Source: Dethiobacter sp.
Lineage (GTDB): Bacteria > Bacillota > Dethiobacteria > Dethiobacterales > Dethiobacteraceae
Reading direction: 5' to 3'
Assembly (NCBI GenBank): GCA_020725465.1
Contig: DYEY01000059.1
Coordinates: 1 to 64,000, forward strand
Length of the DNA stretch: 64,000 nt
A model generated the notes under the pieces. The model saw only the letters and a program-made list of their open reading frames with translations, searched no databases and was not told the origin of the DNA. Position numbers and translations under genes: made by a program. Of the stretch, positions 1 through 64,000 are shown piece by piece. Position 1 is the first letter of the stretch. Each line of letters opens with the position of its first letter.

Positions 1-1023
1 GTGGATGGCGAATTTTACTTCCACTCCCCGCGCCTCCAGGAGATCTGCCAGCCGTTTGAGCTGAGTCTGGGCCTGGGCGGCGGCCAGGCCGTAGCCGGGG
101 ACGATGATTACTTTCCTGGCTTCACGGAGCAGCTGTGCCGCTAACTCTGGCGATGTGGCTGTTTTTGTTTCCGCCGCCGGCGCCTCCGACCGGGCTCCTT
201 TTTGGACGGGCAGGTTTCTGCCGGTGAGCACGCTGAGCAGGGAGCGGTTCATGGCGGCGCACATGAGCCTGGTCAGGATCAGGCCGGAAGCTCCCACGAT
301 GGCGCCCACCGAAACCAGGAGCGGTTCGCCGATGGTAAGGCCCACGATGGCGCCGGCCAGCCCGGAGCAGGAATTTAAAAGCGAAATAGTGATGGGCATA
401 TCAGCACCACCCACCCGCAGGGCGAAAACCGTGCCAAGGAACAGCGATAAGAGCAGAGCGCCGGAGGACATAAGGAGTATGGCCGCGGGCACAGTGAACA
501 AAGAGGACAGCAGGACAAGGGAGGCCACCGCTCCCAGGGCAGCGCCGGTCACCGTTTTGTAGCCGCGGATAACGGTGGGCTGCTGGGAGATGCGCCGGTC
601 CAGCTTGGCTGCGGCAATGAGGCTGCCGCCGAAGGTGACACCGCCCACCACCAGGGCCAGCTGGCCCGTCGACCTGCCGAAGACAGACAAAGTGGCGGAC
701 CGCTCCATTATTTCCACCAGTGCCACCAGGGCGGAAGCGCCGCCGCCGAAGCCGTTAAGCAGCGCCACCATCTGCGGCATCCTGATCATGGCCACCCGGG
801 CGGCCAGGAGGTAACCGGCCACGGCGCCGGTGGCCATGGCGGCCCAAAGCAGCGGCAACCCGATAATGGCGTTATGAAAAAGGACCAGCACAACAGACCC
901 CAGCATGCCGGAGGCGGCGAGCAGATTGCCGCGTACCGCGGTCCCGGGGGAACTCATCAGGCGGATACCAACAAGTATCAGGGCGGTTACGGCCAGGGCG
1001 AAAACATTGTACGGTGCGGTCAT
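1..1023 (-). CDS. pntB: NAD(P) transhydrogenase subunit beta, C-terminus cut by window edge
   Basis: Membrane and NADP(H)-binding subunit of the proton-translocating transhydrogenase, which passes hydride between NADH and NADP+ coupled to proton movement across the cytoplasmic membrane. The 341 codons present start MTAPYNVFAL. They show a run of hydrophobic helices over about residues 1-250, then the start of the NADP-binding domain with VIIVPGYGLAAAQAQ and FAIH, a hallmark of PntB. The rest of the dIII domain lies beyond position 1. The ATG start sits 2 nt after the stop of pntAB, so the three subunits form one operon read leftward. The family call is firm; only completeness is unknown. Confidence 0.93.
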   Translation of the reverse strand, partial: MTAPYNVFALAVTALILVGIRLMSSPGTAVRGNLLAASGMLGSVVLVLFHNAIIGLPLLWAAMATGAVAGYLLAARVAMIRMPQMVALLNGFGGGASALVALVEIMERSATLSVFGRSTGQLALVVGGVTFGGSLIAAAKLDRRISQQPTVIRGYKTVTGAALGAVASLVLLSSLFTVPAAILLMSSGALLLSLFLGTVFALRVGGADMPITISLLNSCSGLAGAIVGLTIGEPLLVSVGAIVGASGLILTRLMCAAMNRSLLSVLTGRNLPVQKGARSEAPAAETKTATSPELAAQLLREARKVIIVPGYGLAAAQAQTQLKRLADLLEARGVEVKFAIH

Positions 1024-1025
1024 GT

Positions 1026-1307
1026 CTAAACCTCAGTGCTTCTGAACATTCTGAGCATCCTGTCGGTAACCTTGAAGCCGCCCACCAGGTTGACGGTGGC
1101 CAGGACAATGGCCAGAAAACCGAACAGGCGGCTGCCCAGAGATACAGCCAGGGAGGTGGAAACCAGGGAACCCAGGATGGTTACGCCCGAAATGGCGTTG
1201 GTACCGGACATCAGCGGGGTATGGAGCAGGGGGGGCACCCTGCTGATAACCCTGTAACCCAGGATGGCGGACACAACAAACAACACAAGCAAAGCTGCTG
1301 AACTCAT
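1026..1307 (-). CDS. pntAB: NAD(P) transhydrogenase subunit alpha part 2 (membrane part)
   Basis: A 93-residue membrane protein corresponding to the C-terminal transmembrane segment of PntA, encoded separately as in Rhodospirillum rubrum and many Gram-positives. It starts MSSAALLVLF, carries the family stretch PLLHTPLMSGTNAISG at about residues 26-41, and has about three hydrophobic helices. A strong Shine-Dalgarno (AAGGAGG on the minus strand) precedes the ATG. It lies 10 nt downstream of pntAA and 2 nt upstream of pntB. It joins PntB to form the proton channel and anchors the soluble NAD-binding subunit. Confidence 0.93.
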   Translation of the reverse strand: MSSAALLVLFVVSAILGYRVISRVPPLLHTPLMSGTNAISGVTILGSLVSTSLAVSLGSRLFGFLAIVLATVNLVGGFKVTDRMLRMFRSTEV

Positions 1308-1317
1308 AAAAGCCTCC

Positions 1318-2499
1318 TTAGTTTAGCCCCATGGCTTCCCGGGCGCCCTCGTGCAGGATCTGGCCGTCCCTGGTTACCAGGGAAGAGGTGATGATTTCGT
1401 CGCCGGTACTTAAGTCTATGCTCCCCTCCCTGAACAGGTGAGAGACGAAGTTGAAGATGTTATGCGAGAACATCCAGGTGGAACTGACCGGCACCATGCC
1501 GGGGATGTTTTTGGTCCCGTCGATGCTGACGCCGTAATGTTCGGTTATCTGCCCGCCCACGGTAAGCTGGCAGTTGCCTCCCTGGTCGATGGAAATGTCC
1601 ATGATGGCCGATCCCGGTTTCATCAGGCGCACCATCTCCGCCGTTATCAGGATGGGAGCGACTTTGCCGGGGACCAGGGCGGTGGCTATCACCATGTCGG
1701 TTTTACCAAGCCACTTGCTGATAATTTCCCGCTCTTTCTCCAGCCATTCCCCGGGCAGGTGGCGGGCGTAACCGCCGGTGCCTACGCAAAGCTCCGGCGG
1801 GATACCGGGGTCGATGGTGTTGATGCCGAGGCTTTTGGCGTGTTCCATGGCCTCAGGACGGATGTCGATGGCATATACCACCGCTCCCAGCCGTTTGGCT
1901 GTGGCCGCCGCCTGCAGTCCGGCCACGCCGGCGCCGATGACCAGGGCGGTGGCCGGTTTGATCATGCCTACGGCGGAACCGATCATGGGGACGAATTTTG
2001 GCACAAGGTTGGCTGCGATGAGCACACTTTTGTAACCGGCCACAGTGCTCATGGAGGTGAGGGCGTCCATGGCCTGGGCCCTGGTAATGCGGGGAATGCT
2101 GTCCAGGGTGAAGCTGAGCACGCCTTTGGCGGCCAGCTGCCTTACCATTTCGTAATTAGCCGGTGCGGCGGGGTGAAGGAAAGCAATCAGGACCTGACCC
2201 GCCCTCATCATTTCCACCTCATGCCTGCCGGTTACGCTGTTAAAGCCCGGTTCTTTTACTTTCAGGATAACGCCGGCGCTGCGGTATACCTCTTCTGTGC
2301 CGGTGATACGGGCACCGGCGGCGGCGTAGTCTTCATCGTTGATAAAGGCGCCCGACCCCGCGCCTTTTTCCACCAGCACCTCCGCACCGCCGTTTACCAT
2401 TTTGGACACCGTTTCCGGTGTGGCGGCAACCCGTCTTTCACCGCTCATTATTTCTTTTGGGATACCAAAGGTCAGTCCGCTGAACTGTGATTTACCCAT
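1318..2499 (-). CDS. pntAA: NAD(P) transhydrogenase subunit alpha part 1 (NAD-binding)
   Basis: Soluble NAD(H)-binding subunit of 393 residues, homologous to alanine dehydrogenase. It has the N-terminal GIPKE motif, the Rossmann motif ALVIGAGVAGLQAAATAKRLG near residue 190, and the loop segment MVPVSSTWMFSHN near the C-terminus. The ATG at 2499 (MGKSQFSG) is preferred because the GGGAGGG ribosome site at 2510-2516 then has normal spacing; an in-frame TTG at 2508 would sit too close to it. It is the first gene of the leftward pnt operon and is divergent from yqzK across about 210 nt. The enzyme could supply NADPH for biosynthesis at the expense of the proton gradient. Confidence 0.93.
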   Translation of the reverse strand: MGKSQFSGLTFGIPKEIMSGERRVAATPETVSKMVNGGAEVLVEKGAGSGAFINDEDYAAAGARITGTEEVYRSAGVILKVKEPGFNSVTGRHEVEMMRAGQVLIAFLHPAAPANYEMVRQLAAKGVLSFTLDSIPRITRAQAMDALTSMSTVAGYKSVLIAANLVPKFVPMIGSAVGMIKPATALVIGAGVAGLQAAATAKRLGAVVYAIDIRPEAMEHAKSLGINTIDPGIPPELCVGTGGYARHLPGEWLEKEREIISKWLGKTDMVIATALVPGKVAPILITAEMVRLMKPGSAIMDISIDQGGNCQLTVGGQITEHYGVSIDGTKNIPGMVPVSSTWMFSHNIFNFVSHLFREGSIDLSTGDEIITSSLVTRDGQILHEGAREAMGLN

Positions 2500-2712
2500 G
2501 GCAGGCAAACCCTCCCGGAATCATAATTTTACGGAAACGGACGTTAGCAGCCTCTCGCCGCACCCAGTATACAATTTTCGTGAGACTCCGGGGAAAACCC
2601 TTTTAACGGCAAAAAAAATGTTACCTGCTTATTCCTCCGCGCGCTGTCTTTGCTTCATCAGGAATTATTGTTCGGTTCCTCCCATAAGATGTTTGCGGGG
2701 GGAGGATTGCTG

Positions 2713-2955
2713 ATGCGGATTTTGCTCATGGGCAGGCGGCCGGTAAGGTTTATTTTCCGCCTGGTTGTCTTTTTTCTGATTTTGCCGCTGCTTTTTTATT
2801 TTGCCGCCGCCACCCGGACGGGACACGTCCGCTTCCGGGAACCGGGGGGCGACGCCATAAAAGTTTTGCAGGAAGGCACCGGTGAAGAAAAATATAATAG
2901 CGGATGGGGCAGACTTATGTATTATATTTTCGAATTTTATCAAAACAGGTTGTAA
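2713..2955 (+). CDS. yqzK: YqzK-like DUF4227 membrane protein
   Basis: Small membrane protein of 80 residues. It starts MRILLMGRRP after a GGAGGATT ribosome site, has one hydrophobic segment at about residues 12-32 (FRLVVFFLILPLLFYFAA) and ends in a basic/aromatic tail. Identification rests on the topology, the short motif REPGGDAIKV after the helix, and the position directly upstream of xerD, which is where B. subtilis yqzK lies. The function of the family is unknown. The upstream in-frame extension to 2650 has no ribosome site and was not used. The 87 nt between this gene and xerD show nothing clear. Confidence 0.72.
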   Translation: MRILLMGRRPVRFIFRLVVFFLILPLLFYFAAATRTGHVRFREPGGDAIKVLQEGTGEEKYNSGWGRLMYYIFEFYQNRL

Positions 2956-3042
2956 AAAGTTACCTTGATAAAAGGATTTCTTTTCTGTTTGTGGAATAAT
3001 TGTGAATGCGCATCTTTGACTTGGGTTTAAAGGGGAATGCTG

Positions 3043-3930
3043 ATGGAAAGAATGGTAGCAGATTTTATCAACTTCCTGTCGGTGGAAAAGGGATTGGCCA
3101 GAAACACGCTGGAATCTTACCAGCGTGATTTGCGTGCTTTTACCGGCTACCTGAGGCAGAGCGGTGTTACCGGTTTCCAGGAAACCTCTCGCCACAACAT
3201 TGTGGGGTACCTTGCCACCTTGCAGAAGAACGGTAAAGCCAAGGCCACCCTTTCCCGCAACCTCGCTTCCATCAGATCCCTGTTCCAGTACCTGGCCCAG
3301 GAGAGGCTGGTTCCGGAAAACCCCAGCGCCGACCTGGAGTCGCCCAAGCCTGACCGGAAACTGCCAAGAGTGCTGACCCCCCAGGAAGTGGACCTGCTGA
3401 TGGAGCAGCCCAATTGCTCCCAGTCCACCGGCATCAGGGATAAGGCCATGCTGGAGGTTATCTACGCCACCGGTATCCGGGTTTCGGAGCTTATTTCGCT
3501 GGACCTGGAACATATTAACATAGAGTCCGGCTTTATCCGTTGCCGGGGCAAAGGGAATAAGGAGAGGATAATCCCCATCGGTTCCCTGGCCGTGAGACAT
3601 GTGGAGAATTACCTGGCGGGCTGCCGCGGCAGGTTGGTGCGAAACGGCAATGAAAGCGCCCTGTTCGTCAACCAGCACGGCAAACGTATGACCCGCCAGG
3701 GCTTCTGGAAGATCCTCAAAAAGTACGCCCGTGAAGCCGGCATTAATAAACATATAACCCCCCATACGCTGCGCCATTCATTTGCCACCCACCTTTTGGA
3801 AAACGGGGCGGACCTGCGTTCGGTCCAGGAGATGCTGGGCCACGCTGACATTTCCACCACCCAGATTTATACCCAGGTCACCCGGAGCAGGATAAGGGAA
3901 GTTTATGAAAAGACGCACCCCCGGGCCTGA
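3043..3930 (+). CDS. xerD: Tyrosine recombinase XerD
   Basis: Site-specific tyrosine recombinase of 295 residues that resolves chromosome dimers at dif. The N-terminal SAM-like core-binding domain (about 1-90) includes [20 protein letters not shown]. The catalytic domain contains [10 protein letters not shown] (first Arg), [12 protein letters not shown] (His-x-x-Arg), LGHADISTT (His) and the nucleophile in QIYTQV. The ATG at 3043 is chosen because the AAGGGG ribosome site at 3030-3035 is then 7 nt away; ATG 3037 in the same frame is possible. Its place between yqzK and deoB is the standard Firmicute arrangement. Confidence 0.95.
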
Positions 3931-3949
3931 GAAGGAGACTGGCATTACA

Positions 3950-5116
3950 GTGAGAAGAGCGATAATAATAGTGCTGGACAGCCTGGGCGTGGGGGAGCTC
4001 CCTGACGCCCATCTTTACGGCGACGCAGGCAGCAACACGCTGGCCCACCTGGCGGCGGCTGCCGACGGCCTGGACCTTCCCGTGCTGCAAAGTTTCGGCC
4101 TTGGCTGCCTGACCGCGGTGGCAGGGGTGCCTTGCGCCGGCCGGCCGCTGGCGGCTTACGGCCGCATGGCTGAAAAGTCCCGGGGCAAAGACACCACCAC
4201 CGGGCACTGGGAGATGACCGGCATAATCCTGACGCAGCCTTTTCCGGTCTATCCTGATGGCTTTCCCGACGAGGTGATCAGGCCTTTTGAGGCGGCGGCG
4301 GGCAGGAAGGTGCTGGGCAATGTGAAAGCTTCGGGCACGGAAATCATCGGGCTTTTGGGAGAAGAACACATGGCTACCGGCCGGCCCATTGTCTATACCT
4401 CAGCTGACAGCGTCTTCCAGATTGCCGCCCACGAGGAGGTTGTGCCCCTGGAGGAACTGTATCGCTGGTGCCGGGCAGCCCGGGAAATTCTGCAGGGAGA
4501 GCACGGGGTGGGCAGGGTGATCGCGCGCCCCTTTACCGGCTCACCCGGCGCCTTCCGCCGTACTGCCAACCGCCATGACTACTCTCTCCCGCCCCCGGGG
4601 CCCACGCTGCTGGATATACTGTCCGGACAGGGCCGGACCGTGGCCGGAATCGGCAAGATTTACGACATATTTGCCGGGCGGGGCATAACCGTTTCCTACC
4701 CCAGCAAGAGCAACGACGAAGGCATGGACCGGTTGCTGCAGGCCATGGCCGAACACAGGACCGGGCTGATTTTAGTAAACCTGGTGGACTTTGACATGGT
4801 GTTCGGCCACCGCAACGACGCCGCCGGCTATGCCCGGGCCCTGGAGCAGTTTGACCGTCGCCTGCGCGGGGTGGTATCCGCCCTGGAGGCGGATGATGTT
4901 CTTTTTATCACCGCCGACCACGGCTGTGACCCCACTTTTCCCCATACCGATCATACCCGTGAATACGTTCCCCTCTTGGTTTACGGCCGGCAGGTGAAAC
5001 CGGTGAACTTGGGTACCCGGTCCACCTTCGCCGACCTGGGCGCCACCGTGGCCCGGTTGCTTGGCGTTCCGGCAACTGCCGCCGGCGCCGATTTTGCTTT
5101 GGAATTGGGGTTGTAA
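3950..5116 (+). CDS. deoB: Phosphopentomutase DeoB
   Basis: Alkaline-phosphatase-fold enzyme of 388 residues that interconverts ribose- or deoxyribose-1-phosphate and the 5-phosphates in nucleoside salvage. Diagnostic motifs are [13 protein letters not shown] at the N-terminus, [10 protein letters not shown] (catalytic Thr region) and [20 protein letters not shown] (metal ligands Asp and His). The start is the GTG at 3950 (MRRAIIIV), downstream of GAAGGAG at 3931-3937. The longer frame from 3905 would overlap xerD and adds no family sequence. It is followed 3 nt later by pdp, the enzyme that supplies its substrate. Confidence 0.95.
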
Positions 5117-5119
5117 GAG

Positions 5120-6442
5120 ATGCGGGCAGTGGAGATTATCCGGAAGAAAAGGGACGGCGGCACGCTTTCCCCCGAGGAAATCAGTTTTTTTGTCCAGGGC
5201 TACAACCGGGATGAAATCCCCGATTACCAGGCGGCGGCCTGGCTGATGGCCGTTTACTTCCGCGGCATGGAGGCCGCGGAAACGGCGGCGCTTACCCTGG
5301 CCATGGCCGATTCCGGGGAAAAGGCAGACCTGGCCGCCGCAGCGGAAAAAACAGTGGACAAACATTCCACCGGCGGCGTTGGCGACAAAACCACCCTGGT
5401 GCTGTTGCCGCTGGTGGCGGCGGCGGGGGTGCGTACCGCCAAGCTGTCCGGCCGGGGCCTTGGCCATACCGGCGGCACAGTGGATAAGCTCTCCTGCATT
5501 CCGGGCTTCCGCACCGAGCTGGGGAGCGGGGAATTCCTGGCCCAGGTCAGGGATTTGGGCGTCGCGGTAACCGGCCAGTCGCCAAAGCTCGCACCGGCCG
5601 ACGGCAAGCTTTACGCGCTGCGGGACGTAACTGCCACCGTGGACTGTATACCGTTAATCGCTTCCTCCATCATGAGCAAAAAAATTGCTTCGGGTGCCAG
5701 GAACATTGTCCTTGACGTCAAGACAGGTAGTGGCGCCTTCATGCGCCAACGTGAAAGCGCCCTGGCGCTGGCTGAAACCATGGTGGCCATCGGGCGGGAC
5801 CTGGGCCGGCGCACCGTGGCCCTGATCACCGCCATGGACCAGCCGCTGGGCCGGGCGGTGGGCAACCACCTGGAAGTTATTGAAGCCATTGAGACCTTGC
5901 GGGGCCGCGGGCCGGCGGACCTGGTGGAGCTCTGCCTGCGCCTGGGCGCGGAAATGATGCTGTTGGCCGGCCTGGCCCGGAGCGGTGAAGAGGCTTGCGC
6001 CAGGCTGGCGGAGAAGCTGAAAAGCGGTGAAGCGCTGGACATGATGCGGCGCTGGATCTTTCGCCAGGGCGGTGACGCCCGGGTGGTGGACGAACCGGAA
6101 CTGCTGGGGACGCCCCCGTTCCGGGCGGAGCTTACCAGCCCGGCTGCAGGCTGGCTGGCCCGGCTTGACGCCCTCACCGTGGGGCAGGCTTCGGTTCTGC
6201 TCGGCGCCGGGCGGGCCAAAAAAGGCGAGGAGGTGGACCTGCTGGCCGGAATCCTGCTTTTAAAGAAAACCGGCGACCGGGTGCGCAAGGGAGAGGTGCT
6301 GGCGGAAATTTTCTGCAGCGACGGCGCCAGAATCGCCCCCGCCCTGGAGATGCTGGCGGGCGCTTACGGGTTTGCCCCGGAAGCGCCGGCGGCGATGCCG
6401 TTGCTTTTGGACAGGATCGACTGGTTGTCCCTCCGCAGCTGA
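5120..6442 (+). CDS. pdp: Pyrimidine-nucleoside phosphorylase
   Basis: Phosphorolysis of uridine, deoxyuridine or thymidine to base and (deoxy)ribose-1-phosphate. The 440 residues match the usual family length. Visible motifs are KHSTGGVGDKTTL (phosphate-binding), KLSGRGLGHTGGTVDKL (family signature) and KTGSGAFM. The C-terminal domain carries GRAKKGEEVDL. It is coupled to deoB by a 3-nt gap, so the two form a nucleoside catabolic pair. A terminator-like hairpin follows at 6459. Confidence 0.94.
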   Translation: MRAVEIIRKKRDGGTLSPEEISFFVQGYNRDEIPDYQAAAWLMAVYFRGMEAAETAALTLAMADSGEKADLAAAAEKTVDKHSTGGVGDKTTLVLLPLVAAAGVRTAKLSGRGLGHTGGTVDKLSCIPGFRTELGSGEFLAQVRDLGVAVTGQSPKLAPADGKLYALRDVTATVDCIPLIASSIMSKKIASGARNIVLDVKTGSGAFMRQRESALALAETMVAIGRDLGRRTVALITAMDQPLGRAVGNHLEVIEAIETLRGRGPADLVELCLRLGAEMMLLAGLARSGEEACARLAEKLKSGEALDMMRRWIFRQGGDARVVDEPELLGTPPFRAELTSPAAGWLARLDALTVGQASVLLGAGRAKKGEEVDLLAGILLLKKTGDRVRKGEVLAEIFCSDGARIAPALEMLAGAYGFAPEAPAAMPLLLDRIDWLSLRS

Positions 6443-6458
6443 AAGACCGTAATTTACC

Positions 6459-6486
6459 TGCCGCCTGAAAGGGCGGTATATTTTTT
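6459..6486 (+). terminator. Intrinsic terminator after pdp
   Basis: Stem CCGCC (6461-6465) / GGCGG (6472-6476) with loop TGAAAG, extended by T-A and G-T pairs, followed by TATATTTTTT. It separates the nucleoside genes from dacF. Confidence 0.7.
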
Positions 6487-6539
6487 CCTCCTTGCCGGAA
6501 AATATTAAGGAGCACCAGTATGTACAGGAGGGAAGAAGT

Positions 6540-7718
6540 ATGCGCGGGATTTTCTTATTTTTGCTGGCGCTGGCGCTTATCCTGGCGCCGCCGGCAGCGC
6601 TCTTGGCCCAGGAGTTCAACTTTCAGTCGGAGGCCCAGCTCCTCATGGATGCCGGGAGCGGCGGGATCCTTTATGAAAACAACATACACAAAAAGCTCTA
6701 CCCCGCCAGCGTTACCAAGATCATGACCATGCTGCTGGCCATGGAGGCCCTGGAAGCTGGCAAAGTGGCCCTGACCGAAATGATCCCGGTCAGCGAACGG
6801 GCGAGCGGCATGGGGGGGTCGCAGCTGTTTTTAAGCCCGGGTGACCGCATTTCCTTTGAAGACCTGATGATCGGCATCGGGGTGGGTTCGGCCAACGACG
6901 GCGCCATCGCCATGGCGGAGTTCCTGGCCGGTTCCGTGGAGGCCTTTGTGGATCAGATGAACGAAAAGGCCGCCGCCCTGGGCATGGCCAACACCAATTT
7001 CGTCAACCCCCACGGCCTGCACGACGGGAACCATTACACCACCGCCTACGATATCGCGCTGATGTCGCTGGAACTGCTGAAATACCCGAAGATTCACCAG
7101 TGGCTCACCATATGGATGGACGAACAGTTCCTCAAAGACAAAATCAGGAAAAGCGGGGGCGTCTACCTTAGCAACTCCAACCGCCTTGTCCGCTACTACG
7201 AAGGTGGCGACGGCCTGAAGACCGGCTTTACCGCCGAGGCGGGCAACTGTATTGCCGGGACAGCAAAGCGCGGTCACACGCGGCTGCTCACCGTCATCAT
7301 GAAGGCGCCCGGCCGCACCGCTCTCTTCGACGAGGCCAGGACCCTGCTGGACTGGGGTTTTGCCAACTTCACCAGCGTCCCTGTGGTGAAAAAGGGCGAG
7401 GTTGTGGGTTCAGTGGCTGTGGATAAGGGCAGCCTGGAGAAAGTGGACCTGTTGGCCGCCCGCGATTTCTCGCTGCTGGTAAAGAAAGGGAAGAAGCAGC
7501 AGGAACCGGAGCGGGTGCTTGAGGTGCCCAGGCGCCTGCCCGCCCCCTTTACCGCCGCTGATACGGTGGGATTCCTGGTGGTGAAATCAAAAGAAGGGGA
7601 AGAATTGGGCAGGGTCTCCCTGGTGCCGGCCACCGGTGTAAAACAGGCCAGCGTCGCCGTCTTCTTCAGGCGCATGGTCCACAGGTGGCTCCGCTTGGGG
7701 TCAGGTTTAAAGTATTAA
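6540..7718 (+). CDS. dacF: D-alanyl-D-alanine carboxypeptidase DacF
   Basis: Secreted low-molecular-weight penicillin-binding protein of 392 residues that trims stem peptides of peptidoglycan. A signal peptide (MRGIFLFLLALALILAPPAA) is followed by a likely cleavage at ALLAQ. The serine peptidase S11 motifs are SVTK (SxxK), SAN (SxN) and KTGFT (KTG). The start is ATG 6540 behind AGGAGGG (6526-6532). The position immediately before the spoIIA genes matches B. subtilis dacF, a forespore gene involved in cortex formation. Here a terminator separates it from spoIIAA, so read-through coupling may be limited. Confidence 0.93.
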   Translation: MRGIFLFLLALALILAPPAALLAQEFNFQSEAQLLMDAGSGGILYENNIHKKLYPASVTKIMTMLLAMEALEAGKVALTEMIPVSERASGMGGSQLFLSPGDRISFEDLMIGIGVGSANDGAIAMAEFLAGSVEAFVDQMNEKAAALGMANTNFVNPHGLHDGNHYTTAYDIALMSLELLKYPKIHQWLTIWMDEQFLKDKIRKSGGVYLSNSNRLVRYYEGGDGLKTGFTAEAGNCIAGTAKRGHTRLLTVIMKAPGRTALFDEARTLLDWGFANFTSVPVVKKGEVVGSVAVDKGSLEKVDLLAARDFSLLVKKGKKQQEPERVLEVPRRLPAPFTAADTVGFLVVKSKEGEELGRVSLVPATGVKQASVAVFFRRMVHRWLRLGSGLKY

Positions 7719-7727
7719 ACCAAAAGT

Positions 7728-7766
7728 ACCGCCTTGCCAAACCGGGGGGCGGTTCCTGATTTTTAA
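7728..7766 (+). terminator. Intrinsic terminator after dacF
   Basis: Stem ACCGCC (7728-7733) / GGCGGT (7748-7753) followed by TCCTGATTTTT. It ends the dacF transcript 150 nt before spoIIAA. Confidence 0.65.
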
Positions 7767-7807
7767 GGTCAGCTTTTTGACTTTTTACGTAAAGTATATT
7801 TTTTAAA

Positions 7808-7841
7808 ACAGGCAGGACTTACCAGCTGCCTGTAGAAATAC
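7808..7841 (+). promoter_or_regulatory. Perfect inverted repeat overlapping a possible sigma-H promoter of spoIIA
   Basis: ACAGGCAG (7808-7815) and CTGCCTGT (7826-7833) form a perfect 8-bp inverted repeat around a 10-nt spacer with no T-tract, so it is unlikely to be a terminator. It overlaps GCAGGACTT (7812-7820), which resembles a sigma-H -35, followed 14 nt later by GAAAT. In B. subtilis spoIIA is transcribed by sigma-H under Spo0A control. The promoter assignment is inference. Confidence 0.35.
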
Positions 7842-7880
7842 TGTTTGTGAAAAATTAATCGACAAACGGGGGGAGTGCCT

Positions 7881-8216
7881 GTGGAGGCAAAGCTGAAGAT
7901 GGCCGGCAAAACACTGGTGGTCCGCCTGGAAGGTGAACTGGACCATCATGTGGTGGATGGCCTGCGCTCCAGGATTGACGAGAAGATAACGGTGGGCAAG
8001 GCGGAAAATGTCCTTTTTAATTTTCAGGCCGTTGATTTTATGGACAGCTCGGGACTGGGGATGGTGCTTGGCCGCTATAAGGCGGTGAAGGAGAGGGGAG
8101 GACAGGTGCTGGCCTGCTCGCTGCGACCCGCGGTATACAGGGTGTTCGAGCTTTCCGGGCTTTTTTCCCGGATTCCGGTTTACAGCTCAGAGCAGGAAGC
8201 TCTGAAACACGTGTAG
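7881..8216 (+). CDS. spoIIAA: Anti-sigma-F factor antagonist SpoIIAA
   Basis: STAS-domain protein of 111 residues. When unphosphorylated it binds SpoIIAB and frees sigma-F in the forespore. The phosphorylation motif is visible in [11 protein letters not shown] (the first Ser after Asp) at about residue 55. The GTG at 7881 (MEAKLKMAG) has the GGGGGGAG ribosome site at 7868-7875 with proper spacing; GTG 7875 in the same frame overlaps that site. The gene is followed by spoIIAB and sigF as in all endospore formers. Confidence 0.94.
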
Positions 8217-8230
8217 GGGAGGTGGACGGT

Positions 8231-8671
8231 GTGGATAACTACATGAAGCTGGAGATTCCGGGCAAATCTCAGAACGAAGCCTTTGCCCGCGTAACGGTGG
8301 CTGCTTTTGCCGCCCAGGCCGACCCTACCATTGACGAGATTTCCGACGTCAAGACCGCCGTGTCCGAGGCGGTGACCAATGCCATCATCCACGGTTATGA
8401 AAACGGCCCGGGCAACATCTGTATTACCGCCTCCCTGACGGGCAGGCGGCTGGAAATAACGGTGGTTGACTACGGTGTGGGCATAGAAGACATTGAGCAG
8501 GCGCGCCAGCCGCTTTTTACCAGCAAGCCGGAGCTGGAGCGCTCGGGTATGGGTTTTACCATCATGGAAAATTTCATGGACGAATTTTCCGTTGAATCCA
8601 AGCCGGGCCAAGGCACCACGGTCCGTATGGTGAAGATCTTCGACGGGCCGCCGGAGAGAAACAAGGCCTGA
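8231..8671 (+). CDS. spoIIAB: Anti-sigma-F factor / SpoIIAA kinase SpoIIAB
   Basis: GHKL-fold kinase of 146 residues that holds sigma-F inactive and phosphorylates SpoIIAA. Conserved blocks include [28 protein letters not shown] (N-box), VDYGVGI (G1) and [13 protein letters not shown] (G2). Starting at GTG 8231 gives [16 protein letters not shown], which aligns end to end with the B. subtilis protein, and places AGGGGAGG 8 nt upstream. GTG 8222 is an unlikely alternative. The stop overlaps the sigF start by 1 nt. Confidence 0.95.
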
Positions 8672-9312
8672 TGGATGAGAGGTTTGAAAAGCACCTGCCC
8701 CTGGTGCGCAGCCTGGTCAGCCGCTACCGCGGCGAATACAGCGAAGAGGACGACCTTTTCCAGGTAGGCTGTATCGGACTGGTCAAAGCGCTGAGGGGAT
8801 ATGACCCGGGGCGCAAAGTCGCCTTTGCCACCTATGCCGTGCCTGTTATCGCCGGTGAAATCAAGATGTACCTGCGGGGGCAGGGAACGGTAAAATACAG
8901 CCGTTCCCTGAAAACCCGGGCCATACGCCTAAAGCGCCTGCAGGCGGAACTGGAACAGCGCCTGGGCCGGGCAGTTACTTTGGGTGAGCTGGCGGAGGCC
9001 GGCGGAATGGAGCGGGAAGAGCTTCTGGTCGCCCTGGACGCTTTGCGCCTGCCTCTTTCCCTGGACGTGGCAGAGGTTGCGGGGAGAGGGGAACTTTCCT
9101 TCGCCGGCGGAGAAGAAGAGGTGGTGGATCGGGTGGCGCTGCGGGAAGCGTTGGCCAATCTGCCACCAAGGGAGCGGCAGATCGTACATTGCCGGTTTTT
9201 TGAAAATAAGACACAGCGGGAAGTGGCGGATTTGCTCGGCATCTCCCAGGTGCACGTCTCCCGGCTTGAAAAAAAAGTGATGCGGGATTTAAGAGAGCTG
9301 CTGGCACAATAG
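8671..9312 (+). CDS. sigF: RNA polymerase sporulation sigma factor SigF
   Basis: Forespore-specific sigma-70 factor of 213 residues. Region 2 includes EEDDLFQVGCIGLVKAL and the core DPGRKVAFATYAVP. Region 4 is ALANLPPRERQIVHCRFFENKTQREVADLLGISQ in two parts, ending with the helix-turn-helix SQVHVSRLEKKV. Translational coupling to spoIIAB (ATGA-type overlap) keeps sigma and anti-sigma balanced. A terminator overlaps its stop codon, so the operon ends here instead of running into spoVA genes as in Bacillus. Confidence 0.96.
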   Translation: MDERFEKHLPLVRSLVSRYRGEYSEEDDLFQVGCIGLVKALRGYDPGRKVAFATYAVPVIAGEIKMYLRGQGTVKYSRSLKTRAIRLKRLQAELEQRLGRAVTLGELAEAGGMEREELLVALDALRLPLSLDVAEVAGRGELSFAGGEEEVVDRVALREALANLPPRERQIVHCRFFENKTQREVADLLGISQVHVSRLEKKVMRDLRELLAQ

Positions 9313-9325
9313 CCGGCTTTTTTTT
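9300..9325 (+). terminator. Intrinsic terminator overlapping the sigF stop
   Basis: Stem GCTGGC (9300-9305) / GCCGGC (9312-9317), loop ACAATA, then eight T residues. The TAG stop of sigF (9310-9312) lies within the hairpin. Confidence 0.82.
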
Positions 9326-9385
9326 GTCGCATAGAGAGAAGGGGAGAAGGGAAAAATAGCGAAAAGAATTAAGGAGGTGACGCCT

Positions 9386-9592
9386 TTGACAGTTGCCAAA
9401 ATTATTGAACTGGTGGGCCAGTCCCGGGTAAGCTGGGAAGACGCGGTAAAAAGTGCCGTCTCCGATGCCTCCAAAACGGTGGATAATATCCGCGGGGTGG
9501 AAGTCTACAACCTGACGGCCAACATTGACAACGGAAAAATCACCGAGTACAAGGCCAATATCAAGCTGGCTTTCGGGGTTCACGACCGCTGA
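9386..9592 (+). CDS. Dodecin-family flavin-binding protein
   Basis: Dodecamer-forming flavin storage protein of 68 residues. The pattern KIIELVGQS, SWEDAVKSAV, ASKTV followed by GVEVYNL and the closing strand YKANIKLAFGV fits the dodecin beta-alpha-beta-beta fold. The TTG start at 9386 (MTVAKIIEL) is preferred because AAGGAGGT (9371-9378) lies 8 nt upstream; a GTG at 9377 is inside that ribosome site. It stands alone between two hairpins. A role in buffering free flavin would suit the flavoprotein-rich gene content, but that is inference. Confidence 0.85.
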   Translation: MTVAKIIELVGQSRVSWEDAVKSAVSDASKTVDNIRGVEVYNLTANIDNGKITEYKANIKLAFGVHDR

Positions 9593-9606
9593 ACGGACCA
9601 AAAAGG

Positions 9607-9633
9607 CAGCCCTCCTGCAAGCGCGGAGGGCTG
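9607..9633 (+). terminator. Strong hairpin after dodecin gene
   Basis: Stem CAGCCCTCC (9607-9615) / GGAGGGCTG (9625-9633), nine perfect pairs with a 9-nt loop. No T-tract follows (TGACTTCTG), so it may act as a weak terminator or an mRNA 3' stabiliser. Confidence 0.5.
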
Positions 9634-9670
9634 TGACTTCTGAAATGTATTGCGCCGGGAGGAACAGGCA

Positions 9671-11212
9671 TTGACAGGGAACCGCCGCCAGGGGCCGCCG
9701 GAAAAGGTAAGCCGCCATATCGAAGAAAACCTGGAATTCTTTGGGGAAAAGCTGGGTATAGGTACCAGCATTGACGTGCTGGTGAGAGAGATGACCATCG
9801 GCGGCACCAAATGCGCGCTCCTCTGCATAGACGGTTTTGCCAACGGCGAGCTGATTGCGCTGCTGTTGCAAAGCCTGGTGGAACTGGAGCGGGCTGACCT
9901 GGTGCCAAATCCGCCTGAAAAATTCATGCGGGAAAAAATCCCATACATGGAGATGGAGCGAAGCGACCGGCTCTCCGGGATAATGGACGAGCTTTTGGCC
10001 GGCCAGATGATCTTCTTCGTGGATGGCGCCGAAGAGGCCATAATTATCGATAGCAGGCAGTACCCGGTGCGCAGTCCCGAAGAGCCCGATACGGAACGGC
10101 TGACCCGCGGTTCCCGGGACGGCCTGGTGGAGACGATGATCTTCAACGTGGCGCTGATCCGCCGCCGGATCCGCGACCCGGGACTAAGGGTAGAAGGAAT
10201 GAAGCTGGGCCGCCGCTCCAAAACCGATGTTGCCATCCTGTACATCAATGACATAGTCAACCCACAGTTGCTTTTGAATGTGAAACAACGGCTGGAAAAC
10301 ATCGATATTGACGGCCTGCCCATGGCGGAAAAATCGGTGGAGGAGTTTATTGCCGAGGGTAGCTGGAACCTGTTTCCCCTGGTCCGTTACACCGAGCGGC
10401 CGGACGTGGCTGCCACCCACCTTTTTGAAGGGCATATCATCCTGCTGGTGGATACCTCCCCCGCCGCCATGATTGTGCCGGCCACCTTTTTCCACCACCT
10501 GCAGCACGCCGAGGAATACAGGCAGAATGTGTTCTCCGGCATCTACGTGCGCTGGATCCGCTTTATCGGTGTCGTCCTGTCGGTTTTCCTGGCGCCGCTT
10601 TACCTGCTGGTTTCCAACAATCCGGAGCTGCTGCCGGGATCACTGAAATTCATCGGGCCCAGGGAAGTGGGAGAGATCCCGCTCTTCCTGCAGTTTTTAA
10701 TCGTACATTTCGGCATCGACCTGGTGCGCATGGCCGGTATCCATACTCCCTCGCCGCTGGCCACGGCCATGGGCCTGATCGCCGCCCTGCTGATCGGCCA
10801 GATCGCCATCGACGTGGGGCTGCTTACGCCGGAAGTGCTGCTTTACGGCGGCCTGGTGGCAGTGGGCATGTTCGCCACACCAAGCTGGGAGCTGAGCCTG
10901 GCCAACCGCCTGGCGCACCTGCTGATGCTGGTTTTGACCGGGTTGTTTCAGATACAGGGCTTTATCGCCGGCCTGGTGATACTTTTTGCCCGGCTGGCCA
11001 CCAACAATTCGTTCGGAGTGCCTTACCTCTGGCCTCTGGTGCCGCTTAATTTCAGAGCTTTGCTCAGCATCATGTTCCGGGAACCGGTGCCGGTGCAGAA
11101 CGCGCGGCCCAGCGTCCTGAAACCCATCGACAGCGACCGTATCACCATGGAAGACGGCCGCCAGGCGGGCAACCGGCCGGGGCGCCGTGACCGGGAAAAA
11201 AGGAAAGAATGA
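9671..11212 (+). CDS. spoVAF: GerA-family spore protein SpoVAF-like
   Basis: Spore inner-membrane protein of 513 residues in the GerABKA/SpoVAF family. The N-terminal soluble domain (about 1-290) includes SRDGLVETMIFNVALIRRRI and the family segment RRSKTDVAILYINDIVN. Four to six helices follow from about residue 295, and the cytoplasmic tail is basic. The TTG at 9671 (MTGNRRQG) is chosen because GGGAGGAA (9657-9664) lies 6 nt upstream. In Bacillus spoVAF ends the spoVA operon behind sigF. Here it keeps that location, but spoVAA-E are absent from the locus. A germinant receptor A subunit is the alternative call; no GerB or GerC partner is adjacent. Confidence 0.85.
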   Translation: MTGNRRQGPPEKVSRHIEENLEFFGEKLGIGTSIDVLVREMTIGGTKCALLCIDGFANGELIALLLQSLVELERADLVPNPPEKFMREKIPYMEMERSDRLSGIMDELLAGQMIFFVDGAEEAIIIDSRQYPVRSPEEPDTERLTRGSRDGLVETMIFNVALIRRRIRDPGLRVEGMKLGRRSKTDVAILYINDIVNPQLLLNVKQRLENIDIDGLPMAEKSVEEFIAEGSWNLFPLVRYTERPDVAATHLFEGHIILLVDTSPAAMIVPATFFHHLQHAEEYRQNVFSGIYVRWIRFIGVVLSVFLAPLYLLVSNNPELLPGSLKFIGPREVGEIPLFLQFLIVHFGIDLVRMAGIHTPSPLATAMGLIAALLIGQIAIDVGLLTPEVLLYGGLVAVGMFATPSWELSLANRLAHLLMLVLTGLFQIQGFIAGLVILFARLATNNSFGVPYLWPLVPLNFRALLSIMFREPVPVQNARPSVLKPIDSDRITMEDGRQAGNRPGRRDREKRKE

Positions 11213-11236
11213 AAACTCCGGCAAAGGAGGCCGCTG

Positions 11237-12199
11237 ATGCCCTTAAAAATAGGTATTCCTCGCGCTTTGCTTTATTATCATTATTACCCGGCCTGGAAAA
11301 CCTTTTTTGAAACCCTGGGCGCCGAAGTGGTGCTTTCGGCCCAAACTACCAAGTCCATTCTGGATACGGGAGTCCGCCTTGCCGTGGACGAGGCCTGCCT
11401 GCCGGTGAAGCTGTACCTGGGCCACCTTGCCGATTTAAGGGACAAAGGGGTGGACTTCGTTTTTGTGCCGCGTATGGTTTCGGTGGAGAAAAAACGGTAC
11501 CTGTGCCCCAAGTTCCTGGGGCTGCCGGAAATGGCCCGCTTTGGGGTGGGGGACCTGCCCGGGCTGCTAGACACCGAAATCAATGTCCACCAGAAATACA
11601 GAGAAACCAGGAGCAATATCCACGCCCTGGGCAGGCGATTTACCCGGGCGCCGTGGCGGGTTAGCCATGCCCTGCGGGAGGCCAAAAAAGCCCAGGCAGC
11701 TTATGAAACGGCCTTGCGGAGCGGGCGGACGCCGCGGGACGTGCTGGACGGACAGGCCGGACAAAGTAAAGATCCCAAAATCAGGGTGGCCCTCCTCGGC
11801 CATTCCTACAACCTGAACGACCCTTTTATCAGCATGAACCTCATTGAACGCCTGCGGGAACAGGGAGCGCAGGTAATTACCAGCGAGATGCTGCGGCCGC
11901 AGGATATCTGCCGCGGTGCCGCCTGCCTGCAAAAAGATATCTTCTGGACTTTGGGCAAGGACCTGATGGGCGCCGCTTTCCACCTGCTGGATAACGGAGG
12001 GATAGACGGGTTGGTGCTGGTGGCTTCCTTCGGCTGCGGTCCCGATTCATTGCTCTGCGAGCTGGTGGAGAGGGCCTACAGGCGTGACCGGCGGGTGCCG
12101 GTATTGTTTCTTACGCTGGACGAGCATACCGGTGAGGCCGGCATTGTCACCAGGGTAGAAGCCTTCTGCGATATGCTGCTGTGGAGGCGGGCGATATGA
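11237..12199 (+). CDS. Acyl-CoA dehydratase activase-related protein (DUF2229-like)
   Basis: Protein of 320 residues related to the DUF2229 region found C-terminal to the ASKHA ATPase in large 2-hydroxyacyl-CoA dehydratase activases. It opens with KIGIPRALLYYHYYP, has DEACLPVKLYLGH, KRYLCPK, CRGAACLQK and FGCGPDSLLCEL, and ends EHTGEAGIVTRVEAF. Several cysteines sit in conserved contexts and may bind an Fe-S cluster. No ASKHA ATPase (DxGxT) is present, so it is not an activase by itself. It overlaps the next, related gene by 4 nt, and the two are probably co-translated partners. The substrate is unknown. Confidence 0.75.
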   Translation: MPLKIGIPRALLYYHYYPAWKTFFETLGAEVVLSAQTTKSILDTGVRLAVDEACLPVKLYLGHLADLRDKGVDFVFVPRMVSVEKKRYLCPKFLGLPEMARFGVGDLPGLLDTEINVHQKYRETRSNIHALGRRFTRAPWRVSHALREAKKAQAAYETALRSGRTPRDVLDGQAGQSKDPKIRVALLGHSYNLNDPFISMNLIERLREQGAQVITSEMLRPQDICRGAACLQKDIFWTLGKDLMGAAFHLLDNGGIDGLVLVASFGCGPDSLLCELVERAYRRDRRVPVLFLTLDEHTGEAGIVTRVEAFCDMLLWRRAI

Positions 12200-13302
12200 A
12201 AGTTACCTACCCGCACATGGGTTCCCTGTCCCTGGCCATGCATGGCCTGTTGTCAGGGCTTGCGCTGGAGGTCATACCGCCGCCGCCCATCACCAGGAAA
12301 ACCATCGACCTTGGCGTGCTGCATTCGCCGGAATTTGCCTGCTTTCCCCTTAAAGTCAACATGGGCAATTTTATCGAAGCTCTCTCCGCCGGCGCCGATA
12401 CCATCGTCATGGCAGGAGGAACCGGCCCCTGCCGTTTTGGCTACTATGCCGAGGTGCAGAGGGAAATCCTGAAGGACCTGGGTTTTGACTTCCAGATGAT
12501 TGTGCTGGAACCTCCCCAGGGACAGGCCGACCTGCTGCTTGAGCGCTTAAAGCCGCTCTGTGCCAGGGTTTCGCGGCGAAAACTGGCTTCACTCCTGTTT
12601 TTGACCTGGCGCCGGATTAAAGCCATGGACCGGCTGCACGCCCGCCTGCTCCAGGTCAGGGCGCATGAAGCAGAACAAGGCTCTGCGACCCGTGCTTATG
12701 AACAGGTCCTTGCCAGGCTGGCGGAGGCGCGCTCCGTCCGGGAGCTGGAACTGGCGCTGCGGGAGGGGCTGGCGGCACTGGAGGCAGTGCCGGCCAGGCC
12801 GCCGGGTGAGACCCTGAAAATCGGGCTGGTCGGCGAAATCTATATGCTGCTGGAACCTTATGCCAACCTGCAGGTGGAAAAGGTGCTGGGCGAGATGGGG
12901 GTGACGGTGGAACGTTCCATTTATATTTCCGCGTGGATAATGGAACACCTGGTGCTCAGTTCCCTGCGCTTAAAAGGGAGCCGCCAGGTAAAAAAGGCGG
13001 CGGCGCCGTACCTGAATCATTTTGTGGGCGGCCACGGTTGGGAATCGGTGGGAGAGACGGTGCTTTATGCCCGCCGTGGTTTTGACGGAGTTATTCACAT
13101 TCTGCCCTTTACCTGCACCCCGGAAATTGTGGCCCAGAGCATTCTGCCGGTGGTAAGCGCCGCTACGGGCATCCCTGTTATCTCGTTTTCCCTGGACGAG
13201 CAGTCGGGGGAAGCCGGCTTCATAACCCGCCTGGAGGCTTTTGTGGACCTGCTCCGCCAGCGCAGGTCAGGACGGAAGATATATGCTTCAGGGCAGCGCT
13301 GA
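12196..13302 (+). CDS. Second DUF2229-like dehydratase-activase-related protein
   Basis: Partner of the preceding gene, 368 residues. It shares the architecture and end motif (EQSGEAGFITRLEAFVDLL) and has its own cysteine sites HSPEFACFPLKVNMGNF, GGTGPCRFGYY and PFTCTPEIVAQS. These resemble the Fe-S binding face of 2-hydroxyglutaryl-CoA dehydratase subunits (HgdB-like). ATG 12196 overlaps the upstream stop (ATGA). Neither protein has an ATPase or acyl-CoA partner nearby. The pair is seen as a conserved unit of unknown function in anaerobic Firmicutes; that statement is family recollection, not tested here. Confidence 0.72.
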   Translation: MKVTYPHMGSLSLAMHGLLSGLALEVIPPPPITRKTIDLGVLHSPEFACFPLKVNMGNFIEALSAGADTIVMAGGTGPCRFGYYAEVQREILKDLGFDFQMIVLEPPQGQADLLLERLKPLCARVSRRKLASLLFLTWRRIKAMDRLHARLLQVRAHEAEQGSATRAYEQVLARLAEARSVRELELALREGLAALEAVPARPPGETLKIGLVGEIYMLLEPYANLQVEKVLGEMGVTVERSIYISAWIMEHLVLSSLRLKGSRQVKKAAAPYLNHFVGGHGWESVGETVLYARRGFDGVIHILPFTCTPEIVAQSILPVVSAATGIPVISFSLDEQSGEAGFITRLEAFVDLLRQRRSGRKIYASGQR

Positions 13303-13304
13303 GC

Positions 13305-13333
13305 TGTCTTTTTCTTTTGGGCAAAAAAAGACA
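13305..13333 (+). terminator. AT-rich hairpin after the DUF2229 pair
   Basis: TGTCTTTTT (13305-13313) and AAAAAGACA (13325-13333) form a 9-bp stem that could stop transcription in either direction. It lies just before a promoter for the next gene. Confidence 0.4.
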
Positions 13334-13340
13334 TCTCTGA

Positions 13341-13370
13341 TTCACTTGCCACGGTGAATTATGGTATAAT
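13341..13370 (+). promoter_or_regulatory. Extended -10 sigma-A promoter
   Basis: TGGTATAAT (13362-13370) is a perfect extended -10. The -35 is weak (TTCACT at 13341-13346, spacing 18). It would drive the DHH-CBS-nucleotidyltransferase gene and the housekeeping genes after it. Confidence 0.6.
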
Positions 13371-13401
13371 GGGGAAGGATTTTTTAAGAGGGGGCGGGAA
13401 A

Positions 13402-16035
13402 ATGCAGGTGGTGACCACCCACCAGGGAACGGATTTTGACGCGCTGGCTTCCATGGTGGCCGCCGGCAAGCTGTACCCCCAGGCCAGGCTATTTTTTCCC
13501 GGTACCATGAATGGAAACGTCCGGGACTTCGTGGCCCTGTACCGGGACGCGCTGAATGTGAAAGACTGGCGGACCGGTGAGCTGTCCGCCGCGGAACTGC
13601 TGGTGATTACCGACACCAGGCAAAAAAGCCGGCTGGGCAGCCCGGCCAGGGTACTGGACCAGGTAAAGGAAGTCCATATCTTTGACCACCACGAAGAAAC
13701 CGGCGAAGACATCAGGGCGGACAAGCTTTTCTTCGCCCCGGTGGGCGCTGTTACCACGCTGCTGGTGGAAATGATAACAGAACGAGAATTGCCCCTTTCT
13801 CCCTTTGAGGCTACCCTGTTTGCCCTGGGGATTTACGAAGATACCGGCTGCCTGACCTATGCCTCCACCACGGCCCGCGATGTGGCGGCACTGCACTGCC
13901 TGTGGCAGGCCGGCGTCAATTTGCGAGTAGTAAACAAGTTTTTAAACCGGCCTCTCTCCGAGGAACAGCGCGCCATCCTGGAGGACCTGATTACTTCGGC
14001 CGAGTACCACGAGCTGCGCGGCGCCAGGGTAGCGGTAACCATGGCGGACAGCGCCAATTACGTAAACGGGTTGTCCCTGCTTACCCACCGCCTGGTGGAT
14101 ATTGAAGACGTGGACGCGGTGTTCACGGTGGTGGCCATGGAAGACCGTGTTTACGTGGTGGGCCGCAGCCGTCTTGAGAACATCGACCTGAGGGCGGTGC
14201 TGGCCGATTTGGGCGGCAAAGGCCACCCGCGGGCCGCTTCGGCCACCGTGAGGAACATGTCTCTGCAACAGGTGAGAGAGAAGCTGGTGTCGGCACTCTA
14301 CAGGGAGATAGCGCCCATTCCCACTGCCCGGGAGATCATGTCCTCGCCGGTACGGACGGTTGACTCATCCACCACGGTGGACACCGCCAGGGAGTTGATG
14401 ATGCGCTACGGTCACAGCGGGTTCCCGGTGCTGGAAGACGGCCGGCTGGTGGGGGTCATCTCCCGGCGCGACCTGGAAAAAGCTTCTCACCACGGCCTGG
14501 GCCACGCCCCGGTGCGCGGGTATATGAGCAGGAAGCCTCTCACCATCCACCCGGACCTGCCGGTCAGGAACATCCTGCAGCTGATGGCGGAACACAACGT
14601 GGGCCGGCTGCCGGTGGTGGACGGTACGGCAATTGTGGGCATCGTCACCCGCACCGATGTGCTGCGCAACCTTGAGGGCGGCGAGCGGATCGCCTGCAGC
14701 GAAAACGGCTACCGGCCCAGGGCCGGTGACGACCTGACGCCGCTTATCAACACCGCCCTGCCCAAAAAGCTGCAGAGCCTGCTGCTCCTGGTGGGGCAGG
14801 CGGCAGACCGGGAGCAGGTACGCGTCTACGCCGTGGGCGGCTTTATCAGGGACCTGCTCCTTGGCAAACCCAGCCAGGACCTGGACCTGGTGGTGGAGCC
14901 CCTGGCCATCCCGTTTGCCGTCAGGCTGAGAAGCCTGCTGGGTGGGCAGCTGGTGACCCACGAGCAGTTCGGGACAGCCAGCATCACCCTGCCTGACGGC
15001 TCCCGGGTGGACCTGGTCACTTCGCGCCAGGAGTTTTACGCCCACCCGGCGGCCCTGCCCGAGGTGGAACAGGCCAGCCTGAAAAGCGACCTCTTCCGCC
15101 GTGACTTCACCATAAACACCCTGGCCATGTGCCTGAATTCCCCACGGTTCGGCCACCTGCTGGACTTTTTCCACGGGCTGCAGGACCTGGAGAAAGGGCT
15201 GATCCGGGTTTTGTACAACCTGAGCTTCGTGGAAGACCCCCTGCGCCTGCTGCGGGCGGTCCGCTTCGAACAGCGCTTCGGGTTTACCATCGAGGAAACC
15301 ACCTTTTCCCTCCTGGAAAACGCTGTGCAGACCCGGGTCCTGGACAGGGTGAGCAGGGAGAGGATTTACGAAGAGTTGCAGCTGGCGCTCCACGAGGAGA
15401 AGGCACCGGAAATAATCGCCCGCTATTTTGGGTTGGGGCTGGCTGCGGTAATATTCCCCGGGGTGGCGTTTGGGCCGAAACAGGCGGCCCGCCTGTATGC
15501 CGCCCGCGAGGCCATGGCTGCCGCCCGCCGCAACTGGGCTGGCGTAGCCATAAGGCCGGAAGTCCTTTACCTGGCGGCGGTGCTCTCTGACCTGCCCTAC
15601 CAGGAGGCGCGCCACGCCTGCCGCCGGCTGCGGCTGCACCGGGAGCAAAACGACGCTGTGCTGGCGGCGCTGGCCGCGCTGCCGGAGGCGGGGCGGCTTC
15701 TGATGTCGGAGCCGGAACCGGCGCCAAGCGCCGTTTACCGCACCCTCCACGACCGGCCGGTGGAGACGCTGCTTTTGCTGCAGGCCGCCTGCGGCCACAG
15801 CCGGGTCTGGAAGAATACAACCCTTTACTTTGAAAAACTGCGCCACATCCAGCCGTCAATCTCCGGGCACGACCTGATTGAGCTTGGCATCAGGCCCGGG
15901 CCGTGCTTCCAGGATGTTTTGCATGCGGTGCACGACGCGCTGCTGGACGGGAGGGTCAAAAACAGGGAGGAGGAGCTGGCGCTGGCGGCGGAAATGCTGC
16001 AGCGTGCTCCCGCTGCCCGAAAGGAGACATGGTAA
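13402..16035 (+). CDS. DHH-CBS-tRNA nucleotidyltransferase fusion protein
   Basis: Multidomain protein of 877 residues. An N-terminal DHH/DHHA1 phosphoesterase (about 1-310) shows TTHQGTDFDALASM, FDHHEETGED and GGKGHPRAAS. Two CBS domains follow (about 315-435; SSPVRTVDSSTTVDTAREL and RKPLTIHPDLPVRNILQLM). Then comes a class II CCA/poly(A) polymerase domain with AVGGFIRDLLLG and DLDLVV (metal ligands), RRDFTINTLA, and the RNA-binding half. It probably adds CCA or only A to tRNA 3' ends. The DHH part could be an oligonucleotide phosphatase and the CBS pair an adenylate sensor. This fusion is known in several deep-branching bacteria. Start ATG 13402 has GAGGGGGCGGG upstream; the frame continues to 13354 without a better site. 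Confidence 0.9.
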   Translation: MQVVTTHQGTDFDALASMVAAGKLYPQARLFFPGTMNGNVRDFVALYRDALNVKDWRTGELSAAELLVITDTRQKSRLGSPARVLDQVKEVHIFDHHEETGEDIRADKLFFAPVGAVTTLLVEMITERELPLSPFEATLFALGIYEDTGCLTYASTTARDVAALHCLWQAGVNLRVVNKFLNRPLSEEQRAILEDLITSAEYHELRGARVAVTMADSANYVNGLSLLTHRLVDIEDVDAVFTVVAMEDRVYVVGRSRLENIDLRAVLADLGGKGHPRAASATVRNMSLQQVREKLVSALYREIAPIPTAREIMSSPVRTVDSSTTVDTARELMMRYGHSGFPVLEDGRLVGVISRRDLEKASHHGLGHAPVRGYMSRKPLTIHPDLPVRNILQLMAEHNVGRLPVVDGTAIVGIVTRTDVLRNLEGGERIACSENGYRPRAGDDLTPLINTALPKKLQSLLLLVGQAADREQVRVYAVGGFIRDLLLGKPSQDLDLVVEPLAIPFAVRLRSLLGGQLVTHEQFGTASITLPDGSRVDLVTSRQEFYAHPAALPEVEQASLKSDLFRRDFTINTLAMCLNSPRFGHLLDFFHGLQDLEKGLIRVLYNLSFVEDPLRLLRAVRFEQRFGFTIEETTFSLLENAVQTRVLDRVSRERIYEELQLALHEEKAPEIIARYFGLGLAAVIFPGVAFGPKQAARLYAAREAMAAARRNWAGVAIRPEVLYLAAVLSDLPYQEARHACRRLRLHREQNDAVLAALAALPEAGRLLMSEPEPAPSAVYRTLHDRPVETLLLLQAACGHSRVWKNTTLYFEKLRHIQPSISGHDLIELGIRPGPCFQDVLHAVHDALLDGRVKNREEELALAAEMLQRAPAARKETW

Positions 16036-16656
16036 TTGCTTCCCAACAACATGCTGTACCGCATACCCGCGCTGCTGATAGCGCTGACCTTTCACGAGCT
16101 GGCCCACGGCTGGGTGGCTTACCGTCTTGGCGATCCCACCGCCAAAAATCACGGCCGTCTCACGCTGAACCCCCTGGCCCACCTGGACCCGCTTGGCACC
16201 CTGGCCATGCTCCTGGTGGGTTTTGGCTGGGCCAGGCCGGTACCGGTCAATCCCTTTTACCTGAAAGGAGACCGGTACCGGGGCATGTTCCTGGTGGGCC
16301 TGGCCGGCCCCCTGACCAATTTCCTGCTGGCTTTTGCCTTTCTGTATATATTGGCGGCCTTCCCTTCCCTGCTGGCGGTAAGGCACCTGCCCCAGATTCT
16401 GTACACTACTTTTGTGATTAATATTTACCTGGGCGTTTTCAACCTGCTGCCCATCCCCCCTCTGGACGGTTCCCGGGTGCTGTTCTATTTCCTCACTCCC
16501 CGGGCCAGGTACGCCTACAGCCGGTGGGAACAGTACGGGCCCCTGGTGCTGATGCTCCTGATTTTCCTGCCTTTTGGTTTTTTGCAGGGCATCCTGATAC
16601 CGCTGGCCAATGTGGTTGCCGGATTCATCACCACCCTGGTCAGCCTGCTGACCTGA
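16036..16656 (+). CDS. Site-2 protease-like M50 family metalloprotease
   Basis: Integral membrane protein of 206 residues with the zinc motif HELAH near residue 20 and the third-ligand motif [11 protein letters not shown] near residue 142, typical of group III site-2 proteases. Five to six hydrophobic segments are visible. Translation starts at TTG 16036 with AAGGAGA at 16021-16027; ATG 16051 is possible. It begins directly after the stop of the nucleotidyltransferase gene. The substrate is unknown. In Firmicutes this gene commonly sits upstream of trpS and scpAB, as here. Confidence 0.88.
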
Positions 16657-16680
16657 TTTTAGAAAAAAGAGGTGTCGTAA

Positions 16681-17670
16681 ATGGAGCGGAAAGTTGTCTT
16701 CAGTGGTATGCGCCCCACAGGCAGGCTGCAGCTTGGCAACCTGCTGGGAGCGCTGGACAACTGGGTTAAACTGCAGGATGAATACCGCTGCTACTTCTGC
16801 GTGGTGGACTGGCACGCCCTGACCACGGCTTACGATGATACCCGCAGCCTGCCTGAGAATATTTTTGAGATGGTGACCGACTGGCTTTCTGCCGGCCTGA
16901 ACCCGGAGCGCAACGTGATTTTCCGGCAATCGGACGTGAAGGCGCATGCCGAGCTGCACCTGCTTTTTTCCATGTTCACCCCCATTTCCTGGCTGGAGCG
17001 CTGTCCCACCTACAAGGACCAGATAGAGCAGCTGCGGGAAAAAAACCTGGCGACCTACGGGTTCCTGGGCTACCCGCTGCTGCAGGCCGCCGACATCCTG
17101 GCTTACCGGGCCACGGCGGTGCCGGTGGGGGAGGACCAGGTGCCCCATATTGAGATGACCCGGGAAGTGGCCCGGCGCTTTAACCACCTGTACCGGCAGC
17201 CGGTGTTTCCCGAGCCGGCTACCATCCTGAACCGGGTTAAGCTGCTGCCCGGCATCGACGGCCGCAAAATGAGCAAATCCTACGGCAACGTGATTGAAAT
17301 GTCGGAATCGCCGGAGGTTATCAGGCGTAAAGTTAACATGATGATAACCGACCCCGGCCGCATCAGAAAGAACGACCCCGGTAACCCGGACGTATGCACC
17401 GTGTTTTCCTTCCACGGCGTATTCGGCGCCGGAGGGGTGGAGGAGCTGGCGGAGGTTTGCCGCCGCGGCCAGATCGGTTGCGTGGAATGCAAGAAACGGT
17501 TGGCAGAAGACCTGATAGCCTGCCTGGAGCCGGTATATGCGCGCCGGCAGCAGCTGGTGGGCAAAAAGGATTATATCCGGGAGATACTGGCGGAGGGCGC
17601 CCGGAGGGCGGAGAGGGATTCCGCCGAAACCATGGAGATGGTGCGCGGCGCAATGAACCTGATTATCTGA
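16681..17670 (+). CDS. trpS: Tryptophanyl-tRNA synthetase
   Basis: Class I aminoacyl-tRNA synthetase of 329 residues that charges tRNA-Trp. The signature MRPTGRLQLGNLLGAL replaces HIGH, and the KMSKS loop appears in DGRKMSKSYGN near residue 197. Length and motifs are canonical. Only 24 nt separate it from the protease gene, leaving no room for a T-box leader, so it is probably expressed from the upstream promoter. Confidence 0.96.
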   Translation: MERKVVFSGMRPTGRLQLGNLLGALDNWVKLQDEYRCYFCVVDWHALTTAYDDTRSLPENIFEMVTDWLSAGLNPERNVIFRQSDVKAHAELHLLFSMFTPISWLERCPTYKDQIEQLREKNLATYGFLGYPLLQAADILAYRATAVPVGEDQVPHIEMTREVARRFNHLYRQPVFPEPATILNRVKLLPGIDGRKMSKSYGNVIEMSESPEVIRRKVNMMITDPGRIRKNDPGNPDVCTVFSFHGVFGAGGVEELAEVCRRGQIGCVECKKRLAEDLIACLEPVYARRQQLVGKKDYIREILAEGARRAERDSAETMEMVRGAMNLII

Positions 17671-17707
17671 AGCCGGGAGCAGTACGCCAGAGGAAAGGGG
17701 GAAACCG

Positions 17708-18469
17708 GTGGAGTACCAGGTCAGGTTGCCGGTGTTCGAGGGCCCTTTCGCCCTGCTTTTTCATTTGATTGAAAAGGCGGAGGTGGACATATACGATATA
17801 CCCCTGGCTGAGATTACCGCCCAATACCTGGAGCACCTGCAGGCCATGCGCGACCTGGACCTGGAGGTGGCCTCGGAATTCCTGGTGATGGCCGCCACCC
17901 TGCTGAAACTGAAGTCCAGGAAGCTCCTGCCCGCCGTATTTACGGCTGAAGCTGAAGAGGGGGAGGCGCTTTTCTCCATCGAATCCCAGGAGGAGCTGGT
18001 GCAGCGGCTGCTGGAATACCGGTATTTCCGCACTGTGGCCGAAGAGCTACGGAAGTGCGAACAGGCGCAAAAAAGGGTGTACCTGCGCCGGCTGGGCGGC
18101 GGGACAGCACTGGTGGTCAACCCGGAGGACGAGCTCTCCGCCGCCGGGGTGACGCTGCCGGCGCTGCTGCAGGCGTTCCGGCGCCTGCTGGCGGAACAGG
18201 AGCGCCAGCCGCAGGAGGTGGTTGCGGAGGAGATATCCGTGGACAAAAAGATGAGGGAGATTATGCGGCTGCTGGGCAGGAAGAACGAGGGCGTGGATTT
18301 CCTGTCGCTTTTCCCCGGCAGGGTGGCAGTACACGAAATTGTCGCCACTTTTTTTGCGCTGCTGGAGCTGGTCAGGCGGCGTAAAATCCTCCTCTGGCAG
18401 CCGGACCCGCTCGGCAGCCTGGTGATTATGCGCCGGGCAAAACAAGGGGAGGGGAGCAAATGGATCTGA
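17708..18469 (+). CDS. scpA: Segregation and condensation protein ScpA
   Basis: Kleisin subunit of the SMC-ScpAB condensin, 253 residues. The N-terminal block VRLPVFEGPFALLFHLIEK and the following DIYDIPLAEITAQYLEHL are family hallmarks; the acidic middle and the C-terminal winged helix are present. It starts at GTG 17708 behind AGAGGAAAGGGGG. It overlaps scpB by 10 nt, which fits stoichiometric synthesis. Confidence 0.95.
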   Translation: MEYQVRLPVFEGPFALLFHLIEKAEVDIYDIPLAEITAQYLEHLQAMRDLDLEVASEFLVMAATLLKLKSRKLLPAVFTAEAEEGEALFSIESQEELVQRLLEYRYFRTVAEELRKCEQAQKRVYLRRLGGGTALVVNPEDELSAAGVTLPALLQAFRRLLAEQERQPQEVVAEEISVDKKMREIMRLLGRKNEGVDFLSLFPGRVAVHEIVATFFALLELVRRRKILLWQPDPLGSLVIMRRAKQGEGSKWI

Positions 18470-18969
18470 AGCCGCTGGTGGAGGCGCTGCTGTTTGTAAC
18501 CGAGGAGCCGCTGGCTGCCGATAAAATCGCCGAAATAGCCGGGGCAGGGACAAAAGAGGTGCGACGGGTTATCAGCGAGCTGCAGGCGGAATACAGCCAG
18601 GCTGGCCGCGGCCTGCAGGTGCTGGAAATCGCCCGCGGGTTCCAGCTGGCCACCAAGGCGGAGATGGCGCCGGTGGTGGAAAAGCTGTTTAAAGGTGAGA
18701 ACAGTTACACCCTCTCCCAGGCCGCGCTGGAGACACTGGCTGTCATCGCCTACCGCCAGCCGGTGACCCGGCTGGACGTGGAAGCCATCCGCGGCGTTAA
18801 AGTGGACGGCGTACTGGAGACCCTGCAAAAGCGCCGCTTAATCCGCACGGTCGGGCGAAAAGCCGCGCCGGGCCGGCCCGTTCTCTACGGCACCACGCGC
18901 CAGTTTTTAAAATATTTCGGTTTGAAAGACCTGGACGAGCTGCCCCGGCCTGAACAGGGGAAGGAATAA
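18460..18969 (+). CDS. scpB: Segregation and condensation protein ScpB
   Basis: Winged-helix partner of ScpA, 169 residues. LVEALLFVTEEPLAADKIAE opens the first winged helix; LSQAALETLAVIAYRQPVTR and GRPVLYGTTRQFLKYFGL are conserved second-domain motifs. ATG 18460 lies within the end of scpA and has AGGGGAGGGGAG as its ribosome site. Confidence 0.95.
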   Translation: MDLKPLVEALLFVTEEPLAADKIAEIAGAGTKEVRRVISELQAEYSQAGRGLQVLEIARGFQLATKAEMAPVVEKLFKGENSYTLSQAALETLAVIAYRQPVTRLDVEAIRGVKVDGVLETLQKRRLIRTVGRKAAPGRPVLYGTTRQFLKYFGLKDLDELPRPEQGKE

Positions 18970-19028
18970 AAACAACGAATGTTTTTCCTGCTTTGGGAGA
19001 AGGTAAGAAAAAAGAGCGTGGTGGTTAA

Positions 19029-19706
19029 ATGGCGCTCTTATGGCAGCTTTCTCCCTTTTTTCTGGCCGTCTGGCTGCTCATACTGCTGGTGCCGGTGCGC
19101 ATAAATCTGTTTTTTCTTAGGGAAGATAAAGATGATCACCTGGTAATACGCATAAACACTTTTTTTTCCGCGGTGCGCATTCTGGTGGAAGTACCGCTCC
19201 TGAAACAGGAAACTCCCCTGGACGTGACCCTGGAGGCGGAGGTCAAAGCTGGCGGGGACGGGCTGGTGGAGGAAAAGAAAAAGAAGTTTACCGTTTTTGA
19301 CCTGAACCTGGAAAAATTGCAGTGGTTATTGTGGGTTTACCAAAACAACCGGCGCCTCGTTATGTATGCCATCCGCTTCATGACGCAGGCGCTAACGGTG
19401 GAACGGTTTCATTTCAGTTTCAGCGGCGGTCTGAACGACGCCGCGCTGACCGGGCTGCTTTTCGGTGCCGGCTGGACGGTGGCTGCCAATCTCCTAGCCC
19501 TGGCTCAGAAAAAAGTGCATTTCCGTGAGCGGCCCCAGGTGGATTTAAGGCCGGATTTCAGGCAGGCGCCGGGACAGTATACGCGTTTTGATACGGTGAT
19601 TTCCTGCCGGGTGGGCCATTTTTTGCTGGCCGGGCTTTTATTGATTGCGGCCATAATCAGAGGGGGTGAGAAAAGGCGATGGACGACCATCCTATCCAGG
19701 GATTAA
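19029..19706 (+). CDS. ytfI: DUF2953 (YtfI-like) membrane-associated protein
   Basis: Protein of 225 residues with an N-terminal hydrophobic helix (FFLAVWLLILLVPVRINLFF) and a second one near the C-terminus (GHFLLAGLLLIAAIIRGG). The DUF2953 assignment rests on this layout, the motif DLRPDFRQA near residue 175, and its overlap with ytfJ, the partner gene in B. subtilis. The function is unknown but sporulation-linked by context. It overlaps the next gene by 28 nt. Confidence 0.78.
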   Translation: MALLWQLSPFFLAVWLLILLVPVRINLFFLREDKDDHLVIRINTFFSAVRILVEVPLLKQETPLDVTLEAEVKAGGDGLVEEKKKKFTVFDLNLEKLQWLLWVYQNNRRLVMYAIRFMTQALTVERFHFSFSGGLNDAALTGLLFGAGWTVAANLLALAQKKVHFRERPQVDLRPDFRQAPGQYTRFDTVISCRVGHFLLAGLLLIAAIIRGGEKRRWTTILSRD

Positions 19707-20116
19707 TGAAAACCGCCATGGAAAACATCAAGGAAATGGTGGATGTGAATACCATCATCGGTGACCCGGTGGAAACTCCGGACGGTACGGTTATTATACC
19801 GATTTCCCGCGTATCGTTCGGTTTTGCCGCCGGCGGCAGTGAATTCGAACCGGCGGAGGAAAAGAAAGAACAGGGGCACCACGGCCGCGCCGAAAAGGCG
19901 GCATGCGGCCTGCCTTTCGGCGGTGGCAGCGGCGGCGGGGTCACGGTACAGCCGGTGGCTTTTCTGGTGGTAGGAGGCGGGCAGGTGCGCATGTTGCCTG
20001 TGGACCGCAACGCCATGTTCGACCGGCTGCTCGACATGGCGCCGCAGCTGATCAGCCAGCTCCAGGCCCTGTTTGGAAGCAGCAAAAACCAAAACACCGG
20101 CAACTATCAGATCTGA
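19679..20116 (+). CDS. ytfJ: GerW-family sporulation protein YtfJ
   Basis: Spore protein of 145 residues. It has the family opening HPIQGLMKTAMENIKEMVD, the strand TVIIPISRVSFGFAAGGSEF, a glycine-rich centre (GGGSGGGV) and PVAFLVV near residue 96. In B. subtilis and Streptomyces, YtfJ/GerW proteins are needed for normal spore germination or coat properties. It starts inside ytfI and ends 25 nt before a strong terminator, which closes the scpAB-ytfIJ transcription unit. Confidence 0.9.
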   Translation: MDDHPIQGLMKTAMENIKEMVDVNTIIGDPVETPDGTVIIPISRVSFGFAAGGSEFEPAEEKKEQGHHGRAEKAACGLPFGGGSGGGVTVQPVAFLVVGGGQVRMLPVDRNAMFDRLLDMAPQLISQLQALFGSSKNQNTGNYQI

Positions 20117-20140
20117 CCGCCTTTGCTTTCATAATAGGGG

Positions 20141-20174
20141 AGCCATGCGAATAGATATTAGCATGGCTTTTTTT
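20141..20174 (+). terminator. Strong intrinsic terminator after ytfJ
   Basis: Stem AGCCATGC (20141-20148) / GCATGGCT (20161-20168), 12-nt loop, followed by a seven-to-eight T tract. Confidence 0.88.
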
Positions 20175-20208
20175 GTTGCCTGCACAGTCAGGGCGGGGAG
20201 GGATATTC

Positions 20209-21348
20209 ATGCGCAGGCCGGCGGCGATGTTACTGGCTTTGGCCCTGGTGCTGTGGTGCGGGGCGGCACTGGCGCTGGAGCCGCCGAAAATAACGGCCCG
20301 CTCCGCGGTACTGCTGGACCGGGCCACCGGCAGGATTCTCTTTGGCAAAAATGCCCACGAGCAGCTGCCCATGGCCAGCACTACCAAGGTAATGACCGCG
20401 GTGCTGGCGCTGGAATCAGGCAAACTGCACCAGACCGTAAAGGTGAGCGAATACGCTGCGTCGGTGGGAGGTTCCGGTGTTGACCTGGAGCCGGGAGAAG
20501 AAAAAACGCTGGAAGAGCTGGTTTACGCTCTTATCCTGCGCTCCGGCAACGATGCCGCCACTGCCATCGCCGAGCACCTGGCCGGTTCGGTGGAAAAGTT
20601 TGCCGAAAAAATGACAAGGAGGGCGCGCGAGCTGGGGGCGACCCGGACAAATTTTAAAAACCCGCACGGGCTGCATCATGAAGACCACTACACCACCGCC
20701 TACGACCTGGCGGTCATTACCGCCCACGCCTGCAGCCTGCCCAAGTTCCGTGAAATATGTGCCACGCCGGAGATAAAGATTTCCTGGCCGGGGCGTCCCT
20801 ACCACCGCCTGCTGCGCAACCAGAACAGGCTGCTCACCATGTATAAAGGGGCGGACGGTGTAAAGACCGGGTGGACCACACCGGCGGGCCGCTGTTTCGT
20901 CGGCTCGGTGACCAGGGAGGGATGGCAGCTGGTGAGCGTGGTTTTGAACGCCCCGCAAATGTGGGAAGACACCATTGAATTGTTCGACTTCGGATACACC
21001 CACTACCGCTGGCACACGGTGCTGGCCGCGGGGCAACCGGTGCTGACGGCGGAAGTGAGCAATGGCAAGGCCAGCCGGGTGCCGCTGGTAGCGGGACGCG
21101 ACGTGGGACTGCCCCTGAAGGAAAACGAAGCGGAAGTGCTACGTTTTGAGTTTGCGGTGAATGAACCGCTTCCGGCTCCGCTTGAAAAAGGGCGCGAGGC
21201 AGGCAAAGTCCATATCTATTTCGGCGAGCAGCTGGTGGAGAGCGCGCCTTTGCTGATTGGCGAAGCGGTGGAGAGCCGGGGTGTGGGACGGCTGATCCTT
21301 GACTTTTTCAGGCGCCTGCGCCGGGCGGAAACAGCGCTAAATCCCTGA
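20209..21348 (+). CDS. dacB: Sporulation D,D-carboxypeptidase (DacB-like)
   Basis: Second S11 penicillin-binding carboxypeptidase in the window, 379 residues. The signal peptide is MRRPAAMLLALALVLWCGAA. Active-site motifs are STTK, SGN and KTGWT. It begins at ATG 20209 behind GGGGAGGG. Location directly before spmA-spmB is the B. subtilis dacB arrangement, where DacB regulates cross-linking of the spore cortex. It differs from the dacF product in its shorter C-terminal region. The dacB name is by context; biochemically any DacF/DacB-type enzyme would look alike. Confidence 0.88.
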   Translation: MRRPAAMLLALALVLWCGAALALEPPKITARSAVLLDRATGRILFGKNAHEQLPMASTTKVMTAVLALESGKLHQTVKVSEYAASVGGSGVDLEPGEEKTLEELVYALILRSGNDAATAIAEHLAGSVEKFAEKMTRRARELGATRTNFKNPHGLHHEDHYTTAYDLAVITAHACSLPKFREICATPEIKISWPGRPYHRLLRNQNRLLTMYKGADGVKTGWTTPAGRCFVGSVTREGWQLVSVVLNAPQMWEDTIELFDFGYTHYRWHTVLAAGQPVLTAEVSNGKASRVPLVAGRDVGLPLKENEAEVLRFEFAVNEPLPAPLEKGREAGKVHIYFGEQLVESAPLLIGEAVESRGVGRLILDFFRRLRRAETALNP

Positions 21349-21364
21349 ACGGGCGGTGGCTGGC

Positions 21365-21949
21365 TTGGTTAACCTGATCTGGTTTGGCATGATTTTTTCC
21401 GGCCTGGTAGTGGCGGCGCTGACCGGCAGGGTGGATGCTGTCACCGGGGCCGTTTTTTCTTCTGCTGAGAAAGCGGTGGGGATTGCCTTCTCCCTGGTCA
21501 GTGTCATGACTTTCTGGCTTGGCATGATGAAACTTATCGAGAAAAGCGGTATGATCCGGTGGTTTGTCTGTATATTGCGGCCCCTGGCCAACCTGCTGTT
21601 TCCCCGGGTACCCAAAAACCACCCCGCCATGCATGCCATCCTGATGAACATGAGCGCCAACCTGCTTGGCATGGGCAATGCCGCCACCCCTTTCGGTCTG
21701 AAGGCGATGCAGGAGCTGCAGACTTTAAACGGGAACCGGACGGTAGCCAGTGATGAGATGTGCACGTTTCTGGCTGTGAACACCTCCAGCCTGACCCTGG
21801 TGCCCACCACGGTGGTGGCGCTCAGGGCGGCCACCGGTTCACTTAACCCCACCGAAATTGTGGGAACCACCGTCCTGGCCACTCTGGTCGCCGCCGTGGT
21901 AGCCGTAACAGCGGACCGGATACTGCGCCGTTTCTCGTACAGAAGGTAA
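21365..21949 (+). CDS. spmA: Spore maturation protein A
   Basis: Membrane protein of 194 residues of the nucleoside-recognition (Gate) domain family. Conserved segments are MVNLIWFGMI, FSLVSVMTFWLGMMKLIEKSG (in part), NMSANLLGMGNAATPFGLKA and FLAVNTSSLTLVPTT. TTG 21365 (MVNLIW) matches the usual N-terminus; GTG 21356 is in frame. SpmA and SpmB affect spore core dehydration in Bacillus. It is downstream of dacB and 13 nt before spmB. Confidence 0.92.
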   Translation: MVNLIWFGMIFSGLVVAALTGRVDAVTGAVFSSAEKAVGIAFSLVSVMTFWLGMMKLIEKSGMIRWFVCILRPLANLLFPRVPKNHPAMHAILMNMSANLLGMGNAATPFGLKAMQELQTLNGNRTVASDEMCTFLAVNTSSLTLVPTTVVALRAATGSLNPTEIVGTTVLATLVAAVVAVTADRILRRFSYRR

Positions 21950-21962
21950 GGAGGTTCAGAAA

Positions 21963-22499
21963 ATGCTGCAGGCCATAATTAGTACCATGGCCGCTTGGGT
22001 TATACCGGTTTTCATTTTCGTAACCCTGGTTTATGCTTTTGCCAAAAAGGTGGATGTGTTTGACACCTTTGTGGAAGGCGCCCAGGAGGGGTTCAGCACT
22101 TCTGTCAGGCTCATCCCGTTCCTGGTGGGTATGCTGGTGGCCATAGGCGTGCTGAGGGCTTCGGGCGCCCTTGACCTGTTAATAGCAGCGGCAACGCCGT
22201 TACTGACCCGCCTCAACGTACCGGGTGAAGTGGTGCCGCTGGCCATATTGCGGCCCATCTCCGGCAGCGCTGCACTGGGCATAACCGCGGAGATTCTCCA
22301 TTCCAGGGGACCCGACTCGCTGCTTGGCCGTATCGCCTCCACCATGCAGGGCAGCACCGACACCACTCTTTTTGTGCTGACAGTATATTTTGGTTCGGTA
22401 GGTATCAGGCACACCCGCCACGCCCTGGCCGCCGGGCTGCTGGCGGATCTGGCCGGCATGCTGGCAGCCGTCACCATCTGTAACATGGTGTTCGGTTGA
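21963..22499 (+). CDS. spmB: Spore maturation protein B
   Basis: Partner of SpmA, 178 residues with about five helices. Family segments include FVEGAQEGFSTSVRLIPFLV, PISGSAALGI and MQGSTDTTLFVLTVYFGSVG. A consensus AAGGAGG ribosome site precedes ATG 21963. In related genomes the next gene is rluB; here about 2.8 kb with three genes and one small ORF intervene. Confidence 0.93.
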   Translation: MLQAIISTMAAWVIPVFIFVTLVYAFAKKVDVFDTFVEGAQEGFSTSVRLIPFLVGMLVAIGVLRASGALDLLIAAATPLLTRLNVPGEVVPLAILRPISGSAALGITAEILHSRGPDSLLGRIASTMQGSTDTTLFVLTVYFGSVGIRHTRHALAAGLLADLAGMLAAVTICNMVFG

Positions 22500-22573
22500 G
22501 GTAAAAAGGGTAACAGTACCAGGGGCCGCGTAATAACATATAGCACTATAGGCAACTTTAAGGGGGGCGGCCG

Positions 22574-23839
22574 GTGGAGGGAGTGGTGGTTATCGGCGGC
22601 GGCTGGGCGGGGTGTGCCGCGGCCCTGGCTGCGGTTCGCCGCGGCGTGCCGGTCACCTTGCTGGAGCGGTCCGACATGCTGCTTGGTACCGGCCTGGTAG
22701 GCGGCATTTACCGCAACAACGGCCGCCTGACCGCACAGCTGGAGGCGGAGGCGTTGGGGTGCGGCCACCTGTTCCGGGGTATGGACCGGGTGGCCCGGCA
22801 CCACGGCGTGGAATTTCCCGGGCACTGCCACGCTTCCCTTTACGATGTCTCCGTGGTGGAGCCGGTAATAAGGGAGATGCTGCTGGCGGAGGGCGTAAAT
22901 ATTCGCTTTCAGACCCGCGTGGTGGAGGTAATAATGGCAGACGATCGTTTGACGGCAGTGGTGCCGGAGCACGGGGAGACGGTTCCTGCCTCTGTCTTCG
23001 TGGAAGCCACCGGTACCGCCGGCGGCAGGCAAAACTGCGGGCGCTTCGGCAACGGCTGTGTCCTGTGCGCCCTGCGCTGCCCCGCTTTCGGCCCCCGGGT
23101 CAGCGTGGCGGCCAAGGCGGGCGTTATGGAGCTGATGGGCGTGCGGGGCGATGACCGTCCCGGCTCCATGAGCGGTTCCTGCAAGCTGAACAAGGATTCG
23201 CTTTCGGCTGAGTTGAGGGAAGAGCTGGAGGCAAAGGGGGTGGCGGTGGTGCCGCTGCCGCCTGAGCTGCGCCAGTACAACCTGGATAACAAGGCGTGCC
23301 AGCAGTACAACCTCCCTGCCTACCGGGAAAACCTGGTCCTGCTGGACACCGGCCACGCCAAGCTGATGGCTGCTTATTTTCCCCTGCACCTGCTGCGCCG
23401 GGTGCCGGGGCTGGAGCGGGTGCGTTTTGAAGACCCTTACGCCGGCGGGGTGGGTAACTCCATCCGCTACACCGCCGTTACGCCCCGGGACAACCGGCTG
23501 AAGGTGGAGGGTCTGGAAAACCTGTACTGTGCCGGTGAGAAGGCGGGGTTTATCGTGGGACACACCGAGGCGGTGGTGACCGGCTCACTGGCCGGTTACA
23601 ACGCCGCGGTACAGGCCATGGGCGGCACTCCCCTGGAGCTTCCCGTCACCCTGGCCTGCGGCGACCTTATCGCCTACGCCCGCGCCGCCCGGGGTCCGGC
23701 CACGGAGCGGGTGAGGCGGATCACCTTCTCCGGCGCCGACTACTTCCAGCGCATGCGGGAAAAACAACTCTATACCACCGACTGTGATGAGGTTTTCCGC
23801 CGCGTCGGAAAAGCCGGGCTGTTGGGGGTATTCGCCTGA
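22574..23839 (+). CDS. FAD-dependent oxidoreductase of unknown function with Cys cluster
   Basis: Flavoprotein of 421 residues. The N-terminal dinucleotide fold is VVIGGGWAGCAAALAAVRRG. The C-terminal FAD motif LYCAGEKAGFIVGHTEAVVTG recalls the GidA/TrmFO superfamily. An unusual cysteine group, CGRFGNGCVLCALRC, lies at about residues 155-170 and could bind Fe-S or act in thiol chemistry. It is not TrmFO: the characteristic TrmFO cysteine regions are missing. It starts at GTG 22574 after AGGGGGGCGG. It is first of the insert between spmB and rluB; the substrate is unknown. Confidence 0.7.
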   Translation: MEGVVVIGGGWAGCAAALAAVRRGVPVTLLERSDMLLGTGLVGGIYRNNGRLTAQLEAEALGCGHLFRGMDRVARHHGVEFPGHCHASLYDVSVVEPVIREMLLAEGVNIRFQTRVVEVIMADDRLTAVVPEHGETVPASVFVEATGTAGGRQNCGRFGNGCVLCALRCPAFGPRVSVAAKAGVMELMGVRGDDRPGSMSGSCKLNKDSLSAELREELEAKGVAVVPLPPELRQYNLDNKACQQYNLPAYRENLVLLDTGHAKLMAAYFPLHLLRRVPGLERVRFEDPYAGGVGNSIRYTAVTPRDNRLKVEGLENLYCAGEKAGFIVGHTEAVVTGSLAGYNAAVQAMGGTPLELPVTLACGDLIAYARAARGPATERVRRITFSGADYFQRMREKQLYTTDCDEVFRRVGKAGLLGVFA

Positions 23840-23964
23840 CACCGAAATCAGATGCCTGGCCCTACGCCACAGACAGTCGGGAATTTTAAGATTATTTTTG
23901 GCGGGAAGGAATTGGGCGGAAATGCTTGAATTAAAACCGCAGATGCTCTGCGGGGGTACGAGAT

Positions 23965-24075
23965 ATGGAGCTGCCAAAGACCAAAGCTGTAAAAGAGGAA
24001 CTGCTGGCTAAGATGGTGCGGGAATTTCTCACTGACTTTCCTGACCGGCTGATGACCGCCGGTGAAGGGCAATAG
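23965..24075 (+). CDS. Possible small protein, 36 residues
   Basis: ATG 23965 to TAG 24075, preceded by GGGGG at 23952-23956. It encodes a charged, helix-prone peptide beginning MELPKTKAVKEELLAKMV and ending TAGEGQ. It sits in the 251-nt gap between the FAD protein and the TauE-like permease and ends 15 nt before the latter. No family is recognised. It could be a real leader or small protein, or chance. Confidence 0.35.
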   Translation: MELPKTKAVKEELLAKMVREFLTDFPDRLMTAGEGQ

Positions 24076-24090
24076 CTCCGGGAGCGACGG

Positions 24091-24831
24091 ATGGACTTGG
24101 TATTTGCGCTTTTTGCGTTGGTGGTGTTGGCGGCCCATACCGCGGAGACAGTAACCGGGTTCGGCGGCACGGTGATAGCAGTGGCCCTGGGCGCGCAGCT
24201 TTTGCCCCTTGATTTCCTGCTGCCAGTGTTGGTACCGGTCAATGGACTGCTTAGCTTTTATATCGTAGCCAGGCACCACCGGTACGTGGACAGGAAAATG
24301 CTTTTTAGCCGTATCCTTCCTTTCATGGCTGTAGGTCTGGCTGCCGGCATAAATGTCTTTAACTTTGTGCACGGGTATAAGCTCAAACCTTTTTTCGGAT
24401 TGTTTGTGGTAATAATTTCCGTTTATGAACTGTACCGTCTGTCTCGCCGCGACAAAGCAACGAACAGGCCACTTTCTCACCGCCAGGCCGCGCTTTGGCT
24501 GCTCCCCGCCGGTTTTATCCACGGCATCTATGCTTCCGGCGGACCGTTGGTGGTCTGGTTTGCAGGCAGAGCCCTTGCAGACAAGAAAAATTTCCGCAGC
24601 ACCCTGTCCGCTCTCTGGTTACTGTTAACCTCGGTATTGTTAATTAATTACACCCTGACCGGCAGGGTCAGTGCGGCAACACTGCGGTCCAGTGTACTGC
24701 TGCTGCCGGCCCTGGTAATGGGTGCGGCCGCGGGCGAGTGGCTGCACAGCCGGGTTGATGCCAGGAAGTTTAAGTACTTTGTTTACGGTTTGCTGCTGGT
24801 GGCGGGCATATCACTTATGATTACAGTCTGA
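24091..24831 (+). CDS. TauE/SafE-family membrane permease
   Basis: Membrane protein of 246 residues with about seven hydrophobic helices and the two half-repeat signatures of the family: ETVTGFGGTVIAVALG at residues 19-34 and FIHGIYASGGPLVVWFAG near residue 146. Members export or import sulfite, thiosulfate, organosulfonates or other anions. The substrate cannot be read from the sequence. It lies between a Cys-rich FAD protein and a hotdog enzyme with which it may or may not be functionally linked. Confidence 0.85.
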   Translation: MDLVFALFALVVLAAHTAETVTGFGGTVIAVALGAQLLPLDFLLPVLVPVNGLLSFYIVARHHRYVDRKMLFSRILPFMAVGLAAGINVFNFVHGYKLKPFFGLFVVIISVYELYRLSRRDKATNRPLSHRQAALWLLPAGFIHGIYASGGPLVVWFAGRALADKKNFRSTLSALWLLLTSVLLINYTLTGRVSAATLRSSVLLLPALVMGAAAGEWLHSRVDARKFKYFVYGLLLVAGISLMITV

Positions 24832-24874
24832 AGGTCTAAGGGAAAGGGTGATTACATGAAAGGAGATATGAGGC

Positions 24875-25276
24875 ATGGATTATACCGGTTTAATCAGGAT
24901 CCGTATCAGCGCCCACGACGCCCATTACGCCGGGGGGTTGGTGGATGGGGCAAAGATGCTTAACCTGTTCGGCGACGTGGCCACGGAACTTTTAATCCGC
25001 CACGACGGGGACGAAGGGCTGTTTGTGGCTTATGACAGCGTGGAATTTCTGAAACCGGTTTTTGCTGGCGACTACATAGAGGCCACCGGCCGCATCACGG
25101 CGGTGGGCCGGACTTCGCGCCGCATGGAGTTTGAGGCGCGCAAGGTGATCAGCCCGGCGGGCATACCGGGACAACCTTCCGCTGCCGACGTGCTCCCGGA
25201 GCCGGAGGTGGTCTGCCGCGCCACCGGCACCTGCGTGGTACCCGCCGCTTGCCAGCGCAAAGGGAAAAGCGTTTAA
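24875..25276 (+). CDS. Hotdog-fold protein resembling 3-aminobutyryl-CoA ammonia-lyase
   Basis: Single hotdog domain of 133 residues. The blocks [36 protein letters not shown] and [17 protein letters not shown] resemble Kal, the 3-aminobutyryl-CoA ammonia-lyase of lysine fermentation. A generic acyl-CoA thioesterase is the alternative. ATG 24875 follows AAAGGAGATATGAG. No other lysine fermentation gene (kamA, kamDE, kdd, kce) lies in the window, so this would be an orphan copy. The proline-rich segment near residues 95-110 is unusual for the family. Confidence 0.62.
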
Positions 25277-25329
25277 TCCCGGCGGTTTTCAGGTAGACTG
25301 GAAACAGAACAGGCGGGAGGTATCCGGTT

Positions 25330-26067
25330 TTGAGGCTGCACAAGTTTCTTGCAGCGGCGGGCGTCGCTTCCAGGCGCGCCGCCGAAAAGATGATCAGGCA
25401 GGGGCGGGTCAAGGTCAACGGTGAGACGGTGACCGGCATGGGGGTGGCCATAGACCCGGCCGCCGACCAGGTGCTGGTAGACGGCAAAAAGGTGGCGCTG
25501 CCGGCGCCGGACCGGGAGTATATTCTCCTGTACAAGCCAGCCGGCTTTGTCACCACCATGTCAGACCCGTACGGGCGGCCCACGGTGCGCGATCTGGTGA
25601 GGGACGCCGGCGTGCGCGTTTTTCCGGTGGGCCGGCTGGACATGGATACCAGCGGCCTGCTGCTTCTGACCAACGACGGAGAGCTGGCCAACCGCCTGGC
25701 TCATCCTTCTTACGGCGTGGAGAAGGAATACCTGGCGCGGGTAAAGGGGCTCCCTTCACCGGACGTTTTAAAAAGGCTGGAGGGGGGAGTGGAGCTGGAG
25801 GACGGGCGGACAGCGCCGGCCCGGGTGCGCCTGGTAAAAGGCGGCCGGCAAAACAGTGTTCTTTCCCTCACCATCCACGAAGGGCGCAACCGCCAGGTGC
25901 GGCGGATGCTCAAGGCGGTGGGCCACCCGGTAACGGCTTTAAAGAGGGTGCGCTACGGCCCGCTGACCCTCTCCGGGCTGGCGGAAGGGGAGTGGCGGCG
26001 GCTTAGCCGGGACGAGGTGGCGGAGCTGTCACGGCCTGCCGGCGGAGACGACGGACGAAAGCGGTAA
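25330..26067 (+). CDS. rluB: 23S rRNA pseudouridine synthase, RluB/RsuA family
   Basis: RNA-modifying enzyme of 245 residues. The S4 domain (about 1-60) opens MRLHKFLAAAGVASRRAAE; the catalytic loop is GRLDMDTSGLLLLTNDG with the nucleophile Asp; HEGRNRQVRRML is the C-terminal RNA-binding motif. It starts at TTG 25330 behind GCGGGAGG. Genomic context near scpAB-dacB-spmAB is the normal place of rluB in Firmicutes and supports RluB over RsuA or RluF. Confidence 0.92.
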   Translation: MRLHKFLAAAGVASRRAAEKMIRQGRVKVNGETVTGMGVAIDPAADQVLVDGKKVALPAPDREYILLYKPAGFVTTMSDPYGRPTVRDLVRDAGVRVFPVGRLDMDTSGLLLLTNDGELANRLAHPSYGVEKEYLARVKGLPSPDVLKRLEGGVELEDGRTAPARVRLVKGGRQNSVLSLTIHEGRNRQVRRMLKAVGHPVTALKRVRYGPLTLSGLAEGEWRRLSRDEVAELSRPAGGDDGRKR

Positions 26068-26069
26068 TA

Positions 26070-26098
26070 TTGCTTTTTTTAGGCGTGTCTGGTAAAAT
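26070..26098 (+). promoter_or_regulatory. Promoter of the btuF riboswitch transcript
   Basis: TTGCTT (26070-26075), 17-nt spacer and TAAAAT (26093-26098) preceded by TG (extended -10). It would start transcription about 10 nt before the cobalamin aptamer. Confidence 0.55.
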
Positions 26099-26109
26099 GT
26101 AAACAGTTT

Positions 26110-26360
26110 CATACAAGGTACGGGTGCCCAGTAAGGGGTAAAAGGGAATCAGGTGTAAAGCCTGAGCGGTCCCGCCACTGTAACCGGGAATTGAGCCGTC
26201 AGAGAAGCCACTCCTCCGGGGGGAAGGCCGCGGCGAGATGATGACCGGGAGCCAGGAAACCTGCCCGTGGCTTTATGTGCTTTGCCCTCGAGTGAAGGGA
26301 ATGTGCGTGTTATGTACTTTCTCGGGCTCCGGGCGCGGGATTTTTTATTTTTCCTGAAGC
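26110..26360 (+). promoter_or_regulatory. Cobalamin riboswitch upstream of the B12 importer
   Basis: The B12 box GAGCCAGGAAACCTGCC lies at 26249-26265, and the upstream conserved core CCCGCCACTGTAACCGGG at about 26170-26187. The intervening arms are GC-rich and self-complementary. Downstream, GCCCTCGAG (26284-26292) can pair with CTCGGGC (26331-26337), followed by a GC-rich stretch and a T-rich run (26341-26352). This fits a transcription-terminating expression platform ahead of btuF. When coenzyme B12 is bound, importer expression should fall. The region is the whole 305-nt gap between rluB and btuF. Confidence 0.9.
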
Positions 26361-26372
26361 GGAGGGAAAAAA

Positions 26373-27293
26373 ATGAAAAGAAGTATCATGATTCTTTTGA
26401 CGGTTGCCCTGATTGCTGCCCTTGCCGGCTGCGGCGGCAGAGGGCCGGCGGCGCCCACGCCGCCCCCGGCCGCGCCGCAGGGTCCTTTTCCTCTTTCGGT
26501 CACAGATGACACGGGCAACCCGGTAACAATCGAAGCGGAGCCACGGCGCATCGTGTCCCTGATCCCCAGCCTCACTGAGATACTGTTTGCCCTTGAACTG
26601 GGCGACAGGGTGGTGGGGGTGACCAACTGGTGCAACTATCCCCCTGCAGCGCTGGCGGTGGAGAAAGTCGGTGACGCCTTTACCCCCAACGCCGAAAAAA
26701 TCATTGCCCTGGAGCCGGACGTGGTGATTGCGCCGCGTGGCTCAGCGGTGCAGGAGATCCTGGGGTTGCTTGAGGAAAACGGCATTACCACCCTGATGTT
26801 TGACCCAAAGACCATGGACGCCATCAACGAAACCATTATCAGGGTGGCACGGGCGGCCGGCGTGGAGGAAAGAGGCCGGCAGCTGGCGCAGAAGTTGTCC
26901 GCTGACCGGCAGGCCTTCGCAGCCAAGGTGCAAAAAATTGACGCCAGGTATCGTCCCAAAGTGTTCGTGCTGCTGGATACCGAGTATATTTTTACGGTGG
27001 GTGACGGCGAATACCTGTCTGAAATGATTGTGGAAGCCGGTGGCTACAACTCCGCCGCCGGGTACGGTGAAGGCTACCCGCTCCTTTCCGAGGAAGTCCT
27101 GTTTGAGCTGGACCCGGATATTATTATCTGCACTTTCCCCATGAGCGACCAGGTGCTGGCTAAGGCCGCCTGGCGGGAACTGTCCGCGGTGAAACACGGC
27201 CGGGTTTATGACGTGGACGGCGACCTGGTTTCCCGCCCCGGGCCGCGGGTGGTGCTGGGGCTGGAAGAGCTGCACCGTGTTTTCTTTAAATAA
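26373..27293 (+). CDS. btuF: Cobalamin/corrinoid-binding lipoprotein BtuF-like
   Basis: Periplasmic-type (here membrane-anchored) solute-binding protein of 306 residues. The lipobox is ALAGC with Cys at about residue 20, and a Pro/Ala-rich linker follows. The fold-class motifs are PRRIVSLIPSLTEILFAL and VVGVTNWCNYP. A cobalamin riboswitch lies directly upstream and permease and ATPase genes directly downstream, so the ligand is a corrinoid. ATG 26373 follows GCGGAGGG. Confidence 0.9.
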   Translation: MKRSIMILLTVALIAALAGCGGRGPAAPTPPPAAPQGPFPLSVTDDTGNPVTIEAEPRRIVSLIPSLTEILFALELGDRVVGVTNWCNYPPAALAVEKVGDAFTPNAEKIIALEPDVVIAPRGSAVQEILGLLEENGITTLMFDPKTMDAINETIIRVARAAGVEERGRQLAQKLSADRQAFAAKVQKIDARYRPKVFVLLDTEYIFTVGDGEYLSEMIVEAGGYNSAAGYGEGYPLLSEEVLFELDPDIIICTFPMSDQVLAKAAWRELSAVKHGRVYDVDGDLVSRPGPRVVLGLEELHRVFFK

Positions 27294-28338
27294 TTTGTCA
27301 AAAAACAAAAAAGCGGCCGTTTTTGCCGTGCTGCTACCGGCTTTGGCCGTGACACTTGTCCTGGCGGCGGCACTAGGCAGCGTGGCTGTCCATCCCGCTG
27401 TTACCCTGCGCGTCGTCCTTTCCCGGCTGGGCTTGAGCGGAGGCCCGGCCGGGATTGCTGATATTCCGGCTTCGGCAGTCAACATTGTCTGGAACCTGCG
27501 CCTGCCCCGGGTGCTCCTGGGTGCCCTGGTGGGGGCGTCACTGGCTATGGCCGGGACTGCTTTTCAGGGGCTGCTGCGCAACCCCCTGGCCGATCCCTTT
27601 ACCATCGGCGTCTCCAGCGGCGCCGCCGCCGCGGCCACGGTGGCCCTGCTGCTGCGCCAGCTTGCCGGGCTAAATTTCCCCCACATGGTGCCGCTTTTCG
27701 CTTTTGCCGGCGCGGTCATGGCCCTGTTTTTCGTCTATAACCTGGCACGAATCGGTGGCCGGGTACCGGTGGTAACGCTGCTTTTGGCCGGGGTGGTGGT
27801 CTCCAGTTTTCTTTCCGCGGTCATTTCCATGCTGATGGTGCTGGCCGCCCAGAATATGCACGGCATATTCTTCTGGCTGTCCGGGGGCCTGATGATGCGC
27901 TCCTGGCAGCATCTCTGGCTGATATTGCCCTACCCGGTCCTGGGCGGCGCGGTGTTTTTCGCCTATTCCCGGGAACTGAACATCCTGCTGCTTGGCGAAG
28001 AGGCGGCGCACCACCTGGGAGTCAGGGTGGAAACCACCAAAAAAGTGCTCCTGGTCACCGCTTCGCTGGTGACGGCGGGGGCGGTTGCGGTCAGCGGTAT
28101 GATCGGGTTTGTGGGCCTTATTATCCCTCACGCCGTGAGGATGGTTACCGGGCCGGACCACCGGGTGCTGCTGCCGGCATCGGCCCTCTGTGGCGCCATC
28201 TTCCTGGTCTGGGCCGACGTGGCGGCCCGGACCGTCATGTCGCCGCAGGAACTGCCGGTGGGCATCATCACCGCTTTCGTGGGGGCGCCCTTCTTTATCA
28301 GCCTTTTGCGCCGCAAGAAAAATGAAATCCGCTTTTAA
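27277..28338 (+). CDS. btuC: Cobalamin ABC transporter permease BtuC-like
   Basis: FecCD-family permease of 353 residues with about ten helices. Signatures are RLPRVLLGALVGASLAMAG, LLRNPLADPFTIGVSSGAA and GMIGFVGLIIPHAVRM. The probable start is GTG 27277, with GGAAGAG 8 nt upstream, which overlaps the end of btuF by 17 nt. A TTG at 27295 has no ribosome site. The open frame extends further upstream only as a shadow of btuF. It forms the importer with BtuF and the following ATPase. Confidence 0.9.
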   Translation: MFSLNNLSKNKKAAVFAVLLPALAVTLVLAAALGSVAVHPAVTLRVVLSRLGLSGGPAGIADIPASAVNIVWNLRLPRVLLGALVGASLAMAGTAFQGLLRNPLADPFTIGVSSGAAAAATVALLLRQLAGLNFPHMVPLFAFAGAVMALFFVYNLARIGGRVPVVTLLLAGVVVSSFLSAVISMLMVLAAQNMHGIFFWLSGGLMMRSWQHLWLILPYPVLGGAVFFAYSRELNILLLGEEAAHHLGVRVETTKKVLLVTASLVTAGAVAVSGMIGFVGLIIPHAVRMVTGPDHRVLLPASALCGAIFLVWADVAARTVMSPQELPVGIITAFVGAPFFISLLRRKKNEIRF

Positions 28339-28356
28339 TCCGCGGGAGAGGGCAAA

Positions 28357-29676
28357 ATGAGGATAGAAGCTGTGAACCTGAAATTTGCCTACGGGGAAAA
28401 AACGGTGCTGGACGGCGTTTCCTTCCGCCTGGCCGCAGGCTCCCTGTGCGCGCTGATCGGTCCCAACGGCAGCGGCAAGACCACCTTGCTAAAAATACTC
28501 AGCTCTGTGCTAAAGCCCGCCAGGGGCCGGGTGCTCCTTGACGGCAGGCCGCTTGGGTCTTTTGCGCCGCGGGAGCTGGCCAGGACCCTGGCGGTGGTGA
28601 GCCAGGGAGGTGACGCCGGGTATCTCTTTACGGTGGAAGAGCTGGTGTCTATGGGCCGGGCGCCTTATCTCGGACGTTTCCAGTCGGAGACGGCCAGCGA
28701 TAAGGAAATCGTGCGTCAGGTGCTGGAGCTGACCGGCTGCCTGTATCTGAAAGACCGGCTGGTCAGCCGGCTAAGCGGCGGTGAGCGCCAGAGGGTGTCC
28801 ATCGCCCGGGCCCTGGCCCAGCAGCCCCGGGTACTGCTCCTGGACGAACCTACCTCCCACCTGGACATCGGTTACCAGCGGGAGATCCTGGACCTGTTGA
28901 AACAGCTGAACATGGCAGAGGGTATGACGGTGGTGGCGGTGCTCCACGACCTGAACCTGGCCTCTTACTTCGCGGGCACCCTTTTTTTGCTTAACAAGGG
29001 GAAAATAGAGGCGGCCGGACCTCCTTCGGAGGTGGTGACGGCAGAACATATCGCCAGCGTTTACCGTACCGGTGTCTTGGTCACCCCGCACCCGGTGCTG
29101 GGCACGCCCCATGTTTTCCTGCTGCCCGTGCAGCGCGGCCTAAACTCCCGCAAAAACTACCGTGTCCACGTGCTGGCCGGCGGCGGCAGTGCCGGCGAGC
29201 TGCTGCGCGACCTGGCCGAGGCCGGGTATGACGTCAGCGCCGGCGTGCTGAACGTGGGCGACAGCGACTGGGAAGCGGCACGGGCCCTCGGCTTACCGGT
29301 GGTGGAGGAGGCGCCTTTCTCTCCCATCTCGCCGGCGCGACACGCCGAAAACCTGTCCCTGGTGCGGGAGGCCAAAGCGGTTATCCTGGCGGAGGCGCCG
29401 GTGGGACATGGCAACATCCTTAATCTGCAGGCGGCAACCGAGGCCCTCAGGGGAAACACCCCCCTCTTTATAATGGAGGAGCGGCCGGCCCGCCCCCGCG
29501 ATTTCACCGGCGGCGAGGGGGAACGCCTGCTTCGTGCCCTGAAGCAAAACGGCGGGCGCGTTATAAACGAAAAAGCCCGGCTGTACCGGGCCCTGCGGGA
29601 GCTTAACTCAGGTGACCAGCTCAATCAGCTTCAAAACCTGCCTGGACTGACCGTAGACCAGGAGCGTGTCGTTTAA
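28357..29676 (+). CDS. btuD: Cobalamin ABC transporter ATPase with extra C-terminal domain
   Basis: ATP-binding subunit of 439 residues. The ATPase part (about 1-255) has Walker A IGPNGSGKTT, the signature LSGGERQRVSIARAL, Walker B VLLLDEPTSHLD and the switch His in AVLHDLNLA. It is unusually long. From about residue 265 a second alpha/beta domain follows (YRVHVLAGGGSAGELLRDL, GYDVSAGVLNVGDSDWEAA, AVILAEAPVGHGN), with a Rossmann-like alternation of strands and helices. Similar tails occur on some B12/Fe ATPases of Firmicutes; the function is unknown. The last 23 codons run into the 3' end of a gene on the other strand. Confidence 0.88.
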   Translation: MRIEAVNLKFAYGEKTVLDGVSFRLAAGSLCALIGPNGSGKTTLLKILSSVLKPARGRVLLDGRPLGSFAPRELARTLAVVSQGGDAGYLFTVEELVSMGRAPYLGRFQSETASDKEIVRQVLELTGCLYLKDRLVSRLSGGERQRVSIARALAQQPRVLLLDEPTSHLDIGYQREILDLLKQLNMAEGMTVVAVLHDLNLASYFAGTLFLLNKGKIEAAGPPSEVVTAEHIASVYRTGVLVTPHPVLGTPHVFLLPVQRGLNSRKNYRVHVLAGGGSAGELLRDLAEAGYDVSAGVLNVGDSDWEAARALGLPVVEEAPFSPISPARHAENLSLVREAKAVILAEAPVGHGNILNLQAATEALRGNTPLFIMEERPARPRDFTGGEGERLLRALKQNGGRVINEKARLYRALRELNSGDQLNQLQNLPGLTVDQERVV

Positions 29677-30291
29677 GCGCAGGTCATCGCTGCCCCGCGG
29701 CGTGTGGATAACGGTTCCGTCCCGCCGGATGGACAGGACCAGCACTCCCCTGTCCCGGAGCCTGGCTTCGCTTAAAAGCTTGCCCACCAGCGGCGCTTCT
29801 GTGCTGAGGGTAACCTCGGCTATGGTGTGGTTGTCGTCAAGCCGCAGTATTTCTTCCACCGGACGGCGCCGCAGGGAGGGCTGCCTGGAAAGCTGTCGCT
29901 CCAGGTGCCGGTCAAAGAAGGAAACGATGAACCGGTTGCGGAAAAAAAAGCAGACAATCAGCAGTGTGCTGGCAGCCACAAAAAAATCCTTTGGGCCGGA
30001 GAAACCGGTCCCCAGCAGGCGGACGGTGATGGATATAATAAAGGCCAGCACGATGGGCCCAAGGATCATCAAAAACATGGCAATGCGGCGTCGCACCGGG
30101 TGCCGGACTACCAGTTCCGATTCAGAGGTGGTGTAGCCGGCAGCGGTGATAAGGGATATGGCCTGAAAACGGGCGGTATCGCGGTCAAGGCCGGTCAGCT
30201 TAAGCATCACCGCCGCTACTTCCACCACCAATGTAATCAGGGCCACAATCAAAAACAGCAACGGTATCTCCGTCAACCCGGCCACCTCCAA
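29608..30291 (-). CDS. Membrane protein with TrkA-C (RCK_C) domain
   Basis: Protein of 227 residues. Three hydrophobic helices lie at about 8-33, 70-95 and 102-118, and a cytoplasmic TrkA-C domain at about 150-225 (TEAPLVGKLLSEARLRDRGV, DTLLVYGQ). The central block TARFQAISLITAAGYTTSESE resembles part of a TrkH-type pore but is too short for a transporter. A ligand-gated regulator of ion transport is likely; the partner is unknown. It ends inside btuD, convergent with it, sharing 69 nt. Confidence 0.75.
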   Translation of the reverse strand: MEVAGLTEIPLLFLIVALITLVVEVAAVMLKLTGLDRDTARFQAISLITAAGYTTSESELVVRHPVRRRIAMFLMILGPIVLAFIISITVRLLGTGFSGPKDFFVAASTLLIVCFFFRNRFIVSFFDRHLERQLSRQPSLRRRPVEEILRLDDNHTIAEVTLSTEAPLVGKLLSEARLRDRGVLVLSIRRDGTVIHTPRGSDDLRLNDTLLVYGQSRQVLKLIELVT

Positions 30292-30487
30292 CTTCTGCCT
30301 TAAATTGTAGCAGAAACTAACACCCTACGCAAACCGCCTGGGATTACACGGTGCGATTACTGCACAAACTGCATCCGCATTGTTCATTACAGGAAGAATG
30401 GTTAGTGACCTGCTCAGTTTTTTTTTTGCTATAACTCCGCTCGCTTCGTTTGCTGGGTTAGGCCTGACAGTTCTTTTGTCACCTTCT

Positions 30488-30676
30488 TTACGACGCGCTT
30501 TCCTCCACCGCCCCGCGCGGGCAGATCCTGACGCAAACGCCGCAACCGCGGCAGACATCCTGGTCGATATAGAATCGGTCGTCTACCTGCCTGACAGCGC
30601 TGACCGGGCACTGGCGCCGGACAGGACAGCGGGGTGACATGTCACAGAGTTTTGTATTAATGGCGAACTTTATCAT
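30488..30676 (-). CDS. Small ferredoxin-like 4Fe-4S protein
   Basis: Protein of 62 residues. The second half holds a complete cluster motif, CRGCGVCVRICP. The first half has only CDMSPRCPVRRQCPV, with wider spacing, so a second cluster may be atypical or absent. ATG 30676 follows GGGAGGCG on the minus strand. The gene is isolated, about 200 nt from the TrkA-C gene, and its promoter region carries a CsoR-like palindrome. The partner enzyme is unknown. The stretch 30303-30487 downstream shows no gene and no clear terminator. Confidence 0.8.
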   Translation of the reverse strand: MIKFAINTKLCDMSPRCPVRRQCPVSAVRQVDDRFYIDQDVCRGCGVCVRICPRGAVEESAS

Positions 30677-30694
30677 GATGCGCGCCTCCCGATA

Positions 30695-30711
30695 ATACCC
30701 CATTAGGGTAT
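30695..30711 (-). promoter_or_regulatory. CsoR/RcnR/CstR-like operator palindrome
   Basis: ATACCC-CATTA-GGGTAT, a 6-bp inverted repeat with a 5-nt spacer, lies about 20 nt upstream of the ferredoxin start. G-tracts flanked by AT are typical of CsoR-family operators (consensus near TACCCC-N-GGGGTA), which sense Cu, Ni/Co or persulfide. Position over the presumed promoter fits repression. No CsoR-family gene is in the window. Confidence 0.4.
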
Positions 30712-30736
30712 ATCATACAGCAGGCGCTGTTTCCTG

Positions 30737-30913
30737 TCAACGGGCATTATTCCATCCAGCCGATAACATACGCAGGCAAACGGTTACTTGATTGACAGAA
30801 GCCAGATAACCGTCGTCTATTGACACCAGGAGACAGGTGGCGGGACCGGCCGGCTTATAAAGGTCGATGGCAGGGGCGGGCGCCGGGGCCAGCAGTTCAG
30901 CCTCATATAGCAC
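30737..30913 (-). pseudogene. Possible gene remnant or small ORF
   Basis: A 58-codon open frame that reads like protein (LYEAELLAPAPAPAIDLYKP, then ATCLLVSIDDGYLASVNQ) with no usable ribosome site. The frame continues open upstream without a start codon, through a cysteine-rich stretch (CLSCWRCRG). It may be the 3' part of a decayed gene. No family is recognised. This and the adjacent 30,914-30,958 are otherwise empty. Confidence 0.25.
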
Positions 30914-30958
30914 TCCCCGTGACCCACGGCATCTCCAGCAAGACAGGCAATAAAAATG

Positions 30959-30987
30959 TTGTATATACAGAAAAAGAGTGCTATCAT
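30959..30987 (+). promoter_or_regulatory. Promoter of the cobalamin biosynthesis operon
   Basis: TTGTAT (30959-30964), 17-nt spacer, TATCAT (30982-30987) in an AT-rich stretch. The start would fall about 15-20 nt before the second cobalamin aptamer. Confidence 0.5.
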
Positions 30988-31007
30988 ATTATTAAATAAA
31001 ATATTTG

Positions 31008-31235
31008 CTTCAGGTGTCCTGTTGGAATTAAAAGGGAAAGCGGTGAAAATCCGCTGTAGCCCCCGCTACTGTGAGTAGGGATGCACCGGCAACTGCCACT
31101 GGGAAACCGGGAAGGCGCCGGCTGCAGGTGAACTACAAGCCAGGAGACCTGCCTGGAGCGGTTTACTGTCCTTCGGAGGGAAGGAGCCGGACATGTCCTG
31201 TCATACCCCGTTCCCCTGGAGCGGGGTATTCTGTT
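31008..31235 (+). promoter_or_regulatory. Cobalamin riboswitch upstream of cbiM
   Basis: The full B12 box AAGCCAGGAGACCTGCC lies at 31137-31153, and the upstream core CCCGCTACTGTGAGTAGGGA at about 31062-31081, in aptamer order. A terminator-like hairpin follows at 31203-31229, and then the cbiM ribosome site. It should switch off the whole cbi/cob operon, including the cobalt importer and hemA, when adenosylcobalamin is plentiful. Confidence 0.93.
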
Positions 31236-31236
31236 G
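31203..31236 (+). terminator. Expression-platform hairpin of the cbiM riboswitch
   Basis: ATACCCCG (31203-31210) / CGGGGTAT (31222-31229), eight perfect pairs around an 11-nt loop, followed by the moderately T-rich TCTGTTGT. It is probably the regulated terminator. Confidence 0.6.
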
Positions 31237-31290
31237 TCAAGGGGCTCCTCTGTAAATAGTTACCAAAACAGCGGAGGTGAATCATTTTCA

Positions 31291-32022
31291 ATGAAAAAGT
31301 GCGCTTTCCTTTTGACAGTGTTTTTTGTGTTTCCCGCCCCTGCCCACGCCATGCATATCATGGAAGGTTTTTTGCCGGTGGGCTGGTCGGTTTTCTGGAC
31401 CCTGGCCGCCGCGCCGTTTGTGTGGCTGGGGTTTGGGGCGGTGTCCCGGTTGTTTGCGGAGAAGCCCGGGTACAAAATGCTGCTGGCGGTGTGTGGCGCC
31501 TATATCTTTGTCCTGTCTGCACTGAAAATGCCTTCGGTTACCGGCAGCAGTTCCCACCCCACCGGAGTGGGCCTGGGGGCTGTGCTGTTCGGACCGGCGG
31601 TCATGGTGGTGCTAAGCGGCATAGTCCTCCTGTTCCAGGCAATCCTTTTGGCACATGGCGGCATCAGCACGCTGGGCGCCAACGTTATTTCCATGGGGGT
31701 GGCCGGCCCCCTTTTGGCCTACGGCGCCTACCGCCTGGGTGTAAGAGCGGGGCTGTCTCGCACCATGGCGGTTTTTGCCGCCGCTTTCACCGGCAGCCTG
31801 GCCACCTATATTGCCACTTCCCTGCAGCTGGCTCTGGCTTTTCCCATGGAGACCGGCGGCATTGCCGCCTCCTTTGCCAGGTTCGCCGGAATATTCGCTC
31901 TGACGCAGGCGCCGCTGGCGGTGTGTGAGGGTATACTGACCGTGATAATCTTCAATGTATTGTTAAATTACAACCGTGAGGAAGTGCAGCTGCTGCTGCG
32001 TACCGGAAAGGAGGCGGCCTGA
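31291..32022 (+). CDS. cbiM: Cobalt ECF transporter S component CbiM
   Basis: Substrate-binding membrane subunit of the energy-coupling-factor cobalt importer, 243 residues. A cleavable N-terminal sequence (KKCAFLLTVFFVFPAPAHA) precedes MHIMEGFLP, the metal-binding N-terminus of the mature family proteins. Other motifs are KMPSVTGSSSHPTGVGLG and LLAHGGISTLGANVISMG. ATG 31291 has GCGGAGGTGA upstream. It is first in the operon behind the riboswitch. Confidence 0.95.
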   Translation: MKKCAFLLTVFFVFPAPAHAMHIMEGFLPVGWSVFWTLAAAPFVWLGFGAVSRLFAEKPGYKMLLAVCGAYIFVLSALKMPSVTGSSSHPTGVGLGAVLFGPAVMVVLSGIVLLFQAILLAHGGISTLGANVISMGVAGPLLAYGAYRLGVRAGLSRTMAVFAAAFTGSLATYIATSLQLALAFPMETGGIAASFARFAGIFALTQAPLAVCEGILTVIIFNVLLNYNREEVQLLLRTGKEAA

Positions 32023-32024
32023 TA

Positions 32025-32312
32025 ATGCAAAAACGTACTTACCTGCTTCTTGCTTTCATTGCTGTTCTGATTTTGGCGGCTCCGCTATTACTTTTACCCG
32101 GAGGGGAATTTGAAGGCAGCGATGACCTGGCCGGGGAAGAGGCGCTGGCCATCAGGCCGGATTACCAGCCGTGGCTTGATAATATTTTGGCCCTGCCCGA
32201 CAGCGCGGAGAGCCTGCTTTTCGCCCTGCAGGCCGCGGTTGGCAGCGGTTTTATCGGTTTTTACCTGGGCAGGGTAATTACGCGCAAGCAGATGACGGCG
32301 GAAAAGGCGTGA
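32025..32312 (+). CDS. cbiN: Cobalt ECF transporter accessory subunit CbiN
   Basis: Small two-helix protein of 95 residues that loads cobalt onto CbiM. The family segments are RPDYQPWLDN and ESLLFALQAAVGSGFIGFYL. It lies 2 nt after cbiM and overlaps cbiQ by 4 nt. Confidence 0.94.
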   Translation: MQKRTYLLLAFIAVLILAAPLLLLPGGEFEGSDDLAGEEALAIRPDYQPWLDNILALPDSAESLLFALQAAVGSGFIGFYLGRVITRKQMTAEKA

Positions 32313-33076
32313 ACCTGTTTGACCGCTATGCCAACACCGGTGCCCTGAAGGCGGTCCATCCCGGGGAGAAGGTCTGTTTTGCCGCGGCCTGCCTGCTGCT
32401 TGCGCTTTTCTTCTCCAGCAACCACGTTTCGGTGGCCGTTTTCCTGATAATGAGCGCGGTGCTGCTTGGCCGGGCGGGCGTACCCTTCCGGCTGTACGGG
32501 AAACTGGTGTTAATGCCGTTCTTTTTCCTGATCCCCGGCTGCCTGGCGGTAGCCCTGGTCACTTTGCCGGCGGCCGGGACGGCATTTTTTGTTTTGCCGT
32601 TTTTTTCCCCGGCTGTGGGTATAACGGCGCAAAGCCTGGCGCTGGCGGTTACCATACTGCTCAGGTCGCTGGCCGCGGTATTCTGCCTTTATTTTTTGGC
32701 CCTGACTACCCCCTTTAATGACCTGGCCTGGGTAATGAGGAAAGCCCGCACGCCCGAAGCGGTGGTGGAGCTGGCGGCGCTGACGTACCGTTTTATCTTT
32801 GTGCTGGCAGATACCGGCGCCCGCATTTATACCGCGCAGGCTTCACGCCTGGGGTTTACCTCGGCCGGGAATGCTTTTAAATCCCTGGGAGGGCTGGCTG
32901 CCGGCCTTTACCTTTGGGCTTACCACCGTTCCCGGCTTCTTACCTTTGCGCTGGAAGCCCGCTGCTACCACGGCCGCTTCCCGGTGCTGGACAACGGCTT
33001 TGCCCCGTCAGCGGGGAACCGTTTGGCTATAGCCGGTACAGTTGTACTGCTTACGGTGATGGGCCTTGTCTTTTAG
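32309..33076 (+). CDS. cbiQ: Cobalt ECF transporter T component CbiQ
   Basis: EcfT-type transmembrane coupling protein of 255 residues with about six helices. The opening DRYANTGALKAVHPGEKV is typical. The coupling helices include ALTYRFIFVLADTGARIY and the AxARG-like motifs QASRLGF and ALEARCYHG, which contact CbiO. It begins at GTG 32309 within the end of cbiN. Confidence 0.93.
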   Translation: MNLFDRYANTGALKAVHPGEKVCFAAACLLLALFFSSNHVSVAVFLIMSAVLLGRAGVPFRLYGKLVLMPFFFLIPGCLAVALVTLPAAGTAFFVLPFFSPAVGITAQSLALAVTILLRSLAAVFCLYFLALTTPFNDLAWVMRKARTPEAVVELAALTYRFIFVLADTGARIYTAQASRLGFTSAGNAFKSLGGLAAGLYLWAYHRSRLLTFALEARCYHGRFPVLDNGFAPSAGNRLAIAGTVVLLTVMGLVF

Positions 33077-33100
33077 CCGGAAATTGACGGAGGGCTTACG

Positions 33101-33928
33101 TTGACCAGATATATAATCCAGGTGGAAGATATCCACTACACCTACCCGGACGGGACCGGCGCCTTGCGTGGCTTGTCCCTTTCAGTGGCGGCCGGATCCA
33201 AAACGGCGGTGCTCGGCGCCAACGGGTCGGGGAAAACAACCCTGTTTCTCTGCTTAAACGGTCTCCTGAAACCCCAGAAAGGTACCATCTGCTTTGACGG
33301 GGAGACGCTGTCACAAAAGCGGCAGGCTCTGAAAAAACTGCGCAGCAGGGTGGGTATCGTTTTCCAGGACCCGGATACCCAGCTGTTTTCAGCCAGTGTG
33401 CTGCAGGAGGTGGCCTTTGGTCCCCTTAATCTGGGCCTGAAAAAAGAGGAAGTGCTGCGGCGGGTGACGAGGGCCATGGAGATAACCGGTATTGCCGGGC
33501 TGCAGGATAAAGCTACCCACCTGCTGAGTTACGGTCAGAAAAAAAGGGTGGCCATCGCCGGTATACTGGCCATGGAACCGGAGGTACTGATCTGCGACGA
33601 ACCAACCGCCTGGCTGGACCAAAAGCATGCGGACAAAATAATGGATTTGTTTTGCCGTATTAACAGGGCGGGGACAACGGTGATAATTTCCACCCACGAC
33701 CCGGACCTGGCCTATGCCTTTGCCGACCGCATAGTTATCCTGGAGCAGGGATCAGTGCTGGGAGCAGGGGGGCCGGAAGCGGTGTTCCTCGACGATGATC
33801 TCCTGGCCAGGGCGGGCCTGAGGCAGCCGCAGGTCCTGGAAACATACCGCAAGCTGCGCGCGGGCGGTTACCTGCGGGAAGGCTTCCCGCTGCCCCGCAC
33901 CAGGGAAGAACTGTTGCAGATGCTCTGA
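33101..33928 (+). CDS. cbiO: Cobalt ECF transporter ATPase CbiO
   Basis: ATP-binding subunit of 275 residues. Walker A is GANGSGKTT, the Q-loop lies in VFQDPDTQLFSASV (typical of ECF ATPases), the signature is LSYGQKKRVAIAG, and Walker B is VLICDEPTAWLD. The TTG at 33101 follows GACGGAGGG. It completes the cbiMNQO importer. Confidence 0.94.
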   Translation: MTRYIIQVEDIHYTYPDGTGALRGLSLSVAAGSKTAVLGANGSGKTTLFLCLNGLLKPQKGTICFDGETLSQKRQALKKLRSRVGIVFQDPDTQLFSASVLQEVAFGPLNLGLKKEEVLRRVTRAMEITGIAGLQDKATHLLSYGQKKRVAIAGILAMEPEVLICDEPTAWLDQKHADKIMDLFCRINRAGTTVIISTHDPDLAYAFADRIVILEQGSVLGAGGPEAVFLDDDLLARAGLRQPQVLETYRKLRAGGYLREGFPLPRTREELLQML

Positions 33929-33946
33929 TGGCAGGGAGGGATATCT

Positions 33947-35230
33947 GTGCGACTGTCGCTAATCGGTGTTAATCATAAAAAAGCCGGGTTGGAGAGGCGC
34001 GAACGGTTTTCACTGGCGGCAGGTGAGGCGGAGTCAGCACTGGCCGTCCTGGCGGCCCGGGAAGAGGTGGCGGAGTGTTTCCTGCTTTCCACCTGCAACC
34101 GAACGGAACTATACCTGCTTTGCCGGGAAGATGCTGATCCGGGAGAGCTTCTGTCCGGTATTGTGCCGGCGGAGGGCCTGCTGCAACTGTGCTATCGCCT
34201 GGAAAACGAGGAAGCCGTCAGGCACCTTTTTGCCGTGGCCGCAGGCCTTGACTCCATGGTACTGGGGGAAACGGAAATTATCGGCCAGTTAAGAGAGTCT
34301 TACCTGCAGGCCCGCGCCACCGGTGCCTGCGGTCCGGTTCTTGGCGCTTTGTGTGAGAGCGCCCTGGCCGCGGGCAAGAAGGCCCAATCTGAAACCGGTA
34401 TTGGCCGGAATGCGGTTTCCTATGGCTACGCGGCGGCCTGTGCCGCCCAGGAGATGTTCGGTTCGCTGTCTGACCGTACCCTGATGGTTATCGGGACAGG
34501 GGAAATGGCGGGACTGGTCCTGCAAAACATGCTGGCTTTCGGGATAGGAAAAGTTTTGGTGGCGGGCAGGCACCGGGAGAGGGGTGAAGCCCTGGCCGGG
34601 CGGTTTAATGCTGTTTTTGTGGCTTATAAAAGTGTGGAGGCGGGTTTGGCCGGCGCGGACGTGGTGCTGTGTGCCACCAATGCTCCTCACTGGTTGCTGA
34701 CCAGGGAGATGGTGGCGCCGCTGCAAAGGGACCGCTCAGGCAGGCCGCTCCTGGTGGTGGACCTGGGGGTGCCGCGTAACGTGGAACCGTCTGTGGTTGA
34801 ACTGCCTGGTGTTACGCTGTTAAACCTGGACGGCCTGGCGGCCGTAATCCGGGAGAACGTGCAGCAAAGGGAAAGAGAAGCGGCCAGGGCAGTCCTTATC
34901 ATTGAAGACCAGGCCCGGGAGTTTTGCCGGAATCTTAAGGTGCAGCGGGCCGGCCGGTTTATTGCCCACCTGCAGAGGAGCGGTGAGCTTATCAGGCGGC
35001 GGAAACTGGAGGAGTTTGCCGGCAGGCTGTCAGGGCTTGACGGGAAAGTACAGAAAGCGGTGGAAAAGCTGACCCGCAGCCTGGTAACGGAACTCTGCCG
35101 GCAGCAGGTTGACGGGCTAAAGGCCCTGGCACTGCGGGATGACTATGAAGCTGTGGCTCCGGCTCTTGCCGTACTGTTCGGCCTGCGGGCTGAACAGGAG
35201 GAGGCGTCGGGGGCGGGAGGAAAAGACTGA
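33947..35230 (+). CDS. hemA: Glutamyl-tRNA reductase
   Basis: First committed enzyme of the C5 tetrapyrrole pathway, NADPH-dependent, 427 residues. The catalytic Cys is in LLSTCNRTELY, followed by LDSMVLGETEIIGQL and the NADPH motif IGTGEMAGLV; the C-terminal dimerisation helices are present. It starts at GTG 33947 behind CAGGGAGGG. hemB, hemC, hemD and hemL are not in the window. Its place inside the riboswitch-controlled operon ties tetrapyrrole entry to cobalamin demand. Confidence 0.95.
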   Translation: MRLSLIGVNHKKAGLERRERFSLAAGEAESALAVLAAREEVAECFLLSTCNRTELYLLCREDADPGELLSGIVPAEGLLQLCYRLENEEAVRHLFAVAAGLDSMVLGETEIIGQLRESYLQARATGACGPVLGALCESALAAGKKAQSETGIGRNAVSYGYAAACAAQEMFGSLSDRTLMVIGTGEMAGLVLQNMLAFGIGKVLVAGRHRERGEALAGRFNAVFVAYKSVEAGLAGADVVLCATNAPHWLLTREMVAPLQRDRSGRPLLVVDLGVPRNVEPSVVELPGVTLLNLDGLAAVIRENVQQREREAARAVLIIEDQAREFCRNLKVQRAGRFIAHLQRSGELIRRRKLEEFAGRLSGLDGKVQKAVEKLTRSLVTELCRQQVDGLKALALRDDYEAVAPALAVLFGLRAEQEEASGAGGKD

Positions 35231-35231
35231 G

Positions 35232-36743
35232 ATGGCAAGGGCTATTATGATACAGGGTACCGCCTCCCATGTGGGGAAAAGCATGCTGTGCACCGCCCTG
35301 TGCCGCCTGTTCCGCCAGGACGGCTACCGGGTGGCGCCCTTTAAAAGCTGGAACATGGCGCTTAATTCGTACGTGACCTGGGACGGCGGGGAAATTGGCC
35401 GGGCGCAGGGCGAGCAGGCGGAGGCCGCCGGTATCGGGGCGACGGTGGAGATGAATCCCATCCTGGTCAAGCCCAAAGGGCCGGGACAGTCGCAAGTAAT
35501 CGTACGGGGCAGGGTATACGGGGATGTAAACTACAACACCCGCATGGAGGCTGATTACCTGGAGTTCTGCCTGGGCGTGATCCGGGAGGCCTACGGGGCC
35601 CTGGCTGCCCGCCACGAAATTATAGTGATTGAAGGGGCGGGCAGCCCGGCCGAAATCAACCTGATGGACCAGGACGTGGCCAATATGAAAGTGGCCCACC
35701 TGGCCGGGGCGCCGGTTCTCCTGGTCTGTGACCTGGCGGCGGGCGGCGCCCTGGCGGCGGCAGTGGGCACCATGCTGCTGCTCCCGGCGGCGGACAGGGA
35801 AAGGGTGGCCGGCTTTGTGTTTAACAAATTCCGCGGCGACCGCCAACTGCTGGACTCCGGGCTGGAGGCGGTGGCCTCCCGTACCGGCAGGCCGGTACTG
35901 GGCGTGGTGCCCTACCTGCCAGCGCTGTCACTGGCCGAGGAGGACGGTGTGGCGCTGGAGCGGCCCCAAAGTACCGGATTGGACGCAAACCGGTTGCAGA
36001 TCCGGGTGATCCACCTGCCCCATATCTCCAACTTCACAGACCTGGATGCCCTGCGCGCCGAGCCGGACACCGCCGTCAGCTTTATCCGGAACAAAGATGA
36101 TTTGGCCGGGGCTGACGCCGTAATACTGCCGGGCACCAAGAACAGCGTCCGGGACCTGCAGTTTCTGCAAAACAGCGGACTGGCGGAGGAGATACGGGCT
36201 CAGGCCGGGGCGGGCACGCCGGTGGCAGGGATCTGCGGCGGTTACCAGCTGCTGGGGCGGCGCCTGCTGGACCCGGGCGGGCACGAGGCCGGTGGAACTC
36301 CCGGCGAATACCGGGGCCTTGGCCTGCTGGAGGTGGAGACCACCTTCCACCCTGAAAAAACGGTGACCCGTACCGGGGCTTCTTCCCTTCTGCCGTACGC
36401 CAGGGGATATGACGTTGACGGCTACGAGATACACAAGGGCCAATCGGAGCGGCTGCCGGGATGCCGGCCGGCGTTTCGGCTCCGGGACGGCGGGGAAGAA
36501 GGGGCCGCTTCCCCGGATGGTGCCATCTTCGGCACTTACCTGCATGGCGTTTTTGATAATGCCGGTTTCAGGCGGTCCTGGCTCAATATGCTGCGCCGGC
36601 GCCGTGGTTGGCCTCCCCTCAGGGTGGCCGGCACATACGACAGGGAAAAGGTTTTCGACCGCCTGGCGGCGGAGGTGAGGCCGGCGCTGGACATGGACGG
36701 GATATATAAATTAATGGGGTTGGCAGGACCCAAAAAGGGGTGA
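35232..36743 (+). CDS. cobQ: Cobyric acid synthase paralogue 1 (CobQ/CbiP-like)
   Basis: Glutamine-dependent amidotransferase of 503 residues. The N-terminal ATPase-like domain shows QGTASHVGKSMLCTALCR and APFKSWNMALNSYVT. The GATase domain has Cys in GICGGYQLLG near residue 333 and His in TYLHGVFD near 437. It differs from its tandem neighbour at a motif usually written DIDRGG, here DLAAGGALA, and has KSWNMALN where the neighbour has KAQNMALN. It may have a specialised amidation role. The ATG lies 1 nt after the hemA stop, and the next copy starts 4 nt downstream. Confidence 0.9.
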   Translation: MARAIMIQGTASHVGKSMLCTALCRLFRQDGYRVAPFKSWNMALNSYVTWDGGEIGRAQGEQAEAAGIGATVEMNPILVKPKGPGQSQVIVRGRVYGDVNYNTRMEADYLEFCLGVIREAYGALAARHEIIVIEGAGSPAEINLMDQDVANMKVAHLAGAPVLLVCDLAAGGALAAAVGTMLLLPAADRERVAGFVFNKFRGDRQLLDSGLEAVASRTGRPVLGVVPYLPALSLAEEDGVALERPQSTGLDANRLQIRVIHLPHISNFTDLDALRAEPDTAVSFIRNKDDLAGADAVILPGTKNSVRDLQFLQNSGLAEEIRAQAGAGTPVAGICGGYQLLGRRLLDPGGHEAGGTPGEYRGLGLLEVETTFHPEKTVTRTGASSLLPYARGYDVDGYEIHKGQSERLPGCRPAFRLRDGGEEGAASPDGAIFGTYLHGVFDNAGFRRSWLNMLRRRRGWPPLRVAGTYDREKVFDRLAAEVRPALDMDGIYKLMGLAGPKKG

Positions 36744-36747
36744 AAAT

Positions 36748-38238
36748 GTGGCCAGACTGCTGATGGTGCAGGGTACCGCCTCCAACGTGGGAAAAAGCAT
36801 AATCTGTGCCGCCCTCTGCCGCTGGCTGCGGGAAGAGGGCTGGCGCGTGGCACCGTTTAAGGCGCAAAACATGGCGCTCAACGCCATGGTGGCGCCGGGC
36901 GGCGGTGAAATGAGCTGGGCCCAGGTAATGCAGGCCGAGGCGGCCGGTGCCGTACCGTCGGTGTCGATGAACCCGGTGCTGTTAAAGCCGGTTTCCGACA
37001 GTGCCTGCCAGGTCATAGTGAATGGCCGCGCGGTGGGCAATATGGAGGCGCGGGAATACCAGGGGTATAAAAAAGCGGTGTTTGGCGAGGTTATCCGGGC
37101 ACTTGGCGTTTTAAGCGCAGAATATGACGCCGTAATCCTGGAGGGCGCCGGCAGCCCTGCCGAAATCAACCTGAGGGAAAACGATATTGTCAACATGGGG
37201 CTGGCCCTCCCCCAAGGCATCCCGGTAATGCTGGTGGCAGACATCGACCGTGGCGGCGCCTTTGCTGCGGTGGCGGGGACCCTGGAGCTTTTGGCCACGG
37301 AAGAAAGAGAACTAGTGAAGGGCATTATCATCAATAAGTTCCGGGGCCAAAAAGAGAGGCTGCAGCCGGGTCTTGCGGCGCTGGCCGGTATCTGCGGCAA
37401 GCCGGTGGCCGGAGTGCTGCCCTACCTGGAGTGGCTTTCCCTGCCGCCGGAGGATTCCCTGGACCTCAGTCCCGGCGGCGCCCGGGGCGAGGGCCTGGAC
37501 GTGGCGGTTGTGGCGCTGCCGCGTATTGCCAACTTTACCGATTATCACGCGCTGGCCACAGAAGAAGGGGTATCGCTTCGCTACGTCGACCGGGCGAAAA
37601 ATCTGGGCCGCCCGCACCTGGTAATTCTTCCCGGCAGCAAAAACACCCTTTCCGACCTGCAATTCCTGCGCCAAAGCGGTCTGGCGGCGGCGGTGCGGGA
37701 GGCTTATGCCGCCGGTTCTTTTGTCGTAGGGGTCTGCGGTGGCTACCAGATGCTGGGTGAACATATCCATGACGCGGACGGCAGTGACGGCTGCGGCGGG
37801 AAGGCGGAGGGCCTTGGGCTTTTACCCGTGGCAACTGAGTTCAGACCGCAAAAAACTACGGCCCTGGTCAGCGGCTGCACCGTGGCGGGCGGACACCAGC
37901 TGGAAGGCTATGAAATTCACCTGGGCCGGACCCGCCGCCTGGCGGGGGCGCCTTTTGCCCTGCTCCGGGACGAAAGGGGCGCCACCAGGGAGGACGGCAC
38001 TGTAAGCCCTGACGGCCGGGTTCTGGGCACTTACCTGCACGGCCTGTTTGACTGCGCGCCTTTCCGCAGCGCCTTTCTCGCTGCGGTACGGGCGTCTTTT
38101 GCCCTCCCGCCCGCCGCCGGTTCCGGCCAAAGCGCCCGGGAGAAGCGGGAGGAGTCCTACAGGTTGTTGGCAGAGGCGGTAAGGCGCCACCTGGATACAA
38201 AACTGCTTTTGTCTGTCCTGGAGGGGAAGATAAGATGA
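36748..38238 (+). CDS. cobQ: Cobyric acid synthase (canonical copy)
   Basis: Amidates side chains b, d, e and g of adenosylcobyrinic acid a,c-diamide, 496 residues. It has [47 protein letters not shown] (the complete family motif), the GATase nucleophile in [11 protein letters not shown] near residue 331 and the His in TYLHGLFD near 430. GTG 36748 is 4 nt after the first paralogue, and the end overlaps cbiD by 4 nt. This copy carries every canonical motif and is the default CbiP. Confidence 0.94.
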
Positions 38239-39374
38239 CCGCTGGCTATCCCGGCCTTCCGGTTTACCTGCAGGCTGACGGCAGCATACTGCGGGCCGGC
38301 TTCACCACCGGGACCTGCGCCGCTGCCGCTGCCCGGGCTGCCACCGAACTCTTGTTTGGAGGTGGCCAAAAAACTGAAGTACAGGTGGCCACTCCGTCGG
38401 GCCTTACCCTGACACTGCCGCTCTGCCAGGCCGAAACCGACGGGGTGGTGGCCCGTTGCGCCGTCAGGAAATGGGCAGGGGACGACCCGGATGTAACCGG
38501 CGGCCTGGTGGTGGTAGCCGAGGTCAGGGTGGCAGACTTGCCCGGGGTGTTCCTGGCCGCCGGGGCGGGAGTGGGGCGGGTGACAAAACCGGGTTTGGCT
38601 GTGCCGCCGGGAGAGGCGGCCATTAACCCGGTGCCGCGGCGGCAGATTGTGCAGGCGGTGGCCGAAGTGCTGCCGGTTGGGCGGGGTGTGGCTATAACCC
38701 TGTCCATTCCCGGCGGGGAGGAAGCGGCCTGTAAAACCCTAAACCCCCAGCTCGGCATAGTGGGAGGGCTTTCCATCCTGGGCACCACTGGTATCGTGGA
38801 GCCCATGTCCGCCGACGCTTTCCGCCGCTCGCTTCCGCCCCAGGTCGATGTGGCGCTGGCCGCCGGGCACCACCGCCTGTTTCTTGTGCCAGGCCGTATG
38901 GGGAAAAAAAATTTGCTTGGCAGGTTTAGCGTGGCGGAAGAGGCGGTGGTGCTGACCGGCAATTTTATCGGGTTTATGCTCAAAGCCTGCGCGGCCAGGG
39001 GAGTGGAGGAGGCGGTCCTGTTCGGCCACGCGGGCAAACTGGTAAAAGTGGCGGCGGGTGTTACTGATACTCACAGCAGCGTGGCCGATGCGCGGCGGGA
39101 GACGCTGGTGGCGTACGCTGCACTCTGCGGCGTGCCGCCGGGGGTGCTACATGAACTTATGGGTCACGGCACGGCGGAGGAGTCGGTCCACTGCCTGCTG
39201 GCGGGAGGATATGGCGGGGTGCTGGCAGCGGTGGCCCGGGAGGCGGCGCGGCGCGGCAGCCTGATGGCGGGCGGCAACCTCAGGGTGGGCTGTGTAATGA
39301 CCAACCTTAAAGGAGAAATTGTGGGCTGCGACGATGTGGGTGCAGCCGCACTGGAGGCCTGTGGCAATGGTTAA
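38235..39374 (+). CDS. cbiD: Cobalt-precorrin-5B C1-methyltransferase CbiD
   Basis: Methylates C-1 in the anaerobic corrin pathway, 379 residues. The opening LRAGFTTGTCAAAAARAA is diagnostic. Also visible are NPVPRRQI and GNFIGFMLKACAARGVEE. ATG 38235 overlaps the cobQ stop. CbiD is specific to the oxygen-independent route, which fits an anaerobe. Confidence 0.95.
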   Translation: MTAGYPGLPVYLQADGSILRAGFTTGTCAAAAARAATELLFGGGQKTEVQVATPSGLTLTLPLCQAETDGVVARCAVRKWAGDDPDVTGGLVVVAEVRVADLPGVFLAAGAGVGRVTKPGLAVPPGEAAINPVPRRQIVQAVAEVLPVGRGVAITLSIPGGEEAACKTLNPQLGIVGGLSILGTTGIVEPMSADAFRRSLPPQVDVALAAGHHRLFLVPGRMGKKNLLGRFSVAEEAVVLTGNFIGFMLKACAARGVEEAVLFGHAGKLVKVAAGVTDTHSSVADARRETLVAYAALCGVPPGVLHELMGHGTAEESVHCLLAGGYGGVLAAVAREAARRGSLMAGGNLRVGCVMTNLKGEIVGCDDVGAAALEACGNG

Positions 39375-39987
39375 GCTGGTAGTGGCCGGAGTAGGGCCGG
39401 GCGGTGAGGATTATATCACCCCTGCGGTATGGAAAAAGGCGCGGGAAGCAGACGTACTGGCGGGCGGCAGCAGGGCCCTGGCGCCGTTTCTTTCCCTGGG
39501 CAAAAAAACGTTGCCGGTAACGGCGGACCTGGAGAGTCTGGCCACGGCCATTGAGGCGCTACCGGCGGGGTGCCGGGTGGTGGTCCTGGTCAGCGGTGAC
39601 CCCGGTTTTTACAGCCTCCTTGGTTTTTTGTCCCGCCGGTTCGGCAAGGACAAGCTGGAGGTACTGCCTGGCATTTCCTCGCTGCAGGCGGCCTTTGCCC
39701 GGATTGGGGAACCCTGGCAGGGAGCGGTACTCTTGTCAGCGCACGGCAGGGACGGGGAGAGCCTGCTTCCGTCGCTGCTGGTGCCAGGGACCAAGGCGAT
39801 ACTTACCGACATTTACTGGACGCCGGACCGCCTGGCCGCCCTGATGCTGGCGGCGGGTGCCCCTGATGCTCATGTCACGCTGTGCTACCGGCTGACTTTG
39901 CCGGAGGAAAAATTGGTGGCGGCGCGCCTGTCGGAACTTAAACCACCGGTGGAAGGGGACTGTGTTATGGTGATTCACGGTGAATGA
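39367..39987 (+). CDS. cbiE: Cobalt-precorrin-7 C5-methyltransferase CbiE
   Basis: SAM-dependent tetrapyrrole methylase of 206 residues. VVAGVGPGGEDYITPAVW is the N-terminal glycine-rich motif, followed by VVVLVSGDPGFYSLLG and the EVLPGISSLQAAFARIG block. ATG 39367 is inside cbiD (8-nt overlap). CbiE and CbiT, fused as CobL in aerobes, are separate adjacent genes here. Confidence 0.93.
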   Translation: MVKLVVAGVGPGGEDYITPAVWKKAREADVLAGGSRALAPFLSLGKKTLPVTADLESLATAIEALPAGCRVVVLVSGDPGFYSLLGFLSRRFGKDKLEVLPGISSLQAAFARIGEPWQGAVLLSAHGRDGESLLPSLLVPGTKAILTDIYWTPDRLAALMLAAGAPDAHVTLCYRLTLPEEKLVAARLSELKPPVEGDCVMVIHGE

Positions 39988-40576
39988 AAGGTGGCCTTAC
40001 GTGACGCCCGGCATACCGGATAACATGTTTCTGCGCGGGTCGGTGCCCATGACCAAAGCAGACGTGCGCGCGCTTACCATCTGTCGCGCCCGGCTGGCGC
40101 CGAACCAGACGGTCTGGGAAGTGGGGGCCGGCACCGGTTCTGTTACGGTGGAAGCAGCACTCAGGGTGCCGGGCGGCAGAATTTACGCTGTGGAGGAAAA
40201 AGCGGAGGCGGCGGCCCTGACAGCCGAGAATTGCCGGTTGTTCGGAACCCACAACGTGACGGTTGTCCATGGCCGGGCCCCGGAGGCGCTCCTTGGACTG
40301 CCGCGGCCTCACCGGGTAATGGTGGGAGGCAGCAGGGGGGAGCTGGCGGAGATTATACGGCTGTGCGGCCGGGAACTGCTTCCGGGCGGTGTTATTGTGG
40401 TGAACGCCATCAGGCCGGCTACTTTGCAGCTGGCTCTTGACGTTTTGTCTTTGCCGCCCTTTGGTACTCCCGAAGGAGTACTGGTGCAGGTGTCAGGACT
40501 GGAACGCCTGGGGGACGGTTATCATTTCAGGGCGCAGAATCCGGTCTGGATAATCTGCGCCGGCAGGGAGGGATAG
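39980..40576 (+). CDS. cbiT: Cobalt-precorrin-6B C15-methyltransferase (decarboxylating) CbiT
   Basis: Class I methyltransferase of 198 residues. The N-terminal TPGIPDNMFLRGSVPMTKAD is typical; the SAM-binding motif is WEVGAGTGSVTVEAAL and the acidic loop VEEKAEAA. It starts at GTG 39980, overlapping cbiE by 8 nt. It carries out C-15 methylation with loss of the acetate carboxyl group. Confidence 0.94.
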   Translation: MNERWPYVTPGIPDNMFLRGSVPMTKADVRALTICRARLAPNQTVWEVGAGTGSVTVEAALRVPGGRIYAVEEKAEAAALTAENCRLFGTHNVTVVHGRAPEALLGLPRPHRVMVGGSRGELAEIIRLCGRELLPGGVIVVNAIRPATLQLALDVLSLPPFGTPEGVLVQVSGLERLGDGYHFRAQNPVWIICAGREG

Positions 40577-40579
40577 AAG

Positions 40580-41296
40580 GTGGCGGGAACCCTGTACGGA
40601 CTGGGGGTCGGACCGGGCGGGAGCGGACTGGTAACCCAAAAAGCGAAGGACATTTTGGGGCGCACCCAGGTGCTGTGCCTGCCCAAATCGGGGCCGGGAC
40701 GGGAAAGTGTTGCCCTGCAGGTGGCGGCGCCGTTCCTGCCGGCGGGGGTGGCGGTGGAAGAATTGCTGTTTCCCATGTCCCGGGACAGGGAAGTGCTGGT
40801 TAGACACTGGAAGTTGGCAGCAGAACGGGTGGCCGGTTTGCTTGACTGTTTTGGGGCGGTGACGTTCATCACCATCGGCGATCCGCTGGTTTACAGCACC
40901 TTTGGCTACCTGATGCGCCACTTGCTGGCTGTGCGCCCCGCCGCCCGCATCGAAGTGGTGCCGGGAGTGACCTCGTTTGTCGCCGCGGCCTCCCGCCTGC
41001 AGCTCCCGCTGGTGGAGGGAGACGAAAGACTGGCGGTGCTCACCGTGCCGGTGACGGCGGAGGAGTTGGCAGCCTGTGCCGCCTTTTTCCACACGCTGGT
41101 GCTGCTTAAAGTATCTGCCGACTACGGCGGGACCCTGCAGCTTTTAAAACAGGCGGGGCTGGAAAAGGAAGCTTACCTGGTAAGCCGCCTGGGCGGTGAA
41201 GGAGAACTGGTCTGCCATGCTCCCTTTTCACTGAGCGGCGACACAGTTGACTATTTATCACTGCTAATTGTTAAGAACAGGGGGTTGCAAGCGTGA
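40580..41296 (+). CDS. cbiL: Cobalt-precorrin-2 C20-methyltransferase CbiL
   Basis: First corrin methyltransferase after cobalt insertion, 238 residues. It has LYGLGVGPGGSGLVTQKA, FITIGDPLVYSTFGYLMRHL and the VVPGVTSFVAAASRL block characteristic of CobI/CbiL. GTG 40580 is 3 nt after cbiT, and the end overlaps cbiF by 4 nt. Confidence 0.94.
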   Translation: MAGTLYGLGVGPGGSGLVTQKAKDILGRTQVLCLPKSGPGRESVALQVAAPFLPAGVAVEELLFPMSRDREVLVRHWKLAAERVAGLLDCFGAVTFITIGDPLVYSTFGYLMRHLLAVRPAARIEVVPGVTSFVAAASRLQLPLVEGDERLAVLTVPVTAEELAACAAFFHTLVLLKVSADYGGTLQLLKQAGLEKEAYLVSRLGGEGELVCHAPFSLSGDTVDYLSLLIVKNRGLQA

Positions 41297-42054
41297 AGGT
41301 GCATTTTGTAGGAGCCGGACCAGGCGACCCCGGACTGATTACAGTAAAAGGAGCGGCGCTTCTGGCCGCCGCTGACCTGGTGTTGTATGCCGGTTCCCTG
41401 GTAAACCCGGAAATCCTGGGGTACGCTTCGGCCAAAGCAAGGTTGGTGGACAGCGCTCACCTGGACCTGCCGGAACTGGTGGCGGTCATGGCAGAAGCGG
41501 TGCGGGCGGGTCAACAGGTGGTCAGGTTGCATACCGGTGACCCCGGCCTGTTCGGGGCGGTGCAGGAGCAGGTTGAAGCGCTGGCAAAACAGGGCATCAT
41601 GTCCGAGATTGTGCCCGGTGTTTCATCGTTTTCCGCCGCCGCGGCGGCCCTGGGGCGCGAACTGACGCTGCCCGGTATTACCCAGACGGTGATTATCACC
41701 CGCCTGTCCGGCCGTACCGGCGTGCCGGCAAAAGAAGAATTGCGGGAACTGGCACGGCACCGGGCCACCATGTGCATTTTCCTCAGTGTAGGGATGATGG
41801 AGAGGGTGGTGACGGAACTGTCTGTCGCTTACCCGCCGGCAACGCCGGTGGCAGTGGTGGAAAAAGCGTCCTGGCCACAGCAGCGGGTGGTGGCGGGCCG
41901 CCTGGACGAAATAGCCGACCTGGTGGCCGAGGCGGGCATCAGCCGTACCGCCATGATCCTGGTGGGCGATTTCCTTTGCGCAACCGCTTTTTGCCCGTCC
42001 CGCCTGTACGACCCGGCTTTCAGCCACGGCTACCGGCAGGGGAAGGACGAATGA
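41293..42054 (+). CDS. cbiF: Cobalt-precorrin-4 C11-methyltransferase CbiF
   Basis: Methylase of 253 residues with VHFVGAGPGDPGLITVKGA, LVLYAGSLVNPEIL, RLHTGDPGLFGAVQEQ and the CobM/CbiF-specific TQTVIITRLSGRTGVP. GTG 41293 overlaps cbiL, and the end overlaps cbiG (ATGA). Confidence 0.95.
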   Translation: MKVHFVGAGPGDPGLITVKGAALLAAADLVLYAGSLVNPEILGYASAKARLVDSAHLDLPELVAVMAEAVRAGQQVVRLHTGDPGLFGAVQEQVEALAKQGIMSEIVPGVSSFSAAAAALGRELTLPGITQTVIITRLSGRTGVPAKEELRELARHRATMCIFLSVGMMERVVTELSVAYPPATPVAVVEKASWPQQRVVAGRLDEIADLVAEAGISRTAMILVGDFLCATAFCPSRLYDPAFSHGYRQGKDE

Positions 42055-43091
42055 GGGGGGTGGTCTTCGCCTTAACACCGGGAGGCCGCACCCTGGCGCT
42101 AAAGCTCAGGGACCGCCTTGACTTTGAAGTCCGGCTGCCCGGACGGCTGGCAGAGGAGGGGGATGGTTCGGTTGTTTTTGAATCTCTGCCGGAGGCTTTG
42201 GCCGGCTGCTTCCGGGCAGGCCGCCCGCTGGTGCTGATAATGGCGGTGGGCATCGCCGTCCGCCTGCTGGCCCCTTTGCTCCGGGACAAACAACGGGACC
42301 CGGCGGTGGTGGTGATGGATGAAGCGGGCCGGTTTGCCATACCACTGCTTTCCGGCCACTGGGGCGGCGCCAATGAGCTGGCGAGTCGTTTGTCCGGGCT
42401 GACAGGTGGCGTGGCGGTTATAACCACGGCCACCGACGTAAGGGGCCTGCCGGCCATTGACCTGGCGGCCCGTGAGTTGGGAGCCGTCCCGGAACCTTTT
42501 ACCCTTGTCCGCTCTTTTAACGCCGGCCTGCTGCGCGGAGAACCGGCCGCCCTGTTTGGCGCCGATCCGGATGTTTTCACCGTCCCCTTGGGCGGGCTGG
42601 CGGTGCTGCCGCTGACAAGCCTCCAGGCGGCCAGGGACCGCTACCGGCACTGTGCCGTCCTGACCCACCTTGCTGCCCACCCGGATGCCCCGGCCAACTG
42701 CCTGTACCTGCGCCCGCGTAACCTCTATGTGGGGGTGGGCTGCCGGCGCGGCGTGGCGGCCCGGAGGATTTTGGCCTTCCTGAAGGAAGTGCTTGGCCGC
42801 TCCAACCTGGCTTTGGGATCTGTGGCCGCCCTGGCCAGTATCGCCGCCAAAAGGACGGAAAAGGGGCTGCTGGCGGCGGCTGCTGAACTGGAGGTGCCCC
42901 TGCTCTTTTTTGAAAAGGAAGAAATAATAAAACTGGACGGGTATTTTGAAAAGTCGCCGTTTGTGCAGAAGGTGATGGGGGTGGGAGGAGTATGCGAACC
43001 GGCAGCGATGCTGGCGGCAAAGGGAGGCCGCCTGCTGGTCCCCAGGCAGCAAAAGGAAGGGGTGACAGTGGCGGTGGCTGTATCGCCGTAG
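42051..43091 (+). CDS. cbiG: Cobalt-precorrin-5A hydrolase CbiG
   Basis: Opens the delta-lactone of cobalt-precorrin-5A with loss of acetaldehyde, 346 residues. The N-terminal domain has IMAVGIAVRLLAPLLRDKQ and the signature PLLSGHWGGANELA; the C-terminal CobE-like domain has LYVGVGCRRGVAA. It starts at ATG 42051 overlapping cbiF. Its last 100 nt also encode the N-terminus of the CbiH frame. Confidence 0.94.
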   Translation: MRGVVFALTPGGRTLALKLRDRLDFEVRLPGRLAEEGDGSVVFESLPEALAGCFRAGRPLVLIMAVGIAVRLLAPLLRDKQRDPAVVVMDEAGRFAIPLLSGHWGGANELASRLSGLTGGVAVITTATDVRGLPAIDLAARELGAVPEPFTLVRSFNAGLLRGEPAALFGADPDVFTVPLGGLAVLPLTSLQAARDRYRHCAVLTHLAAHPDAPANCLYLRPRNLYVGVGCRRGVAARRILAFLKEVLGRSNLALGSVAALASIAAKRTEKGLLAAAAELEVPLLFFEKEEIIKLDGYFEKSPFVQKVMGVGGVCEPAAMLAAKGGRLLVPRQQKEGVTVAVAVSP

Positions 43092-43795
43092 TGGGCCTTG
43101 GACCTGGCGGTGCTGCGGGAATTACCGCCGAGGCCCGGCAGGCGCTGGCCGCAGCGGAAGTGGTGGTTGGTTATACCACCTATATCATACTGGCCTCCCC
43201 TTTCCTGGCAGGGAAAGAAGTGATATCATCGGGAATGAAGAGGGAGACGGAGCGGGCGGAGAAAGCGGTGGAGCTGGCGCTCTCCGGCCGCCGGGTGGCG
43301 GTTGTCTCAGGCGGCGACCCGGGTGTATACGGCATGGCGGGGCCGGTGCTGGAAGCGGCGCCGCCGGGGCTTCCCGTGTCCGTTATCCCCGGCGTCACGG
43401 CGGCCAACGCGGCAGCGGCGCTGCTTGGCGCGCCGCTGATGCACGACTATGCGGTTATTAGCCTGTCCGACCTGCTCACTCCCTGGGAAACCATTGCCGC
43501 CAGGCTTAAAGCGGCGGCGGACGCCGATTTTGTTATAGTCCTGTACAACCCGCGCAGCCGGGGGCGGGAGGGGCACCTGGAGCAGGCCCGCCGTATTATC
43601 CTTTCGGCCAGGGCCGGTTCGACGCCGGTGGGACTGGTGCGCAACTGCGGGCGCGCCGGGCAGGCGGTATCCATATCCACCCTGAATGAATTCGCTGCCA
43701 CTGACGCCGACATGTTTACCACGGTTATCGTCGGGAACAGCCAGACCAGCCTCCAAAACGGCAAAATGGTAACACCGAGGGGGTATGCCCGGTGA
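42992..43795 (+). CDS. cbiH: Cobalt-precorrin-3 C17-methyltransferase CbiH
   Basis: Ring-contracting methylase of 267 residues with AVVGLGPGGAAGITAEARQAL, VVVGYTTYI, VSGGDPGVYGMAG and DFVIVLYNPRSRGREGHL, a CobJ/CbiH hallmark. The methylase fold begins only at about residue 31. The only in-frame start upstream of it is ATG 42992, with GGGAGGAG just before. The gene therefore overlaps cbiG by 100 nt and carries a 30-residue Gly/Arg-rich extension. It ends overlapping cbiJ by 4 nt. Confidence 0.9.
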   Translation: MRTGSDAGGKGRPPAGPQAAKGRGDSGGGCIAVVGLGPGGAAGITAEARQALAAAEVVVGYTTYIILASPFLAGKEVISSGMKRETERAEKAVELALSGRRVAVVSGGDPGVYGMAGPVLEAAPPGLPVSVIPGVTAANAAAALLGAPLMHDYAVISLSDLLTPWETIAARLKAAADADFVIVLYNPRSRGREGHLEQARRIILSARAGSTPVGLVRNCGRAGQAVSISTLNEFAATDADMFTTVIVGNSQTSLQNGKMVTPRGYAR

Positions 43796-44589
43796 TACTC
43801 CTGCTGGGGGGAACGTCTGACGCCCGCCTTCTTCTCTCCCTGATCGCCGAATCACTGCCGGGGACGGACGTGCTGGCCACGGCGGTAAGCGAACACGGCG
43901 CAGCACTCCTGGCGGGAGTGGGATACGGGCGTGTAAGGCAGGGAGCGCTTGACTTTGGTTCCCTGGTGGATATCATCCGTGGGCAGGGCATAAAAGCGGT
44001 GGTGGATGCCACTCACCCCTACGCCACCCGGGTCACGGCGGAAGCAAAGTGGGCTTCAGCGCAGGCCGGTATTGCCTACCTGCGTTTTGAGCGGCCCGAA
44101 ATACCTCTTGGTGAGCAGGAAGGGATCCATACCGTCACGGAGATCAAGGAGGCGGCGGCACTGTCCGCCGCCCTGGGTGACGTTATCTTTCTGGCTATTG
44201 GCACACGCGGCCTGGCCGATTTCATGGCCGCCCTGCCCCCGGGGAAAAGGGTGACGGCCCGGGTGCTGCCAGAGGCAGAGAGCCTGTACCGCTGCCGGGA
44301 GGCAGGTCTTGGCCCGGCGGAAATCGTGGCAGCACAGGGGCCGTTTTCCCGTAGCCTGAATGTGGCCATGTTCAGGGAATACAAAGCGGAGGTGCTGGTT
44401 ACCAAGGACAGCGGTGCTGCCGGCGGCACGCCGGAAAAACTGGCTGCGGCAGCGGAACTTGGCCTGCCGGTGGTGTTGCTTAAGCGACCGCCAGCCGCCG
44501 GAGGTTTTAATACCCCTGAAGAATTACTGGCGGAACTGAAGAAAATTCTGCGCGGACCGTCCCCTTATCATCACGGGTTGACGGGGTAA
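43792..44589 (+). CDS. cbiJ: Precorrin-6A reductase CbiJ
   Basis: NADPH/NADH-dependent reductase of cobalt-precorrin-6A, 265 residues. ILLLGGTSDARLL, VVDATHPYATRVTAEA and VTKDSGAAGGTPEKLAAA are characteristic CobK/CbiJ motifs. GTG 43792 overlaps the cbiH stop. A 29-nt gap follows before cbiX. Confidence 0.94.
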   Translation: MILLLGGTSDARLLLSLIAESLPGTDVLATAVSEHGAALLAGVGYGRVRQGALDFGSLVDIIRGQGIKAVVDATHPYATRVTAEAKWASAQAGIAYLRFERPEIPLGEQEGIHTVTEIKEAAALSAALGDVIFLAIGTRGLADFMAALPPGKRVTARVLPEAESLYRCREAGLGPAEIVAAQGPFSRSLNVAMFREYKAEVLVTKDSGAAGGTPEKLAAAAELGLPVVLLKRPPAAGGFNTPEELLAELKKILRGPSPYHHGLTG

Positions 44590-44618
44590 ATTTTAAGATT
44601 AATTGGAGGCTTGTGAAA

Positions 44619-44999
44619 ATGAATAAAGCGGTTTTGCTGGTGGGGCACGGCAGCAGGAGAAACGGGGCAAATGATGCGCTGCTGAAACTTTGCGGCCTGG
44701 TGGAAAAGAAGAGGCCCGGCATTCCGGTACGGCACGCTTTCCTGCAGTTTGCCGCGCCCAACCTGCCGGCTGCGCTGGCGGAACTGGCGAAGCAAGGCAT
44801 GGAAGAGGTGACGGTGGTGCCGGTTTTCCTGTACGAAGGGGTTCATATCCACGAGGATATCCCGGAGATTCTGTCTGAAGCAAGGGCCTTGTACCCGGGT
44901 ATGCGGGTGGTGCAGGCGGGGATTTTGGGCATTGACGAGCGGATGGCCGATATAATCTGGGAGCGGGTGGACGGCTCCGGCTGGACAAGGGGTGAGTAA
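44619..44999 (+). CDS. cbiX: Sirohydrochlorin cobaltochelatase CbiX (short form)
   Basis: Inserts cobalt at the start of the anaerobic branch, 126 residues, the length of the single-domain CbiX-S form that works as a dimer. VLLVGHGSRRNGAND carries the first metal His; VPVFLYEGVHIHEDIPE carries the second His group. ATG 44619 is preferred because TTGGAGG (44603-44609) is 9 nt away; GTG 44613 is too close. No CbiK is present. Confidence 0.92.
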   Translation: MNKAVLLVGHGSRRNGANDALLKLCGLVEKKRPGIPVRHAFLQFAAPNLPAALAELAKQGMEEVTVVPVFLYEGVHIHEDIPEILSEARALYPGMRVVQAGILGIDERMADIIWERVDGSGWTRGE

Positions 45000-45002
45000 C
45001 CG

Positions 45003-45647
45003 GTGGACTATATAAGAGACCCGCGGCTGATTGAGCAAAACAGCATGGCCATAGTTGACCGTTTTCTGGCCGGGTGCAGCTTTGATCCCGTACAGCTGCC
45101 GGTGGTCAGAAGGATGATTCATGCCACCGGTGATTTTGATATTGCCGGTGCCGTCGCCTTCGGCCCCGGCGCCGTGGCTGGGGGGGGTCAGGCGCTGAAG
45201 CGGGGCGGACCGGTTTTTTGTGACACGGAGATGGTGAAGGCGGGGCTGAACCGCCGCCTGTTGTCCGGGCTGGGCCTGTTCCCGGTCTGCCTTATCCATG
45301 ACCCCGGGGTCGCCCGCAGGGCGGAAGCTTCCGGTATTACCAGGGCGGCGGCGGCGGTGGCGGTTTATATGGAACGGTGCCCGGAAGGCCGTGTTTTTGT
45401 GATAGGCAATGCCCCTACCGCCCTGTTCTCCCTGCTGGAAGCGGTGGAGGCCAAAGTGATACAGCCGGCGCTGGTGGTGGGCACTCCCGTCGGTTTTGTG
45501 GGCGCGGCGGAGGCCAAGCAGGCGCTGACCTCGTTTACTTTTCCCTGGATAACCGCCCTGGGTCGGAAGGGCGGCAGCGCGGTGGCGGCAGCGGCCTTTA
45601 ACGCCATGCTGTACTTAGCCAGTGCTGACGGCGTAGGCAGGGTATGA
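45003..45647 (+). CDS. cbiC: Cobalt-precorrin-8 methylmutase CbiC
   Basis: Moves the methyl group from C-11 to C-12 to give cobyrinic acid, 214 residues. The catalytic His is in MIHATGDFDIAG. Also visible are VFCDTEMVKAGL and IGNAPTALFSLLE. GTG 45003 is 3 nt after cbiX, and the end overlaps cbiA by 4 nt. Confidence 0.95.
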   Translation: MDYIRDPRLIEQNSMAIVDRFLAGCSFDPVQLPVVRRMIHATGDFDIAGAVAFGPGAVAGGGQALKRGGPVFCDTEMVKAGLNRRLLSGLGLFPVCLIHDPGVARRAEASGITRAAAAVAVYMERCPEGRVFVIGNAPTALFSLLEAVEAKVIQPALVVGTPVGFVGAAEAKQALTSFTFPWITALGRKGGSAVAAAAFNAMLYLASADGVGRV

Positions 45648-47035
45648 CGGCGCGCATCCTTTTTGGCGGAACATGCAGCGGCGTGGGCAAAACCACCGTG
45701 GTGACCGCGGTCCTGGCGGCCCTGCGCCAAAGAGGCGTGGATCTTGCCCCGTTTAAGGTGGGACCGGATTACATCGATCCCGGCTTTCTTGCCGCTGCCG
45801 CGGCAAGGCCGGCGGGCAACCTGGACAGCTGGATGTGCCCGCCCGACCAGGTGCTGGAAGTGCTGGCAAGGCGGGCAGTGGACGGTTCCCTGGTGGTGAT
45901 TGAGGGAGTTATGGGCCTTTATGACGGGAGAAAGGGACGGGGAGAAGAGGGCAGCACCGCCCAGGTGGCCAAAATTACCTCCACGCCGGTAATCCTGGTG
46001 GCAGACGGCGCCCGCATGGCGCGCAGCGCTTCGGCAATGGTTGGCGGGTACGTCCGTTTTGATCCCGGACTGCGCTTTGCCGGCGTCATCTTCAACCGGG
46101 TGGGAGGAGAGAGCCATTACCGGCTGCTGCGGGAGGCGGTGGCGGAATACCCGGGCCTGGCGGCCTTGGGTTACCTGCCCAAAGATCTGCCGGTATCGGT
46201 GGCGGAACGACACCTGGGGCTGACTCCGGCCTGCGAGGTGGCGGATACTGCCGGCCTGCTGGAAGCGTTGGCTTGCCAGGCCGAAGCGACTCTGGACCTG
46301 GACGGTATTCTGGCTGCCGCCGCTGCTGCCGGCCCGCTGCCGCTGCCGGCCAGGCAGGTTTTCCCGCCGGAACCGTTGTCAAAAAGCTGCCGGATTGCCG
46401 TAGCCAGGGACAAGGCGTTCCATTTTTACTACCCGGAAAACCTGGAAATGCTTGCGGCGTACGGTGCGGAAATCGTGTTTTTTTCCCCGCTTGCGGACAG
46501 CTCTCTGCCTGATGGCACGGGTGGCGTTTACCTGGGCGGCGGGTTCCCGGAGCTGTTTGCGCAGGAGCTGTCGGCCAATACCGCCATGAGGGAATGCCTG
46601 GCGGCCGCCGCCCGCGACGGCATGCCGGTGTATGCCGAGTGCGGCGGCTACCTGTACCTGGCGCAGGAGCTGCAGGATTTCGAGGGCAGGGTATACCCCA
46701 TGGCGGGCGTATTCCGCGGCAGGGCGGTGATGCAAAAAAAGCGGCGGGCCCTGGGCTATGTGGAAGTGTCAGCCGCCGGCGACAATTTTTTGCTGCCGGG
46801 CGGTGAAACCTGCCGCGGCCACGAGTTTCACTGGTCGGATATGTCCTGGCCGCGGGGAGCCGGCGCCCCCCTGTACCGGCGGCTGCCGGGGAATGAACCC
46901 TGCGGGGAGATTGCCGGCAACTGTGCCGGCTCTTATATCCACCTGCATTTTTTAAGCAACCCGGGGGTGGCCCGGCGCTTTACCGGTGCCTGCCGGCAAT
47001 ACGCCGCACGGAAGGAAGGTAATAAGAATGTGTGA
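45644..47035 (+). CDS. cbiA: Cobyrinate a,c-diamide synthase CbiA
   Basis: ATP- and glutamine-dependent amidation of cobyrinate, 463 residues. The P-loop is GGTCSGVGKTTV, followed by FKVGPDYIDPGF. The GATase domain has the Cys in YAECGGYLYLA near residue 331 and the His in SYIHLHF. It ends overlapping cobU by 8 nt. Confidence 0.95.
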   Translation: MTARILFGGTCSGVGKTTVVTAVLAALRQRGVDLAPFKVGPDYIDPGFLAAAAARPAGNLDSWMCPPDQVLEVLARRAVDGSLVVIEGVMGLYDGRKGRGEEGSTAQVAKITSTPVILVADGARMARSASAMVGGYVRFDPGLRFAGVIFNRVGGESHYRLLREAVAEYPGLAALGYLPKDLPVSVAERHLGLTPACEVADTAGLLEALACQAEATLDLDGILAAAAAAGPLPLPARQVFPPEPLSKSCRIAVARDKAFHFYYPENLEMLAAYGAEIVFFSPLADSSLPDGTGGVYLGGGFPELFAQELSANTAMRECLAAAARDGMPVYAECGGYLYLAQELQDFEGRVYPMAGVFRGRAVMQKKRRALGYVEVSAAGDNFLLPGGETCRGHEFHWSDMSWPRGAGAPLYRRLPGNEPCGEIAGNCAGSYIHLHFLSNPGVARRFTGACRQYAARKEGNKNV

Positions 47036-47588
47036 CAGCAACAGGCTGGTGCTGATTACCGGGGGTGCCCGCAGCGGCAAAAGCCGGCTGGCGGAGGAGA
47101 TGGCGCTGTCCCGGGGCGGCCCGGTTGTTTACATTGCCACCGCCGGCGTTTATGACGCGGAGATGGCGGAAAGGGTGAAGATTCACCGCCAACGCCGCCC
47201 CGCCCACTGGCGGACCCGGGAGGAGACGGTCAATGTGCCGGCGGCGCTGCTGGAGGCACCGGCGAACACAGCCACAGTGCTTGTCGACTGCCTGACGCTT
47301 TGGCTGAGCAACCTGCTGCTGGCACGCTACGAAGAAGGAAAACCTGCCGCCTGCCTGGAACAGGAAATCCTGGCCGAGGTGGACCGCCTGCTGGACATCG
47401 CCGGCGCGGCACCTTTCCTCACCATTATTGTCAGCAACGAGGTGGGGATGGGGGTGGTCCCCGCCACGCCGCTGGGGCGCCTGTTCCGCGACCTGGCGGG
47501 CCGGGCCAACCAGCGGGCGGCGGCCCGGGCCGGCAAGGTTTACCTGACCGTGGCAGGCCTGTGGCTGTGCCTGAAGGGAGGGTCATGA
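47028..47588 (+). CDS. cobU: Adenosylcobinamide kinase / guanylyltransferase CobU
   Basis: Bifunctional nucleotide-loop enzyme of 186 residues. The P-loop is ITGGARSGKSRLAEE, with IATAGVYDAEMAERVKIHRQ (guanylylation His) and DCLTLWLSNLL. ATG 47028 follows GGAAGGAAGG and overlaps cbiA. The end overlaps cbiB by 4 nt. Confidence 0.95.
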   Translation: MCDSNRLVLITGGARSGKSRLAEEMALSRGGPVVYIATAGVYDAEMAERVKIHRQRRPAHWRTREETVNVPAALLEAPANTATVLVDCLTLWLSNLLLARYEEGKPAACLEQEILAEVDRLLDIAGAAPFLTIIVSNEVGMGVVPATPLGRLFRDLAGRANQRAAARAGKVYLTVAGLWLCLKGGS

Positions 47589-48544
47589 TGCAGCTGGCGG
47601 CGGCTTACTTGCTGGACCTGCTCCTTGGCGACCCGCCCCGGCTGCCGCACCCGGTGGTGCTGATGGGACGCCTCATCGCTTGCCTGGACCGGCGGTGGTA
47701 CCGCATTGGCTGCAGTCCTAAGGTTTTGCTCTGGCGAGGTGTGCTGCTGGTGTTCTGTGTAACCGGTGCCGTATTCCTGTCAGCCCTGCTGGGGCTTAAA
47801 CTGCTCTGCCTGGTGTGGCAGCCGGCCGCGCAGGCGGCGGGCATTTACCTGCTTTACTCCACCCTGGCCGCCCGCGGCCTGGGGGAGGCGGGGCTGGCCG
47901 TCCGGCGCCCGCTGGCTGCCGGAGCGCTGGAGGAGGCCCGGCATGCCGTCTCCCGCATCGTGGGCCGGGATACCGCCGGGCTCACGGAGGCGGAGGTGGC
48001 GCGGGCGGCGGTGGAGACGGTGGCGGAAAACACGGTGGACGGTGTGACGGCGCCCATGTTTTACGCGCTGCTGGGTGGAGCGCCCCTGGCCCTGGCTTAC
48101 AGGGCGGTAAACACCCTGGACTCCATGCTGGGTTATAAAAGTGAGCGCTACCTTTACTTCGGCCGGGCAGCGGCGAGACTTGACGACCTGGCCAACTGGC
48201 TGCCGGCCAGGCTGACTGTGCCGGTAATGTACCTCTCGGCCGGATTGCTGCACCTGGATAACCGGGAGGGCTGGCGGACACTGCGCCGGGACGGCAAAAA
48301 GCACCCCAGCCCCAACAGCGGCCTGGCTGAAGCTTTTGCCGCCGGGGCGCTGGGGGTAACCCTGGGCGGGGAGAACTGTTACGGCGGCGTGGTGTCAGTG
48401 CGCCCCAGGCTGGGGAAAGGACGCCCGCCCCGGGCGGAGGATATCGCCGCGGCGGTGCGGCTGATGCATGTCACCTCGTTGTTATTCCTTGTTTTGGGCC
48501 TGGGTGTCCGGGCACTGTTTACCCTCTGGCGGGGAGGATTTTAA
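47585..48544 (+). CDS. cbiB: Adenosylcobinamide-phosphate synthase CbiB
   Basis: Membrane enzyme of 319 residues that attaches aminopropanol (phosphate) to cobyric acid. The opening LLDLLLGDPPRLPHPVVLMG is diagnostic, followed by AVETVAENTVDGVTAPMFY, KSERYLYFGRAAARLDDLAN and HPSPNSGLAEAF. About four hydrophobic segments are present. ATG 47585 overlaps cobU; ATG 47588 is adjacent in frame. Confidence 0.94.
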   Translation: MMQLAAAYLLDLLLGDPPRLPHPVVLMGRLIACLDRRWYRIGCSPKVLLWRGVLLVFCVTGAVFLSALLGLKLLCLVWQPAAQAAGIYLLYSTLAARGLGEAGLAVRRPLAAGALEEARHAVSRIVGRDTAGLTEAEVARAAVETVAENTVDGVTAPMFYALLGGAPLALAYRAVNTLDSMLGYKSERYLYFGRAAARLDDLANWLPARLTVPVMYLSAGLLHLDNREGWRTLRRDGKKHPSPNSGLAEAFAAGALGVTLGGENCYGGVVSVRPRLGKGRPPRAEDIAAAVRLMHVTSLLFLVLGLGVRALFTLWRGGF

Positions 48545-48546
48545 AA

Positions 48547-49293
48547 GTGAAAAGTTTTGTGCTGGCGCTCAGTTTCCTCACGGTTTTGCCCCTTGGCGGC
48601 GGCCGGGAAGAGGTGACGGAAGGAGAACTGGTGGCCTCCACCTTTTTTTACCCGTTGGTGGGCGTCCTGCTTGGCCTGCTTTTGGCCGGTGTCAGCCTGG
48701 GGGCCGGTCTGCTCTGGCCGGGTTTGGTAGCCCCGGCCCTTACGGTGGCGGCCTGGGCCCTGCTGACGGCAGGGTTGCACCTGGACGGCCTGATGGACAC
48801 TTTTGACGGTCTTGGTGTGCGGGGCGACCGGGAGAGGCGCCTGGCGGTGATGCGGGACAGCCGGGTGGGCGCTTTCGGGGTCCAGGCGGCGGTGCTGTTT
48901 TTGCTTCTGAAAGTGGCAGCAGTGTCCGCCCTGGCTGCCGGGCCGTGGCTGTGGCAGGGGCTGGTGCTGGCCGCCGTGGCGGGCCGGAGCGCCATGGTAG
49001 CGCTCATGGCCGCGGGCCGCTACGCCCGCCCGGGAGAAGGGCTGGGCCGGGCTTTTGTGGCGGGGACAGGCCTCCGCCAGGCGCTGCCGGCAGCAGTATT
49101 CTTTACGGTTTCGGCAACATTGCTGCCCGGTAAGGTTTTTGCCGGGGTAATTCTTGCACAGGCTGCCCTGTTACTGGTGCTGCACCGTTTCTTTGCTGCC
49201 GCCTTCGGGGGTTTGACGGGGGATTTGCTTGGTGCCGCCTGTGAGCTGCACGAGCTGGCGGCGCTGTTGGCGGTGGCCGCGTTTACGCCATGA
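48547..49293 (+). CDS. cobS: Adenosylcobinamide-GDP ribazoletransferase CobS
   Basis: Membrane-bound cobalamin(-phosphate) synthase of 248 residues. AGLHLDGLMDTFDGLG contains the metal-binding acidic motif, followed by RLAVMRDSRVGAFG. Multiple helices are seen. GTG 48547 is 2 nt after cbiB. It needs an alpha-ribazole phosphate donor, but CobT is not encoded in the window. Confidence 0.94.
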   Translation: MKSFVLALSFLTVLPLGGGREEVTEGELVASTFFYPLVGVLLGLLLAGVSLGAGLLWPGLVAPALTVAAWALLTAGLHLDGLMDTFDGLGVRGDRERRLAVMRDSRVGAFGVQAAVLFLLLKVAAVSALAAGPWLWQGLVLAAVAGRSAMVALMAAGRYARPGEGLGRAFVAGTGLRQALPAAVFFTVSATLLPGKVFAGVILAQAALLLVLHRFFAAAFGGLTGDLLGAACELHELAALLAVAAFTP

Positions 49294-49308
49294 CGGGGAG
49301 GGGATGAG

Positions 49309-50394
49309 ATGAAAATGCACCCTTACGGCCACGGGGGAGATATCTGGACGGCAGCCGCTGCCGCGGGGGCGGCGCCGGAGGAGGTGCTGGACTATAGCGC
49401 CAACATCAACCCGCTGGGGCCGCCACCGGGACTTATGGCGTTTCTGGCCGGCAGGCTGGAGGAAATAACGCGCTACCCGGACCCCGGTTGCCGCCGTTTC
49501 CTGCAGGCGGTGCGGGAGCGGTACCGGCCCGCCCACGACCCGGTGGCTGGCAACGGGGCGGGTGAGCTTATTTGCCTGCTGCTGCGGGCGCTGGCACCGG
49601 GGCGGGTAATGTTGCCGGCGCCGACTTTCACGCTGTACGCCCGCGCCGCCCTGGCCGCCGGCATGGAGGTGGTTTACCAGCCCACCCGCCGGGAAGATTT
49701 TTTCCAGCCTGACATTGAGGCTTTTTGCCGGTGCATTAAAAAGGCAGCCCCGGCGGTGGTCATGGTCTGCAACCCCAACAACCCCACCGGGGCGCTTTAC
49801 AGCAGGGAAGACCTGCAACGCCTGGCGGAGGCGGCGGAATTTGCCGGCGCGCTGCTGGTGGTGGATGAGGCCTTCCTGGAGTTTTGCCCCGGTCACGACG
49901 AGCTGACCATGCTGGGCGCCGGCGGCAACGTGGCGGTGCTGCGCTCTCTGACCAAGATATTTGCCCTGCCCGGACTGCGCCTGGGCTTCCTGACGGTGCC
50001 GGAGCCGCTTGCGGAGAGGATAAAAGGCCTGCGGGACCCGTGGAGCGTGAACGCGCTGGCCCAGTCGGCCGGGGAGTACGTATTGGCGGACACCGCTTTT
50101 GTCCGGCGCACGGTGTCTGAGGTAGCGGAGCTCAGGGCTGCCCTGGGCGGAGGGATTGCCAAGGCGGGCCACTTTGCCGTGTTCCCGTCAGCGGCCAATT
50201 TCCTTTTCCTGCAGGACAGGCGCGGCAAAGGGGACTGGCAGCAGGCATTGCTGAGGGATTTGGTGCTGATCAGGGACTGTGCCTGTTATGAGGGGCTGGA
50301 CAGGTCATATTACCGGGTGGCGGTAAGAAGCGCGACGGACAACGGCCGGCTACTGGCAGCGCTGGACCGGGCGGCGGGAGGAAATGAGGGTTGA
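49309..50394 (+). CDS. cobD: L-threonine-O-3-phosphate decarboxylase CobD
   Basis: PLP-dependent class I/II aminotransferase-fold enzyme of 361 residues that makes aminopropanol phosphate for CbiB. Motifs are HGGDIWTAAAAAG, LDYSANINPLGPP (CobD-type), VMVCNPNNPTGALY and the PLP lysine in RSLTKIFALPGLRLGF. HisC is the close relative, but context and the N-terminal GGD motif favour CobD. ATG 49309 lies behind GGGGAGGGGATGAG. Confidence 0.92.
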   Translation: MKMHPYGHGGDIWTAAAAAGAAPEEVLDYSANINPLGPPPGLMAFLAGRLEEITRYPDPGCRRFLQAVRERYRPAHDPVAGNGAGELICLLLRALAPGRVMLPAPTFTLYARAALAAGMEVVYQPTRREDFFQPDIEAFCRCIKKAAPAVVMVCNPNNPTGALYSREDLQRLAEAAEFAGALLVVDEAFLEFCPGHDELTMLGAGGNVAVLRSLTKIFALPGLRLGFLTVPEPLAERIKGLRDPWSVNALAQSAGEYVLADTAFVRRTVSEVAELRAALGGGIAKAGHFAVFPSAANFLFLQDRRGKGDWQQALLRDLVLIRDCACYEGLDRSYYRVAVRSATDNGRLLAALDRAAGGNEG

Positions 50395-51011
50395 AGCTGC
50401 TGTGGATAAGACACGGTGAGACTGACTGGAATAAGGAGTTCCGGCTGCAGGGGATAAGCGACATCCCGTTGAACCAGCTTGGCCGCCGGCAGGCGGAGCG
50501 GGTGGCGGAGGCGGTTGACTGGCGGCCGGACCGTATCTTTGTTTCGCCGCTTGGGCGGGTACGTGATTTTGCCCTGCCCCTGGCCAGGCGGTACGGCCTG
50601 GAACTGACGGAACTGGCGGATTTGCGGGAGATGAGCTTCGGCCGCTGGGAGGGAAGCGCTTATTTTGAGATGGACCCCAAAGAGAGGCAGGCCCTGGAGG
50701 AGTGGGGAAGGGCGCCGCACCTGACCACCCCTCCGGGAGGGGAGCCCCTGGCCGTGGTGGCGCAACGTGTAAAGAGGGCACTGGATTTTATGGAGGCGGA
50801 ACTGGGGGAAGCGGGTTCAGCTGCTGTTTTCACCCACGGCGGGGTGATCCGGGTGCTGGTGGCCCTGGTACTGGGGGCCGGGCTGTGGGCGGCGGGAAGA
50901 CTGCAGGTGTCTCCGGCCTCTTTTACCGTTACCGAAAAAACAGGCAAGCGCCACAGGCTGACACTGCTGAACGATACCTGCCACCTGCAAGGTAAAAGTG
51001 GTGAACTGTGA
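50391..51011 (+). CDS. cobC: Alpha-ribazole phosphatase CobC-like
   Basis: Histidine phosphatase of 206 residues with the catalytic RHGETDWNKEF and the second His in FTHGGVIRVL. TTG 50391 overlaps the cobD stop by 4 nt. Dephosphorylation of alpha-ribazole-phosphate or adenosylcobalamin-phosphate completes the pathway. By sequence alone a general phosphoglycerate-mutase-like phosphatase is possible; the operon position decides. It is the last gene of the cbi/cob operon. Confidence 0.88.
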   Translation: MKLLWIRHGETDWNKEFRLQGISDIPLNQLGRRQAERVAEAVDWRPDRIFVSPLGRVRDFALPLARRYGLELTELADLREMSFGRWEGSAYFEMDPKERQALEEWGRAPHLTTPPGGEPLAVVAQRVKRALDFMEAELGEAGSAAVFTHGGVIRVLVALVLGAGLWAAGRLQVSPASFTVTEKTGKRHRLTLLNDTCHLQGKSGEL

Positions 51012-51050
51012 AGAGCGGTGCAGGATTTTGGCATTAAGGCGCGAATTATT

Positions 51051-51080
51051 TTGGACAAACCGGAAATTATAAGATAAAAT
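51051..51080 (+). promoter_or_regulatory. Probable promoter after the cobalamin operon
   Basis: TTGGAC (51051-51056), 18-nt spacer, TAAAAT (51075-51080), upstream of the unknown gene at 51109. Confidence 0.45.
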
Positions 51081-51108
51081 GCCAGATATTCTGCCTGGAG
51101 GGGAGAGT

Positions 51109-51606
51109 ATGCTAAGGCCCGGGTTTGAAAAGATAACTCCGGACGAGATTAAGCCGCAGGAGGAAAAGGCGGCTGGCACCAACCACCGTATCAGTGCCAG
51201 GGTACGTTTCGACTACCGCGGCCGGCCGCGGCCGGCACGCTTCTTTTTCGGAGGCAAGAGCACCGGGGAGGCTGCCACCGAGCTGCGCCAGCAGCAGGCC
51301 GGGTTGTGGCGCAATATCGCCATCCAGGGTATAACCGTGCATAACATCGAGATGGGTGAGGTTTATACGGTGGTGGATGAAGACGCTGACGAAGAAGTGG
51401 CCTTCGCCCCCATGGAGCTGGACGTGACCGCTGATTGTCTTGACGTGCTGATCCGCCTGGCGGTGCGCGAGGAGTTCCGCCGCATCCAGATCAGGGAACC
51501 GGAGAGCATGGTGATCCCCCGGCAGGACATGGAGAGGATATTCTTCCAGGTCCACGAGCAGATGAAAACCCAAATATCGCTCAAAGCCAGGAAGTACCAG
51601 GACTAG
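51109..51606 (+). CDS. Conserved-looking protein of unknown function
   Basis: Soluble protein of 165 residues, not recognised. It begins MLRPGFEKITPDEIKPQEEK at ATG 51109 behind GGAGGGGAGAG; the frame upstream to 51079 has no ribosome site. It is mixed alpha/beta with strand-rich middle (GVYTVVDEDADEE region) and a long C-terminal amphipathic helix (MERIFFQVHEQMKTQISLKA). There are no signal peptide, helices or clear metal motif. It has its own promoter and terminator, so it is a single-gene unit. Confidence 0.7.
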   Translation: MLRPGFEKITPDEIKPQEEKAAGTNHRISARVRFDYRGRPRPARFFFGGKSTGEAATELRQQQAGLWRNIAIQGITVHNIEMGEVYTVVDEDADEEVAFAPMELDVTADCLDVLIRLAVREEFRRIQIREPESMVIPRQDMERIFFQVHEQMKTQISLKARKYQD

Positions 51607-51607
51607 C

Positions 51608-51630
51608 AAAACGGCTGCGGCCGTTTTTTT
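51608..51630 (+). terminator. Intrinsic terminator after the unknown gene
   Basis: AAAACGGC (51608-51615) / GCCGTTTT (51620-51627) with loop TGCG, continuing into a seven-T tract. Confidence 0.85.
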
Positions 51631-51649
51631 GTCAGAGGGAGGTGGAAAA

Positions 51650-52546
51650 ATGCGCTATCCGGACCTGGCGGAAAGCGGGGAGCTGCAAAAAAGGGCGGAG
51701 ACGGCGCTTGGGCTGCTGGCGAAATGCTCGGTTTGTCCCCAGGCCTGCGGCGTGGACCGCCGGTCGGGTGAACGGGGCCGCTGCCGTGCCGGGGCTTTGG
51801 CCAAGGTGTCCAGCTTCGGCCCGCACTTCGGTGAAGAGCCGCCGCTGGTGGGTCACGGCGGGTCGGGGACCGTCTTTTTTGCTTACTGTAACCTGCGCTG
51901 TGTTTTCTGCCAGAATTACGACATTTCGCACCTTGGTTACGGCGAAGAGCTGACAGCGGAGGAGCTGGCCCGGGTCATGATGGCCCTGCAGCAGCAGGGT
52001 TGCGAAAACATCAATTTTGTCACCCCCACCCACTATGTGCCTCAGATACTGGAAGCATTGCCCATCGCCGTGCGCCTGGGGCTTACCCTGCCCCTGGTTT
52101 ACAACTGCGGCAGCTACGAGTGCGAAGACACCCTGCGCCTGCTGGACAAAGTAGTGGACATCTACCTGCCGGACACCAAGTACGCTGACGAAGAAACCGC
52201 CAGGAAGTATTCCGGTATATCCGGTTACCCGGAGCAAATGTTCCGGTCGCTTAAAGAAATGCACCGGCAGGTGGGAGACCTGGTGACGGACCGGCGGGGG
52301 GTGGCGGTGCGCGGACTGATGGTGCGCCACCTGGTGCTGCCCGGCGGCCTGGCGGGGACGGAAGAAGTCATGCGCTTTATCGCTACGGAACTTTCACCGC
52401 ATACCTACGTCAACCTGATGGACCAGTACCGGCCCGCGTTCCGCGCCGCCGCTTATCCGGAAATAAACCGGCGGCTGACCAGGGCCGAGCTTGCCGAAGC
52501 CCGGGCGATAGCGTCAAAATTCGGCCTTACCCGGGTGGAAAGCTGA
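51650..52546 (+). CDS. Radical SAM protein, PflX/PflA-like
   Basis: Radical SAM enzyme of 298 residues. The CxxxCxxC cluster is in YCNLRCVFCQNYD near residue 85, preceded by an N-terminal cysteine motif CSVCPQACGVDRRSGERGRC that may hold another cluster. FVTPTHYVPQILEAL and VDIYLPDTKYADE fit the PflX family (COG1313), whose substrate is unknown. The ATG at 51650 follows GGGAGGTGG. No glycyl-radical enzyme is adjacent. The next 30 nt show no gene; a structured RNA candidate begins at 52581. Confidence 0.87.
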   Translation: MRYPDLAESGELQKRAETALGLLAKCSVCPQACGVDRRSGERGRCRAGALAKVSSFGPHFGEEPPLVGHGGSGTVFFAYCNLRCVFCQNYDISHLGYGEELTAEELARVMMALQQQGCENINFVTPTHYVPQILEALPIAVRLGLTLPLVYNCGSYECEDTLRLLDKVVDIYLPDTKYADEETARKYSGISGYPEQMFRSLKEMHRQVGDLVTDRRGVAVRGLMVRHLVLPGGLAGTEEVMRFIATELSPHTYVNLMDQYRPAFRAAAYPEINRRLTRAELAEARAIASKFGLTRVES

Positions 52547-52580
52547 ACCGGTTAATAACGAAAAAAATTTTTATATAGTG

Positions 52581-52757
52581 AAAATCTGTATACCGGCCTC
52601 CAAAGGCAGCAGCCTGCATTTGCCAAGGGAGTAAAACGACCTCTAAAACACCGGTTTTTGCTCCTTACCCGCAGGTTCTTGCCGCGGAACATGCCGGAAA
52701 AAGCGGCCGGTACAGATTTTTAGCCGGCTCCGGGAACACAGCCCGGGGCTATTTTTG
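52581..52757 (+). ncRNA. Candidate structured RNA (6S-like elongated hairpin) with terminator
   Basis: The 316-nt gap 52547-52862 has no gene but contains a long imperfect hairpin. The closing helix pairs 52581-52590 with 52711-52720 (10 perfect pairs) and 52593-52598 with 52705-52710 (CCGGCC/GGCCGG). Inside, GGCA and GCCTGC (52605-52617) pair with GCAGGT and TGCC (52671-52683) around a 3x3 loop, and GGAG and AAAAC (52628-52637) pair with GTTTT and CTCC (52654-52664). A 6x21-nt internal loop separates the first two helices. A terminator follows at once, and the next promoter starts after it, so this is not the leader of the downstream operon. A rod with a large central bubble recalls 6S RNA; no other class was recognised. 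Confidence 0.45.
52721..52757 (+). terminator. Intrinsic terminator of the RNA candidate
   Basis: TAGCC...CCGGG (52721-52734, with a 4-nt bulge) pairs with CCCGG and GGCTA (52742-52751), followed by TTTTTGT. Confidence 0.7.
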
Positions 52758-52759
52758 TA

Positions 52760-52788
52760 TTGACAATTCTGAAGTTTACCAATAACAT
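52760..52788 (+). promoter_or_regulatory. Promoter of the flavin/Fe-S complex operon
   Basis: Consensus TTGACA (52760-52765), 17-nt spacer, TAACAT (52783-52788). It starts 3 nt after the terminator above and gives a leader of about 70 nt before ATG 52863. Confidence 0.7.
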
Positions 52789-52862
52789 TTTGGGTATAAC
52801 GAGTATTTCGCCATGTGAAAGCTCTATCCGCTTTTTAAAGTGCAGAGAAAGGACGGGGAGGA

Positions 52863-54758
52863 ATGGCTTTGGAAACAAAAGAAGCCGTCAGGTCGGTGGA
52901 AGCCCTGGCCCGATTGGCCGGGTTCCACCGGCAGGCCAGACAAAAAGTCAAAACACGCATCCTGGTTTGTGCCGGTACGGGGTGCATCGTCAGCGGGTCG
53001 CTCCGGGTGATGAAGGAATTTGAGCGCCTCCTTGCTGACCGCGGTGCGGCTGCTCAGTTAGCCGGCGTAGCGGAAGTGGGAAAGGGAGTGGGGGTGGCCC
53101 AAAGCGGCTGCCACGGCTTCTGCCAGAAAGGTCCCCTGGTCCGCATCGACCCGTACGGCATCTTTTATACCGGTGTTCGACCTGAAGATGTGGCTGAAAT
53201 TGTTGATACCACCATAAACGGCGGAAAAACGGTGGAGAGGCTGCTTTACCGGGACAGGGATGGTCTCGCCTGCTGTAACCAGGAGGAGATACCTTTTTAT
53301 AACAGCCAGACCAGGATAGTTTTAAAAAACGCCGGGCTTATTGACCCGGAGGATATCGGGGATTACCTGGCGGCAGGCGGTTATACGGCCCTGGCCAAAG
53401 TTCTGACGGAAATGTCTCCCGCTGAAGTGACAGAAGCTGTCACCAGGGCCAACCTGCGCGGACGCGGCGGCGCCGGTTTTCCCACCGGCCTGAAATGGAA
53501 AGAAGCCTTCCATCAGAAGGCTTGGCCCAAATATATTGTCTGCAATGCTGACGAGGGCGACCCCGGGGCGTTTATGGACCGCTCTCTCCTGGAGAGCGAC
53601 CCGCATGCCGTGCTGGAGGGCATGATTATTGCGGGTTACGCGGTGGGCGCCAGGCATGGCCTGATCTATGTGCGTGCTGAATACCCGCTGGCGATGAAAA
53701 GAATTGCCATCGCCATCGAGCAGGCAAGGGAAACCGGGTTACTGGGAGAAGACATCATGGGGTCGGGCTTCGATTTTGACGCAGAAATCTTTGTGGGCGG
53801 CGGAGTCTTCATCTGTGGTGAGTCCACCGCCCTGATTTCCTCCCTGGAAGGCCAGGTCGGTGAACCCAGGCAAAAGCCTCCTCACCTGGCTGAACGCGGG
53901 TACCTGGGCAAGCCAACGGTGATAAACAACGTGGAGACACTGGCTAACGTTCCCGTTATTATCAATATTGGCGCACCTGCTTACGCAGCGATCGGCTCGG
54001 CGAAATCCGGCGGGACCAAAATTTTCTGCCTGACCGGCAAGGTAAACAATACCGGGCTGGTGGAGGTTCCCATCGGCGTGCCGCTGGCGGAGATAGTGCG
54101 GGGTATCGGTGGTGGTGTGCCGGATGGCAGAGCGCTGAAGGCGGTTCAGACCGGGGGGCCCTCCGGTGGCTGCCTGCCGGCGGAAATGCTGGATTTGCCC
54201 ACCGATTTTGAGGAGCTGTCCCAGGCGGGCTCCATGATGGGTTCCGGCGGCATGATAGTGATGGATGACACTACCTGCATGGTGGACGTGGCCAGATATT
54301 TCATCAACTTCCTGCGCGACGAGTCCTGCGGCAAGTGTTTTTCCTGCCGGGAGGGGATCCTGCGCATGAAGGAAATTGTGGATGACATCACCGCAGGAAG
54401 AGCGGGCGATGAAACGCTGGAACTCTTAAAAGAAACGGCGGAAATGGTGAAAAACGCTTCCATGTGCGGCCTGGGCCAGTCGGCGGGCAATCCGGTTCTT
54501 TCCACCATAAGGTACTTTGAAGACGAGTACCTGGCCCATATTCAGGATAAAAAGTGCCCGGCCGGCGTTTGCCGGAGCCTGATCAGCTTCACCATTGACG
54601 CGGACCTGTGCACCGGCTGTACCGCCTGCGCCGTGAAGTGTCCCACCAAAGCCATCAGCGGCGAGAAAAAGCAGGCGCACACCATCGACGCGGCTCTGTG
54701 CGACAGGTGCGGCATCTGCCTGGATACCTGCCGGTTTGACGCCGTGCGGAAAGGGTAG
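52863..54758 (+). CDS. NuoF/HydB-type NAD(H)-binding flavin Fe-S subunit
   Basis: Subunit of 631 residues with the HydB layout. An N-terminal thioredoxin-like 2Fe-2S domain (about 30-120) has CAGTGCIVSGS and SGCHGFCQKGP. The NuoF core has the FMN motif RGRGGAGFPTGLKW near residue 200, CNADEGDPGAFMDR (NAD site) and CGESTALISSLEGQ. The 4Fe-4S motif is ESCGKCFSCREG, with a distal Cys in SMCGLGQ. A C-terminal 2x4Fe-4S ferredoxin domain has CTGCTACAVKCP and CDRCGICLDTC. In HydABC and StnABC this subunit carries the bifurcating FMN and the NAD site. It is first of four genes; 8 nt precede the next. Confidence 0.92.
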   Translation: MALETKEAVRSVEALARLAGFHRQARQKVKTRILVCAGTGCIVSGSLRVMKEFERLLADRGAAAQLAGVAEVGKGVGVAQSGCHGFCQKGPLVRIDPYGIFYTGVRPEDVAEIVDTTINGGKTVERLLYRDRDGLACCNQEEIPFYNSQTRIVLKNAGLIDPEDIGDYLAAGGYTALAKVLTEMSPAEVTEAVTRANLRGRGGAGFPTGLKWKEAFHQKAWPKYIVCNADEGDPGAFMDRSLLESDPHAVLEGMIIAGYAVGARHGLIYVRAEYPLAMKRIAIAIEQARETGLLGEDIMGSGFDFDAEIFVGGGVFICGESTALISSLEGQVGEPRQKPPHLAERGYLGKPTVINNVETLANVPVIINIGAPAYAAIGSAKSGGTKIFCLTGKVNNTGLVEVPIGVPLAEIVRGIGGGVPDGRALKAVQTGGPSGGCLPAEMLDLPTDFEELSQAGSMMGSGGMIVMDDTTCMVDVARYFINFLRDESCGKCFSCREGILRMKEIVDDITAGRAGDETLELLKETAEMVKNASMCGLGQSAGNPVLSTIRYFEDEYLAHIQDKKCPAGVCRSLISFTIDADLCTGCTACAVKCPTKAISGEKKQAHTIDAALCDRCGICLDTCRFDAVRKG

Positions 54759-54766
54759 GTGGAGCA

Positions 54767-55465
54767 ATGGTAACCTTTGTGTTAAACGGGTTGGAAATAA
54801 GTGTGGAGAAAGGGACTACCATCCTGGAAGCGGCGAGGTTTTACGGTATCGGGATACCCACTCTCTGCTACAACGAGGCGCTAAGCCCATATGGCGCCTG
54901 TCGCCTCTGCCTGGTGGAAATCGGCGTGCCTCCCCGCTCCCGGCTGGTTACTTCCTGTACCTACGAGGCCACCGAAGGTCTGGTGGTACGGACCCACTCG
55001 GAGCGCGTGGTAAAGACCCGCCAAATGCTCATCGAGATGTACCTGGCCACCTGTCCCTCATCCAAGGTGATCCAGGATCTGGCGTCCAAACACCACGTGA
55101 CCCGGGTCCGCTTCCGGCAGAAGCAGGAAGAATGCATACTGTGCGGACTGTGTGTCCGGATGTGCGAAGAGCAGATGCAGGCCGGCGCCATCGGCTATAC
55201 CGGCCGGGGCGACAGCCGGCGTATCAGCACTTTCTTTGACAAAAAGAGCGAGGACTGCCGGTTCTGCGGTGGTTGCCAGTATATCTGCCCGGCCTGCCAG
55301 GCGCGTTGCCAGGGACCGCAGGAGAAAGAGGCGGTATGCAATGCCTGCCTCAACCTGGCGCCGCCGTGCCTTGAACATTTTGACCATGTGATGTGTTACA
55401 TGGATCCCTGCGTGGCCTGCGAGGAAAAAAGCGGGCGGGAACCCCGCAAAACCTGTTGCAAATAA
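54767..55465 (+). CDS. Short NuoG-like Fe-S subunit with Cys-rich tail
   Basis: Electron-wire subunit of 232 residues. A plant-type 2Fe-2S domain has Cys 34, 45, 48 and 64 (YGACRLCLVEIG). A ferredoxin region has CILCGLCVRMC (123-133) and CRFCGGCQYICPACQARC (164-181). The His-Cys3 cluster motif of NuoG/HydA is missing; the position reads LATCPSSKVIQ. The tail from 181 on holds nine further Cys, including C191/C194, C215/C218 and a terminal CC pair. There is no hydrogenase H-cluster domain and no GltD-like domain, so it is neither HydA nor StnC. It probably links the NuoF-type subunit to the GltB-like subunit. Confidence 0.88.
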   Translation: MVTFVLNGLEISVEKGTTILEAARFYGIGIPTLCYNEALSPYGACRLCLVEIGVPPRSRLVTSCTYEATEGLVVRTHSERVVKTRQMLIEMYLATCPSSKVIQDLASKHHVTRVRFRQKQEECILCGLCVRMCEEQMQAGAIGYTGRGDSRRISTFFDKKSEDCRFCGGCQYICPACQARCQGPQEKEAVCNACLNLAPPCLEHFDHVMCYMDPCVACEEKSGREPRKTCCK

Positions 55466-55503
55466 CTTATGAAATTTAACACTTATTTTGGGAGGGTGAA
55501 GCA

Positions 55504-57093
55504 ATGACTATTTCCAGGCTGAACGCGTCGGCGGCTACGTTGACCAAAAACAGGACCGAGGGTTCCATCAGCCCGTTCAGCGGTATGTGCGTGACCTGTG
55601 TGGATGGCTGCGTGGGGATGTGTGAAATAGGCAAATCGGCTTACAGGGGCCATGAGACCATTTATCCCCAGCCTTTCGGCATCATCACCACCGCTTCGGA
55701 AAAGAAATACCCGGTGGACTATTCCCACCTATCCATTATGGGTACCGCCGTGGGCGCGGTGGGTATTGAGGCCGACAGCGACAAAGCCATTTTCCCCAAC
55801 GTCCGGCTGGAAACCAGGATGGGAAGGGACGGGGGCATCAAACTGAAACTCCCCTTTGTTGTTCCCGGACTTGGCTCCACCAACGTGGCCAAGAACAACT
55901 GGGAAGGCCTGGCCATCGGCGCCGCCCTGACCGGCACCATTCTCACCATCGGTGAAAACGTGGCCGGCATGGACCCGGCCTCCCGCTTTGAAAACGGCCG
56001 GGTGGTGGATACCGAGGACCTGAAGTTTCGGGTTAAAACCTTCCAGGACTGGCAGGAAGACGGCTACGGCGCCATCGTGCTGCAGGCCAATGTGGAGGAT
56101 ACCCGCCTGGGCGTGCAGGAATACGCCATTGGGGAGCTGGGAGTGGAGGCGGTGGAGCTGAAATGGGGACAGGGAGCCAAAGATATCGGCGGCGAGGTGA
56201 AAATCAACGACCTGGCCAAGGCGCAACTTTTAAAATCCCGCGGTTACGTGGTGCTGCCCGACCCGGAGGACCCGGTGGTTGTGGATGCCTTCAGAAAGGG
56301 CGCCTTCAAAGAGTTTGAGCGCCACTCCCGCATCGGCATGGTGGAGCTGGAGTCGTTCCTGGCCCGGGTGGAGGAGCTGAGAAAAGCCGGTGCCAAATAC
56401 GTTACGCTTAAAACCGGCGCCTACCGGCCGGTGGACCTGGCCCGCGCCGTCAAGTTTGCTTCGCTGGCCAAAATCGACTACCTGACGGTGGACGGCGCCG
56501 GCGGCGGTACCGGTATGTCACCGTGGCGCATGATGAACGAATGGGGCGTGCCACCGGTGGAGCTCCATGCCCTGACCTGGCAGTACTGCCGGAAGTTGGC
56601 GGAAAAAGGAGAGTATGTCCCGGATATCGTCCTGGCCGGCGGGTTTACCCTGGAAGACCAGATCATGAAGGGACTGGCCCTGTGTGCCCCCTACGCCAAG
56701 GCTATCGGCATGGCCCGTTCGCCCCTGGCGGCGGTTATGGTGGGCAAGACCATTGGCAAGAAGCTGGCTGCGGGTAAGCTGCCCGTTTACGTGGAACGCT
56801 TCGGCAACAGCGTGGAAGACGTCTTTGTCACCGCGTCCGAACTGAAGGCCCGCCTGGGCGCCGACCGCTTCAAAGCAGTGCCTGCCGGGGCGCTTGGCAT
56901 GTACACTTACTACGAGCGCCTGGCCCAGGGCCTGCGGCAGCTGATGTGCGGCACCCGTAAGTTTGCCCTGGAATATATTGAAAGGACGGACATCTGTGCC
57001 CTGACCAGACAGGCCGCCGATGTAAGCGGCATACCTTTCGTAACCGAGCTGGACGCCGCCGAGGCCGAAGAAGTCCTGAATATGAGCATATAG
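55504..57093 (+). CDS. GltB-like FMN-binding protein with N-terminal 4-Cys motif
   Basis: Protein of 529 residues matching the FMN-binding barrel of glutamate synthase (archaeal-type GltB family). Barrel motifs are GTILTIGENVAGMDP, AKYVTLKTGAYRPVDLARAV, DYLTVDGAGGGTGMSPWRMM near residue 330 and PDIVLAGGFTLEDQIMKGL with AIGMARSPLAAVMVG. It lacks the N-terminal glutaminase domain (no catalytic Cys-1) and the C-x5-C-x4-C 3Fe-4S motif of bacterial GltB. It has instead C29, C32, C36, C40 (MCVTCVDGCVGMC), a likely 4Fe-4S site. The catalysed reaction is unknown: ammonia- or protein-dependent glutamate synthesis, or another FMN reaction. It follows the NuoG-like gene by 38 nt. Confidence 0.85.
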   Translation: MTISRLNASAATLTKNRTEGSISPFSGMCVTCVDGCVGMCEIGKSAYRGHETIYPQPFGIITTASEKKYPVDYSHLSIMGTAVGAVGIEADSDKAIFPNVRLETRMGRDGGIKLKLPFVVPGLGSTNVAKNNWEGLAIGAALTGTILTIGENVAGMDPASRFENGRVVDTEDLKFRVKTFQDWQEDGYGAIVLQANVEDTRLGVQEYAIGELGVEAVELKWGQGAKDIGGEVKINDLAKAQLLKSRGYVVLPDPEDPVVVDAFRKGAFKEFERHSRIGMVELESFLARVEELRKAGAKYVTLKTGAYRPVDLARAVKFASLAKIDYLTVDGAGGGTGMSPWRMMNEWGVPPVELHALTWQYCRKLAEKGEYVPDIVLAGGFTLEDQIMKGLALCAPYAKAIGMARSPLAAVMVGKTIGKKLAAGKLPVYVERFGNSVEDVFVTASELKARLGADRFKAVPAGALGMYTYYERLAQGLRQLMCGTRKFALEYIERTDICALTRQAADVSGIPFVTELDAAEAEEVLNMSI

Positions 57094-57109
57094 GCGGGGA
57101 GGCAAAGAG

Positions 57110-57592
57110 ATGGCTAGGAAACAGCCGGCAAAAGGGCCGTTTAACCTGGATTTGTCGTTGGAGCGGAACAAGGGGGCTTTAATTGCCATCCTCTACGATA
57201 TCCAGGAGCATTACCGCTACCTGCCGGAGGATGTGCTAAAGGAGCTGGCGCAAAAGATTGGCAAACCGCTGATCGAGATTTACCGCGTTGCCACCTTCTA
57301 CAAGCTGTTTTCCTTAAAGCAGCGTGGCCGGCACCAGCTTAAGGTATGTACCGGCACCGCCTGCCACGTGCGGGGCAGCGAGCGCCTGGTGGAGGAGATA
57401 TCCAAATCCCTTTGCGTCTGCCGCGGTGAGACTTCGGCGGACGGCGAGTACTCCCTGGATACCGTCAACTGCCTGGGCGCCTGCGCCCTGGGACCGCTGG
57501 TTGAAGTGGACGGAGAGTATCACGGCAACACCACGCCCCAAAGCCTGAAGACTATTTTAGAAAAACTGAAGTCAGGGGAAAATAAAGAGTAA
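57110..57592 (+). CDS. NuoE/HydC-type 2Fe-2S subunit
   Basis: Thioredoxin-like ferredoxin subunit of 160 residues with the 2Fe-2S ligands in KVCTGTACHVRG and VNCLGACALGP, and the N-terminal helical part YDIQEHYRYLPEDVLKELA. It begins 16 nt after the GltB-like gene. In complex I and HydABC it pairs with NuoF/HydB. Its place last, after the catalytic subunit, differs from the usual hydC-hydB-hydA order. Confidence 0.93.
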   Translation: MARKQPAKGPFNLDLSLERNKGALIAILYDIQEHYRYLPEDVLKELAQKIGKPLIEIYRVATFYKLFSLKQRGRHQLKVCTGTACHVRGSERLVEEISKSLCVCRGETSADGEYSLDTVNCLGACALGPLVEVDGEYHGNTTPQSLKTILEKLKSGENKE

Positions 57593-57601
57593 ATAAAGGG
57601 C

Positions 57602-57655
57602 AGCGCTCCCGCCGGCCCAGCCGGGCGGGAGCGCTCTCACGCGGGGGGTTTTTGG
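57602..57655 (+). terminator. Very stable hairpin closing the complex operon
   Basis: AGCGCTCCCGCC (57602-57613) / GGCGGGAGCGCT (57624-57635), 12 perfect pairs, with a further GGC/GCC inside the loop. A TTTTT run comes 13 nt later. It separates the operon from the next flavoprotein gene. Confidence 0.72.
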
Positions 57656-57657
57656 TT

Positions 57658-58890
57658 TTGCGCGTGGTAGTGATCGGCGGCGGGCCCGCCGGGATGATGG
57701 CCGCCGGGCAGGCGGCTTTGGGCGGAGCCACCGTTACTTTGCTTGAAAGAAACAAAAAGCTGGGAAGGAAGCTGGCCATTACCGGCAAGGGTAGGGGGAA
57801 CCTGACCAATGCCGCCGCTTTGGCTGATTTTATTGCGCAGTTCGGCGCCACCGGCCCCTTTCTCTACAGCCCGCTCTACCGTTTTGACAACGAAAAGCTG
57901 AGGGCGTTCTTTGCCGGCCTGGGCGTCCCCACCATGGTGGAGCGGGGCGGGCGGGTTTTCCCGGAATCGGAGAAAGCCACCGACCTGGTGCAGGCCCTGG
58001 CGCGCTTTTTGGAAAAGACGGGGGTTAGGGTAATCAACGGGCAGCGGGCTACGGCCATCCTGCACGCCAGGGGCAGGGTAAACGGGGTAGCATGTGGCGA
58101 TGTGACCTACCCGGCGGACCGGGTGGTGCTGGCCACAGGCGGCGCCTCTTATCCCACCACCGGCTCCACTGGCGACGGCTACCGCCTGGCCGCGGCGCTG
58201 GGTCACCATATCGTGCCTGTCCGCCCCGCCCTGGTGCCTCTGGAAACGGAAGAGGCCTGGGTGCGGGAAGCGGCCGGCCTTTCCCTGCGCAACGTGGAAG
58301 CGGCGCTTTATGAACAGGGGAAAAAACTGGCGGCTGAGTTTGGCGAGATGCTTTTTACCCACTACGGCGTCTCGGGCCCCATTATACTCACTTTAAGCCA
58401 GACCGCTGTGGATGTGCTGCACCGCGGCGGGAAGCCGCTGCTCAAAATCAACCTGAAACCGGCCCTGAGCGCGGAAAAACTCTCGAACCGCGTCCTGCGC
58501 GATTTTTCAGCCCACAGCAGAAAAGCCTTTAAAAACTGCCTGCACGGGTTGCTGCCGGAAAAACTGGTAAATCCGGTCGTCTTATTGTGCGGAATCCCCC
58601 CGGAAACGCCGGTGCACCAGGTGAGCAGAGAGGGGCGCCGGCGGCTGGTGGAAGTACTGCGCGGCCTGACGCTGCACATCAGGGATCACCGGCCCCTGGC
58701 CGAAGCCATTGTAACCGCCGGCGGCGTGGACACCAGGCAGATAGACCCGGGTACCATGGCCTCCAGGCTGGTAGAGGGGCTGTATTTTGCCGGGGAAGTA
58801 ATTGACGTGGCCGGCAACACCGGCGGCTATAACCTGCAGGCGGCTTTTTCCACCGGATTTGTGGCCGGTTCGTCCGCGGCCGGGGAATAA
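57658..58890 (+). CDS. HI0933/BaiN-family flavoprotein
   Basis: NAD(P)/FAD-dependent oxidoreductase of 410 residues. RVVVIGGGPAGMMAAGQAAL is the FAD motif; KLAITGKGRGNLTNAA is the family hallmark; MASRLVEGLYFAGEVIDVAG and GGYNLQAAFSTG close the FAD site. TTG 57658 is chosen because GCGGGGGG lies 9 nt upstream; the frame also offers TTG 57652. Family members include the bile-acid reductase BaiN, but most have no known substrate. Confidence 0.85.
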   Translation: MRVVVIGGGPAGMMAAGQAALGGATVTLLERNKKLGRKLAITGKGRGNLTNAAALADFIAQFGATGPFLYSPLYRFDNEKLRAFFAGLGVPTMVERGGRVFPESEKATDLVQALARFLEKTGVRVINGQRATAILHARGRVNGVACGDVTYPADRVVLATGGASYPTTGSTGDGYRLAAALGHHIVPVRPALVPLETEEAWVREAAGLSLRNVEAALYEQGKKLAAEFGEMLFTHYGVSGPIILTLSQTAVDVLHRGGKPLLKINLKPALSAEKLSNRVLRDFSAHSRKAFKNCLHGLLPEKLVNPVVLLCGIPPETPVHQVSREGRRRLVEVLRGLTLHIRDHRPLAEAIVTAGGVDTRQIDPGTMASRLVEGLYFAGEVIDVAGNTGGYNLQAAFSTGFVAGSSAAGE

Positions 58891-58938
58891 ATTATGGCAA
58901 TTCCGGCATACTCTGATAGAGAGGATGGAGGGATTGCC

Positions 58939-59448
58939 GTGAACTTTGAACAGTGGTTCCGGGAACGTACGAGCCGGTTTGAGGTTTTTTTGATCCGGGC
59001 GGCCCTGTTTTTTCTTGTCCTGCTGCTCCTTTCGCAGCTGGTGCAGACCATCCCCAGGGCCAGGGAGCTGCTTTGCCTGGTGGAGAGGAGGGAGGGACGG
59101 CCGTATGCGCCGGAAACGGCAAAAACCCCTGCCTTGGCCCCCGTGCCTGGAGGGGAGCACTACCTGGTGCTGAAAATTAACGGAGGGAAGGTTGAAACCC
59201 TGGTGGAGGTGCTGGTGGACGGGCGACCTGTCGCCCGCTTCAATCCGGAGCGGGCCGTCAGAATTCCGGTACGCGACGGCGAGCTGGTGGAGATAGACGG
59301 TGAGTTGCCGGAGAGTGAAATTGAAGTGGAGGTCAGCGCGGTGTCAAAGGGGATTGTCTGGCCGGAAAGGGGCCGGAAAGTTGTGTTCAACGGCATCCTG
59401 ACAGCGCTTGGCCAGGTTAAGGCGGACCCGCGCCCGCAGCCGGAGTAA
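58939..59448 (+). CDS. Single-pass membrane protein of unknown function
   Basis: Protein of 169 residues. It starts at GTG 58939 (MNFEQWFRER) behind GGAGGG, with one membrane helix at about 17-38 (FLIRAALFFLVLLLLSQLVQ) and a soluble, strand-rich extracytoplasmic domain with acidic repeats (DGELVEIDGELPESEIEVEV). Charge distribution places the C-terminal domain outside. No family is recognised. It lies 48 nt after the BaiN-type gene and may share its transcript. Confidence 0.68.
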   Translation: MNFEQWFRERTSRFEVFLIRAALFFLVLLLLSQLVQTIPRARELLCLVERREGRPYAPETAKTPALAPVPGGEHYLVLKINGGKVETLVEVLVDGRPVARFNPERAVRIPVRDGELVEIDGELPESEIEVEVSAVSKGIVWPERGRKVVFNGILTALGQVKADPRPQPE

Positions 59449-59452
59449 AGAC

Positions 59453-59481
59453 TTGCCAAAACCATTAATTTAAGATATTAT
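59453..59481 (+). promoter_or_regulatory. Promoter upstream of aroH
   Basis: TTGCCA (59453-59458), 17-nt spacer, TATTAT (59476-59481). The leader before GTG 59537 is about 45 nt. Confidence 0.58.
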
Positions 59482-59536
59482 TAACAGAGATATGGGTTTA
59501 GGTTACAGTAAGGCGTAGGGCCGGGAGGACGTTGTT

Positions 59537-59917
59537 GTGGGTGGTAGTGCGGTAAGAGGCGTGCGCGGGGCTATTAACGTAACACAGAACAGCAGGGCGG
59601 AAATTCTGTCTTCGACACGGGAACTGCTCATTAAGATGGCGAAGGCCAACCATGTCAGGAAAGAAGATATTGCCAGCATCTTTTTTACGGCAACCGGTGA
59701 TCTTAATGCCGCTTTTCCGGCCGAGGCTGCCCGTGAGCTGGGCTGGACCGAAGTCCCGCTGCTGTGCGCTGTTGAAGTGCCTGTACCCGGTTCTCTGCCC
59801 CTGTGCATCCGTGTCCTTCTCCATATCAACACCGAACTGTCCCAAAGCGACATAAAACATGTTTACCTGAGGGAGGCCCGCGTCCTGCGGTCCGACCTTG
59901 CCGCCAACAACACTTAG
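59537..59917 (+). CDS. aroH: Chorismate mutase AroH-type
   Basis: Monofunctional trimeric chorismate mutase of 126 residues, converting chorismate to prephenate for Phe and Tyr. VRGVRGAINVTQNSRAEIL has the active-site Arg residues; FTATGDLNAAFPAEAARELG and VPVPGSLPLCIRVLLH complete the fold. It begins at GTG 59537. Its last codons form the left arm of a terminator. Confidence 0.94.
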   Translation: MGGSAVRGVRGAINVTQNSRAEILSSTRELLIKMAKANHVRKEDIASIFFTATGDLNAAFPAEAARELGWTEVPLLCAVEVPVPGSLPLCIRVLLHINTELSQSDIKHVYLREARVLRSDLAANNT

Positions 59918-59930
59918 GTGTTGTTTTTGT
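59906..59930 (+). terminator. Terminator overlapping the aroH stop
   Basis: AACAACAC (59906-59913) / GTGTTGTT (59918-59925), loop TTAG, then a T-rich run (TTTGTTGTTTCTTTTT). It lies between aroH and cmk, with no obvious new promoter before cmk, so it may limit downstream expression. Confidence 0.65.
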
Positions 59931-59958
59931 TGTTTCTTTTTGGAAAGGGGCTTTATGT

Positions 59959-60630
59959 TTGAAACCAAGAATTGCCATCGACGGCCCCGCCGGCGCCGGC
60001 AAAAGTACTGTGGCCCGCGCCGTGGCCAGGCGGCTTAACCTGATTTATCTCGACACAGGCGCCATGTATCGTGCGCTTACAGTAGCCGCCCTGCGCCGTG
60101 ACCTGGACCTTCACGACGACGGGGCCCTGGGAGAGCTGGCTGAATTGGTCCGCCTTGATATCAGGACCGAAGAAGCCACCGGGCGGAATCTTATCTTCCT
60201 GGACGGCGAAGACGTTACCGAAACCATCCGCCAACCCCTGGTGAGCAGGAACGTTTCCTTTGTGGCCAAATCGCCCCCGGTGCGCCGCATTATGTCTGAC
60301 CTGCAACGCCGGTTTGGCCAAAGGGGCGGCGTGGTAATGGACGGCCGCGACATCGGCACCCATGTCATGCCCGACGCGGAGTACAAGTTTTTTCTTACCG
60401 CCTCGCTGCCGGAGAGGGCGCGCCGGAGACGGGAGGAGCTGCTGGCCAAAGGGGAAGATATCAGCCTGGAACAGATGGCGGAGGAGATCGCCTCCAGGGA
60501 CAAAATAGATTCAGAGAGGCAGTACGCCCCGCTCTGCAGGGCGGGTGATGCCGTGGAGATAGACACCACCGCCATGACAGCGGAAGAAGTGATCCAGGCC
60601 ATAGTTGACAGGGTGAGGGAGAAAGAATAA
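59959..60630 (+). CDS. cmk: Cytidylate kinase
   Basis: Phosphorylates CMP and dCMP, 223 residues. The P-loop is IAIDGPAGAGKSTVARAVA, followed by YLDTGAMYRALT and VVMDGRDIGTHVMPDAEYKF. TTG 59959 (MKPRIAIDG) has AAGGGG 8 nt upstream; the open frame upstream overlaps aroH out of frame and is not coding. It is followed by plsC and ispH-S1, the standard cmk-plsC-ispH-rpsA order of Firmicutes. Confidence 0.95.
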   Translation: MKPRIAIDGPAGAGKSTVARAVARRLNLIYLDTGAMYRALTVAALRRDLDLHDDGALGELAELVRLDIRTEEATGRNLIFLDGEDVTETIRQPLVSRNVSFVAKSPPVRRIMSDLQRRFGQRGGVVMDGRDIGTHVMPDAEYKFFLTASLPERARRRREELLAKGEDISLEQMAEEIASRDKIDSERQYAPLCRAGDAVEIDTTAMTAEEVIQAIVDRVREKE

Positions 60631-60649
60631 AAGGGAAGCAGGGGAGAGC

Positions 60650-61246
60650 TTGCTTTATACGGTTATCTGCCAGGCGTTCCGGATAATCTTCCGTTTCTTT
60701 TTCCGCTGGCGGCCGGAGGGCCGGGAAAACATTCCGGCCGAAGGGCCGGTTATCCTCTGTTCCAACCACATCTCCTGGTGGGACCCGCCGCTGGTGGGCA
60801 GCCTGGCCTGGCCGCGCAAGGTGCATTTCATGGCCAAGGAGGAACTTTTCCGTTACCCGGTGTTCAGCGTGGTCCTGCCCAAAATACTGGCTTTTCCCGT
60901 GAAAAGAGACACCGCCGACAGGAGGGCCATCAGGACAGCCCTGGATGTGCTGAAAAAGGGCGGGGTGCTTGGCCTTTTCCCGGAAGGAACCCGCAGCAGG
61001 ACCGGGGAGATGCTGCCGCCGCAGCCCGGAGTGGGCCTGATAACCCGGAACAGCGGGGCGGTGGTGGTGCCGGTAGCCATCCACGGGCCTTACCGGCTGT
61101 TTGGGCCACTACGGATAACCATCGGCAGGCCGCTTGACTTTTCCCAATTCTCTGCAGAGAAAGCCAGGGCGGAAGTGCTGGAAGAAATCGCTGCGGCCAT
61201 TATGTCCGAGATAGGCGGCATGCTTGCTTCGGCTCAAAGAAGGTGA
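60650..61246 (+). CDS. plsC: 1-acyl-sn-glycerol-3-phosphate acyltransferase
   Basis: Membrane-associated acyltransferase of 198 residues that makes phosphatidic acid. The catalytic motif is NHISWWDPP, and the substrate motif is GLFPEGTRSRTG. TTG 60650 has AGGGGAGAG just upstream. It overlaps ispH by 4 nt. Confidence 0.94.
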   Translation: MLYTVICQAFRIIFRFFFRWRPEGRENIPAEGPVILCSNHISWWDPPLVGSLAWPRKVHFMAKEELFRYPVFSVVLPKILAFPVKRDTADRRAIRTALDVLKKGGVLGLFPEGTRSRTGEMLPPQPGVGLITRNSGAVVVPVAIHGPYRLFGPLRITIGRPLDFSQFSAEKARAEVLEEIAAAIMSEIGGMLASAQRR

Positions 61247-63264
61247 TTATCCTGAAGATTGTGCTGGCTGAACAAGCCGGGTTTTGCGATGGTGTCAGGA
61301 AAGCGGTGGAAGGTGCCCTGGCGGCCGCGGGCGAGGGAGAGGTGTTCGCCCTGGGCCCCCTGGCCCATAACGAGGCCTTGCTGCGCGACCTGGCCAAGAG
61401 AGGTGTGGTTACAGTGGAGTCGCTGGACCAGGTGCCCGGCGGGTCCACAGTCATAATCCGGACTCACGGCGTTGCCCCCTCCGTTTACGGCGAAGCGGCC
61501 CGTCGTAACCTGCGCCTTATCGATGCCACCTGTCCTTACGTAAAAAAGCTCCAGCTGCTGGTGCAAAAACTGGTGGGTGAGGGGCAAGACGTGGTAATCG
61601 CCGGAGACCCCAATCACCCGGAAGTACAGGCGCTGGTGGCCTGGGGAGAGGGCAGGCCGCGGGTGGTGTCGGCTCCGGCGGAAGCTGAGAGGCTGGATTT
61701 GGGCGAACGGGTTGCCCTGGTGGCACAGACCACGCAGCGGCGGGATATAGTGGATGAAATTGGAGAAAAACTAAAAGCGAAAGTTCCGGCGGTTGAAATA
61801 TACAACACAATATGTCAGGCGACGGCACGGCGCCAGGAAGAGGCCGCGCGTCTGGCCGGCCGGGTGGACGTGATGGTGGTGGTCGGAGGCAGGGAAAGCG
61901 CCAATACCGGGAAGCTGGCGGAAGTATGTTCCGCCCGGGGTGTAAAGACCATACTGGTCGCCGAAGCCGGCGAGCTGGACATGAGCCAACTGGGACGGGC
62001 AAGAGTGGTCGGGGTTACCGCCGGGGCTTCAACCCCCGACTGGACGATAAAGGAGGTCATTGGTAAGATGGAAAACGAAAAGAACATGGCGGTACAGGAA
62101 GGCCGGGAGACAGTGGAAACGGAATACCCGGACCGGGGGTTCAGGGAATTTGCCGTGGGGGATGTGGTCAGGGGAGTTGTGGTCAAAGTAGACGATAATG
62201 AAGCCTTAGTGGATATCGGTTACAAGAGCGAGGGAATACTCCCCCGCCAGGAAGTGATAACCGGAACTGACCAGGCGCTTTCCCAGGTGCTGCAGCCGGG
62301 TCAGGAGCTGGAGCTGGTGGTCAGGAACGTGAACCACCAGGAAGGCAAAATCCTGCTTTCCCGTAGAATTATAGAGAGAAAACTCAGGTGGCAGGAACTG
62401 GAGAAAGCCTTCAGTGAAGGGACCGTCCTCACCGGCAGGGTGAAAGAAACGGTACCGGCCGGCATGGTTATTGACCTGGGCGGTGGCTTTGAAGGGTTTA
62501 TGCCCGGGTCCATGGTAGACGTGCGCTATATCCCCGACTTCTCCGGTTTCTTAAACCAGGAGATTTCCTTCAAGGTAATTGAGTTGAGGCGGGAAAAGGA
62601 GAAGGTGATTCTTTCCCGCAAAAAGGTGCTGGAAGAGGCAGCTGCCCGTGAAAAGGAAGAAACGCTGAAATCCCTGCAAAACGGCCAGATTATCCGCGGC
62701 ACCGTCAAGCGCCTCACCAACTTCGGCGCCTTTGTGGATGTGGGCGGTATCGACGGTCTGATCCATATTTCGGAGATTTCCTGGCACCGTATAGAACACC
62801 CCTCCGAAGTGCTTTCCGTCGGTGACGAGATTAATGTCAAGGTGATCGAAGTGGTCCCGGAACGCGAGCGTATCGGCCTTTCCCTGCGCCAGGCGCAGCC
62901 CGACCCCTGGAGCGAAATTGCCAGGAAATTCAAGCCCGGCGATATAACAGAGGGCAAGGTGACAAGGCTGGTCAGCTTCGGCGCCTTTGTGGAACTTATC
63001 CCCGGGGTGGAGGGCTTGGTCCACATCTCGCAGATGGCCGGTTTCCATGTCAAGCAGGCCTCGGAGGTGGCAAAGGAAGGCCAGACGGTGAAGGTTAAAA
63101 TCCTTGATATCAACCCGGAAGCCAAGCGGGTCAGCCTGAGCATGCGGGAAGCCAACCCCAGGCCCAAAAAAGAATCGGCCAGACAGGAACATATAGACCC
63201 GGGCAGCAGCCTCACCCTGGGTGATGTATTCGGGGGATTGTTTGACCGGGAAAAGGGAGAGTAA
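61243..63264 (+). CDS. ispH: IspH - ribosomal protein S1 fusion
   Basis: Bifunctional polypeptide of 673 residues. Residues 1-278 are 4-hydroxy-3-methylbut-2-enyl diphosphate reductase of the MEP isoprenoid pathway, with cluster ligands C15, C97 (DATCPYVKK) and C191 (NTICQATARRQ) and the substrate motif THGVAPS. Residues about 304-632 hold four S1 RNA-binding repeats, of which the third and fourth are the most canonical (NFGAFVDVGGIDGLIHISEI and SFGAFVELIPGVEGLVHISQ). GTG 61243 overlaps plsC. Such fusions occur in a range of Clostridia. The S1 half probably serves translation or RNA binding. Confidence 0.95.
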   Translation: MIILKIVLAEQAGFCDGVRKAVEGALAAAGEGEVFALGPLAHNEALLRDLAKRGVVTVESLDQVPGGSTVIIRTHGVAPSVYGEAARRNLRLIDATCPYVKKLQLLVQKLVGEGQDVVIAGDPNHPEVQALVAWGEGRPRVVSAPAEAERLDLGERVALVAQTTQRRDIVDEIGEKLKAKVPAVEIYNTICQATARRQEEAARLAGRVDVMVVVGGRESANTGKLAEVCSARGVKTILVAEAGELDMSQLGRARVVGVTAGASTPDWTIKEVIGKMENEKNMAVQEGRETVETEYPDRGFREFAVGDVVRGVVVKVDDNEALVDIGYKSEGILPRQEVITGTDQALSQVLQPGQELELVVRNVNHQEGKILLSRRIIERKLRWQELEKAFSEGTVLTGRVKETVPAGMVIDLGGGFEGFMPGSMVDVRYIPDFSGFLNQEISFKVIELRREKEKVILSRKKVLEEAAAREKEETLKSLQNGQIIRGTVKRLTNFGAFVDVGGIDGLIHISEISWHRIEHPSEVLSVGDEINVKVIEVVPERERIGLSLRQAQPDPWSEIARKFKPGDITEGKVTRLVSFGAFVELIPGVEGLVHISQMAGFHVKQASEVAKEGQTVKVKILDINPEAKRVSLSMREANPRPKKESARQEHIDPGSSLTLGDVFGGLFDREKGE

Positions 63265-63267
63265 GGG

Positions 63268-64000
63268 ATGTCCCGCCAGGCCAGAAAACTGGAACACCTG
63301 TGGCACGCCGTACGCTCGGAACCGGCCAGTGCCGATTTCTCTGACATAGGCCTGGTCCATAACTGCCTGCCGGAAACCTGCTTTGACACCCTGGATCTTT
63401 CCACCCAGGTGGCCGGCATCGCCCTTAAGTCTCCGCTCTTTATCAATGCCATTACCGGCGGCGTGGAAGACGCCGAAGAGATAAACCGTGAGCTGGCCCT
63501 GGCAGCGCGGGAATGCGGCCTGGCTTTTGCCGTGGGTTCGCAGATGGCCGCCCTGGAGGATCCGCTTTACGAGCGCACCTTCAGGGTGGTGCGAGAAGCC
63601 TGCCCGGACGGTGTGGTTTTTGCCAACATCGGCGCCTATGCCGACCCGGAAATGGCCCGGCGGGCCGTGGCCATGGTGGCGGCAGACGCCCTGCAGGTGC
63701 ACCTCAATGTGCCCCAGGAACTGATGATGGCGGAGGGAGACAGCGACTTCCGGGGCTACCGGGAGAGGCTGGAAGATATTGTGCTTACCTCGGAGGTCCC
63801 GGTCATTGTTAAGGAAGTGGGTTTCGGCGTGGCAAGGGAACAGGCCGCCCTTTTCCAGGCAATGGGCGTGGCGGCCATCGACGTGGGAGGCAAGGGCGGC
63901 ACCAACTTCTTGCAGATAGAAAAACGGCGCGCCCACCTGAAGACCAATGAAGACCTGCTGGAATGGGGCATTCCCACCGCCATAACCATACTGGAAGCCG
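63268..64000 (+). CDS. fni: Type 2 isopentenyl-diphosphate isomerase, cut by window edge
   Basis: FMN- and NADPH-dependent IPP isomerase; 244 codons are present and the frame is open at position 64000. It has RKLEHLWHAV, SPLFINAITGGVEDAEEINRELA, VGSQMAALEDPLYERTF, LQVHLNVPQE and VGFGVAREQAALFQAMGV with GGKGGTNF. ATG 63268 is 3 nt after the IspH-S1 stop. Next to ispH it balances the IPP and DMAPP made by the MEP pathway. Confidence 0.94.
   Translation, partial: MSRQARKLEHLWHAVRSEPASADFSDIGLVHNCLPETCFDTLDLSTQVAGIALKSPLFINAITGGVEDAEEINRELALAARECGLAFAVGSQMAALEDPLYERTFRVVREACPDGVVFANIGAYADPEMARRAVAMVAADALQVHLNVPQELMMAEGDSDFRGYRERLEDIVLTSEVPVIVKEVGFGVAREQAALFQAMGVAAIDVGGKGGTNFLQIEKRRAHLKTNEDLLEWGIPTAITILEA

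Follow-up and report, generated by a model that had tools for sequence, protein, structure and literature searches.

A predicted, unusually stable hairpin between a radical SAM gene and a nuoF operon in Dethiobacter sp., a possible orphan small RNA

In a 64,000-nt stretch of Dethiobacter sp. DNA (hereafter the window), positions 52581-52757 form a predicted, unusually stable hairpin that lies between a radical SAM gene and a nuoF operon, which confirms the observation made from the letters. We give about an even chance to the reading that it may be an orphan small RNA of about 170 nt, transcribed on its own and restricted to the lineage (genus-level). The succession of promoter, rod, terminator and next promoter makes a separate RNA gene the simplest reading of the sequence evidence. 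The sequence-only reading had described the element as either an independent small RNA or a 3′ element of the radical SAM mRNA, which is fair as a description; an upstream promoter-like site that it had missed tips the choice toward an independent RNA. We infer transcription, the transcript ends and any function in trans as follows: transcription from a sigma-A-type promoter would begin where the closing helix has its foot and would end at the intrinsic terminator, and the RNA would fold as an imperfect but stable rod, with paired ends shielding it from nucleases. Its single-stranded parts, namely the apical loop, the internal loop at 52618-52625 and the A-rich strand at 52689-52702, could then act in trans through mRNA pairing or protein binding. 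The features are listed in Table 1.

Table 1. Features of the hairpin and its surroundings, by position in the window.
Feature	Position	Strand	Details
Radical SAM protein, upstream gene	51629-52546	+	PF04055, 48.6 bits
Promoter-like site TTAATA-16-TATAGT	52552-52579	+	9/12 matches
Closing helix, 5′ arm	52581-52598	+	2-nt bulge at 52590-52591; pairing probability near 1 at most positions
Inner helix 1, 5′ arm	52605-52617	+	partner 52671-52683; one 1x1 loop
Apical hairpin	52626-52666	+	stem, loop around 52642-52652
Inner helix 1, 3′ arm	52671-52683	+	predicted fold
A-rich, mostly unpaired bubble strand, 3′ side	about 52689-52704	+	low pairing probability over most of 52689-52702
Closing helix, 3′ arm	about 52705-52720	+	predicted fold
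Intrinsic terminator	52726-52757	+	9-bp stem (7 GC), 7-nt loop, ATTTTTG; hairpin 52726-52750
nuoF promoter TTGACA-17-TAACAT	52760-52788	+	drives NuoF/HoxU-like/GltS-domain/NuoE operon; hexamers kept in relative G011
NuoF-type flavoprotein with ferredoxin domains, downstream gene	52863-54758	+	

The predicted fold has a body of about 138 nt and agrees with the architecture previously described from the letters, in which a 16-bp closing helix, two inner helices with internal loops and a large asymmetric bubble had been recognised. The closing helix joins 52581-52598 to 52705-52719 through approximately 16 bp interrupted by a single 2-nt bulge, the apical stem pairs 52626-52641 with 52653-52666 around one 2-nt bulge, and an 8x4 internal loop separates the two inner helices. 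The bubble is asymmetric in the predicted fold, with a short 5′ side (52602-52604, about 3 nt) against a long 3′ strand of about 16 nt.

The minimum free energy of 52581-52757 is -72.5 kcal/mol, compared with a mean of -52.95 ± 4.4 for dinucleotide-shuffled sequences (z = -4.44), and none of the 200 shuffles folded as well. When 150-nt stretches were scanned for stability with 25 shuffles each, the hairpin ranked first among the 413 plus-strand stretches between 35 and 64 kb (z = -5.4; runner-up -3.8). For 0-35 kb the scan covered 1001 of 1826 jobs, among which two plus-strand stretches had slightly lower z than the hairpin, each of them within a long ORF (16036-16656 and 25330-26067). Because the hairpin is top-ranked at 35-64 kb and the two lower-scoring stretches among those covered at 0-35 kb fall in ORFs, the fold is unusual for local non-coding DNA. 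Pairing remained nearly unchanged when 52450-52860 was folded, and the closing helix alone re-paired when 200 nt of upstream flank were added. The minus strand of the hairpin also folds (-66.3), and no promoter-like or terminator-like site was found on that strand at the hairpin. No listed plus-strand ORF of at least 50 aa lies within it.

The promoter-like site upstream of the rod predicts a start at about 52584-52587, which coincides with the foot of the closing helix; as the promoter that an independent small RNA should possess, it is a modest match to the consensus in the right place. Sites of this quality number 33 on the plus strand of the 64 kb, or about one per 1.9 kb, and the 30 nt at 52552-52581 are 87% AT, a content found in just 0.03% of the 30-nt stretches of the window. 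The window also contains cobalamin riboswitches at 26105-26282 (107.7 bits) and 30995-31170 (127.3 bits), and a promoter-like site of like quality, TATACA-17-TATTAT (30964-30992), ends 2 nt ahead of the latter, as near to its 5′ end as the site described here is to the rod. Downstream, the intrinsic terminator noted from the letters does follow the rod directly and, at consensus level, provides the terminator of its own that an independent small RNA should have. The consensus promoter placed 3 nt past the terminator was likewise recovered, with TTGACA-17-TAACAT starting at 52760. Just past this nuoF promoter lies an operator-like palindrome, TTTCGCCATGTGAAA (52806-52820), with counterparts in like positions (TTTCACGATGTGAAA in the nearest orthologue, L151 of relative G011, and TTTCGCATCATGAAA in L152 of relative G003); it is possibly a regulator binding site for the NADH-oxidoreductase operon.

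Among the neighbouring genes, the radical SAM protein is related to PFL-activating and AmmeMemoRadiSam-type enzymes and scores under the curated cut-offs of those NCBIfam families. The downstream operon (52863-57592) encodes a NuoF-type flavoprotein, a HoxU/NuoG-N-like ferredoxin protein, a glutamate-synthase-domain protein (PF01645) and NuoE, which together suggest an NADH-linked electron-transfer complex; no obvious hydrogenase catalytic subunit was found in the operon. The gene at 51079-51606 encodes a 175-aa protein with no Pfam or NCBIfam match; it is conserved in relatives, where its neighbour is nuoF or the radical SAM gene.

The sequence-only reading had named a lack of covariation or conservation in related genomes, together with the lack of a transcript, as evidence against its proposal; conservation was not seen in 59 relatives, in 97 other genomes of the same class or in a 398-genome sample of the phylum. 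In the first of these sets (60 genomes, including its own), blastn of the hairpin returned only matches of 22-43 nt with E values of 1e-4 to 1e-2, which were rejected as homologues because they were not reproduced by a structure model (R1) built from the single hairpin sequence, whose non-self matches all had E values of 0.1 or worse. This model matched only the hairpin itself at E < 0.1 in 40 genomes and at E 0.05 in 98 genomes of the class (97 besides its own), and blastn of the 398-genome phylum sample likewise returned the hairpin alone. The model also gave no match in relatives near the orthologues of nuoF and of the radical SAM gene. The phage and plasmid collections gave no match, a viral scan with the neighbouring radical SAM protein as the query was also empty, and a search of the small-RNA literature on Pelotomaculum-like anaerobes yielded nothing useful. 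The hairpin is a single copy in its own genome. Since the nearest relatives compared stand at about 70% protein identity and none is a second member of the genus, these searches could overlook a small RNA that evolves fast.

The corresponding loci in relatives are organised differently. In G011, the orthologue of the 51079-51606 gene is the immediate upstream neighbour of nuoF (73% identical), and the locus has neither a radical SAM gene nor the hairpin; the nuoF promoter hexamers TTGACA and TAACAT are kept, with a terminator-like hairpin just ahead of them. What comes after the radical SAM gene differs too: in G009 it is an apparent orthologue of the 57652 flavoprotein, with neither the hairpin nor a nuoF operon between the two, and in G003 it is other genes. 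The G009 intergenic region (L121) 3′ of the radical SAM gene carries short repeats of the CCTGTCCC/GGGACAGG type, none of which occur at this place in the window. As these neighbouring regions are without the hairpin, its junction is particular to this genome among those looked at. A conserved class of structured RNA would be recognised from homologues with covarying pairs, and no homologue was found; the earlier suggestion of a new class is thus unsupported, as a single sequence offers no covariation by which to define one. We consider it improbable that the hairpin represents a working structured RNA of some kind not described before and confined to the genus, perhaps a protein-binding rod in energy-metabolism control beside the NuoEF-type operon.

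The chief rival to the small RNA reading assigns the hairpin to the radical SAM mRNA, as its 3′ UTR or transcription-end region: it would shield the 3′ end while the terminator insulates the nuoF promoter, with no separate RNA. We regard this as possible, though clearly the weaker reading. Every gene around the hairpin is on the same strand, the plus strand shows no terminator-like site other than this terminator from the radical SAM stop codon (52546) to nuoF, and the terminator-like hairpin of G011 indicates that an insulating terminator is normal at this place; against this, the stop codon is separated from the hairpin by a promoter-like site, and a 140-nt rod far exceeds the needs of a terminator. 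The functionless remnant of a mobile or palindromic element, or functionless hairpin DNA built by chance, would account for the lack of conservation wherever searched and for arms that form an inverted repeat, but we consider it unlikely, given that the hairpin is flanked exactly by a promoter-like site on one side and a terminator on the other and that its over-stability is rare in the window; a repeat or mobile element was rejected on the single copy and the absence of matching direct repeats at the hairpin ends. A hairpin with a terminator ahead of an operon could also serve the nuoF operon as a cis-acting leader (a riboswitch-like attenuator) or regulate the nuoF start site as an antisense RNA, and short stretches of the nuoF leader and start codon are indeed complementary to the two bubble strands (pairs I7 and I8). 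This is very improbable: the conserved promoter past the terminator makes the nuoF operon independent of read-through, and antisense control was dropped because nuoF ranked 41st of the 57 gene starts in the window as a pairing partner when duplex energy and accessibility were counted. No convincing target of the hairpin RNA was found.

The rod shape with a bubble had also been called 6S-like, and a divergent second 6S RNA, binding the RNA polymerase holoenzyme and templating pRNAs, would fit a rod that forms an independent unit; some bacteria have two 6S RNAs. The central bubble of 6S RNA is largely unpaired on both strands and mimics open promoter DNA, whereas that of the hairpin is predicted to open on one side only. 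Rfam searches of the hairpin returned no 6S match (RF00013), neither at the gathering threshold nor with E values of up to 10; the latter gave just two hits, SNORD42 (E 6.1) and mir-128 (E 7.1), both by chance. RF00013 finds 6S RNA in 58 of the 60 genomes searched, including a canonical copy on another contig of the same genome (G000:C53:61671-61848, 96.4 bits). On these grounds the 6S label is unsupported and a second 6S RNA, which no positive evidence favours and which we hold to be extremely improbable, was rejected. With a single sequence and the 6S role already filled in the genome, present evidence does not point to a new RNA class. If transcribed, the candidate small RNA would add one more orphan to a poorly studied anaerobic lineage and offer a clean promoter-rod-terminator case for testing; unless transcription and same-genus conservation are shown, the hairpin is ordinary in kind.

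Compared with known systems, the hairpin resembles 6S RNA (SsrS / BsrA), a rod of about 200 nt with a closing stem and an apical arm (PMC8876501), in being a putative stand-alone structured rod with closing stem, bubble and apical arm, but it is shorter, has no sequence or structure-model match to that family, and its bubble is almost closed on the 5′ side. Ms1 RNA of Actinobacteria likewise has a 6S shape that sequence searches can miss; it is conserved across genera in a group without 6S RNA (PMC9130861), whereas this genome has 6S RNA and the hairpin is without relatives. In its predicted organisation the candidate is like the orphan intergenic small RNAs of Bacillota, which combine their own promoter, a structured body, an intrinsic terminator and a restricted distribution.
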